A DNA stretch of 64,000 bases from contig NZ_MSIF01000014.1 in the NCBI RefSeq assembly GCF_001921215.1, positions 124,001 to 188,000 on the forward strand, written 5' to 3'. The stretch comes from Actinophytocola xinjiangensis (lineage in GTDB: Bacteria; Actinomycetota; Actinomycetes; Mycobacteriales; Pseudonocardiaceae). Position numbers and translations under genes: made by a program. Every line of letters begins with the position of its first letter. Positions within the stretch are counted from its first letter, which is position 1. The notes beneath the pieces are model-generated. The model ran no database searches. It was given only the letters and a program-made list of their open reading frames with translations, and was not told the origin of the DNA. Positions 1 through 64,000 of this stretch are shown piece after piece.

Positions 1-816
1 GGTCGACAGCGTGTTCGGCAGGCTCACCAGCGACCCGGTGCCGTCCGCGCGCGGCGCGCCCTCGCCGGCCAGCACGCCGCCGAGGCTGCTCAGCGGGCCG
101 GCGAGCCGCCGCAGGCCGGCGATGATCTCCTGGTCGGCGCGGGCGTCGAGTCGGGGCGCGTCGAACACGCCGGTCAGGTCGGTGACGGTGGGCAGTGTCG
201 GGATCGCGTTGACCAGCGACAGGCTGGCGACCTCGGTGGACGCGTCGGCGATCGTGCGGACGCACGGGCCGAGGGTGTCGTCCCACTGGGCGTGCACCTG
301 GCCCTGCAGCGCGCTGCCGGTGATCATCGTGTCCAGCGGTGTCCTCGGCAGCGTGAGCCCGCCGTGGGTCGGCCGCGGGTTGTTCGGCGGCGCGGTCTGC
401 GCCAGCGCCCCGGGCGCCTGCGGCGTCGCGCCCTGGACGGCGAGCCCACCCGGCGCGGCCTGGGCGATGGCGTGCTCGAACTCGAGGTAGGACTCGGAGT
501 TGACCTGCGCCGAGGAGATCCCGAACCCGACCTCGACGGCCGGCTGCTTGGGCAGCTTGTCCTCCGCGCCGGGCACGATCGCCCTGGTGGGCACCGAGTT
601 CGGCAGGATCCGCACGATCCCCAGCCCCGTCCCGGCGTCGGCGACCACCCGCCCCGCCGGCCGATCCGCCGCCAGCTCCGACATCTGCGGCGAACTCGGA
701 TCGGTCGGCGTCGGCACCGGCGTCGTGATCGGCTGCGCCAACGCCGGCGCCGCCGAGAACACCAGTACGACCGCCACCAGCGGCAACGCCGTCGCGACGA
801 GTGAACGCCCACGCAT
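1..816 (-). CDS. Secreted protein of unknown function (C-terminus beyond window)
   Basis: A minus-strand frame starts at ATG 814-816 behind a good ribosome site (GGGAGG, 8 nt upstream). It stays open for 272 codons to the window edge, so the C-terminus is missing. The N-terminus is a clear signal peptide: RGR, then a hydrophobic run, then an ALA|Q cleavage site after about residue 27. A Thr/Pro-rich spacer follows (PITTPVPTPTDPSSP), and then a soluble-looking region with a single cysteine in TLGPCVRTIAD. I do not recognise the family and see no catalytic motif. The open frames on the plus strand across this stretch are shadows. The gene diverges from the adjacent tRNA, whose promoter lies about 60 bp upstream. 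The coding call is fairly sure; the function is unknown. Confidence 0.8.
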   Translation of the reverse strand, partial: MRGRSLVATALPLVAVVLVFSAAPALAQPITTPVPTPTDPSSPQMSELAADRPAGRVVADAGTGLGIVRILPNSVPTRAIVPGAEDKLPKQPAVEVGFGISSAQVNSESYLEFEHAIAQAAPGGLAVQGATPQAPGALAQTAPPNNPRPTHGGLTLPRTPLDTMITGSALQGQVHAQWDDTLGPCVRTIADASTEVASLSLVNAIPTLPTVTDLTGVFDAPRLDARADQEIIAGLRRLAGPLSSLGGVLAGEGAPRADGTGSLVSLPNTLST

Positions 817-870
817 CCCGGAGTCCTCCCTGCCACGAAGCGAGTCCGTCTCCTCTAACGAGACGGTGCC

Positions 871-901
871 CTGACAGTGACGCCCGACACTTGGCTACAC
901 T
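871..901 (+). promoter_or_regulatory. Probable promoter of tRNA-Thr
   Basis: CTGACA (871-876) and TACACT (896-901) resemble the -35 and -10 elements of the main actinobacterial sigma factor. The spacer is rather long at 19 nt. The -10 box ends 10 nt before the first base of the tRNA. The TACACT box is the stronger part of the call. Confidence 0.45.
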
Positions 902-911
902 GACACCGTTC

Positions 912-985
912 GCCGCCTTAGCTCAGTCGGCCAGAGCGGCTCACTCGTAATGAGCAGGTCGTCGGTTCGATTCCGACAGGCGGCT
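912..985 (+). tRNA. tRNA-Thr (anticodon CGT)
   Basis: A complete cloverleaf can be folded by eye. The acceptor stem pairs GCCGCCT (912-918) with AGGCGGC (978-984). The D stem pairs GCTC with GAGC. The anticodon stem GCTCA/TGAGC encloses the loop CTCGTAA with anticodon CGT. The T stem GTCGG/CCGAC carries the loop TTCGATT. The 3' CCA is encoded (986-988). CGT reads ACG (threonine). A strong hairpin follows at 1011-1043. Confidence 0.97.
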
Positions 986-1010
986 CCAGGTCAGAGACCT
1001 GTAGCACTCG

Positions 1011-1043
1011 GAGGCCGGGTTCGCGTGACGCGAGCCCGGCCTC
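1011..1043 (+). terminator. Hairpin terminator after tRNA-Thr
   Basis: A 15-bp stem (GAGGCCGGGTTCGCG against CGCGAGCCCGGCCTC, one G-U pair) closes a TGA loop, and the sequence continues TGCTCGT. The U-tract is poor, as is common in actinomycetes. It lies 26 nt after the tRNA. Confidence 0.7.
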
Positions 1044-1190
1044 TGCTCGTGTCACGGCCGGTCAGGTGAGCCGTGCGGACGCTCCCCGGGTCGGGGCTGT
1101 CGGCGGCGGCCCCTGCTGTGTCGACCGTGGGGGCGGTGTCTGGGGCTTGCTGTGACGTCTACGGCAATGTTTAGCGTCGGCGTTGTGGGA

Positions 1191-2048
1191 ATGAGATTTT
1201 CGGTCAGTTACAGCACGCCCTACTTCGGGGTGGAGCCGGAGCGGTTGGTGGGGTATGCGCGGCATGCTGAGGAGTGCGGCTTCGAGGGGCTGTACCTGCC
1301 GGAGCATGTCGTGGTGTTCCCGGGGGCCAAGGTGGGGGCGCACGAGATCCCGGCGGGGTTGCCGTATGCGGATCCGGTGGAGTGTTTGAGTTTTGTCGCC
1401 GCGGCAACGGATCGGTTGCTGTTGGGGACGGGTGTGTTGTTGTTGCCCTACCACCATCCGGTGGTGTTGGCGAAGCGGCTGGCCACCCTGGACGTGCTGT
1501 CGAAGGGGCGGATGCGGCTGCTGACCGTCGGCCTGGGGACACTGCCGGGGGAGGCGGCGGCGATGGGGGTGGACTTCGCGGCGCGTGGGCGGCGGGCTGA
1601 TGAGGCGATCGACGTGATGCGACTGTTGTGGTCGGGGGGCGAGGACGGGGTCAGTTTCGACGGGGAGTTCTTCTCGTTCGAGGACGCGTGCAGCTTTCCC
1701 AAACCGCACGGGGGCGGTGTGCTGCCGATTCATGTCGGGGGGTCCAGTCGGGCGGCGGCGCGGCGGGCGGGACGCCGGGGGGACGGGTACTTCCCGGGGG
1801 GCGCGTTGACGCCGGACGAGCGGGCCTCGCGGCTGGCGTTGGCCAGGGACACCGCCGCCCGGAACGGGCGGGACCCCGACGCCCTGGAGTACACGCGGTG
1901 GGGGTCGATCGACCTGACCGTCGGGCAGGTCGACGCGCTCGCGGCGCAGGGGGTGACCCGGCTGGTCGTCAGCGCCACCGAGACCGATCCCGCTCGGCAG
2001 CGGGACCAGCTCACGGCGTTCGCGCGGCGGTTCCGGATCGGGCGGTAG
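1191..2048 (+). CDS. LLM-class F420-dependent oxidoreductase
   Basis: This is a bacterial luciferase-like (TIM barrel) flavin/F420 oxidoreductase, close in pattern to the mycobacterial Rv2161c-type proteins. The family signature is visible: an N-terminal beta strand (MRFSVSYSTPYFG), ARHAEECGFEGLYLPEH, LGTGVLLLPYHHPVVLAKRLATLD, then a gap and RADEAIDVMRLLWSG. A late HVGGSSRAAARRAGRRGDG segment fits the cofactor phosphate site. The substrate cannot be told. I chose ATG 1191 because it begins directly with the first beta strand; in-frame GTG 1152 and ATG 1167 would only add an unconserved tail. The product is 285 residues, normal for the family. Codon choice leans more to third-position G than in the neighbours, which may hint at a different history. 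Confidence 0.85.
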   Translation: MRFSVSYSTPYFGVEPERLVGYARHAEECGFEGLYLPEHVVVFPGAKVGAHEIPAGLPYADPVECLSFVAAATDRLLLGTGVLLLPYHHPVVLAKRLATLDVLSKGRMRLLTVGLGTLPGEAAAMGVDFAARGRRADEAIDVMRLLWSGGEDGVSFDGEFFSFEDACSFPKPHGGGVLPIHVGGSSRAAARRAGRRGDGYFPGGALTPDERASRLALARDTAARNGRDPDALEYTRWGSIDLTVGQVDALAAQGVTRLVVSATETDPARQRDQLTAFARRFRIGR

Positions 2049-2051
2049 TCA

Positions 2052-2255
2052 GGTAAACCGGGTCGACGGGGCGGACACGCTGGGGCGATGGAGGTCCAGC
2101 GCGCGCTCGTGAGTCACCGGGTAAACCGGGTCGACAGGGTGGACACGCTGGGGCGATGGAGGTCCAGCGCGCGCTCGTGAGTCACCGGGTAAACCGGGTC
2201 GACAGGGTGGACACACTGGAGCAATGGACATCCAGCGCACGCTCGTCAGTCACGC
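2052..2255 (+). repeat. Three 68-bp tandem repeats covering the promoter and start of the threonine aldolase gene
   Basis: Copies begin at 2052, 2120 and 2188, each with GGTAAACCGGGTCGAC followed by GG(C/T)GGACAC(G/A)CTGG. The third copy holds the real start codon (ATG 2224) and the first ten codons of the downstream gene. The two upstream copies carry the same ATG context at 2088 and 2156 (ATGGAGGTCCAGCGC). Copies 1 and 2 are almost identical to each other; copy 3 has diverged by several bases. The 68-bp period is not a multiple of three, so the copied starts are in different frames. Confidence 0.9.
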
Positions 2256-3282
2256 TCCGTCGCGGCGGCGGCCACAGGTCGTGCTCCGACGGCTGCTGGA
2301 CACCGTCCCGGAACACGCGACCGGCGCCGAGCTCGTCGCCGAGCTGGAACGGCGGGTCGCCGAACTGCTCGGCAAACCCCGGGCGCTGCTGTTCCCCACC
2401 GGCACCATGACCCAGCAGGTCGCGCTGCGCGTCCACGCCGAACGCACCGGGCGACGCTCCTTCCTCGCCCACCCGACCAACCACCTCGAACTCTGGGAGA
2501 AACACGGCTACGCCGACGTCCACGGCCTGCGTTTCCAACCCGTCGGCGAACCGCACAGCCTGCTGACCCTCGACGACCTCACCGGCGCCACCATCGAACC
2601 CGCGGCCGCGCTGCTGCTCGAACTGCCCCAACGCGAGATCGGCGGACCTCTCCCCACCTGGGACGACCTGGTCGCCCAGGTCGACTGGGCGCACGCGCAC
2701 GGCGCCGCCACCCACCTCGACGGCGCCCGCCTCTGGGAGGCGCAACCCTTCTACGGCCGGCCGCACGCCGAGATCGCCGCGCTGTTCGACACCGCCTACG
2801 TGTCCCTCTACAAAGGACTCGGTGGGATCAGTGGCGGGATGCTCGCCGGGCCGGCCGAGGTCATCGACGCCGCGGTCGTGTGGCGGCGGCGGCTCGGCGG
2901 CGACCTGCCGGACCCCTGGCCCTTCGCGCTCGCGGGCCTCGCCGGGCTCGACGAACGCGTCACGCGGATGGCCGACTACCGCGACCACGCGGTCGCCATC
3001 GCCTCGGCGTTGTCCGCCGCCGGGATCGCCGAGGTGTACCCGGATCCGCCGTGCACGGCCATGTTCCACCTGTCCCTGCCCGTCGCGGCCGCCGACCTCG
3101 ACCGGGCCAACCAGGACATCATGGCCGAGCGCGGCCTCCAGGTGATCTCCCGCGCCCAGCCGCGCCACCCCGGGCGCTGCACCGTCGAGGTCACGGTGTC
3201 CGAGAACGCCATGGAGTTCACGCCCGACGAGGTCGTCGCGCTCTACCGGGAGCTGCTCGAACGCGCCGCCGGTCAGTCCTGA
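2224..3282 (+). CDS. Threonine aldolase family protein (PLP-dependent)
   Basis: A fold-type I PLP enzyme of the L-threonine aldolase/beta-eliminating lyase family. It would split threonine or allo-threonine to glycine and acetaldehyde, or a related beta-hydroxy amino acid. The 352-residue length fits. Visible motifs are ALLFPTGTMTQQVAL near the PLP phosphate site, THLDGARLWEA carrying the PLP-pyridine aspartate, and SLYKGLGGISGG with the Schiff-base lysine at about residue 197. The start ATG lies inside the third copy of the 68-bp repeat, and sequence similarity between copies ends about ten codons in. The 3' end overlaps the convergent acetyltransferase gene by 10 bp. glyA, another glycine-forming enzyme, is 1.3 kb downstream. 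Substrate specificity is inferred from family only. Confidence 0.88.
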   Translation: MDIQRTLVSHAPSRRRPQVVLRRLLDTVPEHATGAELVAELERRVAELLGKPRALLFPTGTMTQQVALRVHAERTGRRSFLAHPTNHLELWEKHGYADVHGLRFQPVGEPHSLLTLDDLTGATIEPAAALLLELPQREIGGPLPTWDDLVAQVDWAHAHGAATHLDGARLWEAQPFYGRPHAEIAALFDTAYVSLYKGLGGISGGMLAGPAEVIDAAVVWRRRLGGDLPDPWPFALAGLAGLDERVTRMADYRDHAVAIASALSAAGIAEVYPDPPCTAMFHLSLPVAAADLDRANQDIMAERGLQVISRAQPRHPGRCTVEVTVSENAMEFTPDEVVALYRELLERAAGQS

Positions 3283-4040
3283 GTGAACGGAACGGTGGTG
3301 CAGATCCGCTTGAACCCCAAGCGTTCCAGCGTCGGGCGGCTCGTCGGCAGCGCGTCGGTCCGCAGGTAGCGGTAGCCCCGGTCGGCGGCCAGCCGCGCCC
3401 GGTGGGCGACCATCGCGCGGTAGATCCCGCGCCGCCGCCACCGCGCCACCGTGCCGCCACCCCACAGGCTCGCGAAGTCCGTGCCCACATGGAAATCGAC
3501 CCTGGCCGCGCACACCGGCTCGTCGCCGGCCAACGCCAGCACCGCGGCCAGCGCACCGGACGCCATCCGGGCGCGCATCGCCTCGACCATCGGGCCGTGG
3601 TCGCCGCCGAAGACCTCGTCGTGCACCCGCTTCACCAGCCGCAGGTCCTCGTCGGTGGTCGCCTCGCGCAGCGTGATGCCCGGCGGGGGCGGCGTGTCCA
3701 GCGGCGTGTCGGCCACCGCCGCGACCAGCACCGTCTCCTCCTCGCCCGCGCTCAGACCCGCGGCACGCAGCCGCGCCGGCAGGTCGGCCGGCCGGTCGTA
3801 GGAGTAGTACTTCCACTCGAAGCGCCGGCCGTGGCCGGTGAAGTAGGCGATCTGGTCGGCGATCACCGCATCGGCGGTCGACTCGTCCAGCGACGACCAC
3901 TCCACACCGTTCCACCCCGACGGGTCGTTGCTCAGACAACGGATCACCGGCCCGACACGCTCGAACAGGCCACCGTCCAGCGACGGCCGGACCACGTCGC
4001 GCAACTGGGAGTCGAACGCGGTGAGCACCTCGTCAGCCAT
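3273..4040 (-). CDS. GNAT family N-acetyltransferase
   Basis: A 255-residue protein with a helical N-terminal part (MADEVLTAFDSQLRDVV...) and a C-terminal GNAT fold from about residue 120. The acetyl-CoA loop is seen as RWRRRGIYRAMVAHR, after a beta strand VCAARVDFHVG, with the late GYRYLRTDALPTSRPTLERLGF segment typical of the family end. The acceptor is unknown. The start ATG (4038-4040) is 48 bp from the divergently transcribed HIT gene, so the two promoters share a short intergenic space. The stop codon lies inside the 3' end of the threonine aldolase gene. Confidence 0.85.
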   Translation of the reverse strand: MADEVLTAFDSQLRDVVRPSLDGGLFERVGPVIRCLSNDPSGWNGVEWSSLDESTADAVIADQIAYFTGHGRRFEWKYYSYDRPADLPARLRAAGLSAGEEETVLVAAVADTPLDTPPPPGITLREATTDEDLRLVKRVHDEVFGGDHGPMVEAMRARMASGALAAVLALAGDEPVCAARVDFHVGTDFASLWGGGTVARWRRRGIYRAMVAHRARLAADRGYRYLRTDALPTSRPTLERLGFKRICTTVPFTQD

Positions 4041-4075
4041 GCGGCAAGTCCAGCACAGCGGGGCAAGCCGATTTG

Positions 4076-4081
4076 TAGGCT
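4076..4081 (+). promoter_or_regulatory. -10 box of a leaderless promoter (HIT gene)
   Basis: TAGGCT ends 7 nt before the GTG at 4089, which is where transcription would start. This decides the GTG 4089 start, since no ribosome site precedes it. Confidence 0.5.
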
Positions 4082-4088
4082 CGCCCGG

Positions 4089-4535
4089 GTGGACTGCTAC
4101 ATCTGCGCCAAACACTGGGACCCGGCCGGACAGGTCGACGGCGACGACCTGGTCGTCGTCTCGCACGTCGCCCACGACGCGCCCGGCCAGGACGGCGCCC
4201 CGGTCTACCTCGGGCACCTGGTCGTCGAACCCCGCCGGCACGTCGCCGGCCTCGGGGACCTGACCGGCGACGAGGCCGCCGCGCTCGGCCGCTGGCTGGC
4301 CCGCGCCGCCGACGCGCTGCGCACCGACGCCGGCGCCGAGCACGTGTACTCCATGGTCGTCGGGCACCAGATCGACCACCTGCACGTCCACCTCGTCCCG
4401 CGCTACCCGGGCACGCCCCGCGAGTACTGGTGGTCGCGGCTGGGCGAGTGGCCCGACGCCCCGCTCGGTGATGTCGCTGACGTCGCCCGGGTCGTCAGCG
4501 GGCTGCGGGCACACCTCCAGCGGCAGGGCAGATAG
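4089..4535 (+). CDS. HIT family protein (nucleotide hydrolase/transferase)
   Basis: A 148-residue histidine-triad protein. The active-site motif is present as DHLHVHLVPR (His-x-His-x-His), preceded by YSMVVGHQ. An early CYICAKH looks like half of a zinc or structural site found in many actinobacterial HIT proteins. Family members hydrolyse nucleotide phosphoramidates or dinucleotides; the substrate here is unknown. The GTG 4089 start gives a leader-less transcript (TAGGCT box 7 nt upstream) and the N-terminus VDCYICAKH. It is divergent from the GNAT gene and 45 bp upstream of glyA, possibly co-transcribed with it. Confidence 0.88.
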   Translation: MDCYICAKHWDPAGQVDGDDLVVVSHVAHDAPGQDGAPVYLGHLVVEPRRHVAGLGDLTGDEAAALGRWLARAADALRTDAGAEHVYSMVVGHQIDHLHVHLVPRYPGTPREYWWSRLGEWPDAPLGDVADVARVVSGLRAHLQRQGR

Positions 4536-4580
4536 TGTTCGGCAGGCGCCCCTCCAACCCCGTCCAGGGAGGCACTCACC

Positions 4581-5834
4581 ATGCACCAGCCGGCGATCTC
4601 GCACCTGGCAGCGGCCGACCCCGTGCTCGCTCAGCTCATCGAGGGCGAGGCCCAACGTCAGTTCGAGAAGGTGCGGCTGATCGCCTCCGAGAACTACGTG
4701 TCCACGGCGGTCCTCGAAGCCACCGGAACGGTACTGACCAACAAGTACTCCGAGGGCTACGCCGGCAAGCGGTACTACGAAGGGCAACAGTTCATCGACC
4801 CGATCGAGTCGATGGCCATCGAACGGGCGAAATCGCTGTTCGGTGTTGACCACGCCAACGTGCAGACCTACTCGGGGTCGCCGGCCAATCTCGCCGTCTA
4901 CCTGGCGGTCGCCTCGCCCGGCGACACCGTCATGGGCATGGCGCTGCCCGCCGGCGGTCACCTCACCCACGGCTGGTCGGTCTCGGCCACCGGCAAGTGG
5001 TTCCGCTCCGTGCAGTACGGGGTGCGCAAGGACACCGGCCGCATCGACCTCGACGAGGTGCGTGACCTCGCCCTCGCCGAACGCCCGAAGCTGATCTTCT
5101 GCGGCGGCACGGCCATCCCCAGGACCATCGACTTCCCCGCCTTCGCCGAGATCGCCCGCGAGGTCGGCGCGGTGCTCGTCGCCGACATCGCGCACATCGC
5201 CGGCTTGGTCGCCGGCGGGGCGCACCCGTCGCCGGTCGGGCACGCGGAGATCATCTCCACCACCACGCACAAGACCCTGCGCGGCCCGCGCGGCGCCATG
5301 CTGATGTCCGACGCCGCGCACGCCAAGGCCCTGGACAAGGCCGTGTTCCCCGGGTTGCAGGGTGGCCCGCACAACCACACCACGGCCGCCATCGCGGTCG
5401 CGCTCGCCGAGGCGGCGCAGCCCTCGTTCCGCGAGTACGCGGCCAACATCGTCGCCAACGCCAAGGCGCTGGCCGACGCGCTCGTGGCGCGCGGGTTCGA
5501 ACTGGTGTCCGGCGGGACCGACAACCACCTGATCCTGATGGACCTGACGAACAAGGGCATCGGCGGCAAGCCGGCCGCCAAGGCGCTGGACCAGGCCGGG
5601 ATCGAGCTGAACTACAACACCGTGCCGTTCGACCCGCGCAAGCCGTTCGACCCGTCCGGGGTGCGGCTGGGCACCTCCGCGATCACCACCCGTGGACTCG
5701 GCGTCGAGCAGATGCCGCAGATCGCGGAATGGATCGACCGGGCGGTCGCCGCCGGTGACGACGCCGAGCTGACGGCCATCGCCGGCGAGGTCGCCGAACT
5801 GCTGGCCGGCTACCCGATGCCGGGCTGGGCGTAA
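4581..5834 (+). CDS. glyA: Serine hydroxymethyltransferase
   Basis: SHMT converts serine plus tetrahydrofolate to glycine and 5,10-methylene-THF, a main one-carbon source. The product is 417 residues, the normal bacterial size. Family hallmarks are seen: N-terminal RLIASENYVS, TNKYSEGYAGKRYYEGQQFID, VADIAHIAGLVAGG, and the PLP lysine in STTTHKTLRGPRG at about residue 231. ATG 4581 follows a strong ribosome site (AGGGAGG, centred near 4570). Only 45 bp separate it from the HIT gene. A hairpin follows the stop. It links functionally to the folate operon further along the window. Confidence 0.97.
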   Translation: MHQPAISHLAAADPVLAQLIEGEAQRQFEKVRLIASENYVSTAVLEATGTVLTNKYSEGYAGKRYYEGQQFIDPIESMAIERAKSLFGVDHANVQTYSGSPANLAVYLAVASPGDTVMGMALPAGGHLTHGWSVSATGKWFRSVQYGVRKDTGRIDLDEVRDLALAERPKLIFCGGTAIPRTIDFPAFAEIAREVGAVLVADIAHIAGLVAGGAHPSPVGHAEIISTTTHKTLRGPRGAMLMSDAAHAKALDKAVFPGLQGGPHNHTTAAIAVALAEAAQPSFREYAANIVANAKALADALVARGFELVSGGTDNHLILMDLTNKGIGGKPAAKALDQAGIELNYNTVPFDPRKPFDPSGVRLGTSAITTRGLGVEQMPQIAEWIDRAVAAGDDAELTAIAGEVAELLAGYPMPGWA

Positions 5835-5847
5835 AGAGGTCGCCGTT

Positions 5848-5894
5848 CTCGGTCAGTGGCTCGTGGGCCGGCGCGGGCCGGGCCGCTGACCGAG
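5848..5894 (+). terminator. Hairpin terminator after glyA
   Basis: CTCGGTCAGTGG (from 5848) pairs with CCGCTGACCGAG (5883-5894) with one wobble pair; the GC-rich loop between could form a second stem (GGGCCGGCGCGGGCC). It begins 14 nt after the glyA stop. The U-tract is weak. Confidence 0.6.
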
Positions 5895-6073
5895 AGCGCG
5901 TTGGTCTTCGTTGCGGGTGCTTCGTTCCTGGCTGGTTGGGTGCTTCGAGTTGTCCACAGGCCGGGCCCGAAGAGGGCTTTCCAGCCCGTTTCTCGATTAG
6001 AATGGCTTGAGGGGTGCCCCCGTGGAGGGTGGGGGTCTACCTACCTGTTGGGTTTGTTGGTTTGTTGGGTTGT

Positions 6074-6123
6074 GGGGTGTTTGAGGGGGCTGGGTGGTGG
6101 GTGTTGCGCGGGGTGGGGTTGGG
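6074..6123 (+). other. G-quadruplex-prone G-run cluster
   Basis: Runs GGGG (6074-6077), GGGGG (6085-6089), GGG (6092-6094) and GGG (6099-6101) are spaced by loops of 7, 2 and 4 nt, matching the simple G4 rule. Three more runs follow at 6110-6113, 6115-6118 and 6121-6123. This is a sequence pattern only; structure formation is inferred. Confidence 0.4.
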
Positions 6124-6249
6124 TTGTCGGCGGATTGTGCGGGCGGCCCCTCACGCCTCAAGGCCCTGACATGGGCTGGGGTCTGGGTTCGTGTTCACCT
6201 GTGGGCCTCTTGACCCGTGAGCCTCCGCCGCCCTGACGCAGGGCTCATG

Positions 6250-6273
6250 GGGCAGGGCTGGCGCCCTGCCCCA
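6250..6273. terminator. Strong hairpin, possible terminator for the minus-strand gene
   Basis: GGGGCAGGG (6250-6258) pairs perfectly with CCCTGCCCC (6265-6273) around CTGGCG. It is about 180 bp past the stop of the minus-strand gene at 6452 and has no U-tract on either side, so its role is uncertain. Confidence 0.35.
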
Positions 6274-6451
6274 CCGTGGCCCGCCGACAACCCCAACGCC
6301 CTCACCGCTCCCGGTACGCCAAGCTGTGGCCACACCGAGTCGTCGCGGTCGTGATCGACGGTGTTGGTTTCGTGGTGCTTGCGGTCATGGTCGGCGTGTT
6401 GGTTCGTGTCCGTTCGCTGTGTCGCCGTTTCGGTTGCGGGGTGTGGGTTTC

Positions 6452-8017
6452 CTATTTCAGGGTTTTGGGGTTGCTGGGGGTGCTTTCGTTGTTCGTGCGG
6501 TCCAGGGCGGTGATGACGTAGGTGTACTTCCTGCCCTTGGCCGCCGTGGTGTCGGTGTAGGTGGTCGTTCGGCCGGTCGTGGTGGCGATCAGGTTGCGGG
6601 CGTCGGTGGTGGCGCAGTGGGCCGACGTTCCGTCCACGCGGTACACGGCGTAGCCGTCGGTGCGGTGGTCGGTGCTCACCCAGCGGAGCTGGGCGCCGGT
6701 CCCGGTTCGGGTGGCCTTGGTGATGACGGGGCGGCGGGGGGCCTTGGCCGCGAGGCGGTCGGGGGTGGGGGTGAGGGCGGGGGTGGTGTAGTGGTCGCGG
6801 GCGACGATGTCCATGTGGGACAGGGCGTTCTCGCGGACCTGGACGGCCGAGAAGTAGATGTCTCCCTGGACTTCGGGGTGGGAGCGGTTGAACGTCAGGT
6901 GGTCGCTGATCTCGTTCGGGTTGTGCCAGGGCGCGGCCTGGGCCGGATCGGCGACCTTGTAGTTCGCCTGGCCGATGTAGAGGGACACGTCGGTGTCGGT
7001 GACCACGTCGGACCACCAGGGGACCAGGGCGGCGTAGTCGGCGACGGTGAAACCGATGTTCCAGTACACCTGGGGGACGATGTAGTCCAGCCACCCCTCA
7101 CGGACCCACTTGCGGGTGTCCGCGTACAGGTCGTCGTAGGTCTGGACGCCGCCCTGGGTGGGGGAGCCGGTGGGGTCGGTGGAGGCGTTGCGCCAGATGG
7201 CGAACGGGCTCACGCCGAACTGGACGTGGGGTTTCGTCGCGCGGATCCTGGTCGACAGGCCCTCGATGAGCTGGTCGATGTTGTCGCGGCGCCAGTCGGC
7301 GAGGGAGTCGAAACCGGCGCCGTGTTCGGCGTAGGTGTCGGCGTCGTCAAAGGTCTGGCCGGCCACGGGGTAGGGGTAGAAGTAGTCGTCGAAGTGGACG
7401 GCGTCGAGGTCGTAGCGGGTGACGGCGTCCATGATCGCGTCGGTGGTGAAGTCGCGGACCTCGGGCAGGCCCGGGTCGTAGTACAACTTGCCGCCATAGG
7501 GGATCACCCAGTCGGGGTTCACTCGGGCGGGGTGGGTGGGGACCAGGGCGTTGACGTCCGTGGTCATCGACACCCGGTAGGGGTTGAACCAGGCGTGGAA
7601 CTCCAGGTTCCGCTCGTGCGCCTCCGTCACCGCGAACGCCAGCGGGTCGTAGCCCGGGTCCGTGCCCTGCGTGCCGCTGAGCCACCGCGACCACGGTTCG
7701 AACGGCGAGGGCCAGAACGCGTCGGCGGTCGGCCTCACCTGCACCACCACCGCGTTCAGCCCCAGCTCCACCGCCTCGTCGTACCAGCCGGTCAGCTCGT
7801 CGCGTTGCTGGTCGGCGGTCAGGCCGGGGCGCGAGGGCCAGTCGATGTTGGACACGCTGGCGATCCACTCGGCGCGCAGCTGCCGCTTGGGTGTTCGGGG
7901 ATCGGGAGCGGGGCAGTCACGGCCATCGGTCGGTGGGGCGGCGGTGGCGGCCGGCGGCACGGTCAGCGCGACGGCGGCAACGGCAACGGTCAGTAGTGCA
8001 CGGACGACTCGGCGCAT
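6452..8017 (-). CDS. Secreted glycoside-hydrolase-like family 10 (GHL10/DUF187) protein with C-terminal FN3-like domain
   Basis: A 521-residue exported protein. The signal peptide is MRRVVRALLTVAVAAVALTVPPAATA|A. The catalytic-like TIM barrel spans about residues 45-390 with family patterns LRAEWIASVSNIDWPS, LGLNAVVVQVRPTADAFWPS, FHAWFNPYRVS, DLDAVHFDDYFYPYP and GWLDYIVPQVYWN. The paired acids in HFDDYFYP and the QVYWN strand are typical of GHL10. The last ~90 residues (RPVITKATRTGTGAQLRW..) look like a fibronectin type III module. The family is thought to act on cell-surface glycans; the substrate is unknown. An upstream in-frame start (8059) would add 14 residues before the signal peptide, so ATG 8015-8017 is preferred. 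It diverges from the MarR gene. Confidence 0.88.
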   Translation of the reverse strand: MRRVVRALLTVAVAAVALTVPPAATAAPPTDGRDCPAPDPRTPKRQLRAEWIASVSNIDWPSRPGLTADQQRDELTGWYDEAVELGLNAVVVQVRPTADAFWPSPFEPWSRWLSGTQGTDPGYDPLAFAVTEAHERNLEFHAWFNPYRVSMTTDVNALVPTHPARVNPDWVIPYGGKLYYDPGLPEVRDFTTDAIMDAVTRYDLDAVHFDDYFYPYPVAGQTFDDADTYAEHGAGFDSLADWRRDNIDQLIEGLSTRIRATKPHVQFGVSPFAIWRNASTDPTGSPTQGGVQTYDDLYADTRKWVREGWLDYIVPQVYWNIGFTVADYAALVPWWSDVVTDTDVSLYIGQANYKVADPAQAAPWHNPNEISDHLTFNRSHPEVQGDIYFSAVQVRENALSHMDIVARDHYTTPALTPTPDRLAAKAPRRPVITKATRTGTGAQLRWVSTDHRTDGYAVYRVDGTSAHCATTDARNLIATTTGRTTTYTDTTAAKGRKYTYVITALDRTNNESTPSNPKTLK

Positions 8018-8196
8018 GGGCGAGAGTCTGCTGGCTCGCGCACCGCCAGGGAAGCCCACCAGTTTGTCTGGATTGTCGCTGAATCCATCCCGAAAGCGAC
8101 CGGGGTCACAGATTATTCAGTTGTCGACCCGCCCGTCAGCGGTTCATGCTTGTATCGAGCAACTACTTGGATGCTGCAAGCAAGGTTGGAGAAGCC

Positions 8197-8757
8197 ATGG
8201 TCGCTCCGGACGCCCACGCTCGATCCGGACCACCGGCGGAACCCGATCACACCACCACCGACCCCGACACCGGCCCCGACGCCGAGGTCGGCCGCCGGCT
8301 GGCCGGGGCGATCTTCGCTCTGGGCAAGCAACAGGCGACGCTGGGTCACAAGATGAGCCGATCGGGTGTCGACCGGTCGACGATCGTCCTGCTCAAGACG
8401 ATGGTCGCCCTGGGCCCCAGCCGATCGAGCGAGCTCGCCGCCGCGGTCCACTCCGACCCGTCGACGGTCTCCCGCCAGGTCGCGGGCCTGGTCCGCGACG
8501 GGCTGGTGGAGCGCCGCGCCGACCCGGCCGACGGCCGGGCCAGCGTGCTCGCGCCGACCACCGCCGGCGTCGAGATGCTCGAACGCCAGCGGCACCGGGT
8601 GGGAATGGCCCTGGCCAAGGTGGTCACGCAGTGGGAACCCGACGACGTGTCCCAGTTCCTCGAGTTGCTTGAGCGCTTCGTGGTCGACCACGAACGCGCG
8701 CTACCAACGATGATCAGCGAATGCGCCACAGCGCGTTCCGAAGGGGAGAAGGACTAG
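8197..8757 (+). CDS. MarR family transcriptional regulator
   Basis: A 186-residue winged-helix regulator. The N-terminal ~35 residues are a Pro/Asp-rich tail (DHTTTDPDTGPDAEVG). The MarR core follows with IVLLKTMVALGPSRSSELAAAVHSDPSTVSRQVAGLVRDGLVERRADPADGR in the usual HTH-wing order (quoted in pieces: recognition helix SDPSTVSRQVAGL, wing RADPADGRAS). ATG 8197 has a ribosome site (GGAGAAG, 8188-8194); ATG 8146 upstream would add 17 residues without one. The stop TAG directly abuts the ATG of the efflux pump, so the two are surely co-transcribed, and the regulator probably represses both in response to a pump substrate. Confidence 0.9.
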   Translation: MVAPDAHARSGPPAEPDHTTTDPDTGPDAEVGRRLAGAIFALGKQQATLGHKMSRSGVDRSTIVLLKTMVALGPSRSSELAAAVHSDPSTVSRQVAGLVRDGLVERRADPADGRASVLAPTTAGVEMLERQRHRVGMALAKVVTQWEPDDVSQFLELLERFVVDHERALPTMISECATARSEGEKD

Positions 8758-10365
8758 ATGTCGCAACCAACCTCGCGCGACGCGAGCGAGGTGAGAGGTT
8801 CGTCCGAGGGGGGACCAACCGCACTGTCGCACCGCGAGATCCTCACGGTGCTCGCCGGCCTGATCCTGGGCATGCTGCTCGCCGCCCTCGACATGACGAT
8901 CATGGCGTCGGCCACCAAGACCATCGCCGACCAGCTCCACGGCCAGACCATCCAGGCCTGGGTCACCACCGCGTACCTGATCACCTCGACCCTGTCGACC
9001 CCGTTGTACGGCAAGCTGTCCGACATCCTCGGCCGCAAACCGATGTACCTGTCCGCGATCACCCTGTTCCTGGTCGGCTCGGTGCTCTCCGGGGTCGCGG
9101 GCTCGATGTACGAACTGGCCGCGTTCCGCGCCGTGCAGGGCCTGGGCGCCGGTGGTCTGATGTCGCTGGCGCTGGCGATCATCGCCGACCTGGTGCCGCC
9201 CCGGGAACGCAGCCGCTACCAGGGCTACTTCATGGGCGTGTGGGGAATCTCCAGCGTCGCCGGTCCGGTCGTCGGCGGGTTCTTCGCCGGTGCCGGCACC
9301 TTCGCCGGGATCGACGGCTGGCGCTGGGTGTTCCTGGTGAACGTGCCGATCGGCATCGTCGCGCTGTTCGTCGTCGCGAAGTTCCTCAACGTGCCGCACA
9401 CCAGGGTCAACCACCGGGTCGACTACTGGGGCGCCGGCGCGCTCACCCTGGCACTGGTCCCGCTGCTGATCGTGGCCGAACAGGGCCGCGAATGGGGCTG
9501 GGGATCGGGAACCTCGCTGGCGATGTTCGGGATCGGCGCGGTGGGCATCGTCGCCTTCCTGCTCGTCGAACGGGCCATGGGTGACGAGGCGTTACTTCCG
9601 CTGCGGCTGTTCCGCCGCTCGGTGTTCTCGCTGACCAACCTGATCAACTTCATCATGGGTCTCGGGATGTTCGGGATGATGATGTCGCTGCCGCTGTACC
9701 TGCAGATCGTCAAGGGTGCGACACCGACCGAGTCCGGTCTGCTGACCATCCCGATGACCGCCGGCATCCTGGTCGCCTCGATGGGCAGCGGCATCCTGAT
9801 CTCCAGGACCGGCCGGTACAAGCGGTTCCCGCTCACCGGCCTGGCCGTGGTGTCGGTGTCGATGTTCCTGTTCGCGCGGATCGGGGTGGACACCGCGCTC
9901 GGCGTCACCATGCTGATCATGGGCCTGGCCGGGCTGGGCCTCGGGCTGTGCATGCAGACGCTGATCCTGGCGATCCAGAACGACGTGCCGGCCAAGGACA
10001 TGGGCGTGGCCACCTCGTCGGCGACGTTCTTCCGGTCCATCGGCGGAACCGTTGGCACGGCGGTGTTCCTGTCCATCCTGTTCACCGTCACGCTCAACAA
10101 CCTGCCGGCCGTCGGCGGTGGCGGTGGCGGTGGCGGGGTCGACCTGAACGACACGTCGTTCCTGGCGACGCTGCCGCCCGAGCAGGCGCGGCCGATCCTG
10201 GAGGCGTTCACCTCCGGGGTGAGCACGGTGTTCACCGTCGGCGGGATCGTCGTGGCCATCGGGTTCCTGCTGATGTGGTTCCTGCGCGAGGTTCCGCTCT
10301 CGGACAAGTCCGGGATCGAGCGGGCCGCCGCCGACGCGGAGGAGACCACCGCGAAGGTCCACTGA
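8758..10365 (+). CDS. DHA2-family MFS drug efflux transporter (14 TM, EmrB/QacA type)
   Basis: A 535-residue proton-coupled exporter. About 14 hydrophobic segments can be counted. DHA2 motifs are seen: motif C-like AALDMTIMASATKTIADQL after TM1, motif A as YGKLSDILGRKPMYL, QGLGAGGLMSLALAIIADLVPPRERSRYQG, and GPVVGGFFAG with WRWVFLVNVPIG. A poly-glycine stretch of eight residues (from GGT/GGC repeats near 10118-10140) sits in the last large external loop, just after FTVTLNNLPAV. The gene starts at the base after the marR stop. Substrate range cannot be predicted. A bidirectional terminator follows. Confidence 0.93.
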   Translation: MSQPTSRDASEVRGSSEGGPTALSHREILTVLAGLILGMLLAALDMTIMASATKTIADQLHGQTIQAWVTTAYLITSTLSTPLYGKLSDILGRKPMYLSAITLFLVGSVLSGVAGSMYELAAFRAVQGLGAGGLMSLALAIIADLVPPRERSRYQGYFMGVWGISSVAGPVVGGFFAGAGTFAGIDGWRWVFLVNVPIGIVALFVVAKFLNVPHTRVNHRVDYWGAGALTLALVPLLIVAEQGREWGWGSGTSLAMFGIGAVGIVAFLLVERAMGDEALLPLRLFRRSVFSLTNLINFIMGLGMFGMMMSLPLYLQIVKGATPTESGLLTIPMTAGILVASMGSGILISRTGRYKRFPLTGLAVVSVSMFLFARIGVDTALGVTMLIMGLAGLGLGLCMQTLILAIQNDVPAKDMGVATSSATFFRSIGGTVGTAVFLSILFTVTLNNLPAVGGGGGGGGVDLNDTSFLATLPPEQARPILEAFTSGVSTVFTVGGIVVAIGFLLMWFLREVPLSDKSGIERAAADAEETTAKVH

Positions 10366-10384
10366 GGACCCAGGGGAGAGGTGG

Positions 10385-10416
10385 GGCCCCGCGCCGGCAC
10401 GGCGCGGGGCCTTTCC
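10385..10416. terminator. Bidirectional terminator between efflux pump and ppa
   Basis: GGCCCCGCGCC (10385-10395) pairs perfectly with GGCGCGGGGCC (10401-10411) around GGCAC, followed by TTTCCT on the plus strand. It sits between two convergent genes and can serve both. Confidence 0.85.
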
Positions 10417-10424
10417 TCGTCCGG

Positions 10425-10922
10425 TCAGTGCACCGGCATGCCCTCGTCCTTGAGCCGCTGGTAGGAGCGGACGATCTCGGCCTCGGCCTCGGTGCGCCCG
10501 ACCCAGGTCGCGCCCTCGACGCTCTTGCCGGGCTCGAGGTCCTTGTAGACCTCGAAGAAGTGCTGGATCTCCAGGCGGTGGTACTCGGCGAGGTGGTGGA
10601 TGTCGCGCAGGTGCTCGGTGCGCGGGTCCTCGGCCGGCACGCACAGGACCTTGTCGTCGCCGCCCTTCTCGTCGGTCATCCGGAACATGCCGATGGCGCG
10701 GGACTTGATCAGGCAGCCGGGGAAGGTCGGCTCCTGGACCAGGACGAGCGCGTCCAGCGGGTCGCCGTCCTCACCGAGCGTGTTCTCGACGAAGCCGTAG
10801 TCGGCCGGGTACTGCGTGGCGGTGAAGAGGGTCCGGTCCAACCGGATGCGTCCGGTGACGTGGTCCATCTCGTACTTGTTCCGCTCCCCCTTGGGGATCT
10901 CGATCGTTACGTCGAACTCCAC
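10425..10922 (-). CDS. ppa: Inorganic pyrophosphatase
   Basis: A family I soluble pyrophosphatase, hydrolysing PPi to two phosphates in the cytoplasm. The 165-residue product is full length. Diagnostic features are the N-terminal [40 protein letters not shown] (the ExGDPxD metal site) and late [22 protein letters not shown]. It is divergent from dacB, the same pairing as in mycobacteria (Rv3628c/Rv3627c). It uses ATG 10920-10922, with AGGAGGAG some distance upstream on the minus strand. Confidence 0.97.
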
Positions 10923-10999
10923 TGCGCCTCGCTCAAGTCGGCTCCTCCTGCGGTGCCATTAGTGTGATGCACCGGAGGGAATCACACCGGGGAGGGCAC

Positions 11000-13648
11000 G
11001 TGCCGCAGTCAGGGGATGGCTGGCCGACCGTCGACGACGACGGGACGCCGGTCACCGGCCCGACGGACGACTCGTCCGCTGGTCAGGCGCAGCCGGCCTG
11101 GCCAGCACCGACCGAGGCGGAACCGGACCGCCCCTGGCCGGGGGCCGACGACGATGAGCCAAGTCTCACACAGGGTGACAAGTCTCACGGGACTGAACGA
11201 GCCTGGCCGGGCGAGTCCTCGGAGGACCACTCCAGCTGGTTCGGGTCGGCCACCGACGACTCCCCGGCCGACTCGTCGGCGGACTCCCCCGCCGACGACG
11301 CGGCGCCGCCGGCAGCGGGTGACCGAGGCCTGTTCGAACCCGCCAGGACCTGGCCGTCGGCCGACGGGACACCCGCCGAACCGCCCTCCCACGACCAGTT
11401 CCGCCCCGCCAAGGACACCCCGCCCGACACCCCGCCCGACTCCCCGGCCGACGACGAACCGGCCGGCGGCGCCTACTGGGACGACTCGGCCCCGCCCGGC
11501 CCCACCGGCACCGTCGGCGACGACCGGCCCGACACCTGGGCCCCCGGCTCCGCGACGACGCGTCTCGACGAGCGCGCCGATGACGAGCGCGCCGGCGGCC
11601 GGGAAGGCCCCGACAGCCCCGGTGGGTTCCGTCCGGCGGGGGCCGGTGACGGGCCGCCGCGCTTCGATGGGCCGGCGGGGCGTGGCCCGGACAGCCCCGG
11701 TGGGTTCCGTCCGGAGAGGGCTGGTGACGGGGCCGCGCGCTTCGGTGGTCCGGCCGCGAGTGGTCGGGAGGGCCCGGACAGTCCCGGTGGGTTCCGCCCG
11801 GACGGCCCCGGTAACGGGACGGCGCGGTTCGGCGGACCCGCGGAGACCCGGGAGCGCCCGGACGGCCCCGGTGACCGGACGACCCGCTTCGGCGGCCCCG
11901 CCGACAACCCGGACAGACCGGACAGTCCTGGCGGCCTCGCCGCGCGTCTCGACGGCGACGCGCGGCCCGAGGGCGCCCACCTCTGGCCGGGACGGCTCAG
12001 GGGCGACGAGCGTTCCTGGTCCGACCCGAGGAGACCGGACCCGCCCCGACCGCCGTTCCAGCAGGGCCCGCCCGGCGAGGCGACCGTGCGCGTCCAACCG
12101 GTCCAACCCGGCCGGCAGGACCAGTGGCCACCGCCCGAACCGCCCCGCGCGGCACCGTGGCGGGTCGAGCCACGCACCGAGCCACGCGCCGAATCGCGCG
12201 CCGAGGACACCCCGCCGCCCGACGAGCCCGACACCGACGAGGACACCCCGACCCCGGGCAACCGCCGGCGGCTGGTGATCACCCTGGTCGCGGTGGTCGC
12301 CGTGCTGGGGCTGGCGGCCGGCGTCGTGTTCGGTGTGCCGGGGCTGTCGGACAAGCTCGGGATCACCGACGGCGAACCGGAGGTCGTCGTCGAGCCGCCG
12401 GCGCCGCCGGTGGAGTTCCAGCCCGGACTGCGGGCGCCCGACGGTGCCGCGCCGGCGCCCAGCGCCGCCGGGGTGCAGGCCGCGCTGGCCGGCCCGGCGT
12501 CCTCGCCGGCCCTGGGCACGCTCACCGGCGTCGTGGTCGACCCGGCCACCGGCGAGACGCTCTGGCAGGCCAGCCCGGACACGCCGCTCACCCCGGCCTC
12601 GACCGGCAAACTGCTCACCGCCGCCGCCGCGCTGCTCAGCGTCGAGCACACCGCCCAGTTCAGCACCACGGTCGTGGAGGGCGCCGAGCCCGGCTCGGTG
12701 ATCATCGTCGGCGGCGGTGACCCGACGCTGTCCTCGCTCAAGGATGGCGTCGAGTCGGTCTACCCGGGCGCCGCGCGCCTCGGTGACCTGGTCGAGCAGG
12801 TCAAGGCCGCCGGCACGCCGGTGAACTCCGTCCAGGTCGACCTGAGCCGCTTCGCCGGCGACAGCTCGGCCAGGGGCTGGCTGCCGGCCGACATCGCCGC
12901 CGGGTACATCACGCCGATCGTCCCGGCGATGCTCGACGGCGGCCGTTCGGACGCCACCGCGCAGAACGGCACCCGCACCGCGAACCCGGCCCGCGCGCTG
13001 GCCGAGGAGTTCGCCGCCCGGATCGGCGCCAGCGTGCCGACCTCCGCCGAGCAGACCGCCCCGGAGGGCGCGAAGGTCCTCGGCGAGGTCCGTTCGGCGC
13101 CGCTGGTCGAGCTGGTCGACACCATTCTGCGCACCTCCGACAACGTCCTGGCCGAGGCCATCGCCCGCGAGGTCGCGCACACCGCCGGCAAGGAGGTCTC
13201 CTTCGACGGCGGTAGCCAGGCGACGTTGGACGTGTTGCGCGACAACGGGTTCGACATCAACGGTGTGGTGCTCGCCGACGGCAGTGGACTGTCCACAGAG
13301 GACAGGGTGCCGGCCAAGCTGCTCGGCGAGATCCTCGCCGTCGCCGCCGCGCCCGACGGCGAGGACCCCCGCACCGCCAAGCTCCGCCCGCTGCTGGGCG
13401 GCCTGCCGGTCGCCGGCGGCAGCGGCACCCTCGACGACCGCTACGGCACCCAGGAAGCCGTGGCGGGCAAGGGTTACGTCCGCGCCAAGACCGGCACGCT
13501 CTCGGGCGTCAACTCCCTCGCCGGGGTCGTGCTCAACCAGGACGGCCGGGTCATGGTGTTCGCGCTGATGACCGGCGACACCGACTCCAGCGCCCGCCCC
13601 GCCCTCGACGCCATCGCCGCCACCCTGCGTGGCTGTGGTTGCGGATAG
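11000..13648 (+). CDS. dacB: D-alanyl-D-alanine carboxypeptidase/endopeptidase (PBP4, DacB) with long disordered N-terminal region
   Basis: An 882-residue membrane-anchored class C penicillin-binding protein trimming cell-wall peptides. Three parts are visible. Residues 1-420 are low-complexity Asp/Pro/Gly/Arg-rich and repetitive. A TM helix runs from about 421 to 447 (RRLVITLVAVVAVLGLAAGV). The extracytoplasmic PBP4 domain carries SxxK as STGK (Ser ~534), SxN as SDN (~713), and KTG as KTGT (~830). GTG 11000 is preferred because GGGGAGGG lies just upstream (10989-10996); in-frame GTG 10964 has none. A TAGTGT -10 box at 10960-10965 fits the shorter start. The large cytoplasmic disordered half is much longer than in most DacB proteins. 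The downstream DUF2342 gene is 56 bp away. Confidence 0.92.
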   Translation: MPQSGDGWPTVDDDGTPVTGPTDDSSAGQAQPAWPAPTEAEPDRPWPGADDDEPSLTQGDKSHGTERAWPGESSEDHSSWFGSATDDSPADSSADSPADDAAPPAAGDRGLFEPARTWPSADGTPAEPPSHDQFRPAKDTPPDTPPDSPADDEPAGGAYWDDSAPPGPTGTVGDDRPDTWAPGSATTRLDERADDERAGGREGPDSPGGFRPAGAGDGPPRFDGPAGRGPDSPGGFRPERAGDGAARFGGPAASGREGPDSPGGFRPDGPGNGTARFGGPAETRERPDGPGDRTTRFGGPADNPDRPDSPGGLAARLDGDARPEGAHLWPGRLRGDERSWSDPRRPDPPRPPFQQGPPGEATVRVQPVQPGRQDQWPPPEPPRAAPWRVEPRTEPRAESRAEDTPPPDEPDTDEDTPTPGNRRRLVITLVAVVAVLGLAAGVVFGVPGLSDKLGITDGEPEVVVEPPAPPVEFQPGLRAPDGAAPAPSAAGVQAALAGPASSPALGTLTGVVVDPATGETLWQASPDTPLTPASTGKLLTAAAALLSVEHTAQFSTTVVEGAEPGSVIIVGGGDPTLSSLKDGVESVYPGAARLGDLVEQVKAAGTPVNSVQVDLSRFAGDSSARGWLPADIAAGYITPIVPAMLDGGRSDATAQNGTRTANPARALAEEFAARIGASVPTSAEQTAPEGAKVLGEVRSAPLVELVDTILRTSDNVLAEAIAREVAHTAGKEVSFDGGSQATLDVLRDNGFDINGVVLADGSGLSTEDRVPAKLLGEILAVAAAPDGEDPRTAKLRPLLGGLPVAGGSGTLDDRYGTQEAVAGKGYVRAKTGTLSGVNSLAGVVLNQDGRVMVFALMTGDTDSSARPALDAIAATLRGCGCG
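11596..11940 (+). repeat. Imperfect in-frame repeats in the dacB disordered region
   Basis: Four to five degenerate units encode variants of PDSPGGFRP followed by GDG.ARFGGPA, with unit lengths of roughly 60-80 bp. The units GACAGCCCCGGTGGGTTCCG recur nearly unchanged. They lie wholly inside the cytoplasmic low-complexity half of DacB. Confidence 0.7.
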
Positions 13649-13691
13649 GCCACCATGGCGCCACCGTGGCGCCACCGTGCGATTCGTCCGG

Positions 13692-13697
13692 TAGCGT
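13692..13697 (+). promoter_or_regulatory. -10 box of a leaderless promoter (DUF2342 gene)
   Basis: TAGCGT ends 7 nt before GTG 13705. No ribosome site is present, so the transcript probably starts at the start codon. Confidence 0.5.
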
Positions 13698-13704
13698 CGC
13701 TGGT

Positions 13705-14784
13705 GTGAGTGCTGCCGCGGAATCGGACGAGTCGACGGGGAATCGCGAGCCTGTCGACTGGGGCATCGCCGTGGCCACCGCCAACAGACTGGTCAAACCG
13801 GGTCCGGTGGTCCCCCGCGAGGAGGCCGAACGCACCGTCGAGCAGCTGCGCGAGGTCACCGGGGTCGCCGAGAGTCACGTCCGCGAACTGACCGGCCTCG
13901 GCGCCGGGCTCCCGCTGCTGCCCGGTGACGTCGTCGACCGGCGGGGCTGGGTCGCCGCCGCCGCCGAGGGCCTGGCGGCGCTGACCGACGGCGCGTTGCC
14001 CGCCAACACGCCGAACCGGGCCATGGGCGGCGTGCTCGCCGGCAGCGCCGGGGTCCAGGCCGGCATGGTGCTCGCCTACCTCGGCAGCCGGGTACTCGGC
14101 CAGTACGACCCGTTCGGCGGCGGCGAGGGCCGGCTGCTGCTGGTCGCGCCGAACATCGTCGCCGCGCACCGCGCGCTGGACGTGCCGGGCGAGGACTTCC
14201 GGATGTGGGTCTGCCTGCACGAGTGCACCCACCGGCTCCAGTTCACCGCCGTGCCGTGGCTGCGTGACTACTTCTCCGGCGAGGTCCGCAACTTCCTCAC
14301 CGGCCTGGACGAGACGGCCAGCGGCGCCATGAACCGCCTGCCGGACATGATCAAGACCCTGCGCCGCCGCTCCGACGACGACACCACCTCCAGCGGCGGC
14401 CCGGTCGGGATCGTCGAGATGCTCCAGACCCCCGGCCAGCGCGCCGTGTTCGACCGGCTGATCGCGCTGTCCACCCTGCTGGAGGGCCACGCCGACCACG
14501 TCATGGACGCCGTGGGCCCCACCGTCGTGCCCACCGTCGCCACCATCCGCGCCCGCTTCACCGCGCGGCGGCGCGGCGGCGGCGTGCTCGACCGGATCCT
14601 GCGCACCCTGCTCGGCGTGGACGCCAAGGTGAAGCAGTACGCCGTCGGCGCCGCGTTCACCCGCCACGTCGTCGACGCTGTCGGCATGGACGGCTTCAAC
14701 GCCATCTGGACCTCGCCGGACACCCTGCCGCTGCGCGCCGAACTCGGCGACCCGGCGGCCTGGGTCGCCCGCGTCCATCCGTGA
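13705..14784 (+). CDS. Zinc-dependent metalloprotease-like protein (DUF2342, Rv3626c-type)
   Basis: A 359-residue protein of the DUF2342/zincin-like family found next to dacB and tilS throughout actinobacteria. The zinc-binding HExxH motif is HECTH at about residue 172 within FRMWVCLHECTHRLQF; EGHADHVMD further on could supply the third ligand. The family has been labelled coenzyme F420-associated, but its function is not established. Leaderless GTG 13705 is chosen on the TAGCGT box; an earlier in-frame start at 13639 would overlap the dacB end. Its stop overlaps the tilS start by 4 bp (GTGA), so the two are translationally coupled. Confidence 0.88.
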   Translation: MSAAAESDESTGNREPVDWGIAVATANRLVKPGPVVPREEAERTVEQLREVTGVAESHVRELTGLGAGLPLLPGDVVDRRGWVAAAAEGLAALTDGALPANTPNRAMGGVLAGSAGVQAGMVLAYLGSRVLGQYDPFGGGEGRLLLVAPNIVAAHRALDVPGEDFRMWVCLHECTHRLQFTAVPWLRDYFSGEVRNFLTGLDETASGAMNRLPDMIKTLRRRSDDDTTSSGGPVGIVEMLQTPGQRAVFDRLIALSTLLEGHADHVMDAVGPTVVPTVATIRARFTARRRGGGVLDRILRTLLGVDAKVKQYAVGAAFTRHVVDAVGMDGFNAIWTSPDTLPLRAELGDPAAWVARVHP

Positions 14785-15713
14785 GCCCACTCGACGACGT
14801 CCGGCGGGCCGTGCGGTCACTGCTCGACGAGGCCGGTGACCCGCCGGCCGTGGCGCTGGCCGTCTCCGGCGGGGCCGACTCGCTCGCCCTCGCCGCCGCC
14901 ACCGCCCAGCTCGCGCGACGCCGGGGCACCCACCTGCTGGGCCTGGTCGTCGACCACCGGCTCCAGCCGGGCTCGGCGACCGTCGCCGCCACCGCCGCCG
15001 GCCAGCTGCGCGACCTGGGGTGCGTCGAGGTCCGGGTGCTCGCGGTCGACGTCGACGGCCCCGGCGGGCCGGAGGCCGCCGCCCGCCGCGCCCGCTACAC
15101 CGCCTTACGCACCGCCGCGCCCGACCGTCTCGTGCTGCTCGGCCACACCCTCGACGACCAGGCCGAGACCGTGCTCCTCGGCCTCGGCCGGGGCTCCGGC
15201 CCCCGCTCCCTGGCCGGCATGCGCCGCCTCGACCCGCCGTGGGGGCGGCCGCTGCTGGGCCTGCGGCGCGCCACCACCGCCGCCGCCTGCGCCGAACTCG
15301 GGCTCGACCCGTGGCAGGACCCGCACAACGCCGACCCGTCCTACACCCGCGTCCGGCTGCGCCGCGAGGTGCTGCCGCTGCTGGAGGATGTGCTCAACGG
15401 CGGCGTCGCCCCGGCGCTGGCCAGGACCGCCGCGCAGCTGCGCGAGGACGCCGAGGCGCTCGACGCGCTCGCCGGTCAGCGGCCGGCCGGCGACGGTCCG
15501 CTGGAGGTCGCGGGCCTGGCGGGGGAGCCGCCGGCACTGCGCCGCCGCGTGCTGCGACGATGGCTCCTCGGCGCCGGTGTACGGGAACTCACCGACGCCC
15601 ACCTCCGGTCGGTCGACGCGCTGATCGGTGAGTGGCACGGACAGGGCGGTGTGTGGCTGCCCGGCGGCTTGGAGGTCAGCCGGGCACGTGGCAGGCTCGT
15701 GGTGACCGGGTGA
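14781..15713 (+). CDS. tilS: tRNA(Ile)-lysidine synthase
   Basis: TilS modifies the wobble C34 of tRNA-Ile(CAU) to lysidine so that it reads AUA; it is essential. The ATP pyrophosphatase P-loop SGGADS is at residues 29-34. [36 protein letters not shown] and [10 protein letters not shown] follow in the family order, then an [20 protein letters not shown] stretch. At 310 residues it is the short actinobacterial form with a reduced C-terminal region. One TTA leucine codon occurs (in TALRTAAP). The GTG start overlaps the upstream stop by 4 bp; hpt follows 16 bp later. Confidence 0.95.
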
Positions 15714-15729
15714 GTGGAGAGGGGTCCAT

Positions 15730-16284
15730 GTGTACGGCGACGACATCGCCTCCGTGCTGATTACCGAGAAGGAGATCCACGAGAAGATCGGGGAGCTGGC
15801 CAAACAGGTCTCCGACGACTACCCGGAACGCGGTGATCGCGACGACCTGGTGCTGGTCGCGGTGCTCAAGGGCGCGGTCATGTTCATGACCGACCTGTCG
15901 CGGTCGCTGACCGTGCCGGTGCAGATGGAGTTCATGGCCGTCAGCTCCTACGGCTCGGCGACCTCGTCGTCGGGGGTCGTGCGGATCCTCAAGGACCTCG
16001 ACCGGGACATCGCCGGCCGGCACGTGCTGATCGTCGAGGACATCATCGACTCCGGCCTGACACTGTCCTGGCTGCTCAAGAACCTCCAGTCGCGCAACCC
16101 CGCCTCGCTGGAGGTGTGCACGCTGCTGCGCAAGCCGGACGCGGTGAAGGTCGAGGTGCCGGTGCGCTACGTCGGCTTCGAGATCCCCAACGAGTTCGTC
16201 GTCGGCTACGGGCTGGACTTCGCGGAGCGTTATCGCGACCTGCCCTACATCGGCACGCTGGATCCCAAGGTGTACTCCTCCTGA
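15730..16284 (+). CDS. hpt: Hypoxanthine phosphoribosyltransferase
   Basis: Purine salvage: hypoxanthine or guanine plus PRPP gives IMP or GMP. The 184-residue product has the family start [20 protein letters not shown], the [14 protein letters not shown] loop, and the PRPP-binding motif [19 protein letters not shown], then a conserved [29 protein letters not shown] end (read in pieces). GTG 15730 is used; ATG 15728 overlaps it but is out of frame. It follows tilS closely as in mycobacteria. In the simplest actinobacterial order ftsH is next; here four ESX-associated genes intervene. Confidence 0.96.
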
Positions 16285-16390
16285 CGTTGCGTCATTCGGT
16301 TCCCGGGTGTAGGGGCAGTGAGATAATCTCGACTTCGGTGGAGCGCCGCACGGAGGCGGTGTGAACCGGCCACACCATGGGGAGCATCGG

Positions 16391-16762
16391 GTGTACGAGT
16401 CAGTCGGAAGCGCCGTCACGGCGTTCAGCAGCGCCGCGGCCAGCGGCCAGGTGACCATCGAGGCCGCCGCCGCCGAGGACGCCCTCAACAAGATCACCAA
16501 GGTCAAGGACGAACTGATCACGCTCCTGCAGGGCACCAGCTTCGGCGGTGGGGGTTGGGACGTGCGGCTGGGGGCGAACCCGGTCGGCCAGGCCATGGCC
16601 AGCAAGTCCGTCGGCCGCTACGAGGGCTCCGACTCCTTCACCGCCGCGCTGCGGCTGCTGCTCGACGAGACGCAGAAGGCCGAGGAGGCCCTGCGGCGCA
16701 GCATCGACAACTACATCGAGATCGACGACGACTTCGCCGACAACTACGGGCGCCAGGCGTGA
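16391..16762 (+). CDS. Small helical protein of an ESX-associated cluster
   Basis: A 123-residue, mostly alpha-helical protein (VYESVGSAVTAFSSAAASGQ, AAAEDALNKITKVKDELITLL, LLLDETQKAEEALRRSIDNYI). Its size and helix-turn-helix layout resemble WXG100-related proteins, but the WxG turn is not canonical; only FGGGGWDVRLGANP sits in the middle. I infer an ESX-related role from the neighbours (PPE, EspG). GTG 16391 has a ribosome site (GGGGAG, 16379-16384), better than GTG 16361 ten codons upstream. Its stop overlaps the GTG of the next gene (GTGA), so coupling is likely. Confidence 0.75.
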   Translation: MYESVGSAVTAFSSAAASGQVTIEAAAAEDALNKITKVKDELITLLQGTSFGGGGWDVRLGANPVGQAMASKSVGRYEGSDSFTAALRLLLDETQKAEEALRRSIDNYIEIDDDFADNYGRQA

Positions 16763-17331
16763 CCCGTGCCGTGACGAAGGTGGCGCTGTTCCTCGGCGCC
16801 GCCGGTCTCACGGTGCTCACCGCCTGCGGGGGTGAGTCCACGGCCGGCGAGCCGGCCGCCACCGACCCACCGGCGAGCACCTCCGCCGAGGCCGGGAGTC
16901 CGCCGTCGAGCGAGGACGAGTCCGGCGACTACTCGCTGTCGGACCTGTGCGGGCTGCTCACCGCCGAGGAGGCCGAGGACATGGGCGCGGCCGCCCCGGG
17001 CCGACCGGGCAACAGCATCAGCGACGGCCACCCCATCTGCACCTGGTCGAACGAGACCTCGCTGGTCGTCCGGTTGCAGGAAGGGCGCGACCTGGCCACC
17101 GTGCGGCCCAGCGACGACGTCACCGTCACCGAGACCACCGTCGCCGGCGTGCCGGCCATCAAGGTGCGGACCGCGTCGATCAACGCCTGCGAGATCGCTG
17201 TGGAGACGGCCAGTGACAACCTCGTCGGCGCCAGCGCGGCGCCGCTGTCGGCCGGTGAGGGCAAGTACGACCCGTGTGTGGTGGCGGACGAGTTCGCGGC
17301 CATTGTCGTGCCGAGGGTCAAGGACCTGTAG
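16759..17331 (+). CDS. DUF3558-type lipoprotein
   Basis: A 190-residue predicted lipoprotein. The signal ends in a lipobox LTAC (Cys ~23 counted from GTG 16759), followed by a Ser/Pro/Thr/Glu-rich spacer. The folded part begins DLCGLLTAEEAEDMGAAAPG and includes HPICTWSNETSLVVRLQ, NACEIAVETASDNL and YDPCVVADEFAAIVVP. The four cysteines fit the DUF3558 pattern seen in actinobacteria, often beside ESX genes. Function is unknown. GTG 16759 overlaps the preceding stop; GTG 16771 is an alternative. The PPE gene follows 19 bp later. Confidence 0.82.
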   Translation: MTRAVTKVALFLGAAGLTVLTACGGESTAGEPAATDPPASTSAEAGSPPSSEDESGDYSLSDLCGLLTAEEAEDMGAAAPGRPGNSISDGHPICTWSNETSLVVRLQEGRDLATVRPSDDVTVTETTVAGVPAIKVRTASINACEIAVETASDNLVGASAAPLSAGEGKYDPCVVADEFAAIVVPRVKDL

Positions 17332-17350
17332 GGAACAAAGGGGGAGCGCC

Positions 17351-18724
17351 ATGGCGCCCAACGGCAACAACAGCGGCAACAGCAACGGCAACAACAACGA
17401 CGAGCACTACGACACCCAGGACTACTCGGGCGACAACGAGAACCCCTACGGGCAGTGGCTCCCCGGGCTCGAGGAGCTCGCGCGGCACTCGGCCATCGCG
17501 ACCCAGTCGGGTGAGCTGTCCGACGACGTCCGGATGGGTGACGACCGGGTCATCGGCAACGTCCCCAACTGGGACGGCTTCTCCAGCCAGCAGCTCTACG
17601 CCTTCGCCACCACCGACAACGCCCCCGACACCGCCGACTCGCTCGGCCGGGCGTTCAACGACGGCGGCAACCGGCTCGCCGAGGCGGCCAACGGCCTGTT
17701 CGAGGCGGTCACCGCCATCGAGGGCGCGTGGACCGGTACCGCCTCCGACTCGGCCAGGGGCGCCCTCGCGCCGCTGGCCAGGGCGGCCGGCCAGGCCGGG
17801 CAGACCGCGCAGATGATGGGCGTGCAGATGTCGCGCCAGTCCACGGCGGCGGCCGCGGTCCGCGAGCTCCCGCCGCCCCGCGAGTTCGACGCCGGGCAGG
17901 CGCTGCGGGCCGGGATGGCCGGCGGGCCCGCCGCCATGCAGGCCGACCTGAAGGCCCAGGACGAGGCCGCCAAGGAGGTCAAGCGCGAGCAGATCCGCTA
18001 CCTGCAGGCCTACACCAAGGCCATGTCGGAGGTCGACGCGCAGACCCCCAGCTTCGTCCCGCCGCCGACCGGGCGGATCAAGCCGACGGCCGGCGGCAGC
18101 GGCTCGGTGCACGGCGCCCTGGTGCAGATCCCGCAGACCGGCGACGGTTCGTCCGGCGGCGGCACCTCCACCGGCGGCCCGACCGGCGGCTACGTCGGTG
18201 TCAACCCGGGCGGCCAGGCCGGCCACCCCGGTTCGAACGGGCCCGGCTTCGCCAGTGAGGAGATCGACGACCTGACGATCCCGGGCACCCTGCCCGGCAC
18301 CTCGGCCTCCGGCTACACGCCCACCTCCGCGCCGCCGGTCGCGCCCGGCACGGGGCCGGCCTTCGGCCCGAGTGCCGGCGGCCCGTCGATGCCGGCGGCC
18401 GGTGCCGGCGGTTTCGGTGGCGCGTTCGGCAACTTCGGCGGCACCGGGCTGGGCGGTCCGGGCGGTACCGGCGCCGGTGGCGGCGCCCCGGCTTCCGGCC
18501 AGGGTCCGGCCGCGCGCGGCCTGGGTCCGGGGATGGCTCCCGGCGGCGGGCGGGGCATGGGTCCCGGCGGCGGCATGGGCGCGGGCGGCCGGCGTGCCGA
18601 GGGCGACGACGACGACGAGCACGACCGTCCCGCCTACCTGGTCGAGGGCGACCCGGACAGCGCGTTCGGCAACGACCAGGTCAGTGCGCCGTCGGTGATC
18701 GGCGGCGACGACGATGGCGCCTGA
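17351..18724 (+). CDS. PPE-domain protein (type VII secretion substrate-like)
   Basis: A 457-residue protein. The first ~35 residues are Asn/Ser/Asp-rich. A PPE/WXG-like helical bundle then spans about residues 40-215 (WDGFSSQQLYAFATTD, LAEAANGLFEAVTAIEGAWTG, QADLKAQDEAAKEVKREQIR). A long Gly/Pro/Thr-rich tail follows (230-430), rich in GGG and GPG, with an acidic end (EGDDDDEHDRP). The pattern matches the PPE proteins of non-mycobacterial actinomycetes, secreted or surface-linked through ESX systems. ATG 17351 has a strong ribosome site (GGGGGAG). It overlaps the espG start by 11 bp, consistent with EspG acting as its chaperone. No PE partner gene is visible. Confidence 0.85.
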   Translation: MAPNGNNSGNSNGNNNDEHYDTQDYSGDNENPYGQWLPGLEELARHSAIATQSGELSDDVRMGDDRVIGNVPNWDGFSSQQLYAFATTDNAPDTADSLGRAFNDGGNRLAEAANGLFEAVTAIEGAWTGTASDSARGALAPLARAAGQAGQTAQMMGVQMSRQSTAAAAVRELPPPREFDAGQALRAGMAGGPAAMQADLKAQDEAAKEVKREQIRYLQAYTKAMSEVDAQTPSFVPPPTGRIKPTAGGSGSVHGALVQIPQTGDGSSGGGTSTGGPTGGYVGVNPGGQAGHPGSNGPGFASEEIDDLTIPGTLPGTSASGYTPTSAPPVAPGTGPAFGPSAGGPSMPAAGAGGFGGAFGNFGGTGLGGPGGTGAGGGAPASGQGPAARGLGPGMAPGGGRGMGPGGGMGAGGRRAEGDDDDEHDRPAYLVEGDPDSAFGNDQVSAPSVIGGDDDGA

Positions 18725-19454
18725 GCGGCGCCTCGGGCCGCTGGCCGTCGACTTCCTGTGGGAGGCCCTCGGCGTCGGTGAGCTGCCCTACCCGCTCGAG
18801 TCCCGCTCGCACGGCGCCACCGTGGACGAGCGGGACGCGCTGCGCCGCCGCGTCCGGGAGGACCTGGTCGCGAACGGCCTGATCGACCCTCGTGGCCGGC
18901 TGGAGCCGGAGCTGGAGGACTGGTTCGGCACGCTGGCCCAGCCGGACCTGAGCATCGACGCGATCTTCCTGCCGGAACTGGCCGCCCAGCCGGTGTTGGC
19001 GCTGGCCGCGGCCGGCCGGGCGGGCGCGGTGCTGGCGGTGCAGCACCAGCAGGAGCTGCGGCTGGCGCCGATCCAGCGCGACGGTCTGGTCTCGGCGATC
19101 GTCGGCCTGCTGCCGGCGGCGCCCCGGGGCACCGAGCAGTCGATCTCGATGCCAGCCGAGGAGCTGGCCCTGGTGTCGGCCGGCGGCCCGGCGCGGGTCA
19201 GCGACGTCGACCGGAAGTCGCTGGTCAAGCTGAACGGGATGGCCAACCGGCGGGGCGGGCAGCTGGCGGTCAACAGCCGCACGGACATGCGCGGGCGGCG
19301 CCGTTCGCCGGTGCTGTCGTGGTTCGACAACGTCAGCGGCCGGTACCTGACCCAGACCCGTGACGGCTGGACCACGATCGCCCCGACCGACGCCGCGACG
19401 CTGCGCCACCGCCTCGGTGAACTGGTCGCGGAGGTGACCTCCGACCGGCGATAG
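18714..19454 (+). CDS. EspG-like ESX secretion-associated chaperone
   Basis: A 246-residue protein of the EspG family, cytosolic chaperones that bind the tip of PE-PPE dimers and keep them soluble for ESX export. It begins LGPLAVDFLWEALGVGELPYPLE, a typical EspG opening, and has the alternating sheet/helix segments of the fold (AVLAVQHQQELRLAPIQRDG, VSAIVGLLPAAPRG, DNVSGRYLTQTRDGWTTIAP). It begins 11 bp inside the PPE gene, strong evidence that the two products work together. No ESX core genes (eccB, eccC, mycP) occur in the window, so the pair would depend on machinery elsewhere. Confidence 0.87.
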   Translation: MAPERRLGPLAVDFLWEALGVGELPYPLESRSHGATVDERDALRRRVREDLVANGLIDPRGRLEPELEDWFGTLAQPDLSIDAIFLPELAAQPVLALAAAGRAGAVLAVQHQQELRLAPIQRDGLVSAIVGLLPAAPRGTEQSISMPAEELALVSAGGPARVSDVDRKSLVKLNGMANRRGGQLAVNSRTDMRGRRRSPVLSWFDNVSGRYLTQTRDGWTTIAPTDAATLRHRLGELVAEVTSDRR

Positions 19455-19563
19455 CCCCCTGACCTGCGGCGGGGTGTAGGGAACCGATTCGCCCGGGTAA
19501 CCGTTGTGTTGAGCAGGGCTCCACGCCGGGCACTTCGCGACGTGGGCACTTTTGTGTGGGCGG

Positions 19564-19569
19564 TACGCT
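19564..19569 (+). promoter_or_regulatory. Probable ftsH promoter (-10 TACGCT)
   Basis: TACGCT lies about 94 bp upstream of ATG 19663 in the gap after espG. It suggests that ftsH is transcribed separately from the ESX-associated genes, with an 85-90 nt leader containing a distant GGGAGGG (19630). Confidence 0.35.
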
Positions 19570-19662
19570 GGGTTGACCGGAGTGCCTTGTCCGGCCGGGT
19601 AATGGGCGCCATTGCCCTACAGCAAGTCAGGGAGGGTCGGGCCGCGCCGCGGCCGTAAGTTG

Positions 19663-22023
19663 ATGGACCGCAAGCGCCTGCTGCGCAACCCGCTGGTGTG
19701 GATCTTGGTGGTGTTGCTGCTCTACTTCCTGATCAGCATGCTGTTCGACGACACCCGCGGTTACACCGAGGTACAGACCTCCAAGGCTGTGACCCAGATC
19801 ACGGACGGCAATGTCAAAGAGGCGGAGCAGGAGGACAAGGAGCAACGCCTCAAGCTCACCCTGCGTGAGCCGATCGAGGTCGAGGGTCAGAAGGTCACCC
19901 AGATCATCACCCAGTACCCGGCCGCCGCGTCCCTGGACATCTACCGAGCGTTGCAGAACGACGCCAAGGACGGCACGGTCTCCGACGCGAAGGTCACCCA
20001 GGAGAACTTCCTCACCCAGATCCTGATCTTCCTGATCCCGCTCGGCCTGCTGCTCATCCTCCTGATGTGGATGATGAACAACGTCCAGGGCGGCGGGAAC
20101 CGGGTGCTCAACTTCGGCAAGTCCCGGGCCAAGCAGCTGCCCAAGGACATGCCGAAGACCACGTTCGCCGACGTCGCGGGTGCCGACGAGGCGGTCGAGG
20201 AGCTCTACGAGATCAAGGACTTCCTGCAGAACCCCGGCCGCTACCAGGCACTGGGCGCCAAGATCCCCAAGGGCGTGCTGCTCTACGGCCCGCCCGGCAC
20301 CGGCAAGACGCTGCTGGCCCGCGCGGTCGCCGGCGAGGCCGGGGTGCCGTTCTACTCGATCTCCGGCTCGGACTTCGTCGAGATGTTCGTCGGTGTCGGC
20401 GCCTCGCGTGTCCGTGACCTGTTCGAGCAGGCCAAGCAGAACGCGCCGTGCATCATCTTCGTCGACGAGATCGACGCGGTCGGCCGCCAGCGCGGCGCCG
20501 GCCTCGGCGGCGGCCACGACGAGCGCGAGCAGACCCTCAACCAGCTGCTGGTCGAGATGGACGGCTTTGACGCGCGCGGCGGCATCATCCTGATCGCGGC
20601 CACCAACCGCCCCGACATCCTCGACCCCGCGCTGCTGCGCCCCGGCCGGTTCGACCGGCAGATCCCGGTCTCCGCACCGGACCTGATGGGCCGCAAGCGC
20701 ATCCTCGAGGTGCACTCGAAGGGCAAGCCGCTCGACCCGGACGCCGACCTCGACGGCCTGGCCAAGCGCACCGTCGGCATGTCCGGCGCCGACCTGGCCA
20801 ACGTGATCAACGAGGCCGCGCTGCTCACCGCCCGGCAGAACGGCACCATGATCAACGGTGCCGCGCTGGAGGAGTCGGTCGACCGGGTGATCGGCGGTCC
20901 GGCCCGCAAGAGCCGGATCATCTCCGAGAAGGAGAAGAAGATCACCGCCTACCACGAGGGCGGGCACGCGCTCGCCGCGTGGGCGATGCCCGACCTCGAA
21001 CCGGTCTACAAGCTGACGATCCTGCCCCGGGGACGCACCGGCGGCCACGCCCTGGTCGTGCCCGAGGACGACAAGCAGCTGATGACCCGCTCGGAGATGA
21101 TCGCCAGGCTGGTGTTCGCCCTGGGCGGGCGGTCGGCCGAGGAGCTGGTGTTCCACGAGCCGACCACCGGCGCGTCCAGCGACATCGAGCAGGCCACCAA
21201 GATCGCCAAGGCGATGGTCACCGAGTACGGCATGTCCGCCCGCCTCGGCGCGGTCAAGTACGGCAAGGACGAGGGCGACCCGTTCCTCGGCCGGTCCATG
21301 GGCCACGCGCCGGACTACTCGCTGGAGGTCGCGCACGAGATCGACGAGGAGGTGCGCAAGCTCATCGAGGCCGCGCACACCGAGGCGTGGGACGTGCTCA
21401 ACACCTACCGCGACGTGCTGGACAACCTGGTCATCGAGCTGCTGAACAAGGAGACCCTCCAGCGCCGCGACCTGGAGCGGATCTTCTCCAACGTCGAGAA
21501 GCGCCCCCGGATCACCGCGTTCAACGAGTTCGGCGGCCGCACGCCCTCGGACAAGCCGCCGATCAAGACCCCCGGCGAGCTGGCCAAGGAGCGCGGCGAG
21601 CCGTGGCCGCCGGTCCAGGAGGAGCCCGAGCCGACGCCGGTGCGCACCGCGCAGGGCGCGGGCGACCTGCCCGGCGGGGTGCCCCACCCGGGGACCGCCC
21701 AGCCCGGCGGCAACGGCACGGTGCCCAACGGCCTGCCGCACCCGCCGCCCGGCCCGTACGGCCAGCCCTACCCCGGCCAGCCGGGACCGGGCCCGTACGG
21801 CCAGCCCAACCCTGGCTCCGGCCCGCCGAACTACGGCGCGCCACCCGGGTGGACCCCGGCGACCTCGCCCGGCGGCAACCCAGGTCAGCAGCCGTGGCGG
21901 CCGGCGTGGGACCAGCCGCAGGACGACCGTGGTCGTGATCAGCGTGGACCGGGAGGCCCACCTGGTGGACCGACCGATCCGGATGAGCGGGGCCGGGGCC
22001 CGGAGTGGGATGCTGGGCGCTGA
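19663..22023 (+). CDS. ftsH: ATP-dependent zinc metalloprotease FtsH
   Basis: A membrane-bound AAA+ protease that degrades membrane and short-lived cytosolic proteins as a hexamer. TM1 is [19 protein letters not shown], and TM2 is [20 protein letters not shown]. The AAA part has Walker A GPPGTGKT (about residue 209), Walker [12 protein letters not shown] and the second region of homology ([20 protein letters not shown]). The zinc site HEGGH is near residue 431. The C-terminal ~120 residues are a Pro/Gly-rich tail ([15 protein letters not shown] repeats) typical of actinobacteria. ATG 19663 (MDRKRLLRN) is chosen; a TTG at 19612 would add 17 basic residues. The ribosome site is weak. folE begins 15 bp after the stop. 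Confidence 0.96.
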
Positions 22024-22038
22024 CGCCCGGAGGCACAG

Positions 22039-23196
22039 TTGACGGCTGACAGCTCGACCGGCGGCCCGCTGTATCACCACGACAGCGGGTCCGTTCCGGT
22101 GTTCGACCACGCCCGCGCCGAGAAGGCCGTGCGGGAGCTGCTGCTGGCCTGCGGCGAGGACCCCGACCGCGAGGGTTTACAGGACACCCCGGCCAGGGTC
22201 GCTCGCGCCTACCTGGAGATGTTCGCCGGCCTGTACACCGACCCGGACACGGTGCTCGACAAGACGTTCGACGAGTGCCACGACGAGTTGGTGCTGGTCA
22301 CCGACATTCCCACGTACTCGACGTGCCTGCCGGGGCGTCAACCGGTCGACGCGGTCGGCGGGCCGTGCGACGCCGCCGACGTGCGGGTCGGTGACCGGCT
22401 GTGGACCCTGGCCGAGGGCCGCGCCGAGACGACCACCGTCACCCGGATCACCACCCGCCCGGCGCGCCAGCTGGTCGAGGTGGTCACCGACGGCGGCAGC
22501 TTCGTCGTCACCCCCGACCATCCGCTGGCCACCCCCGACGGCTGGGCCGAGGCGGCCGGCGTGGCCGGCACCGCCATCGAGTGGACCGAGCCCGGCGCGC
22601 TGGCCTCGCGCCCGCTGTCGCTGGCGCTGCCCCGCCGCCGCCCGGTCGAACCGGCCGGCGGCGACGACTGGTGGCTGCGCCACGGGTTCGCCAAGGAGTC
22701 CCACCACACCGAGCTGGCCGAGTCCCGCTGGCTGCCGGTGACCACCGTGCGCCCGTTCGAGTCGCCGGGCGACTCGCCGTTCACGGTCTACAGCTTCACC
22801 TGCGACCCGCACCCCACGTTCCTGGTCGCCGGCCACCTCACGCACAACTGCGAACACCACCTCGTCCCCTTCCACGGTGTCACCCATGTGGGGTACATCC
22901 CGAACGTGAAGGGCAAGGTCACCGGCCTGTCGAAGCTGGCGCGCCTGGTCGACCTGTACGCCAAACGCCCGCAGGTCCAGGAACGGCTGACCTCCCAGAT
23001 CGCCGACGCGCTGGTCCGCAAGCTGGAGCCGCGCGGGGTGATCGTCGTCGTCGAGGCCGAGCACCTGTGCATGGCGATGCGCGGCATCCGCAAGCCGGGC
23101 GCGCGCACCACGACCTCGGCGGTGCGCGGCATGCTGCGCTCGTCGGCCACCTCCCGGTCCGAGGCACTGGACCTGATCCGCGGCCGGACAAGGTGA
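22039..23196 (+). CDS. folE: GTP cyclohydrolase I, interrupted by an in-frame mini-intein
   Basis: FolE converts GTP to 7,8-dihydroneopterin triphosphate, the first step of folate synthesis. The frame encodes 385 residues, far above the ~200 usual, because a 175-residue intein (residues 96-270) is inserted. The two exteins join as [18 protein letters not shown], giving a normal 210-residue enzyme. Zinc ligands are the Cys and second His of CEHH, plus the Cys of [13 protein letters not shown] 22039 is the start, behind CCCGGAGG. The C-terminal extein contains [18 protein letters not shown] codon occurs at residue 47. The stop overlaps the folP GTG by 4 bp. Active FolE requires splicing, because the intein sits at a catalytic zinc cysteine. 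Confidence 0.94.
22324..22848 (+). mobile_element. Mini-intein in FolE (no homing endonuclease)
   Basis: The inserted 175 residues have all splicing motifs. Block A starts with Cys1 in [11 protein letters not shown], followed by [12 protein letters not shown]. Block B is [16 protein letters not shown] with Thr63-x-x-His66. Block F is [16 protein letters not shown]. Block G is HLTHN, giving penultimate His174 and terminal Asn175, with Cys as the +1 extein residue. There is no room for a LAGLIDADG endonuclease and no such motif, so it is a minimal, probably immobile intein. Its codon use and GC content match the host gene, suggesting long residence. The insertion precedes the invariant CEHH zinc motif, a typical highly conserved active-site insertion point. 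Confidence 0.93.
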
Positions 23197-24053
23197 TCCC
23201 GGTGCAGCCGGCGCCGCATCCGGGGCTGCCGCGCCCTGGCCGGTGCGCCGTGGTCGGCGTGCTGAACGTGACCCCCGACTCGTTCTCCGACGGCGGCCGC
23301 TACCTGGACCTCGACGACGCCCTCGAACACGGCCTGTCGATGTGGACGGCCGGCGCGGACCTGATCGACGTCGGCGGCGAGTCCACCCGGCCTGGCGCGG
23401 CGAGGGTCGACGCGGCCACCGAGATCGAGCGGGTGTTACCGGTGATCAGGGACCTGTCGTCGGCCGGCGTGGCGGTCAGCGTCGACACCACCCGCGGCGA
23501 GGTGGCCGAGGCCGCCGTCGGCGCCGGTGCGACGGTCGTCAACGACGTCTCCGGCGGCCTGGCCGACCCGACGATGGCCAGTGTCGTCGCGGCGGCCGGC
23601 GTGCCGTGGATCCTGATGCACTGGCGCGGCCACAGCGACCACATGGACTCGCTCGCCAGCTACACGAACGTGGTCACCGATGTGCGTGACGAGCTGGTTG
23701 CCCGGGTCGACACGGCGGTGGCGGCCGGTGTGGACCCGTCGGCGCTGGTGCTCGATCCCGGTCTCGGTTTCGCCAAGCGCGCCGCCCACAACTGGACGTT
23801 GTTACGCCACCTGGACGTGCTGCGGGCGTTGGGTTTCCCGGTGCTGGTAGGCGCGTCCCGCAAACGTTTCCTGGGGTCGTTGCTGGCCGACAAGGAAGGC
23901 AACCCCCGCCCACCCGAAGGCCGCGAGGACGCCACGGCGGCGATCTCGGCGCTGGTGGCCACCGCCGGCGCCTGGGGCGTCCGTGTCCACGACGTCACCC
24001 GATCGTTGGACGCCGTTCTGGTGGCCGAAGCCCTCCAGGGAGACTCCGAGTGA
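23193..24053 (+). CDS. folP: Dihydropteroate synthase
   Basis: Joins p-aminobenzoate to the pterin pyrophosphate; the target of sulfonamides. The 286-residue product has the family hallmarks [51 protein letters not shown] and [28 protein letters not shown]. The TIM-barrel length is standard. GTG 23193 overlaps the folE stop (GTGA); GTG 23202 is an alternative. Two TTA codons are present (residues ~82 and ~204). It ends overlapping folB. The sequence looks like the active FolP1-type enzyme rather than the FolP2 paralogue. Confidence 0.96.
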
Positions 24054-24433
24054 CCGACCGCATCACGCTGACCGGCCTGCGGGTACGCGGCCACCACGGC
24101 GTCCTCGCGCACGAGAAGCGCGACGGCCAGGACTTCCTGGTCGACGTCACGGCGTGGATCGACCTGGACCGGGCCGCCGAGACCGACGACGTGGCCGACA
24201 CCCTCCACTACGGAGAGCTGGCGCAACGCGTCGCCGAGATCGTCGCCGGCCCGCCGAGGAACCTGATCGAGACGGTCGGCGTCGACATCGCCGACCAGGT
24301 GATGACCGACGAGCGCCTGCACGCCGTCGAGGTCACCGTGCACAAGCCCAACGCCCCCATCCCGCTGACGTTCGCCGACGTGTCGGTCACCGTCCGCCGC
24401 TCCCGCCGGGGCGGACGGGGCGGCCGGGGATGA
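24050..24433 (+). CDS. folB: Dihydroneopterin aldolase
   Basis: Cleaves dihydroneopterin to 6-hydroxymethyl-dihydropterin. The 127-residue product is standard. The family start [29 protein letters not shown]-like [14 protein letters not shown], and [15 protein letters not shown] are clear, with catalytic lysine in [21 protein letters not shown]. An Arg/Gly-rich C-terminal tail ([12 protein letters not shown]) follows. GTG 24050 overlaps the folP stop by 4 bp and its own stop overlaps folK by 4 bp, so the operon is tightly coupled. Confidence 0.96.
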
Positions 24434-24927
24434 CCCGCGCGGTCCTGTCCATCGGCTCCAACCTGGGCGACCGCCTGGCCAACCTCCGCCTGGCCACCAC
24501 CGGCCTGGCCGACTCCCTGGTGGCCACCTCCCCGGTCTACGAGACGAAGGCCTGGGGCGTGACGGACCAACCCGACTTCCTCAACGCGGTCGTCGTCGTC
24601 GACGACCCCGACGCCGACGAGTGGACCTGGCTCCACCGGGCCCAGACCCTGGAAGGTGAGGCGGGCCGGGTCCGCACCCGACACTGGGGCCCGAGGACGC
24701 TGGACGTCGACGTGGTCACTGTGGACGGTGTGACCAGCGACCACCCGGACCTGCTGCTGCCCCACCCCGGCACCCCCGAACGCGCCACCGTCCTGATCCC
24801 CTGGCTGACGATCGACCCGGCCGCCGTCCTTCCCGGACACGGCCCCGTCACGTCCCTCGTGGACGCTCTCCCCGCCGACGCCGTCGCCGACGTCCACCTG
24901 CGACCCGATCTCTCCCTGGCTCGCTGA
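24430..24927 (+). CDS. folK: 2-amino-4-hydroxy-6-hydroxymethyldihydropteridine pyrophosphokinase
   Basis: Pyrophosphorylates 6-hydroxymethyl-dihydropterin using ATP, the step before FolP. The 165-residue product contains [39 protein letters not shown], and the metal-binding [14 protein letters not shown] with [17 protein letters not shown] 24430 overlaps the folB TGA. It completes the set folE-folP-folB-folK, which makes the pterin branch of folate synthesis; glyA, which uses folate, lies upstream in the window. Confidence 0.96.
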
Positions 24928-25045
24928 CCCGGCCCTCGTCGCCACCTCAGGCCTGGTCGCCGGCAACGGCTTACGACCCGGACTCCGGTGTGGACCTCGT
25001 GCCCGGGCCGACGCGGGAGCCGAACACGGCAACCACCGGAAGCGC

Positions 25046-25065
25046 CCGGGGGTCCCCCCGGTTTC
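25046..25065 (+). terminator. Possible terminator of the fol operon
   Basis: CCGGGG pairs with CCCCGG around a tight loop, followed by TTTC. It lies 119 bp after folK; short stem, modest confidence. Confidence 0.35.
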
Positions 25066-25443
25066 AACGTTACCGGTCGCCACCGACAGTGCCGGCTTCC
25101 GCGAGCTGGCTGATGTGGACTGGGGCCACCTCGGTCGGTTCGCCGGCCCGGTCAGCTCGTCGGGGCGCGGAGGGTCGCGATGATCCGCCCCGCGCGGCCA
25201 CCCCGCGCCGGCAAGGACCGACATCGCGGGAGCACGTGTCCACAGAAATGGCCGCCAACTGGGCGGGGTGTGGATAACGATTCGTCGCCCGCGGTCTCCC
25301 CGAGGCATCGCCACCGCGTCGTCGAGGCGGTGGCCAGCCGGTCGGTGTGCGGGTGCTTCGGACCCGTCCGTCTCGCCCGCTCGCCGAGCGTGAACACGCG
25401 CCCGTGCCGGACCTTCCCGTCATGGGAGGTCACGTCTCGCCGG

Positions 25444-25449
25444 TACCGT
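25444..25449 (+). promoter_or_regulatory. -10 box of a leaderless promoter (DUF3180 gene)
   Basis: TACCGT ends 6 nt before ATG 25456, with no ribosome site between them. Confidence 0.5.
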
Positions 25450-25455
25450 TGGTGC

Positions 25456-25935
25456 ATGCATTTCACCCGGGCCCGCGATCTGGTCGTCGCCGGCCTGCTG
25501 GCGGCCGGGGTCGGGTACATCCTGTTCAGCACCTTCTACGCCGACCTGCCCCGCATCCCCCGCTACGCCGGCTTCACGCTGCTGGTCCTGGCCGTCGTCG
25601 AGGCCGTGCTGGGCGGGTCGCTGCGCTCGCGGATCCGGCACCGCGACGGGGCCCGGCCGGTCCAGGCGCTCACCGCCGCCCGGGCCGTCGCGCTCGCCAA
25701 GGCCTCCTCGTTACTGGGTGCGATCATGTTCGGGGTGTGGCTGGCGCTGCTCGCGTACGTCCTGCCGCGCCGCCTCGACCTCACCGCCGCCGCGTCCGAC
25801 ACCCCCGGCGCGGTGATCGGAATCGGGTGTTCCGTGCTTCTGATCGGCGCCGCCCTGTATCTCGAGTGGTGTTGCCGCACCCCGGATGACCAGGAGAATC
25901 AGCCGCCCGGGTATCGGTCCGGCGAGTCCGCCTGA
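25456..25935 (+). CDS. DUF3180 membrane protein
   Basis: A 159-residue integral membrane protein with four hydrophobic helices: VVAGLLAAGVGYILF, YAGFTLLVLAVVEAVLGG, SLLGAIMFGVWLALLAYV and VIGIGCSVLLIGAALYLEWCC. The loop between helices 2 and 3 is basic (RSRIRHRDGARPVQALTAARAV). This is the protein regularly found after folK in actinobacteria (Rv3605c in M. tuberculosis). Its function is unknown. It has its own leaderless promoter. The C-terminus (CRTPDDQENQPPGYRSGES) is polar. Confidence 0.9.
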   Translation: MHFTRARDLVVAGLLAAGVGYILFSTFYADLPRIPRYAGFTLLVLAVVEAVLGGSLRSRIRHRDGARPVQALTAARAVALAKASSLLGAIMFGVWLALLAYVLPRRLDLTAAASDTPGAVIGIGCSVLLIGAALYLEWCCRTPDDQENQPPGYRSGESA

Positions 25936-25980
25936 CAATCTGGTCGGCATCGTCTCGGTCTCGTCCAGATAACGGACCGG

Positions 25981-25986
25981 TACGGT
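25981..25986 (+). promoter_or_regulatory. -10 box of a leaderless promoter (repeat-rich membrane protein)
   Basis: TACGGT ends 7 nt before ATG 25994. This favours ATG 25994 over GTG 25985, which would overlap the box. Confidence 0.5.
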
Positions 25987-25993
25987 GTGTGCC

Positions 25994-28303
25994 ATGAACG
26001 CGCGTCGTGACTCGTCCAGCGAGGCTTCGCGTGGTTCGTTCGGCGGTCGCCTGCTACTCACCGCAGCGGTTCTGCTCGGTCTCGGTGCGACCGGCGCGCT
26101 GGTCCTGACCGAGGAGGGGCGCTGGCTCAAACTCGGCATCGTCGCCGCCTTGTGGGCGGCGCTCGCCGGTGCGTTCGTCGCCGCCCGGTACCGCAGGCAG
26201 GTCGTCGACCAGGAGGACGTGCTCGCCGAACGGCACGAGCGCTACCAGCTGGAGCTGGAGAAGGAGATCGCCGCCCGCCGCGAGTACGAGCTGGAGGTCG
26301 CCGCCGAGGCCCGCCGCGAGGCCGACGAGCAGGCGCGTGACGACCTCGCCGCGCTGCGACAGGAAATGTTCGGCCTGCGCCAGACCCTGGAGGGCCTGCT
26401 CGGCGGCGAGTTCCTCGTCGAGCGGTACGCGCTGCGCGCCGAGTCGACCAGGATGCGTTCGATCCCCGACGAGCGTGAGCTCAAGCGCCTCCCTCCGGCG
26501 ACCGCGATCGTCCACGACGCGCAGACCGACCTGATCGAGCCGGTCGGCAAGCCGAGCACGTCACCCAAACGCAAGGTCGAGCCGCTGCCCCGCCGCCCCG
26601 GCAGCCCCGGTGGCCGCGCGACGCCGCCGCGCCCGGGCAAGCCGCCGGTCGTCGAGGGCCGCCCGGTGCATCCCGCCGAGCAGTCCGACCGCTGGTTCGT
26701 CCCCGACGGCCTCGGCACCAACCCGACGCCGGCACCGACGCCGACCCCGGCGCCGTCCCCGGCGCCCGCCGAGCCTCGCGCCAAGGGTTCGCGGCGCAAG
26801 GCCCAGCCGAACAAGCGTTCCGCCGTGGTGTCGGACTACGTCGAACCGGTCGGTGCGCCCCGCTCCGGCCGCCTGCCGGACCCGGCCCACGACCGCCCGC
26901 CGACCCGGCACGCCGAGTCCTCCGGCTACGGCCCGGCCGTTCCCGGACCGGACGCCCCGGGCCGCGCGGAGAACTCCGGCGTGCTCCCGGCGGTCGCCCG
27001 CGCCGACCAGAACGGCTTCCCGACCGGCCCCGAGGGCTCGGGCTACGGCTCAGCGGTCGGCGGCTCCCGGCTCGGCCAATCCGACAACCCCGGCCCGCCG
27101 CCCGGCGGTTTCGCCCCTGGCCCCGAGGGTTTCGGGTCGGGCCCTGGCGGCCCGGGTTCCGGTGGCCCCGACGGTTTCGGTTCAGCCCCTGGTGGTTTCC
27201 GCTCGGGTCCCGAGGGTTCCGGTTTTGGTCAGCCGGCGGGTGGTTTCGGCGCTGGGCCTGAGGGTTCTGGTTTCGGCAAGGCGGCGGGTGGTTTCCGCTC
27301 CGGTCCCGAGGGCTCTGGTTTTGGTCAGCCGGCGGGTGGTTTCGCGGCTGGTCCGGAGGGTTCTGGTTTCGGTAGGGCGGCCGGTGGTTTCGCCGCTGGT
27401 CCGGAAGGCTCTGGCTTCGGTGCGGCAGCTGGTTTCGGCGCCGGCCCCGAGGGCTCCGGTTTCGGTCAGTCGGCGGGGGGTTTCGTCGGCGGGCCAGAGG
27501 GTTCCGGTTTCGGTAGGGCGGCCGGTGGTTTCGCCGCGGGCCCCGAAGGTTCCGGTTACGGCGCGGCGGCGAGCGGCTCCGGGGCAGACGGTTTCGGCGC
27601 GGCGGGCGGCGGTTTCGGGCCCGGCAGCGGCTTCCCCGGGCCGGAGTCCTCTGGCTACGGCTCGGCGACGGGCGGCTTCGGCCCCGGCGGACCTGACGGT
27701 CTCGCCGCCACTTCCGGCGGGTTCGTGCCCGCCGACTACGGGTCGGCCGCCGGCGGCTTCGGTCCCGGTGGTGGCGACCTCTCCCACACCGAACCGCCGC
27801 CCGGCGGCTTCGGCGCGGGACCGGGCGGTTCGGGCTACGGCCCCCCGATCAACCGGGCCGAGGCCTCCGGCTACGGCCAGCCGGTCAACCGCGCCGACGG
27901 CTACGGCCCCCCGGGGAACCCCGCTGACGGGTACGGCCCACCGGCCCACCGGGCCGAGATGTCCGGCTACGGCCACGCGGTCAACCCCGCTGACGGCTAC
28001 CGGCCACCGGGCCACCGGGCCGAGGCGTCCGGCTACGGCCAGGCCGTCAACCCGGCCGACGGTTACCGTCCGCCGGTGAACCGCGCCGATGGCCACGGCC
28101 AGCCACCGGCCCAACCACCGGTCGACGGCGGTGGCCGGCGTCGGCGCGCCGAGGGCCAGCCCACCTGGCAGGAGTCCCGCGACGCCGGCACCCCCGAACC
28201 GGCCTCCGGGTCGCACGCCGCCGGCAAGTCGGTCTCCGAGCTGCTCGCCTCCCACGGCGGCGGGCGCCCGAACACTCCGCGTCGCCGCCGGCGCAAGGAC
28301 TAA
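25994..28303 (+). CDS. DUF6779-like membrane protein with a large Gly-rich repeat region
   Basis: A 769-residue protein whose first ~180 residues are conserved-looking: two TM helices (LLLTAAVLLGLGATGALVL; LGIVAALWAALAGAFVAARY), then a charged coiled coil (AERHERYQLELEKEIAARRE) and ALRQEMFGLRQTLEGLLGGE. The remaining ~560 residues are low complexity. They include Pro-rich stretches, eight near-identical 16-residue repeats GGFxxGPEGSGFGxxA, and later xADGYGPPxN/HRAE units. The C-terminus is basic (RRRRRKD) after SVSELLASHGG. It sits where Rv3604c-type proteins occur, between DUF3180 and the pantothenate operon. I infer a cell-envelope scaffold-like role from the architecture only. Confidence 0.8.
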   Translation: MNARRDSSSEASRGSFGGRLLLTAAVLLGLGATGALVLTEEGRWLKLGIVAALWAALAGAFVAARYRRQVVDQEDVLAERHERYQLELEKEIAARREYELEVAAEARREADEQARDDLAALRQEMFGLRQTLEGLLGGEFLVERYALRAESTRMRSIPDERELKRLPPATAIVHDAQTDLIEPVGKPSTSPKRKVEPLPRRPGSPGGRATPPRPGKPPVVEGRPVHPAEQSDRWFVPDGLGTNPTPAPTPTPAPSPAPAEPRAKGSRRKAQPNKRSAVVSDYVEPVGAPRSGRLPDPAHDRPPTRHAESSGYGPAVPGPDAPGRAENSGVLPAVARADQNGFPTGPEGSGYGSAVGGSRLGQSDNPGPPPGGFAPGPEGFGSGPGGPGSGGPDGFGSAPGGFRSGPEGSGFGQPAGGFGAGPEGSGFGKAAGGFRSGPEGSGFGQPAGGFAAGPEGSGFGRAAGGFAAGPEGSGFGAAAGFGAGPEGSGFGQSAGGFVGGPEGSGFGRAAGGFAAGPEGSGYGAAASGSGADGFGAAGGGFGPGSGFPGPESSGYGSATGGFGPGGPDGLAATSGGFVPADYGSAAGGFGPGGGDLSHTEPPPGGFGAGPGGSGYGPPINRAEASGYGQPVNRADGYGPPGNPADGYGPPAHRAEMSGYGHAVNPADGYRPPGHRAEASGYGQAVNPADGYRPPVNRADGHGQPPAQPPVDGGGRRRRAEGQPTWQESRDAGTPEPASGSHAAGKSVSELLASHGGGRPNTPRRRRRKD
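27191..27571 (+). repeat. Eight tandem 48-bp coding repeats (one is 45 bp)
   Basis: The units encode GGFxxGPEGSGFGxxA in one frame, variable at two positions (RS/GA/AA/VG and QP/KA/RA/AA/QS). One copy lacks a glycine codon (45 bp). DNA identity between copies is high, with synonymous changes that suggest old and recent duplications. Confidence 0.9.
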
Positions 28304-28367
28304 CCCGCCGCAAGTCACGAAAGCGTCATTCCCGGGCAAGATGCCGGGACTGTCGGCTACCGCACCG

Positions 28368-28373
28368 TAGGGT
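28368..28373 (+). promoter_or_regulatory. -10 box of a leaderless promoter (PrsW-like gene)
   Basis: TAGGGT ends 8 nt before GTG 28382. Confidence 0.45.
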
Positions 28374-28381
28374 GGCTATCC

Positions 28382-29539
28382 GTGAGCCAGAGCCCCATCC
28401 AGCACCGGCACACCACGCGCAGGCGCACGGTGATGCTGCCGGCCGTCGGTCTGGTCGTGCTCGCCGGGAGCGGGCTGGCGCTGCTGGCCATCAGCACCGC
28501 CAAGGTCGGGTTGGTCGCCGAGCTGGTCGGGGTGGTCGCGGCGATCGTCCCGGTGATGATGATCGTGGCCGCGTTGCTGTGGGTGGACCGGTGGGAGCCG
28601 GAGCCGGCGCGGCTGCTGTGGCTGGCGTTCGGCTGGGGCGCGAGCGTCGCGGCGATCACCGCGCTGCTGATCAACAACACCGCCGAGGCGGTCGGTGACG
28701 CGCTGCTGGGCAACGGGCACGGCGACACGATCAGCGCCGTGGTGTCCGCGCCGTTGTTCGAGGAGGCGGCCAAGGGCGCGTTCGTCGTCGGCATCATGAT
28801 CTGGTTGCGCAACGAGCTCGACGGGGTGATCGACGGCGTCGTCTACGCCGGGTTCGTCGCCGCCGGGTTCGCGTTCACCGAGAACATCTACTACTTCGGC
28901 CGCGCGTTCGCCGAGTACGGCTTCGGTGACCCGACCACGCCCGGGGTGATCACCGCGTTCATCCTGCGCGGGGTCCTCGCGCCGTTCTGCCACCCGCTGT
29001 TCACGGCGATGATCGGCATCGGGATCGGCGTCTCGGTGCGCACCCCCAACCGGGCGGTGCGCATCCTCGCCCCGGTCGGCGGCTACCTGGCGGCCGTCGT
29101 GCTGCACGCCATGTGGAACGCGGCCGCGACGCTGGGCACCCCGCAGACCTTCCTCAACGTCTACTTCCTGGTCATGGTCCCGATCTTCATCTCCGGGGTG
29201 TTGTTCGTCGGCTGGCACCGGCGCCGCGAGCAGCGGATCGTGGCCGACGCGTTGCCGGGCATGGTGGAGCGCGGCTGGGTCGACATCACCGACCTGCGCC
29301 GGCTGAGCAACCTCGCCGCGCGGCGGGCGTGGCGGGCGAGGGTCGCGCGCCGCGACGGCCGCGCCGCCGCCCGCACGCTGGCCGGCTACCAGGCGGCGGT
29401 CACCGAGCTCGCGTTCCTGTGGCACGCCGACCGGCTTGGCCTGGCCGACGCTGGCGCGCCGGAGCGGGAGAACCAGCTCGTCGCGGCCCTGGTGACGTCC
29501 AGGGCGAACCTCTCCCAGCGGCGCGCGGCCGGCCGGTGA
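28382..29539 (+). CDS. PrsW family intramembrane metalloprotease
   Basis: A 385-residue polytopic protein with about eight hydrophobic helices. The PrsW/CAAX-like active-site motifs are visible: APLFEEAAKGAFVVG (Glu-Glu), GFAFTENIYYFG (Glu-Asn), FCHPLFTAMIG (His) and VLHAMWNAAA (His). PrsW proteins cut membrane-bound anti-sigma factors or other membrane proteins; the target here is unknown. The C-terminal ~110 residues are cytosolic and Arg/Ala-rich (LSNLAARRAWRARVARRDGR). GTG 28382 is leaderless. The DUF2520 gene begins 79 bp downstream with its own ribosome site. Confidence 0.92.
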   Translation: MSQSPIQHRHTTRRRTVMLPAVGLVVLAGSGLALLAISTAKVGLVAELVGVVAAIVPVMMIVAALLWVDRWEPEPARLLWLAFGWGASVAAITALLINNTAEAVGDALLGNGHGDTISAVVSAPLFEEAAKGAFVVGIMIWLRNELDGVIDGVVYAGFVAAGFAFTENIYYFGRAFAEYGFGDPTTPGVITAFILRGVLAPFCHPLFTAMIGIGIGVSVRTPNRAVRILAPVGGYLAAVVLHAMWNAAATLGTPQTFLNVYFLVMVPIFISGVLFVGWHRRREQRIVADALPGMVERGWVDITDLRRLSNLAARRAWRARVARRDGRAAARTLAGYQAAVTELAFLWHADRLGLADAGAPERENQLVAALVTSRANLSQRRAAGR

Positions 29540-29618
29540 GCCTGCTCACCCGGCTCGTGGACCGCGCTTTCCCGGTGGTTACGCTCGATTCGACAGGCGA
29601 ACAGGAGGCGAGCGCACG

Positions 29619-30521
29619 ATGAACCGACCGGCTCGACTGGCCGTCGGGGTGGTCTCCGCCGGGCGGGTCGGCGCGGTGCTCGGGGCCGCGCTCGCGCGGG
29701 CCGGCCACCAGGTCGTCGCCGCCTCCGGCGTGTCCCGCGCGTCGGTCAACCGCGCGGAGGAGCTGCTGGCCGGGGTGCCGCTGCTGCCACCGGACGAGGT
29801 GGTGCGCCGCGCCGACCTGGTGCTGCTGGCCCTGCCCGACGACGCCCTCGGTGGCATGGTCCGGGGCCTGGCCGCCGCCGACGCGTTGCGCGCCGGCCAG
29901 ATCGTGGTGCACACCTGCGGGGCGCACGGCGTGCGGGTGCTCGACCCGGCCACCGAGCACGGTGTGCTGCCGCTGGCGCTGCACCCGGTGATGACCTTCA
30001 CCGGCCGCGCCGAGGACCTGGAGCGGGTCGCCGCCTGCTGCTTCGGCGTCACCGCCACCGACGACGACGAGACGGCGTGGAGTGTCGGCGAGGCGCTGGT
30101 GGTGGAGATGGGCGCCGAGCCGGTGCGGGTGCCGGAGTCGGCCCGCCCGCTGTACCACACGGCCCTGGCGCACGGCGCGAACCACCTGGTCACGATTGTC
30201 GCCGAGGCCGCCGACCTGCTGCGTGCCGCCGGGGTCGACCACCCCGACCGGATGTTGGGCCCGCTGCTGTCGGCCGCACTGGACAACGCGTTGCGCCACG
30301 GTGACCGCGCGCTGACCGGGCCGGTCGCCCGGGGCGACGCCGGAACCGTCCTGGCCCACCTGCGGGTGCTGGCCGACCACGCACCTGAGATGCTGCCCGC
30401 CTACCGCGCGCTCGCCGTGCGCACCGCCAGTCGCGCCGAGCAGGCCGGCCTGTTGCGCGCCGACCTCGCCCCCGATGTCACCGCCGCCCTCGAACGCGGC
30501 TCCGACGAGGAGCACCGATGA
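29619..30521 (+). CDS. Rossmann-fold/DUF2520 protein (possible ketopantoate reductase-type enzyme)
   Basis: A 300-residue NAD(P)-dependent dehydrogenase-like protein. The dinucleotide fold is seen in AVGVVSAGRVGAVLGAALARAGHQVVAASG, and the DUF2520 half in LHPVMTFTGRAEDLERV and YHTALAHGANHLVTIVAEA. It overlaps panC by 4 bp (ATGA). In M. tuberculosis the same position is held by Rv3603c. From memory, DUF2520 proteins include PanG, an alternative ketopantoate reductase, which would supply pantoate for PanC. That role fits the operon here but is inferred. ATG 29619 follows an AGGAGG ribosome site. Confidence 0.85.
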   Translation: MNRPARLAVGVVSAGRVGAVLGAALARAGHQVVAASGVSRASVNRAEELLAGVPLLPPDEVVRRADLVLLALPDDALGGMVRGLAAADALRAGQIVVHTCGAHGVRVLDPATEHGVLPLALHPVMTFTGRAEDLERVAACCFGVTATDDDETAWSVGEALVVEMGAEPVRVPESARPLYHTALAHGANHLVTIVAEAADLLRAAGVDHPDRMLGPLLSAALDNALRHGDRALTGPVARGDAGTVLAHLRVLADHAPEMLPAYRALAVRTASRAEQAGLLRADLAPDVTAALERGSDEEHR

Positions 30522-31405
30522 CCACCCCGAAGTTCACCCCCGGCAAGCTGCACGTGCACAGCGGCGTCGACGAGGTCGCGCGGATCACCCGCGCGCTGCG
30601 CGGCGTGGGCCGCAGGATCGCGCTGGTGCCGACGATGGGCGCGCTGCACGAGGGCCACCGCCAGCTGCTGCGCACCGGCCGGCGGCTGCCCAACACGGTG
30701 CTGGCCGCGTCGATCTTCGTGAACCCGTTGCAGTTCGGCGCCGGTGAGGACTTCGAGCGTTACCCCCGGCCGCTGGAGGCCGACCTGGACGTGTGCCGCG
30801 AGGAGCGCGTGGAGCTGGTGTTCACGCCCGAGCGGGAGGCGCTCTACCCGCCGGGCGGGCAGGTGACGGTGTCGCCGGGGCCGCTGGGCAGCGAGCTGGA
30901 GGGGGCGTCGCGGCCGGGGCACTTCGCCGGGGTGCTGACGGTGGTCGCCAAGCTGCTCAACGTCGTGCGCCCGGACTACGCGCTGTTCGGTGAGAAGGAC
31001 TACCAGCAGCTGGTGCTGATCAAGCAGATGGTGCGTGACCTGAACCTGGACGTGTCGGTGATCGGTGTGCCGATCGTGCGGGAGCCCGACGGGCTGGCGC
31101 TGTCCTCGCGCAACGCCTACCTGGATCCCGACCAGCGGGCGGCGGCGGTGACCCTGTCGGCGGCGTTGTCGGCCGGGGCGCGGGTCAGCGCGGGCGGCGC
31201 GGCGCTGGTGCTGGACTCGGCGCGGGCCGTGCTCGACGCCCAACCCAAGATCGACGTGGACTACCTGACGCTGCGCGGCACCGGCCTCGGCCCGGCGCCC
31301 GAGCGCGGCGAGGCGCGGCTGCTGGTGGCCGCCAGGGTCGGGTCGACCCGGCTGATCGACAATGTCTCGGTGTTCCTCGGCGATCTCGACGGCGAACACC
31401 AGTAG
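30518..31405 (+). CDS. panC: Pantoate--beta-alanine ligase (pantothenate synthetase)
   Basis: Condenses pantoate and beta-alanine with ATP to pantothenate. The 295-residue product has [17 protein letters not shown] (HIGH-like), [42 protein letters not shown], and [18 protein letters not shown], then [14 protein letters not shown] (KMSKS-equivalent region). It begins inside the preceding gene's stop. panD, which makes its beta-alanine, follows 10 bp later, so substrate supply and use are encoded together. Confidence 0.96.
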
Positions 31406-31415
31406 GGGAGGACCG

Positions 31416-31916
31416 ATGTTCCGCACGATGCTCAAGTCGAAGATCCACCGGGCCACCGTCACCCAGGCCGACCTGCACTACGTCGGTTCGGTGACCGTCG
31501 ATCCGGTGTTGATGGAGGCCGCGGACCTGCTGGCGGGGGAGCAGGTCGCGATCGTCGACGTCACCAACGGCGCCCGCCTGGAGACCTACGTCATCGAGGG
31601 CGAGCGCGGCAGCGGGGTGCTGGGCATCAACGGCGCCGCCGCCCACCTGGTCCACCCCGGTGACCTGGTCATTCTCATTGCCTACGGCTTGATGGACGAC
31701 GCAGAGGCGGCCGCCCACCAGCCGAAGGTGATCTTCGTCGACGAGGACAACCGGATCCTCGACGCCGGCTCCGACCCGGCGGCCGTGCCCGCCGGCAGGG
31801 ATCTGGCCTCGGGCGCCGAGCGGGCGCCCGAGCCGGTCGCGGCCACCGTGCCAGCCTCGCCCGCCGAGACCGTCGAGGCGGCGCTGCTCGACGCCCTGCT
31901 CCAGCCGGAGAGCTGA
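31416..31916 (+). CDS. panD: Aspartate 1-decarboxylase (pyruvoyl enzyme)
   Basis: Makes beta-alanine from aspartate. The proenzyme cuts itself at Gly24-Ser25 in [10 protein letters not shown], and Ser25 becomes the pyruvoyl group. [42 protein letters not shown] and [14 protein letters not shown] match the family. At 166 residues it is about 40 longer than the E. coli enzyme, owing to an Ala/Pro/Glu-rich C-terminal tail after [11 protein letters not shown]; actinobacterial PanD often has a shorter extension. ATG 31416 has GGGGAGG upstream. coaX begins 6 bp downstream. Confidence 0.96.
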
Positions 31917-31922
31917 GCCGAG

Positions 31923-32699
31923 GTGCTGCTCGCGATCGACGTCGGCAACACCAACATCGCGCTCGGCCTGTACCGGGGCGAGGACCTGGTGCACGACTGG
32001 CGGATGCGCACCGACGCCAGGATGACCGCCGACGAGCTGGCGCTGACGATGCGCGGGCTGCTCGCCGAGCACGCCGACGCGATCACCGGGGTGTCGGCGC
32101 TGTCGACGGTGCCGGCGGTGCTGCGTGAGCTGCGGGTGATGCTGGGCCGCTACTACCAGCGGGTGCCGAGGGTGATCGTCGAGCCGGGCGTGCGGACCGG
32201 GGTGCCGCTGCTGGTGGACAACCCCAAGGAGGTCGGCGCCGACCGGGTGATCAACACGCTGGCGGCCCACCACCTGCACCAGACGGCGTGCGTGGTGGTC
32301 GACTTCGGCACGTCCACCAACATCGACGTGATCTCCGCGAAGGGCGAGTTCCTCGGCGGCGTGTTCGCGCCAGGGATCGAGATCTCGGTGGACGCGCTGG
32401 CCGCCCGCGCGGCCGCGCTGCGCAAGGTCGAGCTGGTGCGGCCACGGTCGGTGATCGGAAAGAACACGGTCGAGTGTCTCCAGTCGGGGATCATGTACGG
32501 GTTCACCGGCCAGGTCGACGGCCTGGTGCGGCGGATCATCGACGAGTTGGAGCGCACCACCCACCCCGGTGAGGTGACGGTCATCGCGACCGGCGGGCTG
32601 GCGCCGCTGGTGGTGGACGAGTCGGAGACGATCGTCGACCACCGCCCGGATCTGACGCTGCTCGGCCTGCGGCTGGTGTTCGAGCGCAACACCCGCTAG
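31923..32699 (+). CDS. coaX: Type III pantothenate kinase
   Basis: Phosphorylates pantothenate, the first step to coenzyme A. The 258-residue product begins LLAIDVGNTNIALGLYRGE (phosphate-binding loop) and has VDNPKEVGADRVINTLAAH, VVDFGTSTNIDVIS, GGVFAPGIEISVDALAARAAALRKVEL and VIATGGLAP. GTG 31923 starts 6 bp after panD. It completes a pantothenate-to-CoA operon. Its stop codon overlaps by 4 nt the stop of the convergent methyltransferase gene. Mycobacteria have Rv3599c and lysS next; here they are absent. Confidence 0.95.
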   Translation: MLLAIDVGNTNIALGLYRGEDLVHDWRMRTDARMTADELALTMRGLLAEHADAITGVSALSTVPAVLRELRVMLGRYYQRVPRVIVEPGVRTGVPLLVDNPKEVGADRVINTLAAHHLHQTACVVVDFGTSTNIDVISAKGEFLGGVFAPGIEISVDALAARAAALRKVELVRPRSVIGKNTVECLQSGIMYGFTGQVDGLVRRIIDELERTTHPGEVTVIATGGLAPLVVDESETIVDHRPDLTLLGLRLVFERNTR

Positions 32700-33439
32700 C
32701 GGCGCCGCAGCGCCAGCACGTCGGTCACCAGCGGCAGGTCGAACACGCCGGCGGCGGTCTCCGGGCGGTGCCGCAGGTACTCGCGGACCCGGGCGATGAC
32801 CCGGGCGCGTTCGTCGTCGTCGACCATCAGCAGCCGCGAGTGGGTCCGCAGGTAGTCGACCAGCGTGTCGGTGGTGCGCGGCAGGCTGTGCGCGACGACG
32901 GTGTGTTCGGCCGGGTCGAAGGACTCGTGCTCGGGCGGGTCGATCTCGCCGTGCCAGCCGCCGGTGGCGCTGGTCTGGGAGGCGGTCATCAGCCCGGTGA
33001 CCCAGTCGGTGTCGGGGTCCTCGCCGTTCCACAGGACGGCCAGCACGCCGCCGGGGCGCAGCACGCGGGCGATCTCGGCGAGCGCCACGTCCCGGTCGAA
33101 CCAGTGGAACGCCTGCCCGACGAGCACCGCGTCGACCGACGCGTCGGTCAGCGGGATCGCCTCGGCGGTGCCCGCGAGCGCGGTCACGTCCGGGTACTCG
33201 GCGGCCAGCACGCCGCGCATGGCCTCGTCGGGTTCGACGGCGGTGACGTCCAGGCCGAGCGCGCGCAGGCCGGCGGTGACCTTGCCGGTGCCGGCGGCCA
33301 GGTCGAGGGCCCGGGTGACCTCGCGGGTCGCGCCGGCCAGGGCCCAGCGGATCGCCTCGGCGGGGTAGAAGGGCCGGTGGGTGTGGTAGTCGACGGGCCG
33401 GCGGCCGAACGACCGTGCGCGACTGATCGGTTCCTCCAC
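32696..33439 (-). CDS. Class I SAM-dependent methyltransferase
   Basis: A 247-residue Rossmann methyltransferase of the Methyltransf_11/UbiE-like group. Motif I is ALDLAAGTGKVTAGL, followed by VTAVEPDEAMRGVL (acidic end of beta 2), GTAEAIPLTDASVDAVLVGQAFHWFD and IARVLRPGGVLAVLWN. The N-terminal RARSFGRRPVDYHTHRPFYP is typical of this group. The acceptor is unknown. GTG 33437-33439 is chosen because TACGTT lies 7 nt upstream on the minus strand (33447-33452), giving a leaderless transcript; longer upstream reading lacks family sequence. A perfect 20-bp palindrome covers the start codon and transcription start. Confidence 0.87.
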   Translation of the reverse strand: MEEPISRARSFGRRPVDYHTHRPFYPAEAIRWALAGATREVTRALDLAAGTGKVTAGLRALGLDVTAVEPDEAMRGVLAAEYPDVTALAGTAEAIPLTDASVDAVLVGQAFHWFDRDVALAEIARVLRPGGVLAVLWNGEDPDTDWVTGLMTASQTSATGGWHGEIDPPEHESFDPAEHTVVAHSLPRTTDTLVDYLRTHSRLLMVDDDERARVIARVREYLRHRPETAAGVFDLPLVTDVLALRRR

Positions 33440-33449
33440 GTGGAGGAAC
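33430..33449. promoter_or_regulatory. Perfect 20-bp palindrome over the methyltransferase start (candidate operator)
   Basis: GTTCCTCCACGTGGAGGAAC is identical to its reverse complement. It overlaps the GTG start codon (33437-33439), the leader-less transcription start and three bases of the -10 box. This is a good site for a dimeric repressor, though no regulator is identified. The alternative is an RNA hairpin covering the start. Confidence 0.5.
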
Positions 33450-33811
33450 GTACCTCGGCGGTGGTGACCGGCGAAACGACTATTCCGATTTGCCGGCGTG
33501 GTCGTCACCGGTGACGTGGTCCGGGTCACCGGACGGGTCGTGTTCGCGCGCAATACAGGTAAGTTGTGTTTTGCCACCCTCGCGCAGGGTGACGGAACGG
33601 AACTACCGACATCGCTGTGCGCGTATTCGTGCAGGACTTCGTGCACGACCCGGTAATGACCTCCGGTGGCGGTCGGCCGGGCGTACTGGCGGACGTGTGG
33701 CGAATGGCGGGCGGGGCGTCGCTGGTCATGCACTGGGCGGGCAACGTGGAAACACGCATTCGGCGGCGGTATGTGATCTGATCGGCTGCTCCGGACGACG
33801 CGGCGCCGGTG

Positions 33812-33919
33812 ATGCGCGGGTGGGTCGGGCGGTATCGAGAAGCGGTCGAGATCAATCGAAACATCCGCAAGGACGCGGTCAAGGACGCGGTCAAGGACGC
33901 GGTCTTGGCGTGGTCTTGA
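33812..33919 (+). CDS. Possible 35-residue small ORF with KDAV repeats
   Basis: ATG 33812 to TGA 33917-33919 encodes MRGWVGRYREAVEIN followed by RNIRKDAVKDAVKDAVLAWS. The repeat comes from three exact 12-bp units AAGGACGCGGTC (33869-33904). It could form an amphipathic helix. No ribosome site or homologue is known to me. The upstream stop lies in the same phase as another short frame, so it may equally be decayed sequence. Confidence 0.2.
   Translation: MRGWVGRYREAVEINRNIRKDAVKDAVKDAVLAWS
33869..33904 (+). repeat. Three exact 12-bp tandem repeats
   Basis: AAGGACGCGGTC occurs three times in a row at 33869, 33881 and 33893, in a region with no established gene. Confidence 0.95.
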
Positions 33920-34389
33920 CCGGTGTCGACGCGGTGTCTCACGCAGTGGGCCACCGGGGCGGGTGGGCCGGACGGGCTGGGATCCGGGAGCCGGTCACGG
34001 AAAGCTCGCGGAGTCCTCGCGGGGGCAGGTGATCGCGCCCATCCGGTGGAGCCGGCGTTCGTCCGCGATTTCCCGGCCGGGACCGTGTCGCCGGCCCCGC
34101 CCTGGTTGGGCCAGCGCGGCGGCACCGATCCTGGTTTCGGACCGTTGTCGCTGGTCGGCGCCGTGTTCACGCGAACGGGGTGAGTGTCGAATGTCGCCGT
34201 CGGGTGCGACCGGGAATGGGGCTGACCGGCGAGACCAACCTGTTTCCGCAGGTGCGGCCTGAATGAGACTGTCCAGACACGAACGTCACTAAACATGCGC
34301 GACGATTTGCGTTAACCTCCTTAGTGGGAGTATTTATATCGTGCGACGGACGAAGTTCGGCCTCGAGTTTTCAAGCCTAGGAGGGCGCA

Positions 34390-34737
34390 GTGGCGCAGAA
34401 GGTCATGGTTACCCTGGTCGACGACCTTGATGGTTCCGAGGCGGAGGAGACCGTCGAGTTCGGTTTGGATGGCGCGTTCTACGAGATCGATCTCAGCGAG
34501 GACAATGCTGAGCGGTTGCGGGAGGCGCTGGCCGAATACGTGGAGCACGCCCGGCGCGCGGGTGGGCGTAAGCGTGCCGCCGCGCGGGCCGGTGTCGGGC
34601 GCGCGCCGCGGACCGCGTCGGCGGATCGCGAACAGAACCAGGCAATTCGTGAGTGGGCCCGCAAGCAGGGCATGAACGTCTCCGATCGGGGTCGAATCCC
34701 GAAGGAGGTCACGGACGCCTACAACGCCCAGGCCTGA
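34390..34737 (+). CDS. lsr2: Lsr2, nucleoid-associated xenogeneic silencer
   Basis: A 115-residue DNA-bridging protein that binds AT-rich minor grooves and represses horizontally acquired genes. The N-terminal dimerisation domain ([25 protein letters not shown], then [21 protein letters not shown]) and the C-terminal DNA-binding domain with the AT-hook-like RGRIP in [17 protein letters not shown] are both intact. The linker is Arg/Ala-rich. GTG 34390 is preceded by TAGGAGG. The gene stands alone with a terminator behind it. lsr2 and clpC are adjacent in mycobacteria; here four genes intervene. Confidence 0.97.
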
Positions 34738-34755
34738 GCCATTGCGGGCGGGCAT

Positions 34756-34815
34756 AAGCGCCGGTTCTTCCTTACCGTGGTTTCGCGGTGGGTGGGGGAC
34801 CGGCGCTTTCGTTTG
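34756..34815. terminator. Terminator between lsr2 and the convergent MFS gene
   Basis: AAGCGCCGGT (34756-34765) pairs perfectly with ACCGGCGCTT (34799-34808), followed by TCGTTT. The 33-nt loop may hold a smaller stem. It is bidirectional because AAGCGCC is preceded by an A-containing tract. Confidence 0.65.
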
Positions 34816-34826
34816 GTGAAAACGCC

Positions 34827-36026
34827 TCACCTCCGTCGGGTCTGCCCGCCGATCCAGACCGCCACGCCCACTGCCGCCAGCCCACCGAGGCCCATGCTGA
34901 CCCCGACCGGCACGGCCTCGGTGAGCAGGCCGAACACCGCCGGCCCGACGCCCTGCAACGTCATCAGCCCGGTCGACATGAGCCCGAACGCCTGCCCGTT
35001 GCGCTCGGCGGGCACCGCGTCGACGAACCGTTGTTGCAGCCCCAGCGCGTAGGCGAACCCGAACCCGGTCACCGCCAGCAGCAGCCCGGCCGCCACCACC
35101 CCCACCCCGAACGCGAACGGCACCAGCGACGCACCGCAGGCCGCGACCAGCACCGGCACCAGCCGCTCCCGGTTGGCGGGCGAGACCAGCCGTGCCATCA
35201 CGAGGTTCCCGACGAACATGCCGACGGTGACGCAGCCGAGCAGCAGCCCCGGCGTCGACTCGCCGAACCCGCGGGTCAACGCGTAGGGCACCAGCAGGCT
35301 CTCCGCCCCGGTGGCGAACGCCGGCGGCAGCCACATCGCGAGCAGGATCCGCCGCACGACCGGGTCGGCGAGCAGCTCCCGGTTCCCGTTCCAGCTGCGC
35401 CGCACCAGCGCCCGCTCCCCGACCCGCCCCGGCGCCGGCAGATTCGGGAGGAACACGCCGGCGCCGAGCGCCGCGACCAGGTGCGCCCCGGCCGTGATCA
35501 GCAGGGCGTGCTCGGCTCCCGCCGCCGCGACCGCGAGCGCTCCGCCCGCGAGCCCCAGCAGCTGCGCGACCGAACTGGCCAGCTGGAACAGGCTGCGTCC
35601 GAGCACGAAGGTGTCGCCGCGCAGCGACTCGGCCGTGAGCCGTCCGGCGGTCCCGTTGAACACCGGGGCCAGGCAGGCGATGCCGGCGACCAGTACCAGG
35701 CTGGCCCACACGGGCAGGCCGGCGAGTGCCAGCACGGTCGCGCCGGCGGCCTCCGCCAGGTACCCGCCGACCAGCAGGATCTTCGGCCGCACGAGGTCGG
35801 GCAGGGCGCCCACCAGCACCCCGCCCACGACCTGCGGCAGGAACGAGACGGCGAACGTCATGGCCCCGAGCAGCGCGGACCCGGTCGAGGTGAACACGAG
35901 GACCGACAGGGCCATGGTTCGGAGGGTGTCGGCGCCAACGGCCAGTGACCGCGTCCAGAACACCGTGCGGAACACCGGGGAGGCCAGCGCCTGCCGATAG
36001 GTCGCCCGTTCCGCCAGCTGAGTCAT
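34827..36026 (-). CDS. MFS transporter (12-TM exporter-like)
   Basis: A 399-residue polytopic protein with about twelve hydrophobic segments, resembling actinobacterial MFS exporters of the MdtG/enterobactin-exporter type. It begins TYRQALASPVFRTVFWTRSLAVGADTLRTMALSVLVF. Loop motifs GRLTAESLRGDTFVLGRSL and RFVDAVPAERNGQAFGLMSTGLMTLQGVGP are typical of this family. The substrate is unknown. ATG 36024-36026 is 66 bp from the divergent ArsR-like regulator, which probably controls it. A shared terminator lies beyond its 3' end. Confidence 0.88.
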   Translation of the reverse strand: MTQLAERATYRQALASPVFRTVFWTRSLAVGADTLRTMALSVLVFTSTGSALLGAMTFAVSFLPQVVGGVLVGALPDLVRPKILLVGGYLAEAAGATVLALAGLPVWASLVLVAGIACLAPVFNGTAGRLTAESLRGDTFVLGRSLFQLASSVAQLLGLAGGALAVAAAGAEHALLITAGAHLVAALGAGVFLPNLPAPGRVGERALVRRSWNGNRELLADPVVRRILLAMWLPPAFATGAESLLVPYALTRGFGESTPGLLLGCVTVGMFVGNLVMARLVSPANRERLVPVLVAACGASLVPFAFGVGVVAAGLLLAVTGFGFAYALGLQQRFVDAVPAERNGQAFGLMSTGLMTLQGVGPAVFGLLTEAVPVGVSMGLGGLAAVGVAVWIGGQTRRR

Positions 36027-36080
36027 GTCCCAGATCGTCGGGACCGGTCCGCCACACCACGAATGATTCGCCCTCGGACG

Positions 36081-36086
36081 TAAGGT
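36081..36086 (+). promoter_or_regulatory. -10 box of a leaderless promoter (ArsR-like regulator)
   Basis: TAAGGT ends 6 nt before GTG 36093, in the 66-bp gap shared with the divergent MFS gene. Confidence 0.5.
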
Positions 36087-36092
36087 CGATGG

Positions 36093-37064
36093 GTGCTGAA
36101 GCTCACCGTCCACCGTGACGACCTGCTGAACAGCCGTTTCGCCGTGTCGCCACTGTTCGAACTGGACAACCTGCTGCGCAAACTGGGTGGCAGTGCCCCG
36201 TCGGGCCTGCCGCCGGGCTGGCTGGCCAGGGTGCGCCCCGCGTTCCGCCACCTGCGCCGCACGACGCCGCTGGACGCGGTCCTGGCCCTGCACCGGGGCC
36301 GCTACGGCGCCGCGTTCATCGCCCCACCGCCCGCCAGCCTCGCCCAGACCCTCGCCGACGACCTCGCGGCCGTCCGCTCGACGCCGCTGGACCTGGCCCG
36401 CCAGGAGATCGCCGTGAGCCTGTCCGACGCGCCCGCCCCGTCGCCCGAGGTTCGCGAGATCCTGGACTCCGCCGAGGTCGTGACGGTCATCGCGTCAACC
36501 ATGGAAACCGCCTGGCACGAGCTGATAGCGGTGGACTGGCCGACGATGCGCGCGATCTGCGAGCGGGACGTGATCCACCGTGCGGGCCTGTTGAGCCGGG
36601 GAGGATGGGCGGCGGCACTCGGCGGCCTGCACCGCCGGATTCGCTGGGAGTCGGGCGAGATCCGCCTCCAGCACCGGATGGACCTGGAGGTGGACCTGGA
36701 GGGGAGGGGTCTGCTGCTGGTCCCGTCGGTGTTCGTCTGGCCACGAATCGCGGTCTACACGGATCCTCCGTGGCCGCATGCGCTGATCTACCCGGCCAGG
36801 GGGACGGCGGCCCTGCTGGAGCCGGAGCGGGTCACCGCGCCCGACTCACTGGCCGCGTTGCTGGGGCGGTCGCGCGCCCGGGTCCTGGTGGCGCTGACCG
36901 AGCCGGCCAGCACCACGCAGCTGGCCACGACGTTGCGGCTGGCGCCGGGGGCGGTGGGGGGCCATCTGGCTGTTCTGTACCGGGCCGGGTTGCTGAGCCG
37001 GGCCCGGTCCGGGCGGTCCGTGCTGTACCGGCGGACGTCGTTGGGTGATGCCCTGGCCGCCTGA
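36093..37064 (+). CDS. ArsR-type winged-helix regulator with DUF5937 N-terminal domain
   Basis: A 323-residue protein. The N-terminal two-thirds (LTVHRDDLLNSRFAVSPLFELD, HRIRWESG-type middle, LLLVPSVFVWPRIAVYTDPPW) matches the DUF5937-type ligand or effector region. The C-terminal ~80 residues are an ArsR HTH: ARVLVALTEPASTTQLATTL, APGAVGGHLAVLYRAGLL, and wing SRARSGRSVLYRRT. Such proteins commonly sit divergent to an MFS pump, as here, and repress it. The inducer is unknown. GTG 36093 is leaderless. Confidence 0.87.
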   Translation: MLKLTVHRDDLLNSRFAVSPLFELDNLLRKLGGSAPSGLPPGWLARVRPAFRHLRRTTPLDAVLALHRGRYGAAFIAPPPASLAQTLADDLAAVRSTPLDLARQEIAVSLSDAPAPSPEVREILDSAEVVTVIASTMETAWHELIAVDWPTMRAICERDVIHRAGLLSRGGWAAALGGLHRRIRWESGEIRLQHRMDLEVDLEGRGLLLVPSVFVWPRIAVYTDPPWPHALIYPARGTAALLEPERVTAPDSLAALLGRSRARVLVALTEPASTTQLATTLRLAPGAVGGHLAVLYRAGLLSRARSGRSVLYRRTSLGDALAA

Positions 37065-37101
37065 CGCGTTCGGGCGTGGACAACCGACAGCGATCACACG
37101 A

Positions 37102-37917
37102 CTACTTGGGAAGCACCCGGGGGCAGGTGGAACAAGGCCCCTTCCCGCGCTCCAACAGGTAGTGGAAACAGCAACTCTCCCGCCGCCGGGTCCACCCGGC
37201 CCCCTCGGCCCTCATCGTCGACCCGGCGGTGAACGGCGCGACCCGCCCAGGCAGGACCAACGACCCGTCCACCACCCCGGCGCCTTCGTCGCCTCCGTAG
37301 CGCCCCACCAACAACATCGAGTCGTCCAGGGCGTCGGTGGCGGCGGCCCACAACGTGCGGCGGCCGAACCGAACGGTCGGCGCGAACATCGACACGAACC
37401 GGGCCGCGTGCGCGATGAAACGTCCGCGCAGTACCGACGCCAGGGCCCGCTCGTCAGGGACGACGGTGGCATCCGGCGTACCGGCCGCTGGGTCGTCCGG
37501 CAGGCACACGAAGCGCTTGTCTAGCAACGCGATGGACTCCGGGTGGGGCCTGGGTCGAGCCATCCGGAACGCCAGTTGCTCAGGTCGCAACGACGGGACC
37601 CGCCGTTCGTGGTGGAACAGCAGCGCGGCGGTGTAGCCGGGCACGCCGAGGTACCACGTCATCACGTAGCCGGCGGTGGTGCGTTCGGGGGCTTCGCCGT
37701 ACTGGTCGACCAACCAGTCGCCGAGTGAGGCTCGCCACTGGCCGAACCGCGTGACGTCGGAGAGTAACGATCCGCAGTTCACCCAATCGTGTGAATCGGG
37801 GGGTTCGCCGACGGTCAGGGACATCCTGGCCTGGCGACTCTCCGCGCGCGCCACCGACTCGGCGAGCGTGGCTCGCCGCTCGTCGGTCACGAGCCGTAGG
37901 CTCGTACTGCTCCACAC
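37102..37917 (-). CDS. FhuF-like ferric siderophore reductase ((2Fe-2S) protein)
   Basis: A 271-residue protein whose C-terminus carries the FhuF-type cluster motif RRESCCFHYLLERGKGPCSTCPR: Cys249, Cys250, Cys262, Cys265. FhuF proteins reduce ferric iron in hydroxamate siderophores in the cytoplasm. Upstream segments GYVMTWYLGVPGYTAALLFHHERRVP and VSMFAPTVRFGRRTLWAAATDALDDSML fit the actinobacterial family. GTG 37917 is chosen because GGAG lies 7 nt upstream (CTGGAGACGCCC before the GTG); GTG 37890 is an alternative. A DtxR/IdeR-type box lies 28-46 bp upstream, which fits iron-repressed expression and supports the functional call. Confidence 0.87.
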   Translation of the reverse strand: MWSSTSLRLVTDERRATLAESVARAESRQARMSLTVGEPPDSHDWVNCGSLLSDVTRFGQWRASLGDWLVDQYGEAPERTTAGYVMTWYLGVPGYTAALLFHHERRVPSLRPEQLAFRMARPRPHPESIALLDKRFVCLPDDPAAGTPDATVVPDERALASVLRGRFIAHAARFVSMFAPTVRFGRRTLWAAATDALDDSMLLVGRYGGDEGAGVVDGSLVLPGRVAPFTAGSTMRAEGAGWTRRRESCCFHYLLERGKGPCSTCPRVLPK

Positions 37918-37944
37918 GGGCGTCTCCAGGGGTCTCAGGACCTG

Positions 37945-37963
37945 TGAGGCTTGCCTAACCTTA
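37945..37963. promoter_or_regulatory. DtxR/IdeR iron box upstream of the fhuF-like gene
   Basis: TGAGGCTTGCCTAACCTTA matches the 19-bp consensus TTAGGTTAGCCTAACCTAA at 15 of 19 positions by my count, including the GCCTAACCT half-site without error. It lies 28 bp before the reductase start, where repressor binding would block transcription. Confidence 0.75.
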
Positions 37964-38163
37964 TCGGACCTTGTTGATCTCCGCGAGGCCCTGTTCGCGC
38001 TCAGCGGACACCACTCGCTTGCGGAATCCATTCCGATTGCCGCACGTTGAGCCATGTGACGGTCCGACCGTCAACGACGAGGACCAACCGAGGACCACGT
38101 CCGGCAGCAAGTGGTACTGAGCGCGACCGGCTGGACGACTACAGTGGTCCTCACGGTGCTGAA

Positions 38164-38181
38164 CCCACCGCAAGCGGTGGG
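38164..38181. promoter_or_regulatory. Perfect inverted repeat upstream of clpC
   Basis: CCCACCGC-AA-GCGGTGGG (8+2+8) lies 33 bp before ATG 38215. It does not match the HspR (HAIR), CtsR or ClgR consensus sequences as I remember them. It could be an operator or a leader hairpin. Confidence 0.4.
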
Positions 38182-38214
38182 CAGGGACCGCCGGCGCAGC
38201 AGTCAGGAGTGCAG

Positions 38215-40767
38215 ATGTTTGAAAGGTTCACCGACCGCGCGAGGCGGGTGGTTGTGCTGGCCCAAGAAGAGGCCAGGATGCTCAACCACAACTACATCGG
38301 CACCGAGCACATCCTCCTGGGCTTGATCCACGAGGGTGAGGGTGTCGCCGCCAAGGCGCTGGAATCGCTGGGAATCGCCCTGGAAGGCGTGCGGCAGCAG
38401 GTCGAGGAGATCATCGGCCAGGGCCAGCACGCCCCGAGCGGGCACATCCCCTTCACCCCCCGGGCCAAGAAGGTCCTCGAGCTGTCACTGCGCGAGGCGC
38501 TGCAGCTCGGCCACAACTACATCGGCACCGAGCACATCCTGCTCGGTCTCATCCGCGAGGGCGAGGGCGTCGCCGCCCAGGTCCTGGTGAAGCTCGGCGC
38601 CGACCTCAACCGCGTCCGCCAGCAGGTCCTCCAGCTGCTGTCCGGTTACCAGGGCAAGGAGCCCGCGGAGACCGGCGGCCGGGGCGAGGGCACCCCCTCC
38701 TCCTCGCTGGTGCTCGACCAGTTCGGGCGCAACCTCACCTCCTCCGCCCGCGAGGGCAAGCTCGACCCGGTCATCGGGCGGGCCAAGGAGATCGAGCGGG
38801 TCATGCAGGTGCTGTCCCGCCGTACCAAGAACAACCCCGTCCTCATCGGCGAGCCGGGCGTCGGCAAGACCGCCGTCGTCGAGGGGCTGGCGCAGATGGT
38901 CGTCAAGGGCGAGGTGCCCGAGACGCTCAAGGACAAGCAGCTCTACACGCTCGACCTCGGTTCCCTGGTCGCCGGCTCGCGCTACCGCGGTGACTTCGAG
39001 GAGCGCCTGAAGAAGGTCCTCAAGGAGATCCGCACCCGCGGCGACATCATCCTGTTCATCGACGAGATCCACACGCTCGTCGGCGCGGGTGCCGCCGAGG
39101 GCGCGATCGACGCCGCGTCCATCCTCAAGCCGATGCTGGCCCGCGGCGAACTCCAGACCATCGGCGCGACCACGCTCGACGAGTACCGCAAGTACGTCGA
39201 GAAGGACCCGGCCCTGGAGCGTCGCTTCCAGCCGATCCAGGTCGGCGAGCCGACGCTCGAGCACACGATCGAGATCCTCAAGGGCCTGCGCGACCGGTAC
39301 GAGGCGCACCACCGCGTCACGATCACCGACCCGGCGCTGGTGGCCGCCGCCACGCTCGCGGACCGCTACATCAACGACCGGTACCTGCCGGACAAGGCGA
39401 TCGACCTGATCGACGAGGCCGGCGCCCGGATGCGGATCCGCCGGATGACCGCCCCGCCGGACCTGCGCGAGTTCGACGAGAAGATCGCCGACGTGCGCCG
39501 CGAGAAGGAAAGCGCGATCGACGCGCAGGACTTCGAGCGCGCCGCGAAGCTGCGCGACACCGAGAAGCAGCTGCTCGGCCAGAAGGCGGAGCGCGAGAAG
39601 CAGTGGAAGGACGGCGACCTCGACGTCGTCGCCGAGGTCGACGACGAGCAGATCGCCGAGGTGCTCGCCAACTGGACCGGCATCCCCGTGTTCAAGCTCA
39701 CCGAGGAGGAGACCACGCGTCTGCTCCGCATGGAGGAGGAGCTGCACAAGCGGATCATCGGCCAGGAGGACGCGGTCAAGGCCGTGTCGCAGGCGATCCG
39801 CCGTACCCGCGCCGGTCTGAAGGACCCCAAGCGCCCGTCCGGCTCGTTCATCTTCGCCGGCCCGTCCGGTGTCGGTAAGACCGAGCTGTCCAAGGCGCTG
39901 GCCCAGTTCCTGTTCGGCGAGGACGACGCGCTGATCCAGATCGACATGGGCGAGTTCCACGACCGCTACACCGCGTCGCGGCTGTTCGGTGCCCCTCCGG
40001 GGTACGTCGGCTACGAGGAGGGTGGCCAGCTGACCGAGAAGGTGCGGCGCAAGCCGTTCTCGGTGGTGCTGTTCGACGAGATCGAGAAGGCGCACCAGGA
40101 GGTCTACAACACCCTCCTGCAGGTGCTGGAGGACGGTCGCCTGACCGACGGCCAGGGCCGCACGGTCGACTTCAAGAACACGGTGATCATCTTCACGTCG
40201 AACCTGGGTACCCAGGACATCTCGAAGGCGGTCAGCCTCGGCTTCACCTCCGGCGGCGGCGACCAGAGCTACGACCGGATGAAGCAGAAGGTCGACGACG
40301 AGCTCAAGAAGCACTTCCGTCCGGAGTTCCTCAACCGTATCGACGACATCATCGTCTTCCACCAGCTCACCGAAGAGCAGATCGTGAAGATGGTCGACCT
40401 GATGATCGCCAGGGTCGAGGAGCAGCTGCGCAACAAGGACATGTCCCTGGAGCTGACCCCGGCGGCCAAGAAGCTGCTCGCCACCCGGGGCTTCGACAAG
40501 GTGCTGGGTGCCCGGCCGCTGCGCCGCACCATCCAGCGCGAGATCGAGGACCAGCTCTCGGAGAAGATCCTCTTCGGCGAGATCCAGCCCGGCCAGATCA
40601 TCATCTGCGACGTCGAAGGCTGGGACGGCGAGGAAGGCACGTCCACCGACAAGGCCAAGTTCACCTTCCGAGGTGAGCCCAAGCCAGGCGTCGTCCCCGA
40701 CGCCCCGCCGGTCGACATGGCCGCCAGCAGCGGCGACCTCCCCGCCGAAGGCGAGGAGTCAGCCTAA
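38215..40767 (+). CDS. clpC: ATP-dependent Clp protease ATP-binding subunit ClpC
   Basis: An 850-residue Hsp100/AAA+ unfoldase that feeds ClpP. Two N-terminal Clp repeats ([38 protein letters not shown], repeated at about residue 100) precede AAA-1 with Walker A GEPGVGKT and Walker [16 protein letters not shown]. The middle coiled coil has a UVR-like [14 protein letters not shown] segment, which separates ClpC from ClpB/ClpA. AAA-2 has GPSGVGKT and [14 protein letters not shown] 38215 has CAGGAG 7 nt upstream; earlier in-frame codons are not conserved. A strong terminator follows. In mycobacteria ClpC1 is essential and a drug target. Confidence 0.97.
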
Positions 40768-40781
40768 GCACCCGCACGCGG

Positions 40782-40821
40782 AAAGCCGCGCTCCCCTCAG
40801 GGGAGCGCGGCTTTCTCTTTT
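40782..40821 (+). terminator. Rho-independent terminator after clpC
   Basis: AAAGCCGCGCTCCC (40782-40795) pairs perfectly with GGGAGCGCGGCTTT (40801-40814) around a CTCAG loop, followed by CTCTTTTG. One of the best terminators in the window. Confidence 0.93.
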
Positions 40822-40889
40822 GTCACTTCGAACCCACACCAGTCCTGATTGACCAGTCAAAGCCCAACACTTCAGGCATCCTGATAACC

Positions 40890-41096
40890 ATGGGCTTGGA
40901 GGACGACCCGTTCGACTGGCGGGCAACGAAGAACGGCCAGGTACTGGTCTCCCGAGGCAACCGGGTCGTGACGACCATCCGAGGCAAGGCCGCGGCGGCT
41001 CTGCTGGGCCGCCTGGAGCGGGCCGACGACGAGACAGCCCAGCAACTTCTGGCCAGGGTGACCGGAAACTACAAGCGGGGCAACGAACGTGGCTAG
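40890..41096 (+). CDS. Small conserved-type protein of unknown function (68 aa)
   Basis: ATG 40890 encodes 68 residues: MGLEDDPFDWRATKNGQVLV continues with SRGNRVVTTIRGKAAAALLG, then a helix and a basic end KRGNERG. The ratio of charged to hydrophobic residues and the G/C-ending codons look coding. Its stop overlaps the next gene's GTG by 8 bp, so the two are coupled. I do not recognise a named family; it may be one of the small proteins often found downstream of clpC in actinobacteria. Confidence 0.72.
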   Translation: MGLEDDPFDWRATKNGQVLVSRGNRVVTTIRGKAAAALLGRLERADDETAQQLLARVTGNYKRGNERG

Positions 41097-42081
41097 AACA
41101 GCCGAGCTGGACGATCCGCCGACACGTCGTCCCCGCCGTGGCGGACGACCCCTGAGCTTCGTCCTCTGGCTGGTCAGCCTGGCCTTCCTGACCTTCGCCG
41201 TGCTGCGCCTGTGGGGTCTGGAGAACACCGAGTGGCTGATCGCCGCCATGGCGATCACCCCTTACCTGGTGGGGTTCGGCCTGTTCTGGACCCTGCTGAC
41301 CCTGGTCCTGCGTCGCCGCGCCGCCGCCGGCCTCGTCCTGCTGCTCACCATCGCCCTGGGCACCCTGCTCGCCCCCCGGGTGCTGTCCGACGAACAGCCT
41401 GGTGTCGGGGGCGAGCGTCTGCGGGTGATGGCCGCCAACCTCTTCGTCGGCCGGGCCGACCCCGACACGATCGTCGATCTGGTCCGCGAGCAGAAGGTCG
41501 ACGTCCTGGTGCTTCCCGAGCTGACCGCCGGGGCCGAGTCCGGCCTTGACCGCGCCGGCCTGCACTCGCTGCTGCCGCACCGCGTCTACGACGTCGGCCT
41601 GACCGGCGAGGGAACCGGTATCGCCGCCCGGTTCCCGCTGCGCCAGATCGTGTTGATGGACGAGACGACCTTGTCCCAGCCTTCGGTCGTGGTGGACCTG
41701 GACGGCACGGAGGATGTCGAGCTGACGGCGGTGCACGTGTATCCGGGGGTGCGTGACGGCGGCGCCCGGACCTGGCAGGAGGAGCTGGCGATGTTGCCGC
41801 CGCCGACGCCCAAGGAGCGGGTTCGGGTGCTCGCGGGGGACTTCAACGCGAGCCTGGACCACCGTGGTTTCCGTGACCTGATCGATCTGGGCTACGCCGA
41901 CGCCGCCGAGGAGACCGGCCAGGCGATGACCCCGACCTGGTCGAGTTGGCCGACGGGCCCACCGGTGACCATCGACCACATCCTGGTCGACCGCCGTGCC
42001 GCGATCGGCAGCTACGCGGTGTTCGCCGTGCCGGGCACCGACCACAGCGCGGTGCTGTCCGAGATCGTTCTGCCGTCGTAG
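41089..42081 (+). CDS. Membrane-anchored endonuclease/exonuclease/phosphatase (EEP) family protein
   Basis: A 330-residue protein. After a cytosolic Arg/Pro-rich start come three TM helices (LSFVLWLVSLAFLTFAVLRL, LIAAMAITPYLVGFGLFWTL, AAGLVLLLTIALGTLL). The extracytoplasmic EEP domain begins LRVMAANLFVGRADPDTIVDL and has VDVLVLPELTAG (catalytic Glu), LTAVHVYPG, VLAGDFNASLDHRGF (Asp-Asn), TIDHILVD and GTDHSAVLSEI (Asp-His). The fold cleaves phosphodiesters; the substrate outside the membrane is unknown. GTG 41089 overlaps the 68-residue gene. Confidence 0.88.
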   Translation: MARTAELDDPPTRRPRRGGRPLSFVLWLVSLAFLTFAVLRLWGLENTEWLIAAMAITPYLVGFGLFWTLLTLVLRRRAAAGLVLLLTIALGTLLAPRVLSDEQPGVGGERLRVMAANLFVGRADPDTIVDLVREQKVDVLVLPELTAGAESGLDRAGLHSLLPHRVYDVGLTGEGTGIAARFPLRQIVLMDETTLSQPSVVVDLDGTEDVELTAVHVYPGVRDGGARTWQEELAMLPPPTPKERVRVLAGDFNASLDHRGFRDLIDLGYADAAEETGQAMTPTWSSWPTGPPVTIDHILVDRRAAIGSYAVFAVPGTDHSAVLSEIVLPS

Positions 42082-42085
42082 CTGG

Positions 42086-43549
42086 TCAGCGGCGCAGGGT
42101 TCCCGGGTAGAGGTGGTCATCGCCTGGCTGGGTGGTGCCTCGGAACCAGGCGTCGAAGAACGCGGTGAGGTCCTCGCCGGTGACCTCCTCGACGAACCGT
42201 TCGAACTGGGGCCAGGACGCGTTGGCGTCGCGGTGGCGGGCCGGCCATTCCTTGAGGACGCGGTCGAAGTCGTCGTCGCCGATGGTGCGGCGCAGGGCGT
42301 GCAGGGCCAGCGGGCCCTTGCGGTAGACGGCGCCGAACTCGTTGCCGGCGCCCATGTCGTAGAGCGGGTCCTCCCAGAGGCGGTCGGTGGCCCTGGCGAC
42401 CTCGGTGCGGTAGCGCTCGTCGAGGTCGGCGTCGTCCTTGGCCTCTTCCCACAGCCACTGCGCGTAGCTCGCGAAACACTCGTTGAGACAGATGTCAGCC
42501 CATGACTCGACGGTGACCGAGTTGCCGTACCACTGGTGGGCGTTCTCGTGCACGACGACGTCGAGCTCAGCCCAGTCGGCGTAGACCGGGCGGCCCTGGG
42601 TCTCCAGCGAGAACGGGATGGTCTCGTTGATGTAGATGCCGCCGGCCGCGCTCTGCGGGTAGGGCCCGAACTTCTCGGTCAGGAACTCGATGACCTCCGG
42701 CAGCCGCTCCTCGACCTGGGTCTTGTCCTCCTGGCCGGGCGCGTAGGCGCTGACCACCGGCACCCCGCTGGGCAGCGTCGACCGCTCGAAGGTCCACTTG
42801 TCGATACCGACGGTGGTCAGGTAGGTGGCGATGCGGTTGGGCTCGTCCCAGTGGTAGGTGGTCCAGCCGTCGGTGCCCTGGGTCGCCGGCTTCTCCAGCC
42901 CGTTGGACACCACGCTCCACCCGTCGGGCACGCGGGCGTCGAGCCGGAAGGTGGCCTTGTCGCGGGGGGTGTCGTTGGCGGGGTACCAGGTGGTGGCCGA
43001 GTGCGGCTCCCCGGCGACGAACGCACCGCCGGAGGCGGCGATCTGCCACCCGTTCTCACCCAGCCCGCCGGTCCCAGCGATCGACGGCGTGCCGGCGTAG
43101 CGCACCCGGGTCTCGAACCGTGCGTTCTCGGTGACCGGCGTCTCCGGGGTGATCACCAGTTCGTGGTCACCCTGCCGGGCGAACTCGGCAGGCTGCCCGT
43201 CGACCTCGACGCCGCTGACCTCCAGCCCGAACAGGTCGAGGTTGAACTCGGTCAGCTGCCCCGTGGCGGTCGCGGTGACGACGGTGTCGCCGTCGAGGCG
43301 CTGGCTGGGCGGGTCGTAGCTGATGGAGACGTGGTAGCCGACGACGTCGTAGCCGCCGTTGCCGTCCTGCGGGTAGTAGGGGTCGCCGGCGCCGTCGGCG
43401 CCCGGGGTGGGCTCGGGGCGGGGCTGTTCGGCGCTCCGGTCGGGGGCCGGCGAGGCCGGGTCGGCGTTGTCGGAGCCGCCGGTGCAGGAGGTGAGCGCGG
43501 CGAGGCCGACCGTGGCGAGCGCGAGGCAGGCCGCGCGTACCTGGTACAT
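42086..43549 (-). CDS. M1 family aminopeptidase-like lipoprotein
   Basis: A 487-residue lipoprotein (signal ending LAALTSC, lipobox Cys ~22) followed by a Pro/Asp-rich spacer and an M1 (gluzincin) domain. The zinc site is HENAHQWYGNS with His334, Glu335, His338, and the third ligand Glu357 in ICLNECFASYAQ, matching HExxH-x18-E. The substrate-binding segment reads PFSLETQGRPVY instead of the classic GAMEN, as in secreted actinobacterial M1 proteins. The C-terminal helical domain is short. ATG 43547-43549 has GGAG upstream (AGGAGCAGCCCACG). It probably trims peptides at the outer face of the membrane. Confidence 0.9.
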   Translation of the reverse strand: MYQVRAACLALATVGLAALTSCTGGSDNADPASPAPDRSAEQPRPEPTPGADGAGDPYYPQDGNGGYDVVGYHVSISYDPPSQRLDGDTVVTATATGQLTEFNLDLFGLEVSGVEVDGQPAEFARQGDHELVITPETPVTENARFETRVRYAGTPSIAGTGGLGENGWQIAASGGAFVAGEPHSATTWYPANDTPRDKATFRLDARVPDGWSVVSNGLEKPATQGTDGWTTYHWDEPNRIATYLTTVGIDKWTFERSTLPSGVPVVSAYAPGQEDKTQVEERLPEVIEFLTEKFGPYPQSAAGGIYINETIPFSLETQGRPVYADWAELDVVVHENAHQWYGNSVTVESWADICLNECFASYAQWLWEEAKDDADLDERYRTEVARATDRLWEDPLYDMGAGNEFGAVYRKGPLALHALRRTIGDDDFDRVLKEWPARHRDANASWPQFERFVEEVTGEDLTAFFDAWFRGTTQPGDDHLYPGTLRR

Positions 43550-43639
43550 CGTGGGCTGCTCCTGTTCTCCGGTGGCCTCGACCATGGTTCGGCCATGATG
43601 GCGCAGGTGCCGTGATGACCGAGTTGGAAGGTATCTGGT

Positions 43640-44419
43640 GTGGCGGACGTGACATTCGACCGCCCGGACGTCGTCGATTTCGGCGGCGCCGGTCAGCCGA
43701 TCGTGGTGCTCCACGGGCTGATGGGCCGGGCGCGGACGTGGGCGCCGGTGACCCGCTGGCTGACCCGCTACGGCCGGGTGATCGGCCTGGACGCCCGGGG
43801 CCACGGCGCCAGCCCTCACCGGGGCGGCGGCTGGCGAACCGAGGACTTCGCCGCCGACGCGGCGCGGATCGTGGCCGACCTCGGTGCGCCGGCGGTGGTG
43901 ATCGGCCACTCCATGGGCGGCCTGCACGCCTGGATGCTCGCGGCGGCCAGACCGGATCTGGTGCGCGGGATCGTGGTGGAGGACATGGCCCCCGACCAAC
44001 GCGGCCGGACCGTGGACCCGTGGCGCGAGTACTTCGAGTCGTGGCCGGTTCCCTTCGCGGGCGTCGACCAGATCCGCGAGTTCTTCGCGCCGCTGGGCGA
44101 CTACTTCACCGACTGCTTCGACCAGCGTCCCGACGGCTACCACCTGACCGCCGACCTGACGGACCTGTACGGCATCGCCTCGGAATGGGGAACCCGCGAC
44201 TTCTGGCCGTACGTGGAGCGGGTCCGGTGTCCGATCCTCGCCATCGAGGCCGGCCTGTCGGCGATGCCCCCCGGCCAGATGCGCCAGTTGCCCACCCGAG
44301 CTCCCGGCGGCGGCCACCACGTGATCGCCGACGGGGCCGGTCACGTGGTTCACCGCGACGCACCGGAGTTCTACCGGGGCGCGGTGGAGGCGTTCCTGAG
44401 CGAAGTGCTCAGTCGTTGA
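43640..44419 (+). CDS. Alpha/beta hydrolase
   Basis: A 259-residue alpha/beta-hydrolase. The oxyanion HGLMGRARTW, nucleophile elbow GHSMGGLHAW (Ser91), acid strand VRCPILAIEAG and catalytic His in DGAGHVVHRDAP are all present. Substrate cannot be inferred; the pattern is that of small esterases and haloperoxidase-like hydrolases. GTG 43640 has GGAAGG upstream (43626-43631). It starts 90 bp from the divergent M1 lipoprotein gene, and its end overlaps the convergent 2H-type gene by 11 bp. Confidence 0.9.
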   Translation: MADVTFDRPDVVDFGGAGQPIVVLHGLMGRARTWAPVTRWLTRYGRVIGLDARGHGASPHRGGGWRTEDFAADAARIVADLGAPAVVIGHSMGGLHAWMLAAARPDLVRGIVVEDMAPDQRGRTVDPWREYFESWPVPFAGVDQIREFFAPLGDYFTDCFDQRPDGYHLTADLTDLYGIASEWGTRDFWPYVERVRCPILAIEAGLSAMPPGQMRQLPTRAPGGGHHVIADGAGHVVHRDAPEFYRGAVEAFLSEVLSR

Positions 44420-44912
44420 CGCGTAACAGGGTCTGGGCGTCCCCGGTGTGGGTGTCGACCACGGCGACCTGACTGACCCTGGCCCGCACCGGCTCGACCG
44501 GATGCAGCGCCGCGAAACCGGCGGACACGTCGGCCGCCTCGGGGGTGAGTGGGCAGTGCGGAACCCAGGACCCCGGGAAGTGGTAGGCCGACGGTGCCCT
44601 GACCCGCTTGGCCAACGCGTCGTGCACGACGGAGTGCACCGCGAGCAGCTCGGTGTCCACCACGGCCGCCAGCATCAGTCCGCCGCCCGGCGAGGCGGCC
44701 AGCGTGGCCAACCAGAGGGTTGGGATCGACACGACCCGCAGATCGGCCGCCAGGATGTCCCTGGCCTGCCGGGGAATACTGCCAGCGGCGGCGAACGCGA
44801 CATGTGGCCGGCCACGCACGCTGGACACCCCGGCCTCCTCCAGCCGGTCCCGGAGTGCCCGAACAGCCCGATCCCCACCGTCGTCGAACCAGAACTGCAC
44901 CACGTGGCTCAT
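44409..44912 (-). CDS. 2'-5' RNA ligase/2H phosphoesterase-like protein with degenerate motifs
   Basis: A 167-residue protein with the two-lobed LigT/2H layout: VQFWFDDGGDRAVRALRDRLEEAGV, RPHVAFAAAG as the first histidine motif, and a second, WVPHCPLTPEA, about 100 residues later. In active 2H enzymes each motif is H-x-(S/T)-x; here they are HVAF and HCPL, so both Ser/Thr residues are missing and activity is doubtful. ATG 44910-44912 is used; a GTG two codons earlier is possible. Function is unknown. Confidence 0.75.
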   Translation of the reverse strand: MSHVVQFWFDDGGDRAVRALRDRLEEAGVSSVRGRPHVAFAAAGSIPRQARDILAADLRVVSIPTLWLATLAASPGGGLMLAAVVDTELLAVHSVVHDALAKRVRAPSAYHFPGSWVPHCPLTPEAADVSAGFAALHPVEPVRARVSQVAVVDTHTGDAQTLLRVND

Positions 44913-44949
44913 GCCCACCAGCGTTCCAGCCCAACCACCTCAACACCGA

Positions 44950-44977
44950 ACGGGGCCGCGCTCGCGCGCGGCCCCGT
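44950..44977. terminator. Hairpin between the 2H-like and amidase genes
   Basis: ACGGGGCCGCGC (44950-44961) pairs with GCGCGGCCCCGT (44966-44977). It lies just past the amidase stop on the minus strand (44985) and can terminate that gene. No clear U-tract. Confidence 0.6.
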
Positions 44978-44984
44978 CAGTGGA

Positions 44985-45995
44985 TCAACCGAGCAGCCGT
45001 CGCCACTCGGCGAGGTCGATCACCCGGTCCGAACGTCCCCGGTCGCCCAGCAGGGCCCGAGCGGCTCGCCCGGCCTCACTGTTCTCCCCGGCGCGAACGG
45101 TCCGGACCAGCCGCTCCCAGGTGGGAGCCCCGACGAACCCGCTCTCGTCCGCGACCCGGCTCGCGTAACAGGGCTCGTAGGCAACCGACATCCCCTGGAC
45201 AGCGGCGAAGGTGGCCGGACCGAACACCCCGTCGGCCTCGACCAAGGCACCCTGGGCCCGCAGAAGGTGTTGTGCGGCAAGGACCTTCGCGCCGCGGTCC
45301 CCTGGCCGCAGCAACGGCCACGTCTCGGGATGGGTCACCCGAAGCCCGAGAACGGCGCCGACGGCCTCCCGCAACTCCGGAAGCCGCCCGTAGAGAACCT
45401 CTCCCGGGCATTCGGTGGCGTTGAAATCCCGATGCCCCCGAATGAGGTCCGGCGTCACCGAGTACTGCTGGGCCATGTAGGCCACCAGTTGGACCAACGA
45501 GTCCCACAACTCCGGGGTGACGTCCACCGAGGAATAGAGACCTTCGTTCTCGATCCCGATGGTCTCGCTGTTGTGGTTCCCGACGTGGGCGCCCATCACG
45601 TGCTGGGTCCCGCCGTCCAGAATTTCCAGGCTGCGATGCCGCCCTTCGGTGATGTGTCCACCGCGACTGTTGGTGAACTGCTGTCCGGAGTCGACCCAAC
45701 CTCGGTCGTCCATGTGGAAGTTCTGAATCCCACGGGAAATCTCGAACGCGTGCTCCAGTGACAGGTCCTGCGAGTTCCCGCCGGCGGTGTGGTGAACCAC
45801 GATGTAGGTGGGTGTGCGGTCGAGCACTTCGATGGTGCCGTTGGGCGGCCTGGCTCCCCATTCGTCACAGCCGTACATCTGCGGCCGGTCGACCGCGGAT
45901 GAGGCACCCGCGACGATCGGGACCGAGGCGCCGAGCGCGCCGACAGCTGTGACGGTGAGTCCGCCGCGTAAAAGGGCACGACGAGATACGGCCAT
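44985..45995 (-). CDS. Tat-exported N-acetylmuramoyl-L-alanine amidase (Amidase_2/PGRP type)
   Basis: A 336-residue cell-wall hydrolase. The twin-arginine signal MAVSRRALLRGGLTVTAVGA ends near ASSAVDRP. The zinc amidase domain has His in YIVVHHTAGGN, the strand GIQNFHMDDRGW, GRHRSLEILDGGTQHVMGAHVGNHN-like middle, and late ligands His and Cys in IRGHRDFNATECPGEV. A second module from about residue 225 (LLRPGDRGAKVLAAQHLLRAQGA) is peptidoglycan-binding-like. It cuts the lactyl bond between MurNAc and the stem peptide. The gene stands alone between mutY and the 2H-like gene. Confidence 0.93.
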   Translation of the reverse strand: MAVSRRALLRGGLTVTAVGALGASVPIVAGASSAVDRPQMYGCDEWGARPPNGTIEVLDRTPTYIVVHHTAGGNSQDLSLEHAFEISRGIQNFHMDDRGWVDSGQQFTNSRGGHITEGRHRSLEILDGGTQHVMGAHVGNHNSETIGIENEGLYSSVDVTPELWDSLVQLVAYMAQQYSVTPDLIRGHRDFNATECPGEVLYGRLPELREAVGAVLGLRVTHPETWPLLRPGDRGAKVLAAQHLLRAQGALVEADGVFGPATFAAVQGMSVAYEPCYASRVADESGFVGAPTWERLVRTVRAGENSEAGRAARALLGDRGRSDRVIDLAEWRRLLG

Positions 45996-46119
45996 CTTCG
46001 ATCTCCCTCGACAAGGGGGCGTTCGCCCCAGATCGGTGACTGGCGTCCCTGACGGTAGTCACCACATGCGAGGACGACAAGAGTTCCCCAATTACCAGAG
46101 CTTTCTGTTGCCGGTTGGC

Positions 46120-46995
46120 TCAGTGCTCTCCGGGTAAGGCGAACAATCCGTCGGATGTCTGCTCGACCAGGCCGTCGACCAGCAGCGAATCGAGACAACG
46201 GTCGCGCTGGCCCGCTTTCGACCACACCAGGTCGAGCCGCGCCTTCGCCACCGGGATCGACGTGTCCCGCAGGACATCCAGCAGCAGACCTCGGACCTGC
46301 CGGTCGGTGCCCGCGAACTTCTGCACCGGCTTGGCCGGACCGTCGTAGGCGGGTTTGCCGGCGCGCTGCCAGGCACAGTCGTCGAGGACCGGGCAGTCGG
46401 CGCACCGGGGCGAGCGGGCCGTGCAGACCAGCGCGCCGAGTTCCATCATCGCCACCGACATCCGGGCGGCGAACTCGTCGTCGTCGGGCAGCAACGCCTC
46501 GGCGTCGGCCAGATCCCGGGTGGTGGACGCCGGGCCGGCGTCCCCGGCGCCGTGCACCGCGCGGGCGATCACCCGCCGCACGTTCGTGTCGACCACCGGA
46601 CACCGCTTGCGGTAGGCGAACGCGGCGACCGCGCGCGCCGTGTACGCCCCGATCCCCGGCAACGCCAACAAGGTGTCCACATCGGAGGGGACGACGTCAC
46701 CGTGCTGTCGCGCGATGACCGCCGCCGCGTCCCGCAGACGCAACGCCCGGCGCGGATAGCCCAGCTTGCCCCACACTCGCAACACGTCGGCCGGCGTCGC
46801 GTCGGCCAGCGCCGAGGGCGTCGGCCACCGCGCCATCCACTCGTGCCACGACGGTTCGACCCTGGCGACCGGCGTCTGCTGCAACATGATCTCGCTGACC
46901 AGCACACCCCACGCCGACACGCCGGGTGCCCGCCACGGCAGGTCGCGGGCACGGTCGGCGAACCAGTCGGTCAGCACGTGGGGATCGAGGCTCAT
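46120..46995 (-). CDS. mutY: A/G-specific adenine glycosylase
   Basis: Removes adenine paired with 8-oxoguanine. The 291-residue product has catalytic Glu35 in SEIMLQQTPVARV, the helix-hairpin-helix LPGIGAYTARAV, catalytic Asp136 in VVDTNVRRVIARAV, and the [4Fe-4S] ligands in CTARSPRCADCPVLDDC (C-x6-C-x2-C-x5-C). The C-terminal region after about residue 225 is short, so the NUDIX-like domain of E. coli MutY is reduced, as in other actinobacteria. It is followed at 17 bp (upstream on the minus strand) by the carbonic anhydrase gene, the same pairing as in mycobacteria (Rv3589/Rv3588c). Confidence 0.95.
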   Translation of the reverse strand: MSLDPHVLTDWFADRARDLPWRAPGVSAWGVLVSEIMLQQTPVARVEPSWHEWMARWPTPSALADATPADVLRVWGKLGYPRRALRLRDAAAVIARQHGDVVPSDVDTLLALPGIGAYTARAVAAFAYRKRCPVVDTNVRRVIARAVHGAGDAGPASTTRDLADAEALLPDDDEFAARMSVAMMELGALVCTARSPRCADCPVLDDCAWQRAGKPAYDGPAKPVQKFAGTDRQVRGLLLDVLRDTSIPVAKARLDLVWSKAGQRDRCLDSLLVDGLVEQTSDGLFALPGEH

Positions 46996-47012
46996 CGAGA
47001 GGTGATGCTAGT

Positions 47013-47504
47013 TCAGAAGACCTCGGTCAGCTCAGCGGTGTGCACGTCGTAGACGAACCCGCGCACGTTGCGCCGGTGCGGGATGAACGGGCTGCGCCGA
47101 ACACGCTCGATCGACTGCCGGACACTGTCCTTGACCTCGCGGAACGCCTCGATCGCCCACGGCGGGCGAAGTTTGGTGTCCTGCTCGAGCTCGTCCTTGA
47201 ACTCGTCCTCGGTGATCATCGACAGGCCGCACGAGGTGTGCTGCATGATGATCACCTCGCGGGTCTCCAGCTTGCGCTGGCTGATCGCCAGCGAGCGGAC
47301 GATGTCGTCGGTGACCACACCGCCGGCGTTGCGCATGATGTGCACCTCGCCGTGCCGCAGCCCGAAGACGTCGAAGACCTTGATACGGGCGTCCATGCAG
47401 GTCACCACGGCCAGATGCAGGCCGGGGACCGGGGTCGGGACGTTGGGGGCGCCGGCGTCGAAGCCGTTCGCGTGTCGTTCGAGCAGTTCGTCAATCGCCG
47501 TCAT
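47013..47504 (-). CDS. Beta-class carbonic anhydrase
   Basis: Interconverts CO2 and bicarbonate. The 163-residue product has zinc ligands Cys36 in VVTCMDARI, His89 and Cys92 in IIMQHTSCGLS, and the Asp38-Arg40 dyad. RNAGGVVTDDIVRSLAIS is characteristic. ATG 47502-47504 follows CGGGAGCTGACC, a good ribosome site; upstream in-frame codons to 47585 (IERTSSEPPQGRG) look like leader DNA and are excluded. It resembles the mycobacterial CanB (Rv3588c) group in size and position next to mutY. Both genes run on the minus strand. Confidence 0.93.
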   Translation of the reverse strand: MTAIDELLERHANGFDAGAPNVPTPVPGLHLAVVTCMDARIKVFDVFGLRHGEVHIMRNAGGVVTDDIVRSLAISQRKLETREVIIMQHTSCGLSMITEDEFKDELEQDTKLRPPWAIEAFREVKDSVRQSIERVRRSPFIPHRRNVRGFVYDVHTAELTEVF

Positions 47505-48029
47505 GGTCAGCTCCCGGCCCGCTGGGCCCTCGTGTATCGACATCCCGCGACCTTGGGGTGGCTCACTGGAAGTCCGCTCGATCATTCATTGGAACAATTG
47601 TCGCGCGGATGCGGCAAGGTGGCATTGGTTACTCGACGCAGTCATCCACCTGCGACGATGCCCGCCCCGCTGGTGTTGCCCCGAGTCGCTGTTTGGCCCG
47701 GTCGGCTGGCCTCGCCCGGGCCCGCGTGCCGGATCCGCTGCCCTGCCCGCACGTCCATTCACCCCTCGGGCGCCCCGCCTCCTGTGGACAAAGCCCCGCG
47801 CGAGCCCCGTCCCTGTCGGTGTCTCTCACTACCCTTGAAACAGGGGTCCCCCTGGGGGAACGCGGGAGCGCTCGGGCAGTGGGATTTGCTTTCGCATCGG
47901 CGAGGCCGCGTTGCTGGTCAGGCGGGGTGTGGTCGGAGCGGGCAACGTGGGTCGGACGCGGTGGGGCCATGTCCAAGTCCGGTGCGCCCCCGGGGTGGAG
48001 CCCGACGGTGCGGCGGCTGGGGCGGACCG
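47505..48029. other. Intergenic region between carbonic anhydrase and LacI genes
   Basis: About 525 bp without a gene I can support. It holds the carbonic anhydrase promoter region (ATTGGAACAATTGTC near 47585-47600 is the only A/T-rich patch) and a short GGGGTCCCCCTGGGGG pair of runs near 47840. Open frames here are GC-driven and low-complexity. In mycobacteria disA and radA lie in this neighbourhood; they are not here. Confidence 0.5.
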
Positions 48030-49130
48030 TCAGGGGCCGAACCAGCGTTCTTCCGTTGTCCTCGGCGGCGCCGACGTGGAGCCGACGACCAGTTCGGTGT
48101 CCAGGGTGATGTGCCGGGGCTTGCTGTGCTCGGCCGCTCCGAGCAGCAGTTTCCCGGCCGCCCGGCCCTTTTCTAGTACTGGTTGGCGGATCGTGGTCAG
48201 GCCGACGCGTTCCGCTTCGACGATGCCGTCGAAGCCGGTGATGGTGAGGTCCTGGGGGACGCGTAGGCCTCGGCGTTTGGCTTCGGCGAGTGCGCCGAGG
48301 GCGAGGATGTCGGAGGTGCAGATCACGGCGGTCACCTCGGGGTGACCGTCGAGCAGCTGCGCGGCGGCGGACTCGCCGTGGGGGAGGCTGTGGTCGAAGC
48401 GTTCCACGACGGGCACCTTGGCCCAGTCGACGCCGGCTGCCTCGAAGCTGTCGGCCAGGGCCGACAGGCGGGCTCGTTGGACGTGGAAGTGCGCGGTCTG
48501 CTGGCGTTGCACCGAGGCGAAGCCGTCGTTGCGGTCGCGGGCCAGGCGCATGCACAGGACGCCGATGTTGCGGTGGCCGAGCGTGATCAGGCGGCCCGCG
48601 AGTTGGGCGATCGCCGCGTGGTCGTCGATGCCGACGAGGTCGACGCCCTCGACCCGTGGCTGGTCGCAGACCACGGTGGGCACCGGGCGGGACAGGACGG
48701 CCGCCAGGTGGGGGTCGTCGTCGGGGACCGAGTAGACGACGAAGCCGTCGACGCCGGCGCTGTGGACGGCGGTGACGTCCTCACGTTCGGGGTTCACCGG
48801 AACGAGGTGCAGGCCCTGTCCGGCGCCCTCGCAGGCCAGCGCCAGCCCCTCCAGGAATCCGAGGGCGGCCGGGTCACGGAACGCGTACGACAGGTTCTCG
48901 GTGAGCAGCAGGCCGACCGCCCCGGCCTTCCTGGTGCGCAGTGAACGTGCGACCGGGTCCGGGCCGGGGTACCCCAGGCGACGAGCGGTCTCCAGAACGC
49001 GCCTGCGCAGCTCCGGGGACAGCTGGTCAGGCCGGTTGTAGGCGTTGGACACGGTGGTTCTGGACACACCGAGCTCCGCGGCCAGCGACGCCAGTGTCGC
49101 TGGCCGGCGCATGTGCATTGGCCGGGCCAT
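48030..49130 (-). CDS. LacI family transcriptional regulator
   Basis: A 366-residue repressor. The HTH is at the N-terminus: PATLASLAAELGVSRTTVSN, then the hinge AYNRPDQLSPELRRRVLETARRLGYPGPDP. The periplasmic-binding-like domain follows (AGAVGLLLTENLSYAF, GVDGFVVYSVPDDDPHL, LGHRNIGVLCM, VTAVICTSDILALGALAEAKRRGLRVPQ, ITGFDGI). The effector is probably a sugar or nucleobase but cannot be named, and no sugar-uptake genes are adjacent. ATG 49130 is preferred; ATG 49112 or 49118 would also keep the HTH. Upstream reading to 49271 adds non-family residues. It is divergent from the zinc transporter operon. Confidence 0.9.
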   Translation of the reverse strand: MARPMHMRRPATLASLAAELGVSRTTVSNAYNRPDQLSPELRRRVLETARRLGYPGPDPVARSLRTRKAGAVGLLLTENLSYAFRDPAALGFLEGLALACEGAGQGLHLVPVNPEREDVTAVHSAGVDGFVVYSVPDDDPHLAAVLSRPVPTVVCDQPRVEGVDLVGIDDHAAIAQLAGRLITLGHRNIGVLCMRLARDRNDGFASVQRQQTAHFHVQRARLSALADSFEAAGVDWAKVPVVERFDHSLPHGESAAAQLLDGHPEVTAVICTSDILALGALAEAKRRGLRVPQDLTITGFDGIVEAERVGLTTIRQPVLEKGRAAGKLLLGAAEHSKPRHITLDTELVVGSTSAPPRTTEERWFGP

Positions 49131-49259
49131 GAGCTGACCGTAACGGTTCAGAACCAATAGCAGAAGTCCAAGGCCCATCAGCACTTTCCCAGATGGGTGA
49201 CCCCGGTCGAGGTACCAGGCACGTTGGAGGTGTCGTATAGTCGGCAGAGCGTAGTCGGA

Positions 49260-49272
49260 AATGGTTTCCATT
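49260..49272. promoter_or_regulatory. Inverted repeat before the zinc transporter (candidate metalloregulator operator)
   Basis: AATGG-TTT-CCATT has perfect 5-bp arms in an A/T-rich patch (GGAAATGGTTTCCATTATC) 41 bp before ATG 49314. Zur-type boxes are A/T-rich palindromes of this general kind, but the match to actinobacterial Zur consensus is only partial. Confidence 0.4.
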
Positions 49273-49313
49273 ATCTATAGCGAGGCGTGCATGAGTTGGC
49301 CGAGGGGTGTCCG

Positions 49314-50291
49314 ATGAGTTCTGCTCGCACGGTTCTGGGTGGGTTCGTGCTCGCCGCCGGTCTGGTCGTCACACTGACCGCCTGTGGGTCCGAGGGCGAC
49401 GACGGTGGCGACCAGGGCGGCGCCATCACCGTGGTCGCGTCGACCGACGTCTGGGGAAGCGTCGCGGCCCGGGTCGGCGGTGACCAGGTCGACGTCGAGT
49501 CCCTGGTCAACAACGCCTCCGGGGACCCGCACGCCCAACCCGACCGGCCCACCGACATGGTCGCCGTCGCCGAGGCCGACGTGGTCGTCTACAACGGAGG
49601 CGGCTACGACGAGTTCTTCACGAAATTACTCGACTCCAGCGGCACCGACGTCCCGGCCGTGGACGCCTTCGAACTCTCCGGTCACGGCGAGGAGGGCGAG
49701 CCCGGCCACGACGAGGACGGCGCCACCGAGGACGAGCAGGGCCATGGCCACGAGCACGGCGCCGTGAACGAGCACGTCTGGTACGACCTGACCACCGTCA
49801 GCTCCGTCGCCGACGCGCTCGCCGAGGAGTTCTCCGCCATCGAGCCCGACCGGCGCGACGAGTTCACCGCCAACGCGCAGGCCATCACCAGCGACCTCGA
49901 CGCCCTGCTCGTCCGCGCCGCCGACATCGGCAAGACCCACCCCGGTGCCCGGGTCCTGGCCACCGAACCCGTCGCCTACTACCTGCTCGACGCCGCCGGC
50001 CTCACCGACGCCACCCCGCCGGAGTTCTCCGAGGCCATCGAGGAGGAGACCGACCCGCCGCTGGCCGTGGTCGCCGCGACCACCGAGCTGCTCGACCGCC
50101 GCCAGGTCTCCGCGCTGGTCAACAACGCCCAGACCGAGACCCCGGTGACCAACTCCCTCACCGACGCCGCCACCCGCGCCGGCATCCCCGTGGTGAACGT
50201 GACCGAGACGCTGCCCGAGGGCGTCACGGACTACGTTGAGTGGATGACCAGCACGGTGGACGCCCTGGCCGGCGCCTTCGACAAGTCGTGA
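49314..50291 (+). CDS. Zinc-type ABC transporter substrate-binding lipoprotein (ZnuA/TroA-like)
   Basis: A 325-residue cluster A-I metal-binding protein. Signal and lipobox LTACGS (Cys ~23). The N-lobe has ITVVASTDVWGSVAARVGGD and a metal-site His in SGDPHAQPDRPTDM. A His/Asp/Glu-rich loop (ELSGHGEEGEPGHDEDG, EQGHGHEHG) precedes NEHVWYDLTTV, which carries another ligand His. Such a His-rich loop is typical of zinc rather than manganese proteins. ATG 49314 has GAGGGG upstream; a codon at 49287 is less likely. The stop overlaps the ATPase GTG by 4 bp. Confidence 0.88.
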   Translation: MSSARTVLGGFVLAAGLVVTLTACGSEGDDGGDQGGAITVVASTDVWGSVAARVGGDQVDVESLVNNASGDPHAQPDRPTDMVAVAEADVVVYNGGGYDEFFTKLLDSSGTDVPAVDAFELSGHGEEGEPGHDEDGATEDEQGHGHEHGAVNEHVWYDLTTVSSVADALAEEFSAIEPDRRDEFTANAQAITSDLDALLVRAADIGKTHPGARVLATEPVAYYLLDAAGLTDATPPEFSEAIEEETDPPLAVVAATTELLDRRQVSALVNNAQTETPVTNSLTDAATRAGIPVVNVTETLPEGVTDYVEWMTSTVDALAGAFDKS

Positions 50292-51130
50292 CCGTCGAGC
50301 CCGACGCCCAGACCACCGCCACCGGCGTCATCTCCCTGCGCGGCGCCACCCTCGGCTACGGCGACCGGATCCTGTGGTCCGGCCTGGACCTCGACGTGAC
50401 GCCCGGCGAGTTCGTCGTGGTCCTCGGGCCCAACGGCTCGGGCAAGACCAGCCTGCTGCGGGTGCTGCTCGGTCTGCAGCCGCTGACCGCCGGCACCGTG
50501 CGGATCGTGGACGCGCCGCCCGGCCGGGGCAACCGGCGCATCGGCTACATCCCCCAGCAACGCGCCATGGAGGAAAGCCTGGTCATGCGCGGGCGTGACC
50601 TGGTCGGCCTCGGGCTCGACGGGCACCGCTGGGGTGTTGGCCTGCGCGGGATGCGCGCGCGCCGCGCCCGGGTCGACGCCGCGCTCGCCGAGGTCGCCGC
50701 CGGCGGGTTCGCCGACGCGCCGGTCGGGCGCCTGTCCGGCGGCGAGCAGCAGCGGCTGCGGGTGGCCCAGGCGCTGGTCAGCGACCCCGAGGTGCTGCTG
50801 TGTGACGAGCCGCTGCTGTCGCTGGACCTGGCCAACCAGCAGGTCGTCAGCTCGCTGATCGACCGGCGGCGCCGCACGGCCGGCACCGCGGTGCTGTTCG
50901 TCACCCACGAGATCAACCCCGTGCTGCCGCTGGTCGACCGGGTCCTGTACCTGGTCGACGGCCGGTTCCGGATCGGCGCCCCGGACGAGGTGATGACCAC
51001 CGAGACCCTCTCCGAGCTGTATCGGGCGCGGGTCGACGTGGTGCGGGTCGGCGGGCAGATCCACGTCGTCGGCGCCCAACCCGGGCTGTGTGAGCAGCCC
51101 CACCACCTCCACGACGAGGAGCCGAGCTGA
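50288..51130 (+). CDS. Metal ABC transporter ATP-binding protein
   Basis: A 280-residue ABC ATPase. Walker A is LGPNGSGKTSLLR, the Q-loop lies in IGYIPQQRAM, the signature is RLSGGEQQRLRVAQAL, Walker B is EVLLCDEPLLSLDLANQQ, and the switch His is in LFVTHEINPV. The THEINPVLPLVDRVLYLVDG segment is typical of Zn/Mn importers (ZnuC group). GTG 50288 overlaps the previous stop; an in-frame GTG at 50240 would lie inside the upstream gene. The permease ATG follows immediately after its stop. A short His-containing tail (QPHHLHDEEPS) ends the protein. Confidence 0.92.
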   Translation: MTVEPDAQTTATGVISLRGATLGYGDRILWSGLDLDVTPGEFVVVLGPNGSGKTSLLRVLLGLQPLTAGTVRIVDAPPGRGNRRIGYIPQQRAMEESLVMRGRDLVGLGLDGHRWGVGLRGMRARRARVDAALAEVAAGGFADAPVGRLSGGEQQRLRVAQALVSDPEVLLCDEPLLSLDLANQQVVSSLIDRRRRTAGTAVLFVTHEINPVLPLVDRVLYLVDGRFRIGAPDEVMTTETLSELYRARVDVVRVGGQIHVVGAQPGLCEQPHHLHDEEPS

Positions 51131-52009
51131 ATGGACCAGCTCTTCGACTTCGACTCGACGATCGCGCTGCTCAGCTTCCCGGCCGTGCGGACGGCGCTGG
51201 TGGCGGGCGCGATCCTGGGCCTGCTCGCCGGGGTCCTCGGCCCGCTGATCGTCAGCCGCAACATGGCCTTCGCGGTGCACGGCACCAGCGAGCTGTCGTT
51301 GACCGGCGGCGCGGCGGCCCTGCTGCTGGGCATCAACGTCGGGCACGGGGCGCTGGCCGGCGCGGTGGTCGCCGCGCTGGTGCTGGGTCTGCTGTCGCGG
51401 CGCTCCTCCGAGCACGACTCGGTCATCGGCGCGGTGCTGGCGTTCGGGCTGGGCGTCGGGGTGCTGTTGCTGTGGTTCTACCCCGGCCGCGCGTCGAACA
51501 AGTTCGGGTTGCTGGTCGGGCAGATCGTGAGCGTGGAGTTCGCGTCGCTGGCGCTGCTGGGCGGGTGCGCGATCGGGGTGCTGGCGGTGCTGGCGGTGAT
51601 CTACCGGCCGCTGCTGTTCGCCAGCGTCGACCCCGAGGTGGCCCGTGCGCGTGGCGTGCCGACGGGGACGTTGTCGCTGGTGTTCGCGGTGCTGGTGGGG
51701 GTGGCGACCGCGCTGGGGGTGCAGACCGTCGGCGCGCTGCTGGTGCTCTCGCTGATGATCACCCCGGCCGCGGCGGCGGTGCGGATCACCGCGAACCCGT
51801 TGCGCGCCACGGTGCTGGCGGTGGTGTTCGCCGAGGTGTCGGCGGTCGGCGGGATCCTGCTGTCGCTGGCGCCGGGCGCGCCGGTGAGCGCGTTCGTCAC
51901 CGCGATCTCGTTCCTGATCTTCCTGGTGTGCTGGACGATCAGCCTGGTGCGCGGGCGTTCGCGCGGGGTGGCTACCGCAGCAGTAGCAGTACCTGCAGTT
52001 CCCCGATGA
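51131..52009 (+). CDS. Metal ABC transporter permease (ABC-3 family)
   Basis: A 292-residue membrane protein with about eight to nine helices of the ABC-3 (ZnuB/TroC) family. It includes LIVSRNMAFAVHGTSELSLTGGAAALL, SSEHDSVIGAVLAFGLGVGVLLL, YRPLLFASVDPEVARARGVP and QTVGALLVLSLMITPAAAAVRIT, all family signatures. It completes a three-gene zinc-type uptake operon. Its last 38 bp overlap the convergent DUF445 gene, so the C-terminal VATAAVAVPAVPR is read opposite the end of that gene, an unusual length of antisense coding overlap. Confidence 0.92.
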   Translation: MDQLFDFDSTIALLSFPAVRTALVAGAILGLLAGVLGPLIVSRNMAFAVHGTSELSLTGGAAALLLGINVGHGALAGAVVAALVLGLLSRRSSEHDSVIGAVLAFGLGVGVLLLWFYPGRASNKFGLLVGQIVSVEFASLALLGGCAIGVLAVLAVIYRPLLFASVDPEVARARGVPTGTLSLVFAVLVGVATALGVQTVGALLVLSLMITPAAAAVRITANPLRATVLAVVFAEVSAVGGILLSLAPGAPVSAFVTAISFLIFLVCWTISLVRGRSRGVATAAVAVPAVPR

Positions 52010-53171
52010 CCGCGCCGATGACCGCGCCGACGGCGATCAGCTTCCACTCGTCCTGGCGGAACGCCGGCCGCAGCAGCCCCTCGTACTCGACGCGGTCGAG
52101 CCGGCGCATCCGGGTGGCGATGGTGTCGCGGATGTCCAGCGCGTCGGTGGTGTAGTCCCGCGCGTGCAGCAGCGCCTCGGGCAGGAACGCGATCACCCGG
52201 TCGGCGGCGTCCTGGGTGATGGCGGCGAACGTCTCCGGGCCGGCGGTGACCGACACCAGTGACCGCACGGTGCCGGCCTGTTCGTCGATGGTCTCGGCCA
52301 CCACCCGGCGGACCAGCGCGCGCAGCCGGTCGGAGCGGGGGCCGGTGAGCAGCGCGTCGACCAGGTTGGGCACGGTCATCACCTCGTCGGCGACGATCCG
52401 CGCGTACCGCTTGGCCACCTCGTCGCGGCGCCGCTGGAACACGCCCTGCACGGTGAACGGCCCGAACCGTCTGCGCTGGCGGGGGAAGAACACCAGCTTG
52501 ATCGCCAGCCAGTCGGTGAACCAGCCGATCAGCGCGCCGAACACCGGCAGCACCAGCGGTGACCGGGTCAGCGCCCACACCGCGGTCTGCACCAGCCCCA
52601 GGACCAGTCCGAAGTAGATCCCGCAGCGGGCGAGGAAGGCCATCTCCGGGCGGGAGATGTCGCGGATGAGCCGGATCAGCAGCCGTTTGTCGCGGGTGAG
52701 GGCGCCGACGGCGACCTGTTCGAGGTCGAGGACCTCGTCGATGTGCTCCTGGATCTCGGTCATGATCCGCGCCAGCAGCACCGGCGAGCTGACCTGCACC
52801 TGCTTGACCAGCAGGTCGCGTGCCAGCGGCGGCAGCAGGTCCCACACCCGGGGCTGGTGGCGGGCCATGATCTGCCGGGTGGCCCGGTCGACCTCGGTCA
52901 GCAGCGGCCCCTGGATCCGCCGGGCGAGCCGGTCGGGGTCGATACGGCGGAAGATCTCGGCGGTGTCCACCAGCCGGCCGGTGAGCAGTTCGGTCGAGGT
53001 GCGGATCATGCGTTCGGAGTGCCGGGGCACCACGCCCTGCCAGCCCAGCCACGGGTCGACCAGCCCGACGAACCGCAGCGGCCGGAACATCATCTCGATG
53101 GCCGCGCGTTTGGTCAGGTACCCGATGGCGGCGGCGATCACCGGCATGGAGACGTAGACGAGCCAGTCCAC
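51972..53171 (-). CDS. DUF445 family membrane protein
   Basis: A 399-residue protein with TM helices at both ends (WLVYVSMPVIAAAIGYLTKRAAIEMMF at the start; KLIAVGAVIGAVIGELQVLLLL at the end) and one or two in the middle (CGIYFGLVLGLVQTAVWAL; LPVFGALIGWFTDWLAIKLVFFP). GYLTKRAAIEMMFRP and GWFTDWLAIKLVFFPRQRR are the repeated DUF445 core, often described as YheB/YjiN-type. Function is unknown. It is divergent from the LAL regulator and convergent with the zinc permease, overlapping it by 38 bp. Confidence 0.88.
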   Translation of the reverse strand: MDWLVYVSMPVIAAAIGYLTKRAAIEMMFRPLRFVGLVDPWLGWQGVVPRHSERMIRTSTELLTGRLVDTAEIFRRIDPDRLARRIQGPLLTEVDRATRQIMARHQPRVWDLLPPLARDLLVKQVQVSSPVLLARIMTEIQEHIDEVLDLEQVAVGALTRDKRLLIRLIRDISRPEMAFLARCGIYFGLVLGLVQTAVWALTRSPLVLPVFGALIGWFTDWLAIKLVFFPRQRRRFGPFTVQGVFQRRRDEVAKRYARIVADEVMTVPNLVDALLTGPRSDRLRALVRRVVAETIDEQAGTVRSLVSVTAGPETFAAITQDAADRVIAFLPEALLHARDYTTDALDIRDTIATRMRRLDRVEYEGLLRPAFRQDEWKLIAVGAVIGAVIGELQVLLLLR

Positions 53172-53240
53172 CGCGCCGATGTTAGGCCCTGACCGGCAAC
53201 GTCGTGACTTTTGTCAGTGGTGAACGTTTAATGATTTACC

Positions 53241-56234
<2,994 letters not shown>

Positions 56235-56335
56235 CCGGTCCGAATCATTCGGGTGTTTGCCCGATCGCAAACGGTGGCGTCTCGGGGACGCTGGCGCACG
56301 CCCCTGCCCCCGACAAGCGCGAACGGAGTGTCTCG

Positions 56336-56470
56336 ATGAACGGTGACCGGCCAGCCGACCGGCACGCACCGGCGGAGGCTGCCGAATCACCGGCAGATGG
56401 CTCAAACCCCCAGACCGAACCCGAGGACCTCGCCGAGAGCGAGGACCTCGACGGGTTCGAACCGCTGTGA
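56336..56470 (+). CDS. Acidic 44-residue peptide encoded before the subtilase gene
   Basis: ATG 56336, preceded by CGGAGTG, runs to TGA 56468-56470 and encodes 44 residues starting MNGDRPADRHAPAEAAESPAD and ending EDLAESEDLDGFEPL. It has no Cys, no TM segment and no signal peptide; the second half is strongly acidic. It lies 101 bp after the LAL gene and 20 bp before the subtilase ATG, in the same direction, so co-expression is likely. I know no family for it. A peptide precursor, a protease inhibitor or partner, or a translated leader are all possible. Confidence 0.5.
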   Translation: MNGDRPADRHAPAEAAESPADGSNPQTEPEDLAESEDLDGFEPL

Positions 56471-56490
56471 GCCCAGTACGGGAGATGAGA

Positions 56491-59400
56491 ATGAGCAAGC
56501 GAACGACACGGGCCAGACAGGGCCTGTGCACGCTGGTCACGGTGTCCGCGCTGGCGGTGGCCGGCCCGGGCGTCGGCTCGGCCGCCCCACCCGCCACCGC
56601 CGACGACCCGGCGATCGTGATGGCCGGAAGCGACAAGGTCGAGCCGGCGCTGGTGGACCAGTTCCAGACCGAGGGCGCCGACCAGGACTTCTGGGTGTCC
56701 TTCGACGCCCGCCCCGACCTCGCCGGCGCAGAGGGGATCACCGACTGGGCGCGGCGCGGCGCGTTCGTCGTCGACCGGCTGCGCGGCGCGGCGACCGAGG
56801 CGCAGGCCGACGCGGTCGAGGTGCTGAAGGCCTCCGGCGTCGAGTACACCTCCTACTGGATCACCAACGCGATCCGCGTCGAGGGCGGCGACCGGCTGCT
56901 GGCCGAACGCCTGGCCGCCGACTCCGGCGTGGACCGGGTGTTCGCGCCGGTCGCCTACGAGCGGCCGGAGCCGGTCACGCGGGAGCTGACCGGGTCGCGC
57001 CTGGCGCCCGGCGCGGCGGCGGTCGTCGAGTGGGGCGTGGCCAACATCCACGCCGACCAGGTGTGGGAGCGCTTCGGCGTGCGCGGCGACGGGATCGTCG
57101 TCGGCTCGATCGACAGCGGCGCCCAACTGGACCACCCGTCGCTGGTCGGCGCCTACCGGGGCTACGACGCCGAGGCCGGCACGTTCGACAACGACTACAA
57201 CTGGCTCGACGTCTCCGGCACCTCGACCTACCCCAAGGACGACAACGGCCACGGCACCCACACGATGGGCACGATGGTCGGCGACGACGGCGCCGCCAAC
57301 CGCATCGGCGTCGCGCCCGGCGCGAAGTGGATCACCGCCAACGGGTGCTGCCCGTCGGACCAGGCGCTGGTCGACTCCGCCCAGTGGATGCTCGCCCCCA
57401 CCAAGGTGGACGGCTCGGCGCCCGACCCGGCGCGGCGCCCGCACGTGGTCAACAACTCGTGGGGCACCGTCGACCCGAGCAACGACCCGTTCATGGAGGA
57501 CATCCTCACCGCGTGGTCCGACGCCGGGATCTTCGGCGTGTGGGCCAACGGCAACTCCGGCGACAAGGGCTGCACCTCCTCCGGCGCGCCCGGCAGCCGC
57601 GTCCTGAACTACTCCACCGGCGCGTACGACTCGTCGAACGCGATCGCCCCGTTCTCCGCGCGCGGCCCCGGCCAGGACGGCGAGGTCAAGCCGAACATCT
57701 CCGCGCCGGGCGTGAACGTGCGCTCGTCGCTGCCCGGCAGCCAGTACGGCGTGCTGTCCGGGACGTCGATGGCCGCCCCGCACCTGTCCGGCGCGGTCGC
57801 GTTGGCCTGGTCGGCGGACCCGACCCTGGTCGGCGACCTCGCCCGCACTCGTGACCTGCTCGACGCCACCGCCGTCGACACCGACGACACCCGCTGCGGC
57901 GGCACCGCCGAGGACAACAACGTCTACGGCGAGGGCCGGCTCGACGCGCTGGCGCTGGTCGAGGCCACCGACCCGGTCGAGGGCGGCACGATCACCGGCA
58001 CGGTCACCGACGCCGTCGGCGGCGCCGGGGTGCGCGGCGCGGTGCTCTCGCTCACGGCGGGCACGCTGCTGCGCTCGGTGCGGACCGGCGACGACGGCGC
58101 CTACACCGCGACCGTCGCGCCCGGCGAGTACCAGGCCACGGTCAGCGGGTTCGGGTTCGAGACCACGACCGTGCCGATCACCGTGACGGCCGGGCGGACC
58201 ACCACCACCGACATCGCGTTGCCGGCGGCGAAGGGCTTCACCGTCACCGGCCAGGTCCTCGACCAGACCACCGGCAAGGCCATGACCGGCGCGTCGGTGC
58301 GCATTGCCGGCACCCGCTTCACCGCCACCGTCGGCGCCGACGGCACCTTCGCCGTGGCGAACGTGCCCGGCCCCAGGACCTACGTGGTCACCGTCGACGG
58401 CGGCCGGTGCGCCACCGCGCCGGTGCACCGCTCGGTCGACGTGGCCGGCGACGTGGCGCTGCCGGTCGTGCGGGTGCCCCGCAAGATCGACTCCGCGATC
58501 TCCGAGGGCTGGTGGGACTCCCCGTACGGCTACAGCTGCGGCCTCGAACCGACCCACTGGATCACGGGCGACACCGAGCTCGACGTCCCGTTCGGCTGGG
58601 GCTCGGTCCCGGTCGAGCTGCCCTTCGCGTTCCCGTACTTCGGCAAGCGGTACGACACGCTGCACGTCGGCCGGCACGGCCTGGCGAGCTTCTGGACGCG
58701 TGGCCCGGACAAGACGGTGTTCTGGGGTCTCAAGCCGTTCTTCGCCCTGCTGGACTTCGACGAGAACTCCCACGTCATGACCGGGACGACCGGCACGGCG
58801 CCCAACCGGGCGTTCACCGTGGAGTGGCGCGACGTCTTCCTCGCGTCGTCGAACCTGCGGTTCAGCTTCGCGGTGACCCTGCACGAGAACGGCGACATCG
58901 TCTACGCCTACGCCGACATCGACGAGGACAACCTGTACGAGCGGGGCGCCGGGGCCGACATCCGGATCACCGGCGAAAGCCCCGACGGCCGCGCGACGGC
59001 CTCCACCGGCCTGCTCTACTCCAACCTCGAACCCTCCCTCAACGACGACCACCAGATCCGGTTCAGCCGCCCGGCCGCCGGTTCGGCCAGCGGTGTCGTG
59101 ACCGACAGGACGACCAGGGCACCGGTCCCCGGCGCCACCGTCGACCTGTACGGCCCCACCGGGAAACTGGTGCGCCGCGTCCGCACCGGCGACGACGGGC
59201 GGTACTGGTTCGAGTTGTTGGCGGGCCAGCAGTACCGGGTGGCCGCCCGCAAACCCCCCGGCTACTCGACCGAGTCCAGCGTGCCGGCGAAGGTGACCAC
59301 CGACCGCCAGGCGCTGACGGTCAACCACGTGCTTTCCGGCGGCCGGCTCGACGTCCGCGCCCAGCGGACCGAGATCACGCCCGGCCGGCCGGCCACGGTC

Positions 59401-60417
59401 CGCCTGACCAACTCCGGCGCCACCCAGCTCGACTGGTACGCCACCGCCACCCCGAGCCGCGCCGACGCGCCGGCGCCGTGGACGAAGCTGGCGAACGTCC
59501 GGATGGGCAGCATGTGGACCACCGGCGTCGAGGAGGTCAACGGCAACTACTGGGTCGGCGGCGTCACCCCGGCCGGCGGGGAGCTGTTCGAGGTCACCGA
59601 GGCCGGCGTGCGGACCGGCGAGGCGATCAACCTGCGGGCGGTGATGGACAAGCTCGGTCTCAGCGAGCAGAGCACGTCCTCGGACCTGGCGTGGGTTCCC
59701 TCCCGCGGGATGCTGTGCCTGACCTTCGACGGCCTGGAGACCTACGAGCAGATCGTCTGTCTGCGCCCCGGCACCACCGACGTGGTGACCCTGCCGCTCG
59801 GCTTCGGCCCGCGGGTCGGCCCGGCGGGTCTGGCCTACGACGAGCAGCGCGACCTGTTCTACGTCATCGCCGCGCACCGCGACGGCGGCTACCAGAGCCG
59901 GATCAGGACCATCGCCGGGCTGGACCACCAGAACCCGGGGGAGGCGCTGAACACCTGCGTCGTGACCAGGCAGGTCCAGGGCCTCGGCTGGAACCCGACG
60001 TCCAGGACGCTGTGGGCCAACAGTGTTCAGCAGACCGGCAGCGACACCGCCGACCGCACGGTCCTGCGCCAACTGGACCCGACGACCTGCACGGAGATCT
60101 CGGACGTGGCGCTGGACCCGGCGTACGGCCTGGCCTACACCGGCCTTGACCTCGACGCCGAGGGCAACGTGCTGCACACCCTGGGCTTCGGGGCGTCGTT
60201 CAACAAGATCGCCACCGGCGACCCGATCGCCCCGTCGACCGACTGGGCCCAACTGTCTACTGAGGAGGGAACGCTGCCCGCCCGCCGCACCGAGACCCTG
60301 ACCGTCGACCTCGACTGGTCCACCCTGCCCGCCGAGATCGACCAGTTCGACCTCGTCCTGCGCGGCAACGGCGGCGCCAGCCCGAAGGTCACCATCCCGA
60401 TCACCGTCACCAGATAG
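56491..60417 (+). CDS. Large secreted S8 (subtilisin-like) serine protease with carboxypeptidase-regulatory-like domains
   Basis: A 1308-residue exported protease. The signal peptide (LCTLVTVSALAVAGPGVGSA) is followed by an I9-like propeptide. The catalytic domain has Asp208 (VGSIDSGAQLDH), His254 (NGHGTHTMGTMVG), oxyanion Asn322 (VNNSWG) and Ser426 (LSGTSMAAPHLSG). Two carboxypeptidase-regulatory-like modules come next (ITGTVTDAVGGAGVRGAVLS; FTVTGQVLDQTTGKAMTGAS), then a domain with VELPFAFPYFGKRYDTLHVG. A third such module (SGVVTDRTTRAPVPGATVDL) and a beta-propeller-like C-terminal third follow. ATG 56491 has GGGAG 6 nt upstream. The upstream LAL gene may activate it. A strong terminator follows. 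Confidence 0.92.
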   Translation: MSKRTTRARQGLCTLVTVSALAVAGPGVGSAAPPATADDPAIVMAGSDKVEPALVDQFQTEGADQDFWVSFDARPDLAGAEGITDWARRGAFVVDRLRGAATEAQADAVEVLKASGVEYTSYWITNAIRVEGGDRLLAERLAADSGVDRVFAPVAYERPEPVTRELTGSRLAPGAAAVVEWGVANIHADQVWERFGVRGDGIVVGSIDSGAQLDHPSLVGAYRGYDAEAGTFDNDYNWLDVSGTSTYPKDDNGHGTHTMGTMVGDDGAANRIGVAPGAKWITANGCCPSDQALVDSAQWMLAPTKVDGSAPDPARRPHVVNNSWGTVDPSNDPFMEDILTAWSDAGIFGVWANGNSGDKGCTSSGAPGSRVLNYSTGAYDSSNAIAPFSARGPGQDGEVKPNISAPGVNVRSSLPGSQYGVLSGTSMAAPHLSGAVALAWSADPTLVGDLARTRDLLDATAVDTDDTRCGGTAEDNNVYGEGRLDALALVEATDPVEGGTITGTVTDAVGGAGVRGAVLSLTAGTLLRSVRTGDDGAYTATVAPGEYQATVSGFGFETTTVPITVTAGRTTTTDIALPAAKGFTVTGQVLDQTTGKAMTGASVRIAGTRFTATVGADGTFAVANVPGPRTYVVTVDGGRCATAPVHRSVDVAGDVALPVVRVPRKIDSAISEGWWDSPYGYSCGLEPTHWITGDTELDVPFGWGSVPVELPFAFPYFGKRYDTLHVGRHGLASFWTRGPDKTVFWGLKPFFALLDFDENSHVMTGTTGTAPNRAFTVEWRDVFLASSNLRFSFAVTLHENGDIVYAYADIDEDNLYERGAGADIRITGESPDGRATASTGLLYSNLEPSLNDDHQIRFSRPAAGSASGVVTDRTTRAPVPGATVDLYGPTGKLVRRVRTGDDGRYWFELLAGQQYRVAARKPPGYSTESSVPAKVTTDRQALTVNHVLSGGRLDVRAQRTEITPGRPATVRLTNSGATQLDWYATATPSRADAPAPWTKLANVRMGSMWTTGVEEVNGNYWVGGVTPAGGELFEVTEAGVRTGEAINLRAVMDKLGLSEQSTSSDLAWVPSRGMLCLTFDGLETYEQIVCLRPGTTDVVTLPLGFGPRVGPAGLAYDEQRDLFYVIAAHRDGGYQSRIRTIAGLDHQNPGEALNTCVVTRQVQGLGWNPTSRTLWANSVQQTGSDTADRTVLRQLDPTTCTEISDVALDPAYGLAYTGLDLDAEGNVLHTLGFGASFNKIATGDPIAPSTDWAQLSTEEGTLPARRTETLTVDLDWSTLPAEIDQFDLVLRGNGGASPKVTIPITVTR

Positions 60418-60424
60418 GCAGTCG

Positions 60425-60453
60425 GCCCCGGACCGCACGACGCGGTCCGGGGC
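60425..60453. terminator. Bidirectional terminator after the subtilase gene
   Basis: GCCCCGGACCGC (60425-60436) pairs perfectly with GCGGTCCGGGGC (60442-60453) around ACGAC. It lies between the convergent subtilase and helicase genes. Confidence 0.8.
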
Positions 60454-60473
60454 ACCGCTGTCGGTGGCGCCGG

Positions 60474-62699
60474 TCAGACCTGGCTGCCGCGGTCCCGTAC
60501 CAGCTGACCGTTGGTCACTGCCCGGACGAGCACGTCGGCCATACCGCCGTCGTCGTCGTTGACGAAGACCCGCACCTGCTGCTGTGCCCGGCTCAATGCG
60601 AGATAAAGCAGGGACAACAGCCGAGTCCGTTCGTTGGTGGGGGTGCGGTTCACCTCCATGTCCGGGACCCCGGCGACGAGCACAGTGCCGAACTGGAGCC
60701 CGGCCAGGTACTCGGCCGGCCCGACGACCAGCCCCCGGCGGCGGTAACCGAGGCCCTCCACATCCGACCGGCCCGAGATCGTCGACACGTGGAACCGGCC
60801 GGAGTGGCCGATACGCGAGGCCAGGTCGCTGAAACGCCACCAGTGCCGGCTGTCCACGATCGCCAGCGCGAGCCGTCCCGTCGGATACAGCTCGTGCACC
60901 GCCCGCACGATGTCGTCCTCCTCGCCCATCCGGGACGCGGCGGTGATCAGCCGTGGCGGCGGACCGGGGTCCTGCGTCGACTCGACCGTGCCGAAGTTGA
61001 TGTCCCACTCCTGCCCGAGGTCCAGCGTCGGGAATTCGTGGTGGATGTGCTTGATCAGGCCGAGGATCTGCGGGGTGAAGCGGTGGACCGCGGTCAGCTC
61101 GAAATTGGTGACGTCGCCCAGACCGTCCTCGGACAGCGCCGACGAGGAGCGCGTCGCGTCCGCGGCGAAACCGATGAACGCCGCCGAGGGGGACTGGCGC
61201 GGATCCAGCGCCATGAACACCCGTGGGTACACGCTGACGTCCCGGGACAGGTAGTGCAGCACCTGTCGTTCGAGCGGGCTGAACAGGTGGAACTCATCGA
61301 CGAAGATCAGGTCGTAGCCCTGGGTTCTGCGAGCGCGGTTCCAGGCGTGCGTCTCGAGATGGCTCAGCAGGTCGGCCAGCACCTGGTCCGAGGTCAGCAA
61401 CGATCGAGCGTCGAGGCTGTCCATGAACTTCGTGTAGAGGTGAAAGGTGACCTGCAGGTCGTTGCGGCACTGCAGCGGCAGCATCCAGGACGCCCTGGGC
61501 AGGTTCAGGTAGCGCGCTTCCGCCCCGGCTCCGGGAAAGATCGCCGCTGCTCCGATGACCGAGCCGAACTCGACCAGCAGGTCCCAGGCCAAGGCCACCC
61601 GGTCGTCGGCGGTTGTCGAGGTGAACCGGGCCCGGAGGCTCTCGGAGACGCCCGACTCGAACGTGATCCAGTCGCCGGCGATGAAATCGTCCAGAACGTC
61701 GCGGATCTCGTCCAGCTGGGCCTGTTTTCCGCTGAAGCTGTCGTTTCCGATCAGGCTGAACCCGGAACTGTCGTTGACGTACTGCGGTGAGATCGTCGTC
61801 GCGATCTCCAGCAGCGGGAAGATGTCGACCTCGCTGAGGTTCCCGATTCCCATCGAGTCGAGCGAGTCCGATATCTCGGTCGCCAGCGACCAGCTGTGGG
61901 TCACAACCAGGACACGGAGGTCGAGGTCGTCCTCCCTGGCCTTGAGCACCTCCCGGATGGCCTTGAGAGTCAGTGCCAGGGTCTTGCCAGAGCCGGCCGG
62001 GCCCCGCAGGCGGATCGACTTGGCGGTGCTCGCCTCGATGAACGACCGCTGGTCGTCGGTGACGGTTTCCAGCCACTGCTGGTAGGTCCAGCCCTTGGTC
62101 GTCGACTGTTCGAGGGGTTCGAGTGATATCTCCACGTCGGAGGGCTGGTTGCGCTGGGCCCGTTCGATCCGCTCGGCGCCCTTGTCGATCGCGGTCTTCC
62201 AGTCGGCTTCCCAGTTCGGCGGCATGGGTGGCTTCGCCACCTCGAACTCCTCCAGGCTGGGCTGGTAGTCCGAGTCCGTCGTGGTCCAGAAGACGACGTC
62301 CGAGCGTTCGCCCGGCAGAACCTCGACGATCCAGCGAATCGCCTGAACGGTTCTTCTGGACGTGGCGAAGAACGCGACGAGATTGTTGTGCTTGTACTGG
62401 TGCCAGCCCCTTGGCAGGACGATCGGGCCGTGTGCCCTGGCACGCTCCGCGAACGAGGCCATGCGGCTGATGACGTCCCGTCGGAGGTCGGCGAGGTTGT
62501 CGGGAACGTGGCGTTCACTGGTGTTCGTGTCCCGCATGAGAACGATCCGCTGCTCGTCGAGCTTGTCGTCGGCGTTCACCAGCACGTCGCTGTGCGTGCC
62601 GGCGTGTTCGAACAGCAGCGGTGAGGCGGACACGGCGTCCGGTGACAACCCGGTGGCCAGTTCCTTGAGCGACCGGACCGTGGTGATGAGCGGCCTCAT
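60474..62699 (-). CDS. UvrD/Rep-like SF1 helicase of a putative three-gene cluster
   Basis: A 741-residue ATPase. The first ~200 residues (RPLITTVRSLKELATGLSPD, GPIVLPRGWHQYKHNNLVAFFAT) match no domain I know. The SF1 core has Walker A RLRGPAGSGKTLALTLKAI (Lys ~239), motif II as LIFVDEFHLFS (Asp ~468), motif III-like VFMALDPRQSPSAA, motif IV HRFTPQILGLI and motif VI LLYLALSRAQQQVRVFVN. It lacks visible RecB-type nuclease motifs. ATG 62697-62699 overlaps the stop of the upstream gene (ATGA), so they are translationally coupled. GC content and third-position bias are lower than in housekeeping genes nearby, hinting at transfer. DNA unwinding in defence or repair is inferred. Confidence 0.85.
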   Translation of the reverse strand: MRPLITTVRSLKELATGLSPDAVSASPLLFEHAGTHSDVLVNADDKLDEQRIVLMRDTNTSERHVPDNLADLRRDVISRMASFAERARAHGPIVLPRGWHQYKHNNLVAFFATSRRTVQAIRWIVEVLPGERSDVVFWTTTDSDYQPSLEEFEVAKPPMPPNWEADWKTAIDKGAERIERAQRNQPSDVEISLEPLEQSTTKGWTYQQWLETVTDDQRSFIEASTAKSIRLRGPAGSGKTLALTLKAIREVLKAREDDLDLRVLVVTHSWSLATEISDSLDSMGIGNLSEVDIFPLLEIATTISPQYVNDSSGFSLIGNDSFSGKQAQLDEIRDVLDDFIAGDWITFESGVSESLRARFTSTTADDRVALAWDLLVEFGSVIGAAAIFPGAGAEARYLNLPRASWMLPLQCRNDLQVTFHLYTKFMDSLDARSLLTSDQVLADLLSHLETHAWNRARRTQGYDLIFVDEFHLFSPLERQVLHYLSRDVSVYPRVFMALDPRQSPSAAFIGFAADATRSSSALSEDGLGDVTNFELTAVHRFTPQILGLIKHIHHEFPTLDLGQEWDINFGTVESTQDPGPPPRLITAASRMGEEDDIVRAVHELYPTGRLALAIVDSRHWWRFSDLASRIGHSGRFHVSTISGRSDVEGLGYRRRGLVVGPAEYLAGLQFGTVLVAGVPDMEVNRTPTNERTRLLSLLYLALSRAQQQVRVFVNDDDGGMADVLVRAVTNGQLVRDRGSQV

Positions 62700-63526
62700 C
62701 TGAAGGTCTCTTCCAGGAGTTCGGCGTGGAGATCGCGCATCTCCTCGTACTCCTTCGGGAGTCCGATGGACAGGAAGACAAGGGCGAACCGCTGGACGAT
62801 CGAATGGATGTACCGGTCCTGCAAACGTGAGATCCGTCGGTAGCTCACGGCTCGTCTGGCCGGTCCGATCGCGATCTCGGGTTGCCACACCTGCTCGAGA
62901 TGTCGCAGGTACACGAAGTAGCCGATGTCGTGGTTGCGGGCGATCGCGGACAGGAACAGGGTGTCGCCGGGCGGTTGGGAGTACGGGCCGCGCAGTTGCG
63001 AGACTGTCTGCCGGATCACGGCGTCGCGTGTCCGCGCGTCGGACATTACGAGCTGTGCCGTGACGATCTGATCGACGGCCTCGCCCAGGGACGTCGTCGG
63101 CTGGCTCAACAGTCGGATGGCACGTAAGGAGGCCCCAACCGTCTCGGCGGCGGGGCCGTCGAGCCCGATCGAGGTGATGATCTTCGCTGGCTCGACCTCG
63201 CAGGGCCAGGCCCGCAGCCGCTCGTCGGAGATGTTCGCGCCGACGCCGGTGAGTTCCGCCCGAAGAGTCCTGAGGATCTTCGCCAGGCTCTTCTCGCGCA
63301 GTCGGGGGACCTGCATCTCCAGCAGGTACTCGGTGGCCGCCAACACGGGAACGCAGGTGACGCGGCCCTGGTGTTTGTCGTAGGCGAAGTCACAGTCGGC
63401 CGTCAGCACGAGAAGGTGCCGCTGCCACTTCGATCGCGACGGATCTACCGCCTCGAGGACATCGCCTTGGCGGAGTGGATCGGTGATGCTGAGCTCCCGA
63501 TACTCCGCGAACGTCCCTGTCAACAC
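62696..63526 (-). CDS. Unrecognised protein coupled to the helicase
   Basis: A 276-residue soluble protein that I cannot assign. The N-terminal part has LRQGDVLEAVDPSRSKWQRH followed by LLVLTADCDFAYDKHQGRVT and VPVLAATEYLLEM, a QGDVL...LTxDCDxxxxK pattern I associate loosely with accessory proteins near helicases and nucleases. The rest is helical, with RYIHSIVQRFALVFLSIGLP near the end. There is no TM segment or signal. GGAGGA precedes the start region; GTG 63526 is directly behind it and TTG 63523 is 3 nt further, so the exact start is uncertain. Its stop overlaps the helicase start. The CHAT gene ends 83 bp upstream on the same strand. Confidence 0.75.
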   Translation of the reverse strand: MLTGTFAEYRELSITDPLRQGDVLEAVDPSRSKWQRHLLVLTADCDFAYDKHQGRVTCVPVLAATEYLLEMQVPRLREKSLAKILRTLRAELTGVGANISDERLRAWPCEVEPAKIITSIGLDGPAAETVGASLRAIRLLSQPTTSLGEAVDQIVTAQLVMSDARTRDAVIRQTVSQLRGPYSQPPGDTLFLSAIARNHDIGYFVYLRHLEQVWQPEIAIGPARRAVSYRRISRLQDRYIHSIVQRFALVFLSIGLPKEYEEMRDLHAELLEETFR

Positions 63527-63609
63527 TCCTCCAGAACTCTGCGCGCGGTACCCGACAACTGACGAGTCGTTTCCTGCTCCGGATTCGCGACATCACGCCG
63601 AGAATTTCT

Positions 63610-64000
63610 TCACTGTCCATAGTGGACAAACCCGGCCCAGGCGACCACCTGGGCCGGTTTCCGTTCCGGCACCGACGCCAGCAACCCGGCCGGCATCCCC
63701 GCCGGCGCCCGGCGGTCCGGGTCCAGCATCCACAGCTGCGCCAGCCGCAACGCCTCCCGCACCGCCCGCCCCTCGACGACCCGGTAGTGGTGGAACAGGT
63801 ACATCAGCGCCGAGGTCTCCCGGTCCGGCACCGCCCACTGCGCCGACAGCACCGACCGCACCCGCCCCGCCAGGAACGCCGTGCCCAGGCTGTACGCCTC
63901 GTCGAACCCCTGGATCGACCGCCCGCTGTGGCAGGCGGCCAGCACCACCAGCCCGATCGGCCGCCCGGTCCCGATCTGTTCGGCGGCCAGCCGGCTCGCC
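63610..64000 (-). CDS. CHAT-domain (caspase-like) protein, C-terminal part only
   Basis: The minus-strand frame is open from the window edge to TGA 63610-63612, so only the last ~130 residues are visible. They show the end of a CHAT (clan CD, caspase/separase-like) protease domain: GRPIGLVVLAACHSGRS with the catalytic-type Cys, GFDEAYSLGTAFLAGRVRSVLSAQWAVPD, then ALMYLFHHYRVVEGRAVREALRLAQLWML. The matching His would lie upstream, outside the window. CHAT proteases act in regulated cell death and anti-phage defence. Codirectional with the unrecognised protein and helicase genes. The N-terminal sensor or repeat domain is not seen. Confidence 0.82.
   Translation of the reverse strand, partial: ASRLAAEQIGTGRPIGLVVLAACHSGRSIQGFDEAYSLGTAFLAGRVRSVLSAQWAVPDRETSALMYLFHHYRVVEGRAVREALRLAQLWMLDPDRRAPAGMPAGLLASVPERKPAQVVAWAGFVHYGQ

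Follow-up and report, generated by a model that had tools for sequence, protein, structure and literature searches.

Organization of the folE locus

The locus raises the question of what a 175-residue insert is doing within the reading frame of a GTP cyclohydrolase I gene (folE), and where it came from. The window, i.e., the whole 64,000-nucleotide stretch of Actinophytocola xinjiangensis DNA that was analyzed, contains folE at 22039-23196 (+ strand) as a single open frame of 385 amino acids with a TTG start codon; in Actinophytocola gossypii (L003), a TTG start is located at the equivalent place, with a similar GGAGG ahead of it. The insert comprises codons 96 to 270 (22324-22848) and lies between DIPTYST and CEHHLVPF, directly before the Cys of the latter. 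On either side of it, the sequence matches GTP cyclohydrolase I, the match being split in two (Pfam, 2e-68; NCBIfam TIGR00063 folE, 1.1e-64). The GC content is 0.764 for the insert versus 0.690 for the exteins, and the corresponding GC3 values are 0.971 and 0.946. The gene order is ftsH-folE-folP-folB-folK, followed by a DUF3180 gene; ftsH upstream of folE was also found beside a stand-alone relative of the insert, as described below. The features are as follows.

19612-22023, + strand: ftsH, upstream of folE (Pfam Peptidase_M41 and AAA)
22039-22323, + strand: N-extein of FolE, 95 codons, TTG start, ending with DIPTYST (PF01227 positions 2-71)
22324-22848, + strand: FolE mini-intein (almost certain assignment), 175 amino acids (alignment, profile matches, predicted fold, conservation)
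22324-22326, + strand: Cys1, putative first splicing nucleophile, block A (invariant in alignment A1; 41/41 intact inteins)
22510-22521, + strand: block B TPDH, intein residues 63-66 (alignment A1; T-x-D-H in 41/41)
22600-22662, + strand: poorly conserved linker, intein residues ~93-113, presumed place of the lost LAGLIDADG domain (alignment gap versus L009-L011; pLDDT below 50 at residues 97-113)
22801-22803, + strand: block-F Cys160, invariant (alignment A1; intact-intein set)
22843-22848, + strand: His174 (penultimate) and Asn175 (terminal), block G (alignment A1; intact-intein set)
22849-22851, + strand: +1 Cys, putative second nucleophile, at a zinc-ligand position of FolE (aligned to residue 110 of the E. 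coli enzyme 1fbx; Cys in 41/41)
22849-23196, + strand: C-extein of FolE including stop codon (PF01227 positions 68-178; frame; alignment to 1fbx)
23202-24927, + strand: folP, folB, and folK, the remainder of the folate cluster (Pfam Pterin_bind, FolB, HPPK)

A preliminary description of this DNA had named a second intact folE in the genome, with this one non-functional, among the observations that would speak against a splicing insert. A profile search of the 9.5-Mb genome revealed none, the sole FolE match being the split one, and FolE2 was likewise absent by a profile search that was positive in 5 of 14 control genomes. Since neither a second FolE nor FolE2 is present, making FolE should need splicing in this organism.

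Identification of the insert as a class-1 mini-intein

When searched alone, the insert weakly matched Vint of Pfam (0.0011) and the Rv2578c intein of NCBIfam (0.028), with scores under the cut-offs of these profiles, while the sole intein match among PDB sequences was at chance level (E 1.8). The profile search proposed in the preliminary description thus returned matches of the expected Hint type, but at scores too weak for a single sequence to serve as proof; it is the relatives that make the intein identity clear. A scan of named genomes led to ten fetched loci, and in nine of them an insert is present at exactly this FolE site (Actinophytocola, two; Crossiella, two; Actinokineospora, three; Prauserella; Thermomonospora). 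Three of these inserts (L009, L010, and L011) are 322 to 324 residues long and have LAGLIDADG matches; the other six have 163 to 181 residues. The tenth locus (L012, Caulobacterales) was set aside, as neither FolE nor an intein was found around the match when read in the match frame.

Alignment A1, comprising 10 sequences, has the invariant residues C1, T63, D65, H66, C160, H163, H174, and N175. Six of the 10 match Pfam Intein_splicing (best 1.3e-4) and three, all of full length, match LAGLIDADG_3 (best 1.2e-7). The window copy had no LAGLIDADG match in Pfam, and the domain is missing when it is aligned with L009-L011, in agreement with the earlier statement that no endonuclease is encoded. 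The AlphaFold2 model of the insert has a mean pLDDT of 72, with values below 50 for the linker and the last 12 residues. Comparison with PDB folds gave 240 matches, and the 50 listed were all inteins, intein-like proteins, or Hedgehog Hint domains.

The insert therefore combines what is characteristic of a class-1 intein: an N-terminal Cys, a block B of the form T-x-x-H, a His-Asn end, a +1 Cys, a Hint fold in the predicted model, and an in-frame position at a conserved host site for which uninterrupted alleles occur elsewhere (unsplit in G040 and read directly in G042, a sister genome). The absence of the endonuclease domain makes it a mini-intein. The exception is block F, which usually reads V-Y-D in class-1 inteins, with Asp (alternatively Cys) preferred but not required as the fourth residue; here it reads T-V-Y-S-F, with Ser157 at the fourth position and Cys160 three residues on. 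The first residue of the C-extein, the +1 Cys, aligns with residue 110 of E. coli FolE (1fbx). We take Cys110 to be a zinc ligand of the E. coli enzyme and Cys78 of Listeria FolE to be its equivalent. PMC6718149 describes Listeria Cys78 as a canonical zinc-site cysteine. The placement at the zinc cysteine and the complete set of splicing residues (Cys1, TPDH, His-Asn, +1 Cys), both claimed beforehand, are supported, the former by the alignment with the E. coli enzyme and the latter also by the conservation of these residues in relatives inserted at the same site.

From these features, 22324-22848 almost certainly is a class-1 mini-intein in FolE that splices itself out. Cys1 of the translated protein would activate its junction with Thr95, the N-extein would then move onto Cys+1, and cyclisation of Asn175, assisted by His174, would free the intein. 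The joined product would be a FolE of 210 amino acids with the +1 Cys as its zinc ligand. We infer splicing of the window protein from the conserved chemistry and the dependence on a single FolE. According to the preliminary description, GTP cyclohydrolase I is not known to host inteins, and in the open-access literature searched no FolE intein was found; PMC3322345 and PMC3087415 deal with inteins in genes other than GTP cyclohydrolase.

Distribution and decay of FolE inteins

FolE was found in 386 of the 390 genomes of the family. The intein profile matched 60 of these 390, with 42 strong matches (E 2.5e-56 or better), counts that, as in the other surveys, are lower bounds; weak matches in long frames, in this survey as in those of the class, genus g71 (see below), and the phylum, could represent other inteins or else Hint domains. 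Together with the degenerate copy in G157, the strong matches give 43 occupied genomes, in 41 of which the FolE profile is split into two pieces at positions 66-75. The two others, G114 and G157, differ because they are damaged. The survey of FolE in the family, suggested at the outset, thus revealed both uninterrupted and intein-split alleles. Within Actinophytocola, four of six genomes are occupied (G000, which is the window genome, G041, G043, and G044), the inteins of G041 and G043 being identical to those of L003 and L004, while G040 and G042 have an uninterrupted FolE. A class-wide sample of 394 genomes contained no further strong in-frame FolE intein, and a phylum sample of 198 genomes yielded one case in another class (L126 in G1259), full length and at the same site.

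Duplicate removal left 41 distinct intact inteins (17 mini and 24 full length), to which L042 and L126, both full length, add up to 43 (17 mini and 26 full length). Cys1, T-x-[DE]-H, the terminal His-Asn, and the +1 Cys are kept in 43/43. Specifically, T-x-D-H occurs in 41/41, the pattern used for these leaving Cys1, His-Asn, and the +1 position unconstrained, and L042 and L126 have T-P-[DE]-H plus Cys1, His-Asn, and the +1 Cys. Changes between the mini and the full-length form number five on the intein tree and six on the extein tree. The two trees agree only in part (Mantel rho 0.34), and part of the disagreement may reflect low extein signal. In L040 (G252), the first LAGLIDADG motif of a full-length FolE intein has Tyr where others have the catalytic Asp; judged by its sequence, this endonuclease is probably dead, though still undeleted. 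In Crossiella, L005/L032 and L010/L014, which come from two species, differ in having a mini- and a full-length intein, respectively, with exteins 98.4% identical and shared intein parts 77% identical, which could reflect either a recent loss plus fast change or a replacement. Searches of phages and viral contigs with the intein gave no relative, and a plasmid search with the whole protein returned 242 records; as coverage of the protein stayed below 80% in all of them, no intein-bearing FolE was seen on plasmids.

Another near-complete FolE is present in 25 of the 43 occupied genomes and absent from 18. Damaged intein-bearing copies were found in three genomes: G144 (L054) has a frameshift in the intein, G157 (L055) has lost Cys1 and is truncated, and in G114 (L029) the N-extein is in another frame; such frameshifts may be sequencing errors. 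All three belong to the 25 genomes with another, intein-free FolE (3/25 versus 0/18, numbers too small for significance). These copies, together with the weak scores of the window sequence alone, lend some color to the notion that the window insert does not splice and that its folE is dead or yields cleaved halves, as in bacterial intein-like behavior. The serine in block F (V-Y-S), the weak model at the last 12 residues, the partial disagreement of the intein and extein trees, and the broken inteins of G144 and G157 likewise speak against the account of a splicing mini-intein. Given that the splicing residues are complete, that the window genome lacks both FolE2 and a further FolE, and that each damaged copy is accompanied by an intein-free FolE, we regard a non-splicing insert as very improbable.

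For three Actinophytocola pairs, dN/dS was 0.27 to 0.40 for the intein and 0.07 to 0.09 for the exteins. These values bear on the proposal that the mini-intein is kept as a regulator, with conditional splicing (responding to zinc or to oxidation of Cys1, Cys160, or Cys+1) controlling folate synthesis. The zinc-ligand position of the +1 Cys, the persistence of mini-inteins in Actinophytocola and Actinokineospora, and the purifying selection in the computed pairs all accord with it, as does the mycobacterial DnaB intein, which according to PMC7360933 is inhibited by zinc bound to the catalytic Cys118. However, purifying selection is expected anyway, because the sole FolE must splice, the intein is absent from two of the six Actinophytocola genomes, and an insertion beside catalytic residues is usual for inteins. 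We consider such regulation unlikely.

The FolE intein family instead behaves like a homing parasite, as suggested by its patchy presence, several mini/full changes, and endonuclease-bearing relatives. The ancestor of the window copy would be a homing intein in FolE whose LAGLIDADG endonuclease presumably cleaved intein-free folE genes at the insertion site. In its lineage, the endonuclease would have been lost and splicing retained, the latter as would be expected for want of a further GTP cyclohydrolase I. On the sequence, fold, conservation, distribution, selection, and allele linkage computed here, we assign a probability of roughly 93% to the overall account of a splicing class-1 mini-intein derived from a LAGLIDADG homing intein, with the opposite outcome, a stand-alone endonuclease, in a Streptomyces-like genus.

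A stand-alone form in a Streptomyces-like genus

The search of the 394 class genomes also revealed six genomes of one large, probably Streptomyces-like genus, here termed g71, with intein matches in frames of their own. In g71, an uninterrupted folE is followed by an ORF of ~330 codons that is homologous to the whole intein, and the gap between the two is 58 to 78 nt in 17 of 19 measured cases (36 and 231 nt in the others). A survey of 353 g71 genomes matched 44, of which 24 cover nearly the whole model, including G532 with an in-frame stop; these counts are lower bounds, as only the best few candidates per genome were scored. The loci returned by the survey (L066-L095) adjoin folE in 30 of 30 cases (28 read, two by coordinates) and include six decayed copies. 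G784, unmatched in the survey, has a short remnant. No splicing-dead stand-alone form was found by title among the matches listed for the open-access literature.

Among ORFs of more than 300 codons, 19 were caught by the pattern, and all 19 lack Cys1 and the block-B His; the terminal His-Asn is absent from 17/17 stand-alone ORFs with a complete C end. The Asp positions of the LAGLIDADG motifs, which we take to be catalytic, are both kept in 17/17 stand-alone and 3/3 intein rows of alignment A3 (20/20). Omega is 0.19 for the endonuclease part and 0.35 and 0.31 for the Hint parts (33 unsaturated of 171 pairs). The endonuclease part of the stand-alone ORF is thus under purifying selection, and more strongly so than the Hint parts. 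The model of the stand-alone protein (pLDDT 87) has endonuclease-bearing VMA inteins and PI-SceI as its best PDB matches (E down to 1e-14), with a whole-chain TM of only ~0.4. Because the intein and stand-alone forms lie on two sides of one branch, a single exit from the gene is enough to explain them. Plasmid searches with the stand-alone protein and its locus gave no match, and no zinc finger was present among the Pfam matches (E 0.01) of 20 A3 members. In L081 (G820:C197:2905591-2907525), a full-length stand-alone ORF is followed downstream by a second endonuclease fragment, decayed and encoded on the other strand; by analogy, this arrangement is perhaps a cluster as in WHO elements.

In the leader between folE and the ORF (L066-L086), a hairpin is predicted over the ribosome site in most loci and over the start codon in several, with varying sequence. 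The RNAalifold consensus has 7 pairs only, 4 of them with compensatory changes. Folding was better than that of shuffled sequences in six of nine leaders (z -2.4 to -4.2) and not in three (-0.9, -1.1, and +1.1), and an Rfam search of four stand-alone loci gave nothing at gathering thresholds. The modeled hairpin is a possible translational silencer or folE terminator.

Linkage of the stand-alone ORF to a folE segment

From the intein site to the stop codon, g71 folE exists in two discrete versions, here called L and V. We compared 28 ORF-bearing folE genes of the 30 loci (L071 and L077 were missed by the pattern) with 29 ORF-free ones (32 genomes taken in the order of their handles, 31 with FolE, 30 loci, L125 being set aside for its remnant). 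With the ORF, 26/28 are of the full L type, L087 is mixed, and L091, whose ORF is decayed, is of the V type; without the ORF, 23/29 are V and 6/29 L. The eight signature positions were picked from the compared sequences, so that 26/28 and 6/29 are no independent test, and the Fisher value of the linkage (2e-8) is affected by the same choice and is uncorrected for relatedness. When set by one position, the label still divided the folE 3' tree just once. The residues at the intein site differ as well: Y/F-S-T^C, as in intein hosts, in 16/24 V-type and V/M-S-L^C in 20/34 L-type sequences.

The L/V segment is scattered on the flank-gene trees as if at random. The number of L/V changes is 13 on the DUF3180 tree (shuffles 13.9) and 11 on the ftsH tree (12.5), with 41 loci each, although these two flanks agree with one another (Mantel 0.83, 28 loci). 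With 58 loci, it is one on the folE 3' tree and seven on the folE 5' tree (shuffles 18.7). GC3 does not distinguish the types in codons -85 to -40 (L 0.920 versus V 0.906, p 0.75); from codon -40 on it is 0.847 for L versus 0.935 for V, and in the 3' part 0.831 versus 0.922 (p 3e-6). For pairs with DUF3180 at least 88% identical (56 same-type versus 44 different-type pairs, 31 loci), identity in codons -84 to -56 is 91.4% versus 91.2%, and in the folE 3' part 86.0% versus 78.7%. Of the unlike pairs, the two with the most similar flanks (L101/L068 and L122/L072) have identities of 92 to 93% for ftsH, 94% for the first block of folE, 71 to 82% for the remaining folE, and 91 to 95% for DUF3180. 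Three more unlike pairs have a similar or weaker dip (76 to 88% in those blocks), and same-type pairs range from 80 to 100% by block. Such a pattern would be expected from co-conversion flanking a break at the former intein site.

Seven L-type loci are without a full ORF: six have no ORF-like DNA by blastn, and L125 carries a remnant, the only clear one in a search muddied by decayed entries that extend into the next gene. A search of the fetched flanks for a duplicated folE fragment gave nothing beyond two short self matches at chance level. Both findings would fit the view that the L and V segments stem from ordinary horizontal transfer or from balanced alleles of old age, with the stand-alone ORF as a passive passenger without cutting activity. 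Some L/V signal is also borne by the folE 5' part, so that a larger piece may move, same-type pairs dip to 80 to 85% in places, and well-supported flank branches give only 1 and 5 independent pairs, too few for significance. Against this view stand the lower omega of the endonuclease part, the invariant catalytic Asp columns of A3, the linkage of ORF and segment, and the fact that the segment covers the ancestral intein site, and we consider it unlikely.

The pattern is as expected, at the level of sequence, from replacement of a host segment together with the element. In g71, the intein would have left the gene, lost splicing, and kept its endonuclease, so as to lie now just downstream of an uncut folE. 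The folE linked to the ORF would have a changed recognition site, and homing would then carry over the endonuclease along with the folE segment linked to it; that homing took place, that the endonuclease cuts, and that the linked allele resists are our inferences. It is likely that the g71 form is a bacterial counterpart of WHO, i.e., a splicing-dead intein outside the gene that spreads as a probably hairpin-silenced LAGLIDADG endonuclease, dragging along an altered folE segment and leaving a chimeric folE, with the window copy as its mirror image.

The window copy would add a folate enzyme to the intein hosts, and one stock would have decayed by two routes, with the endonuclease lost and splicing kept in the gene, or splicing lost and the endonuclease kept outside it. 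If this is true, a WHO-like element at bacterial folE means that such elements are no yeast oddity, and provides a tractable system for testing origin, target recognition, and resistance. Since folE of g71 bacteria looks mosaic, the finding also matters for users of folE as a phylogenetic marker.

Comparison with known systems

The FolE intein shares with the class-1 inteins Mtu RecA, Pho RadA, and Ssp DnaB the Hint fold (predicted here), Cys1, T-x-x-H, His-Asn, and Cys+1, the in-frame position at a catalytic residue, and the occurrence of endonuclease-bearing and endonuclease-lacking alleles. It differs in its host, a folate enzyme unreported as such in the open-access literature searched, and in block F, which has Ser for the usual Asp and an invariant Cys160.

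The stand-alone form resembles yeast WHO/HO (PMC7282813) in being an extein-free LAGLIDADG protein of intein origin next to an intact host gene, with splicing residues lost, a discordant and apparently replaced host-gene segment, and an altered site in the linked allele. In contrast to WHO, which is located at FBA1, the g71 form is bacterial and located at FolE, shows neither a duplicated 3' fragment of the host gene in the fetched downstream flanks nor a zinc finger among its Pfam matches, and has a predicted leader hairpin over the ribosome site; its cleavage activity is putative. From T4 segB and mobE of phage Aeh1, the g71 form differs in being chromosomal and intein-derived, a LAGLIDADG protein with a dead Hint part that would presumably cut folE. 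Like these phage genes (PMC2988022), it is a free-standing endonuclease gene close to the site it presumably targets, with co-conversion of flanks and an RNA hairpin predicted to cover the ribosome binding site.
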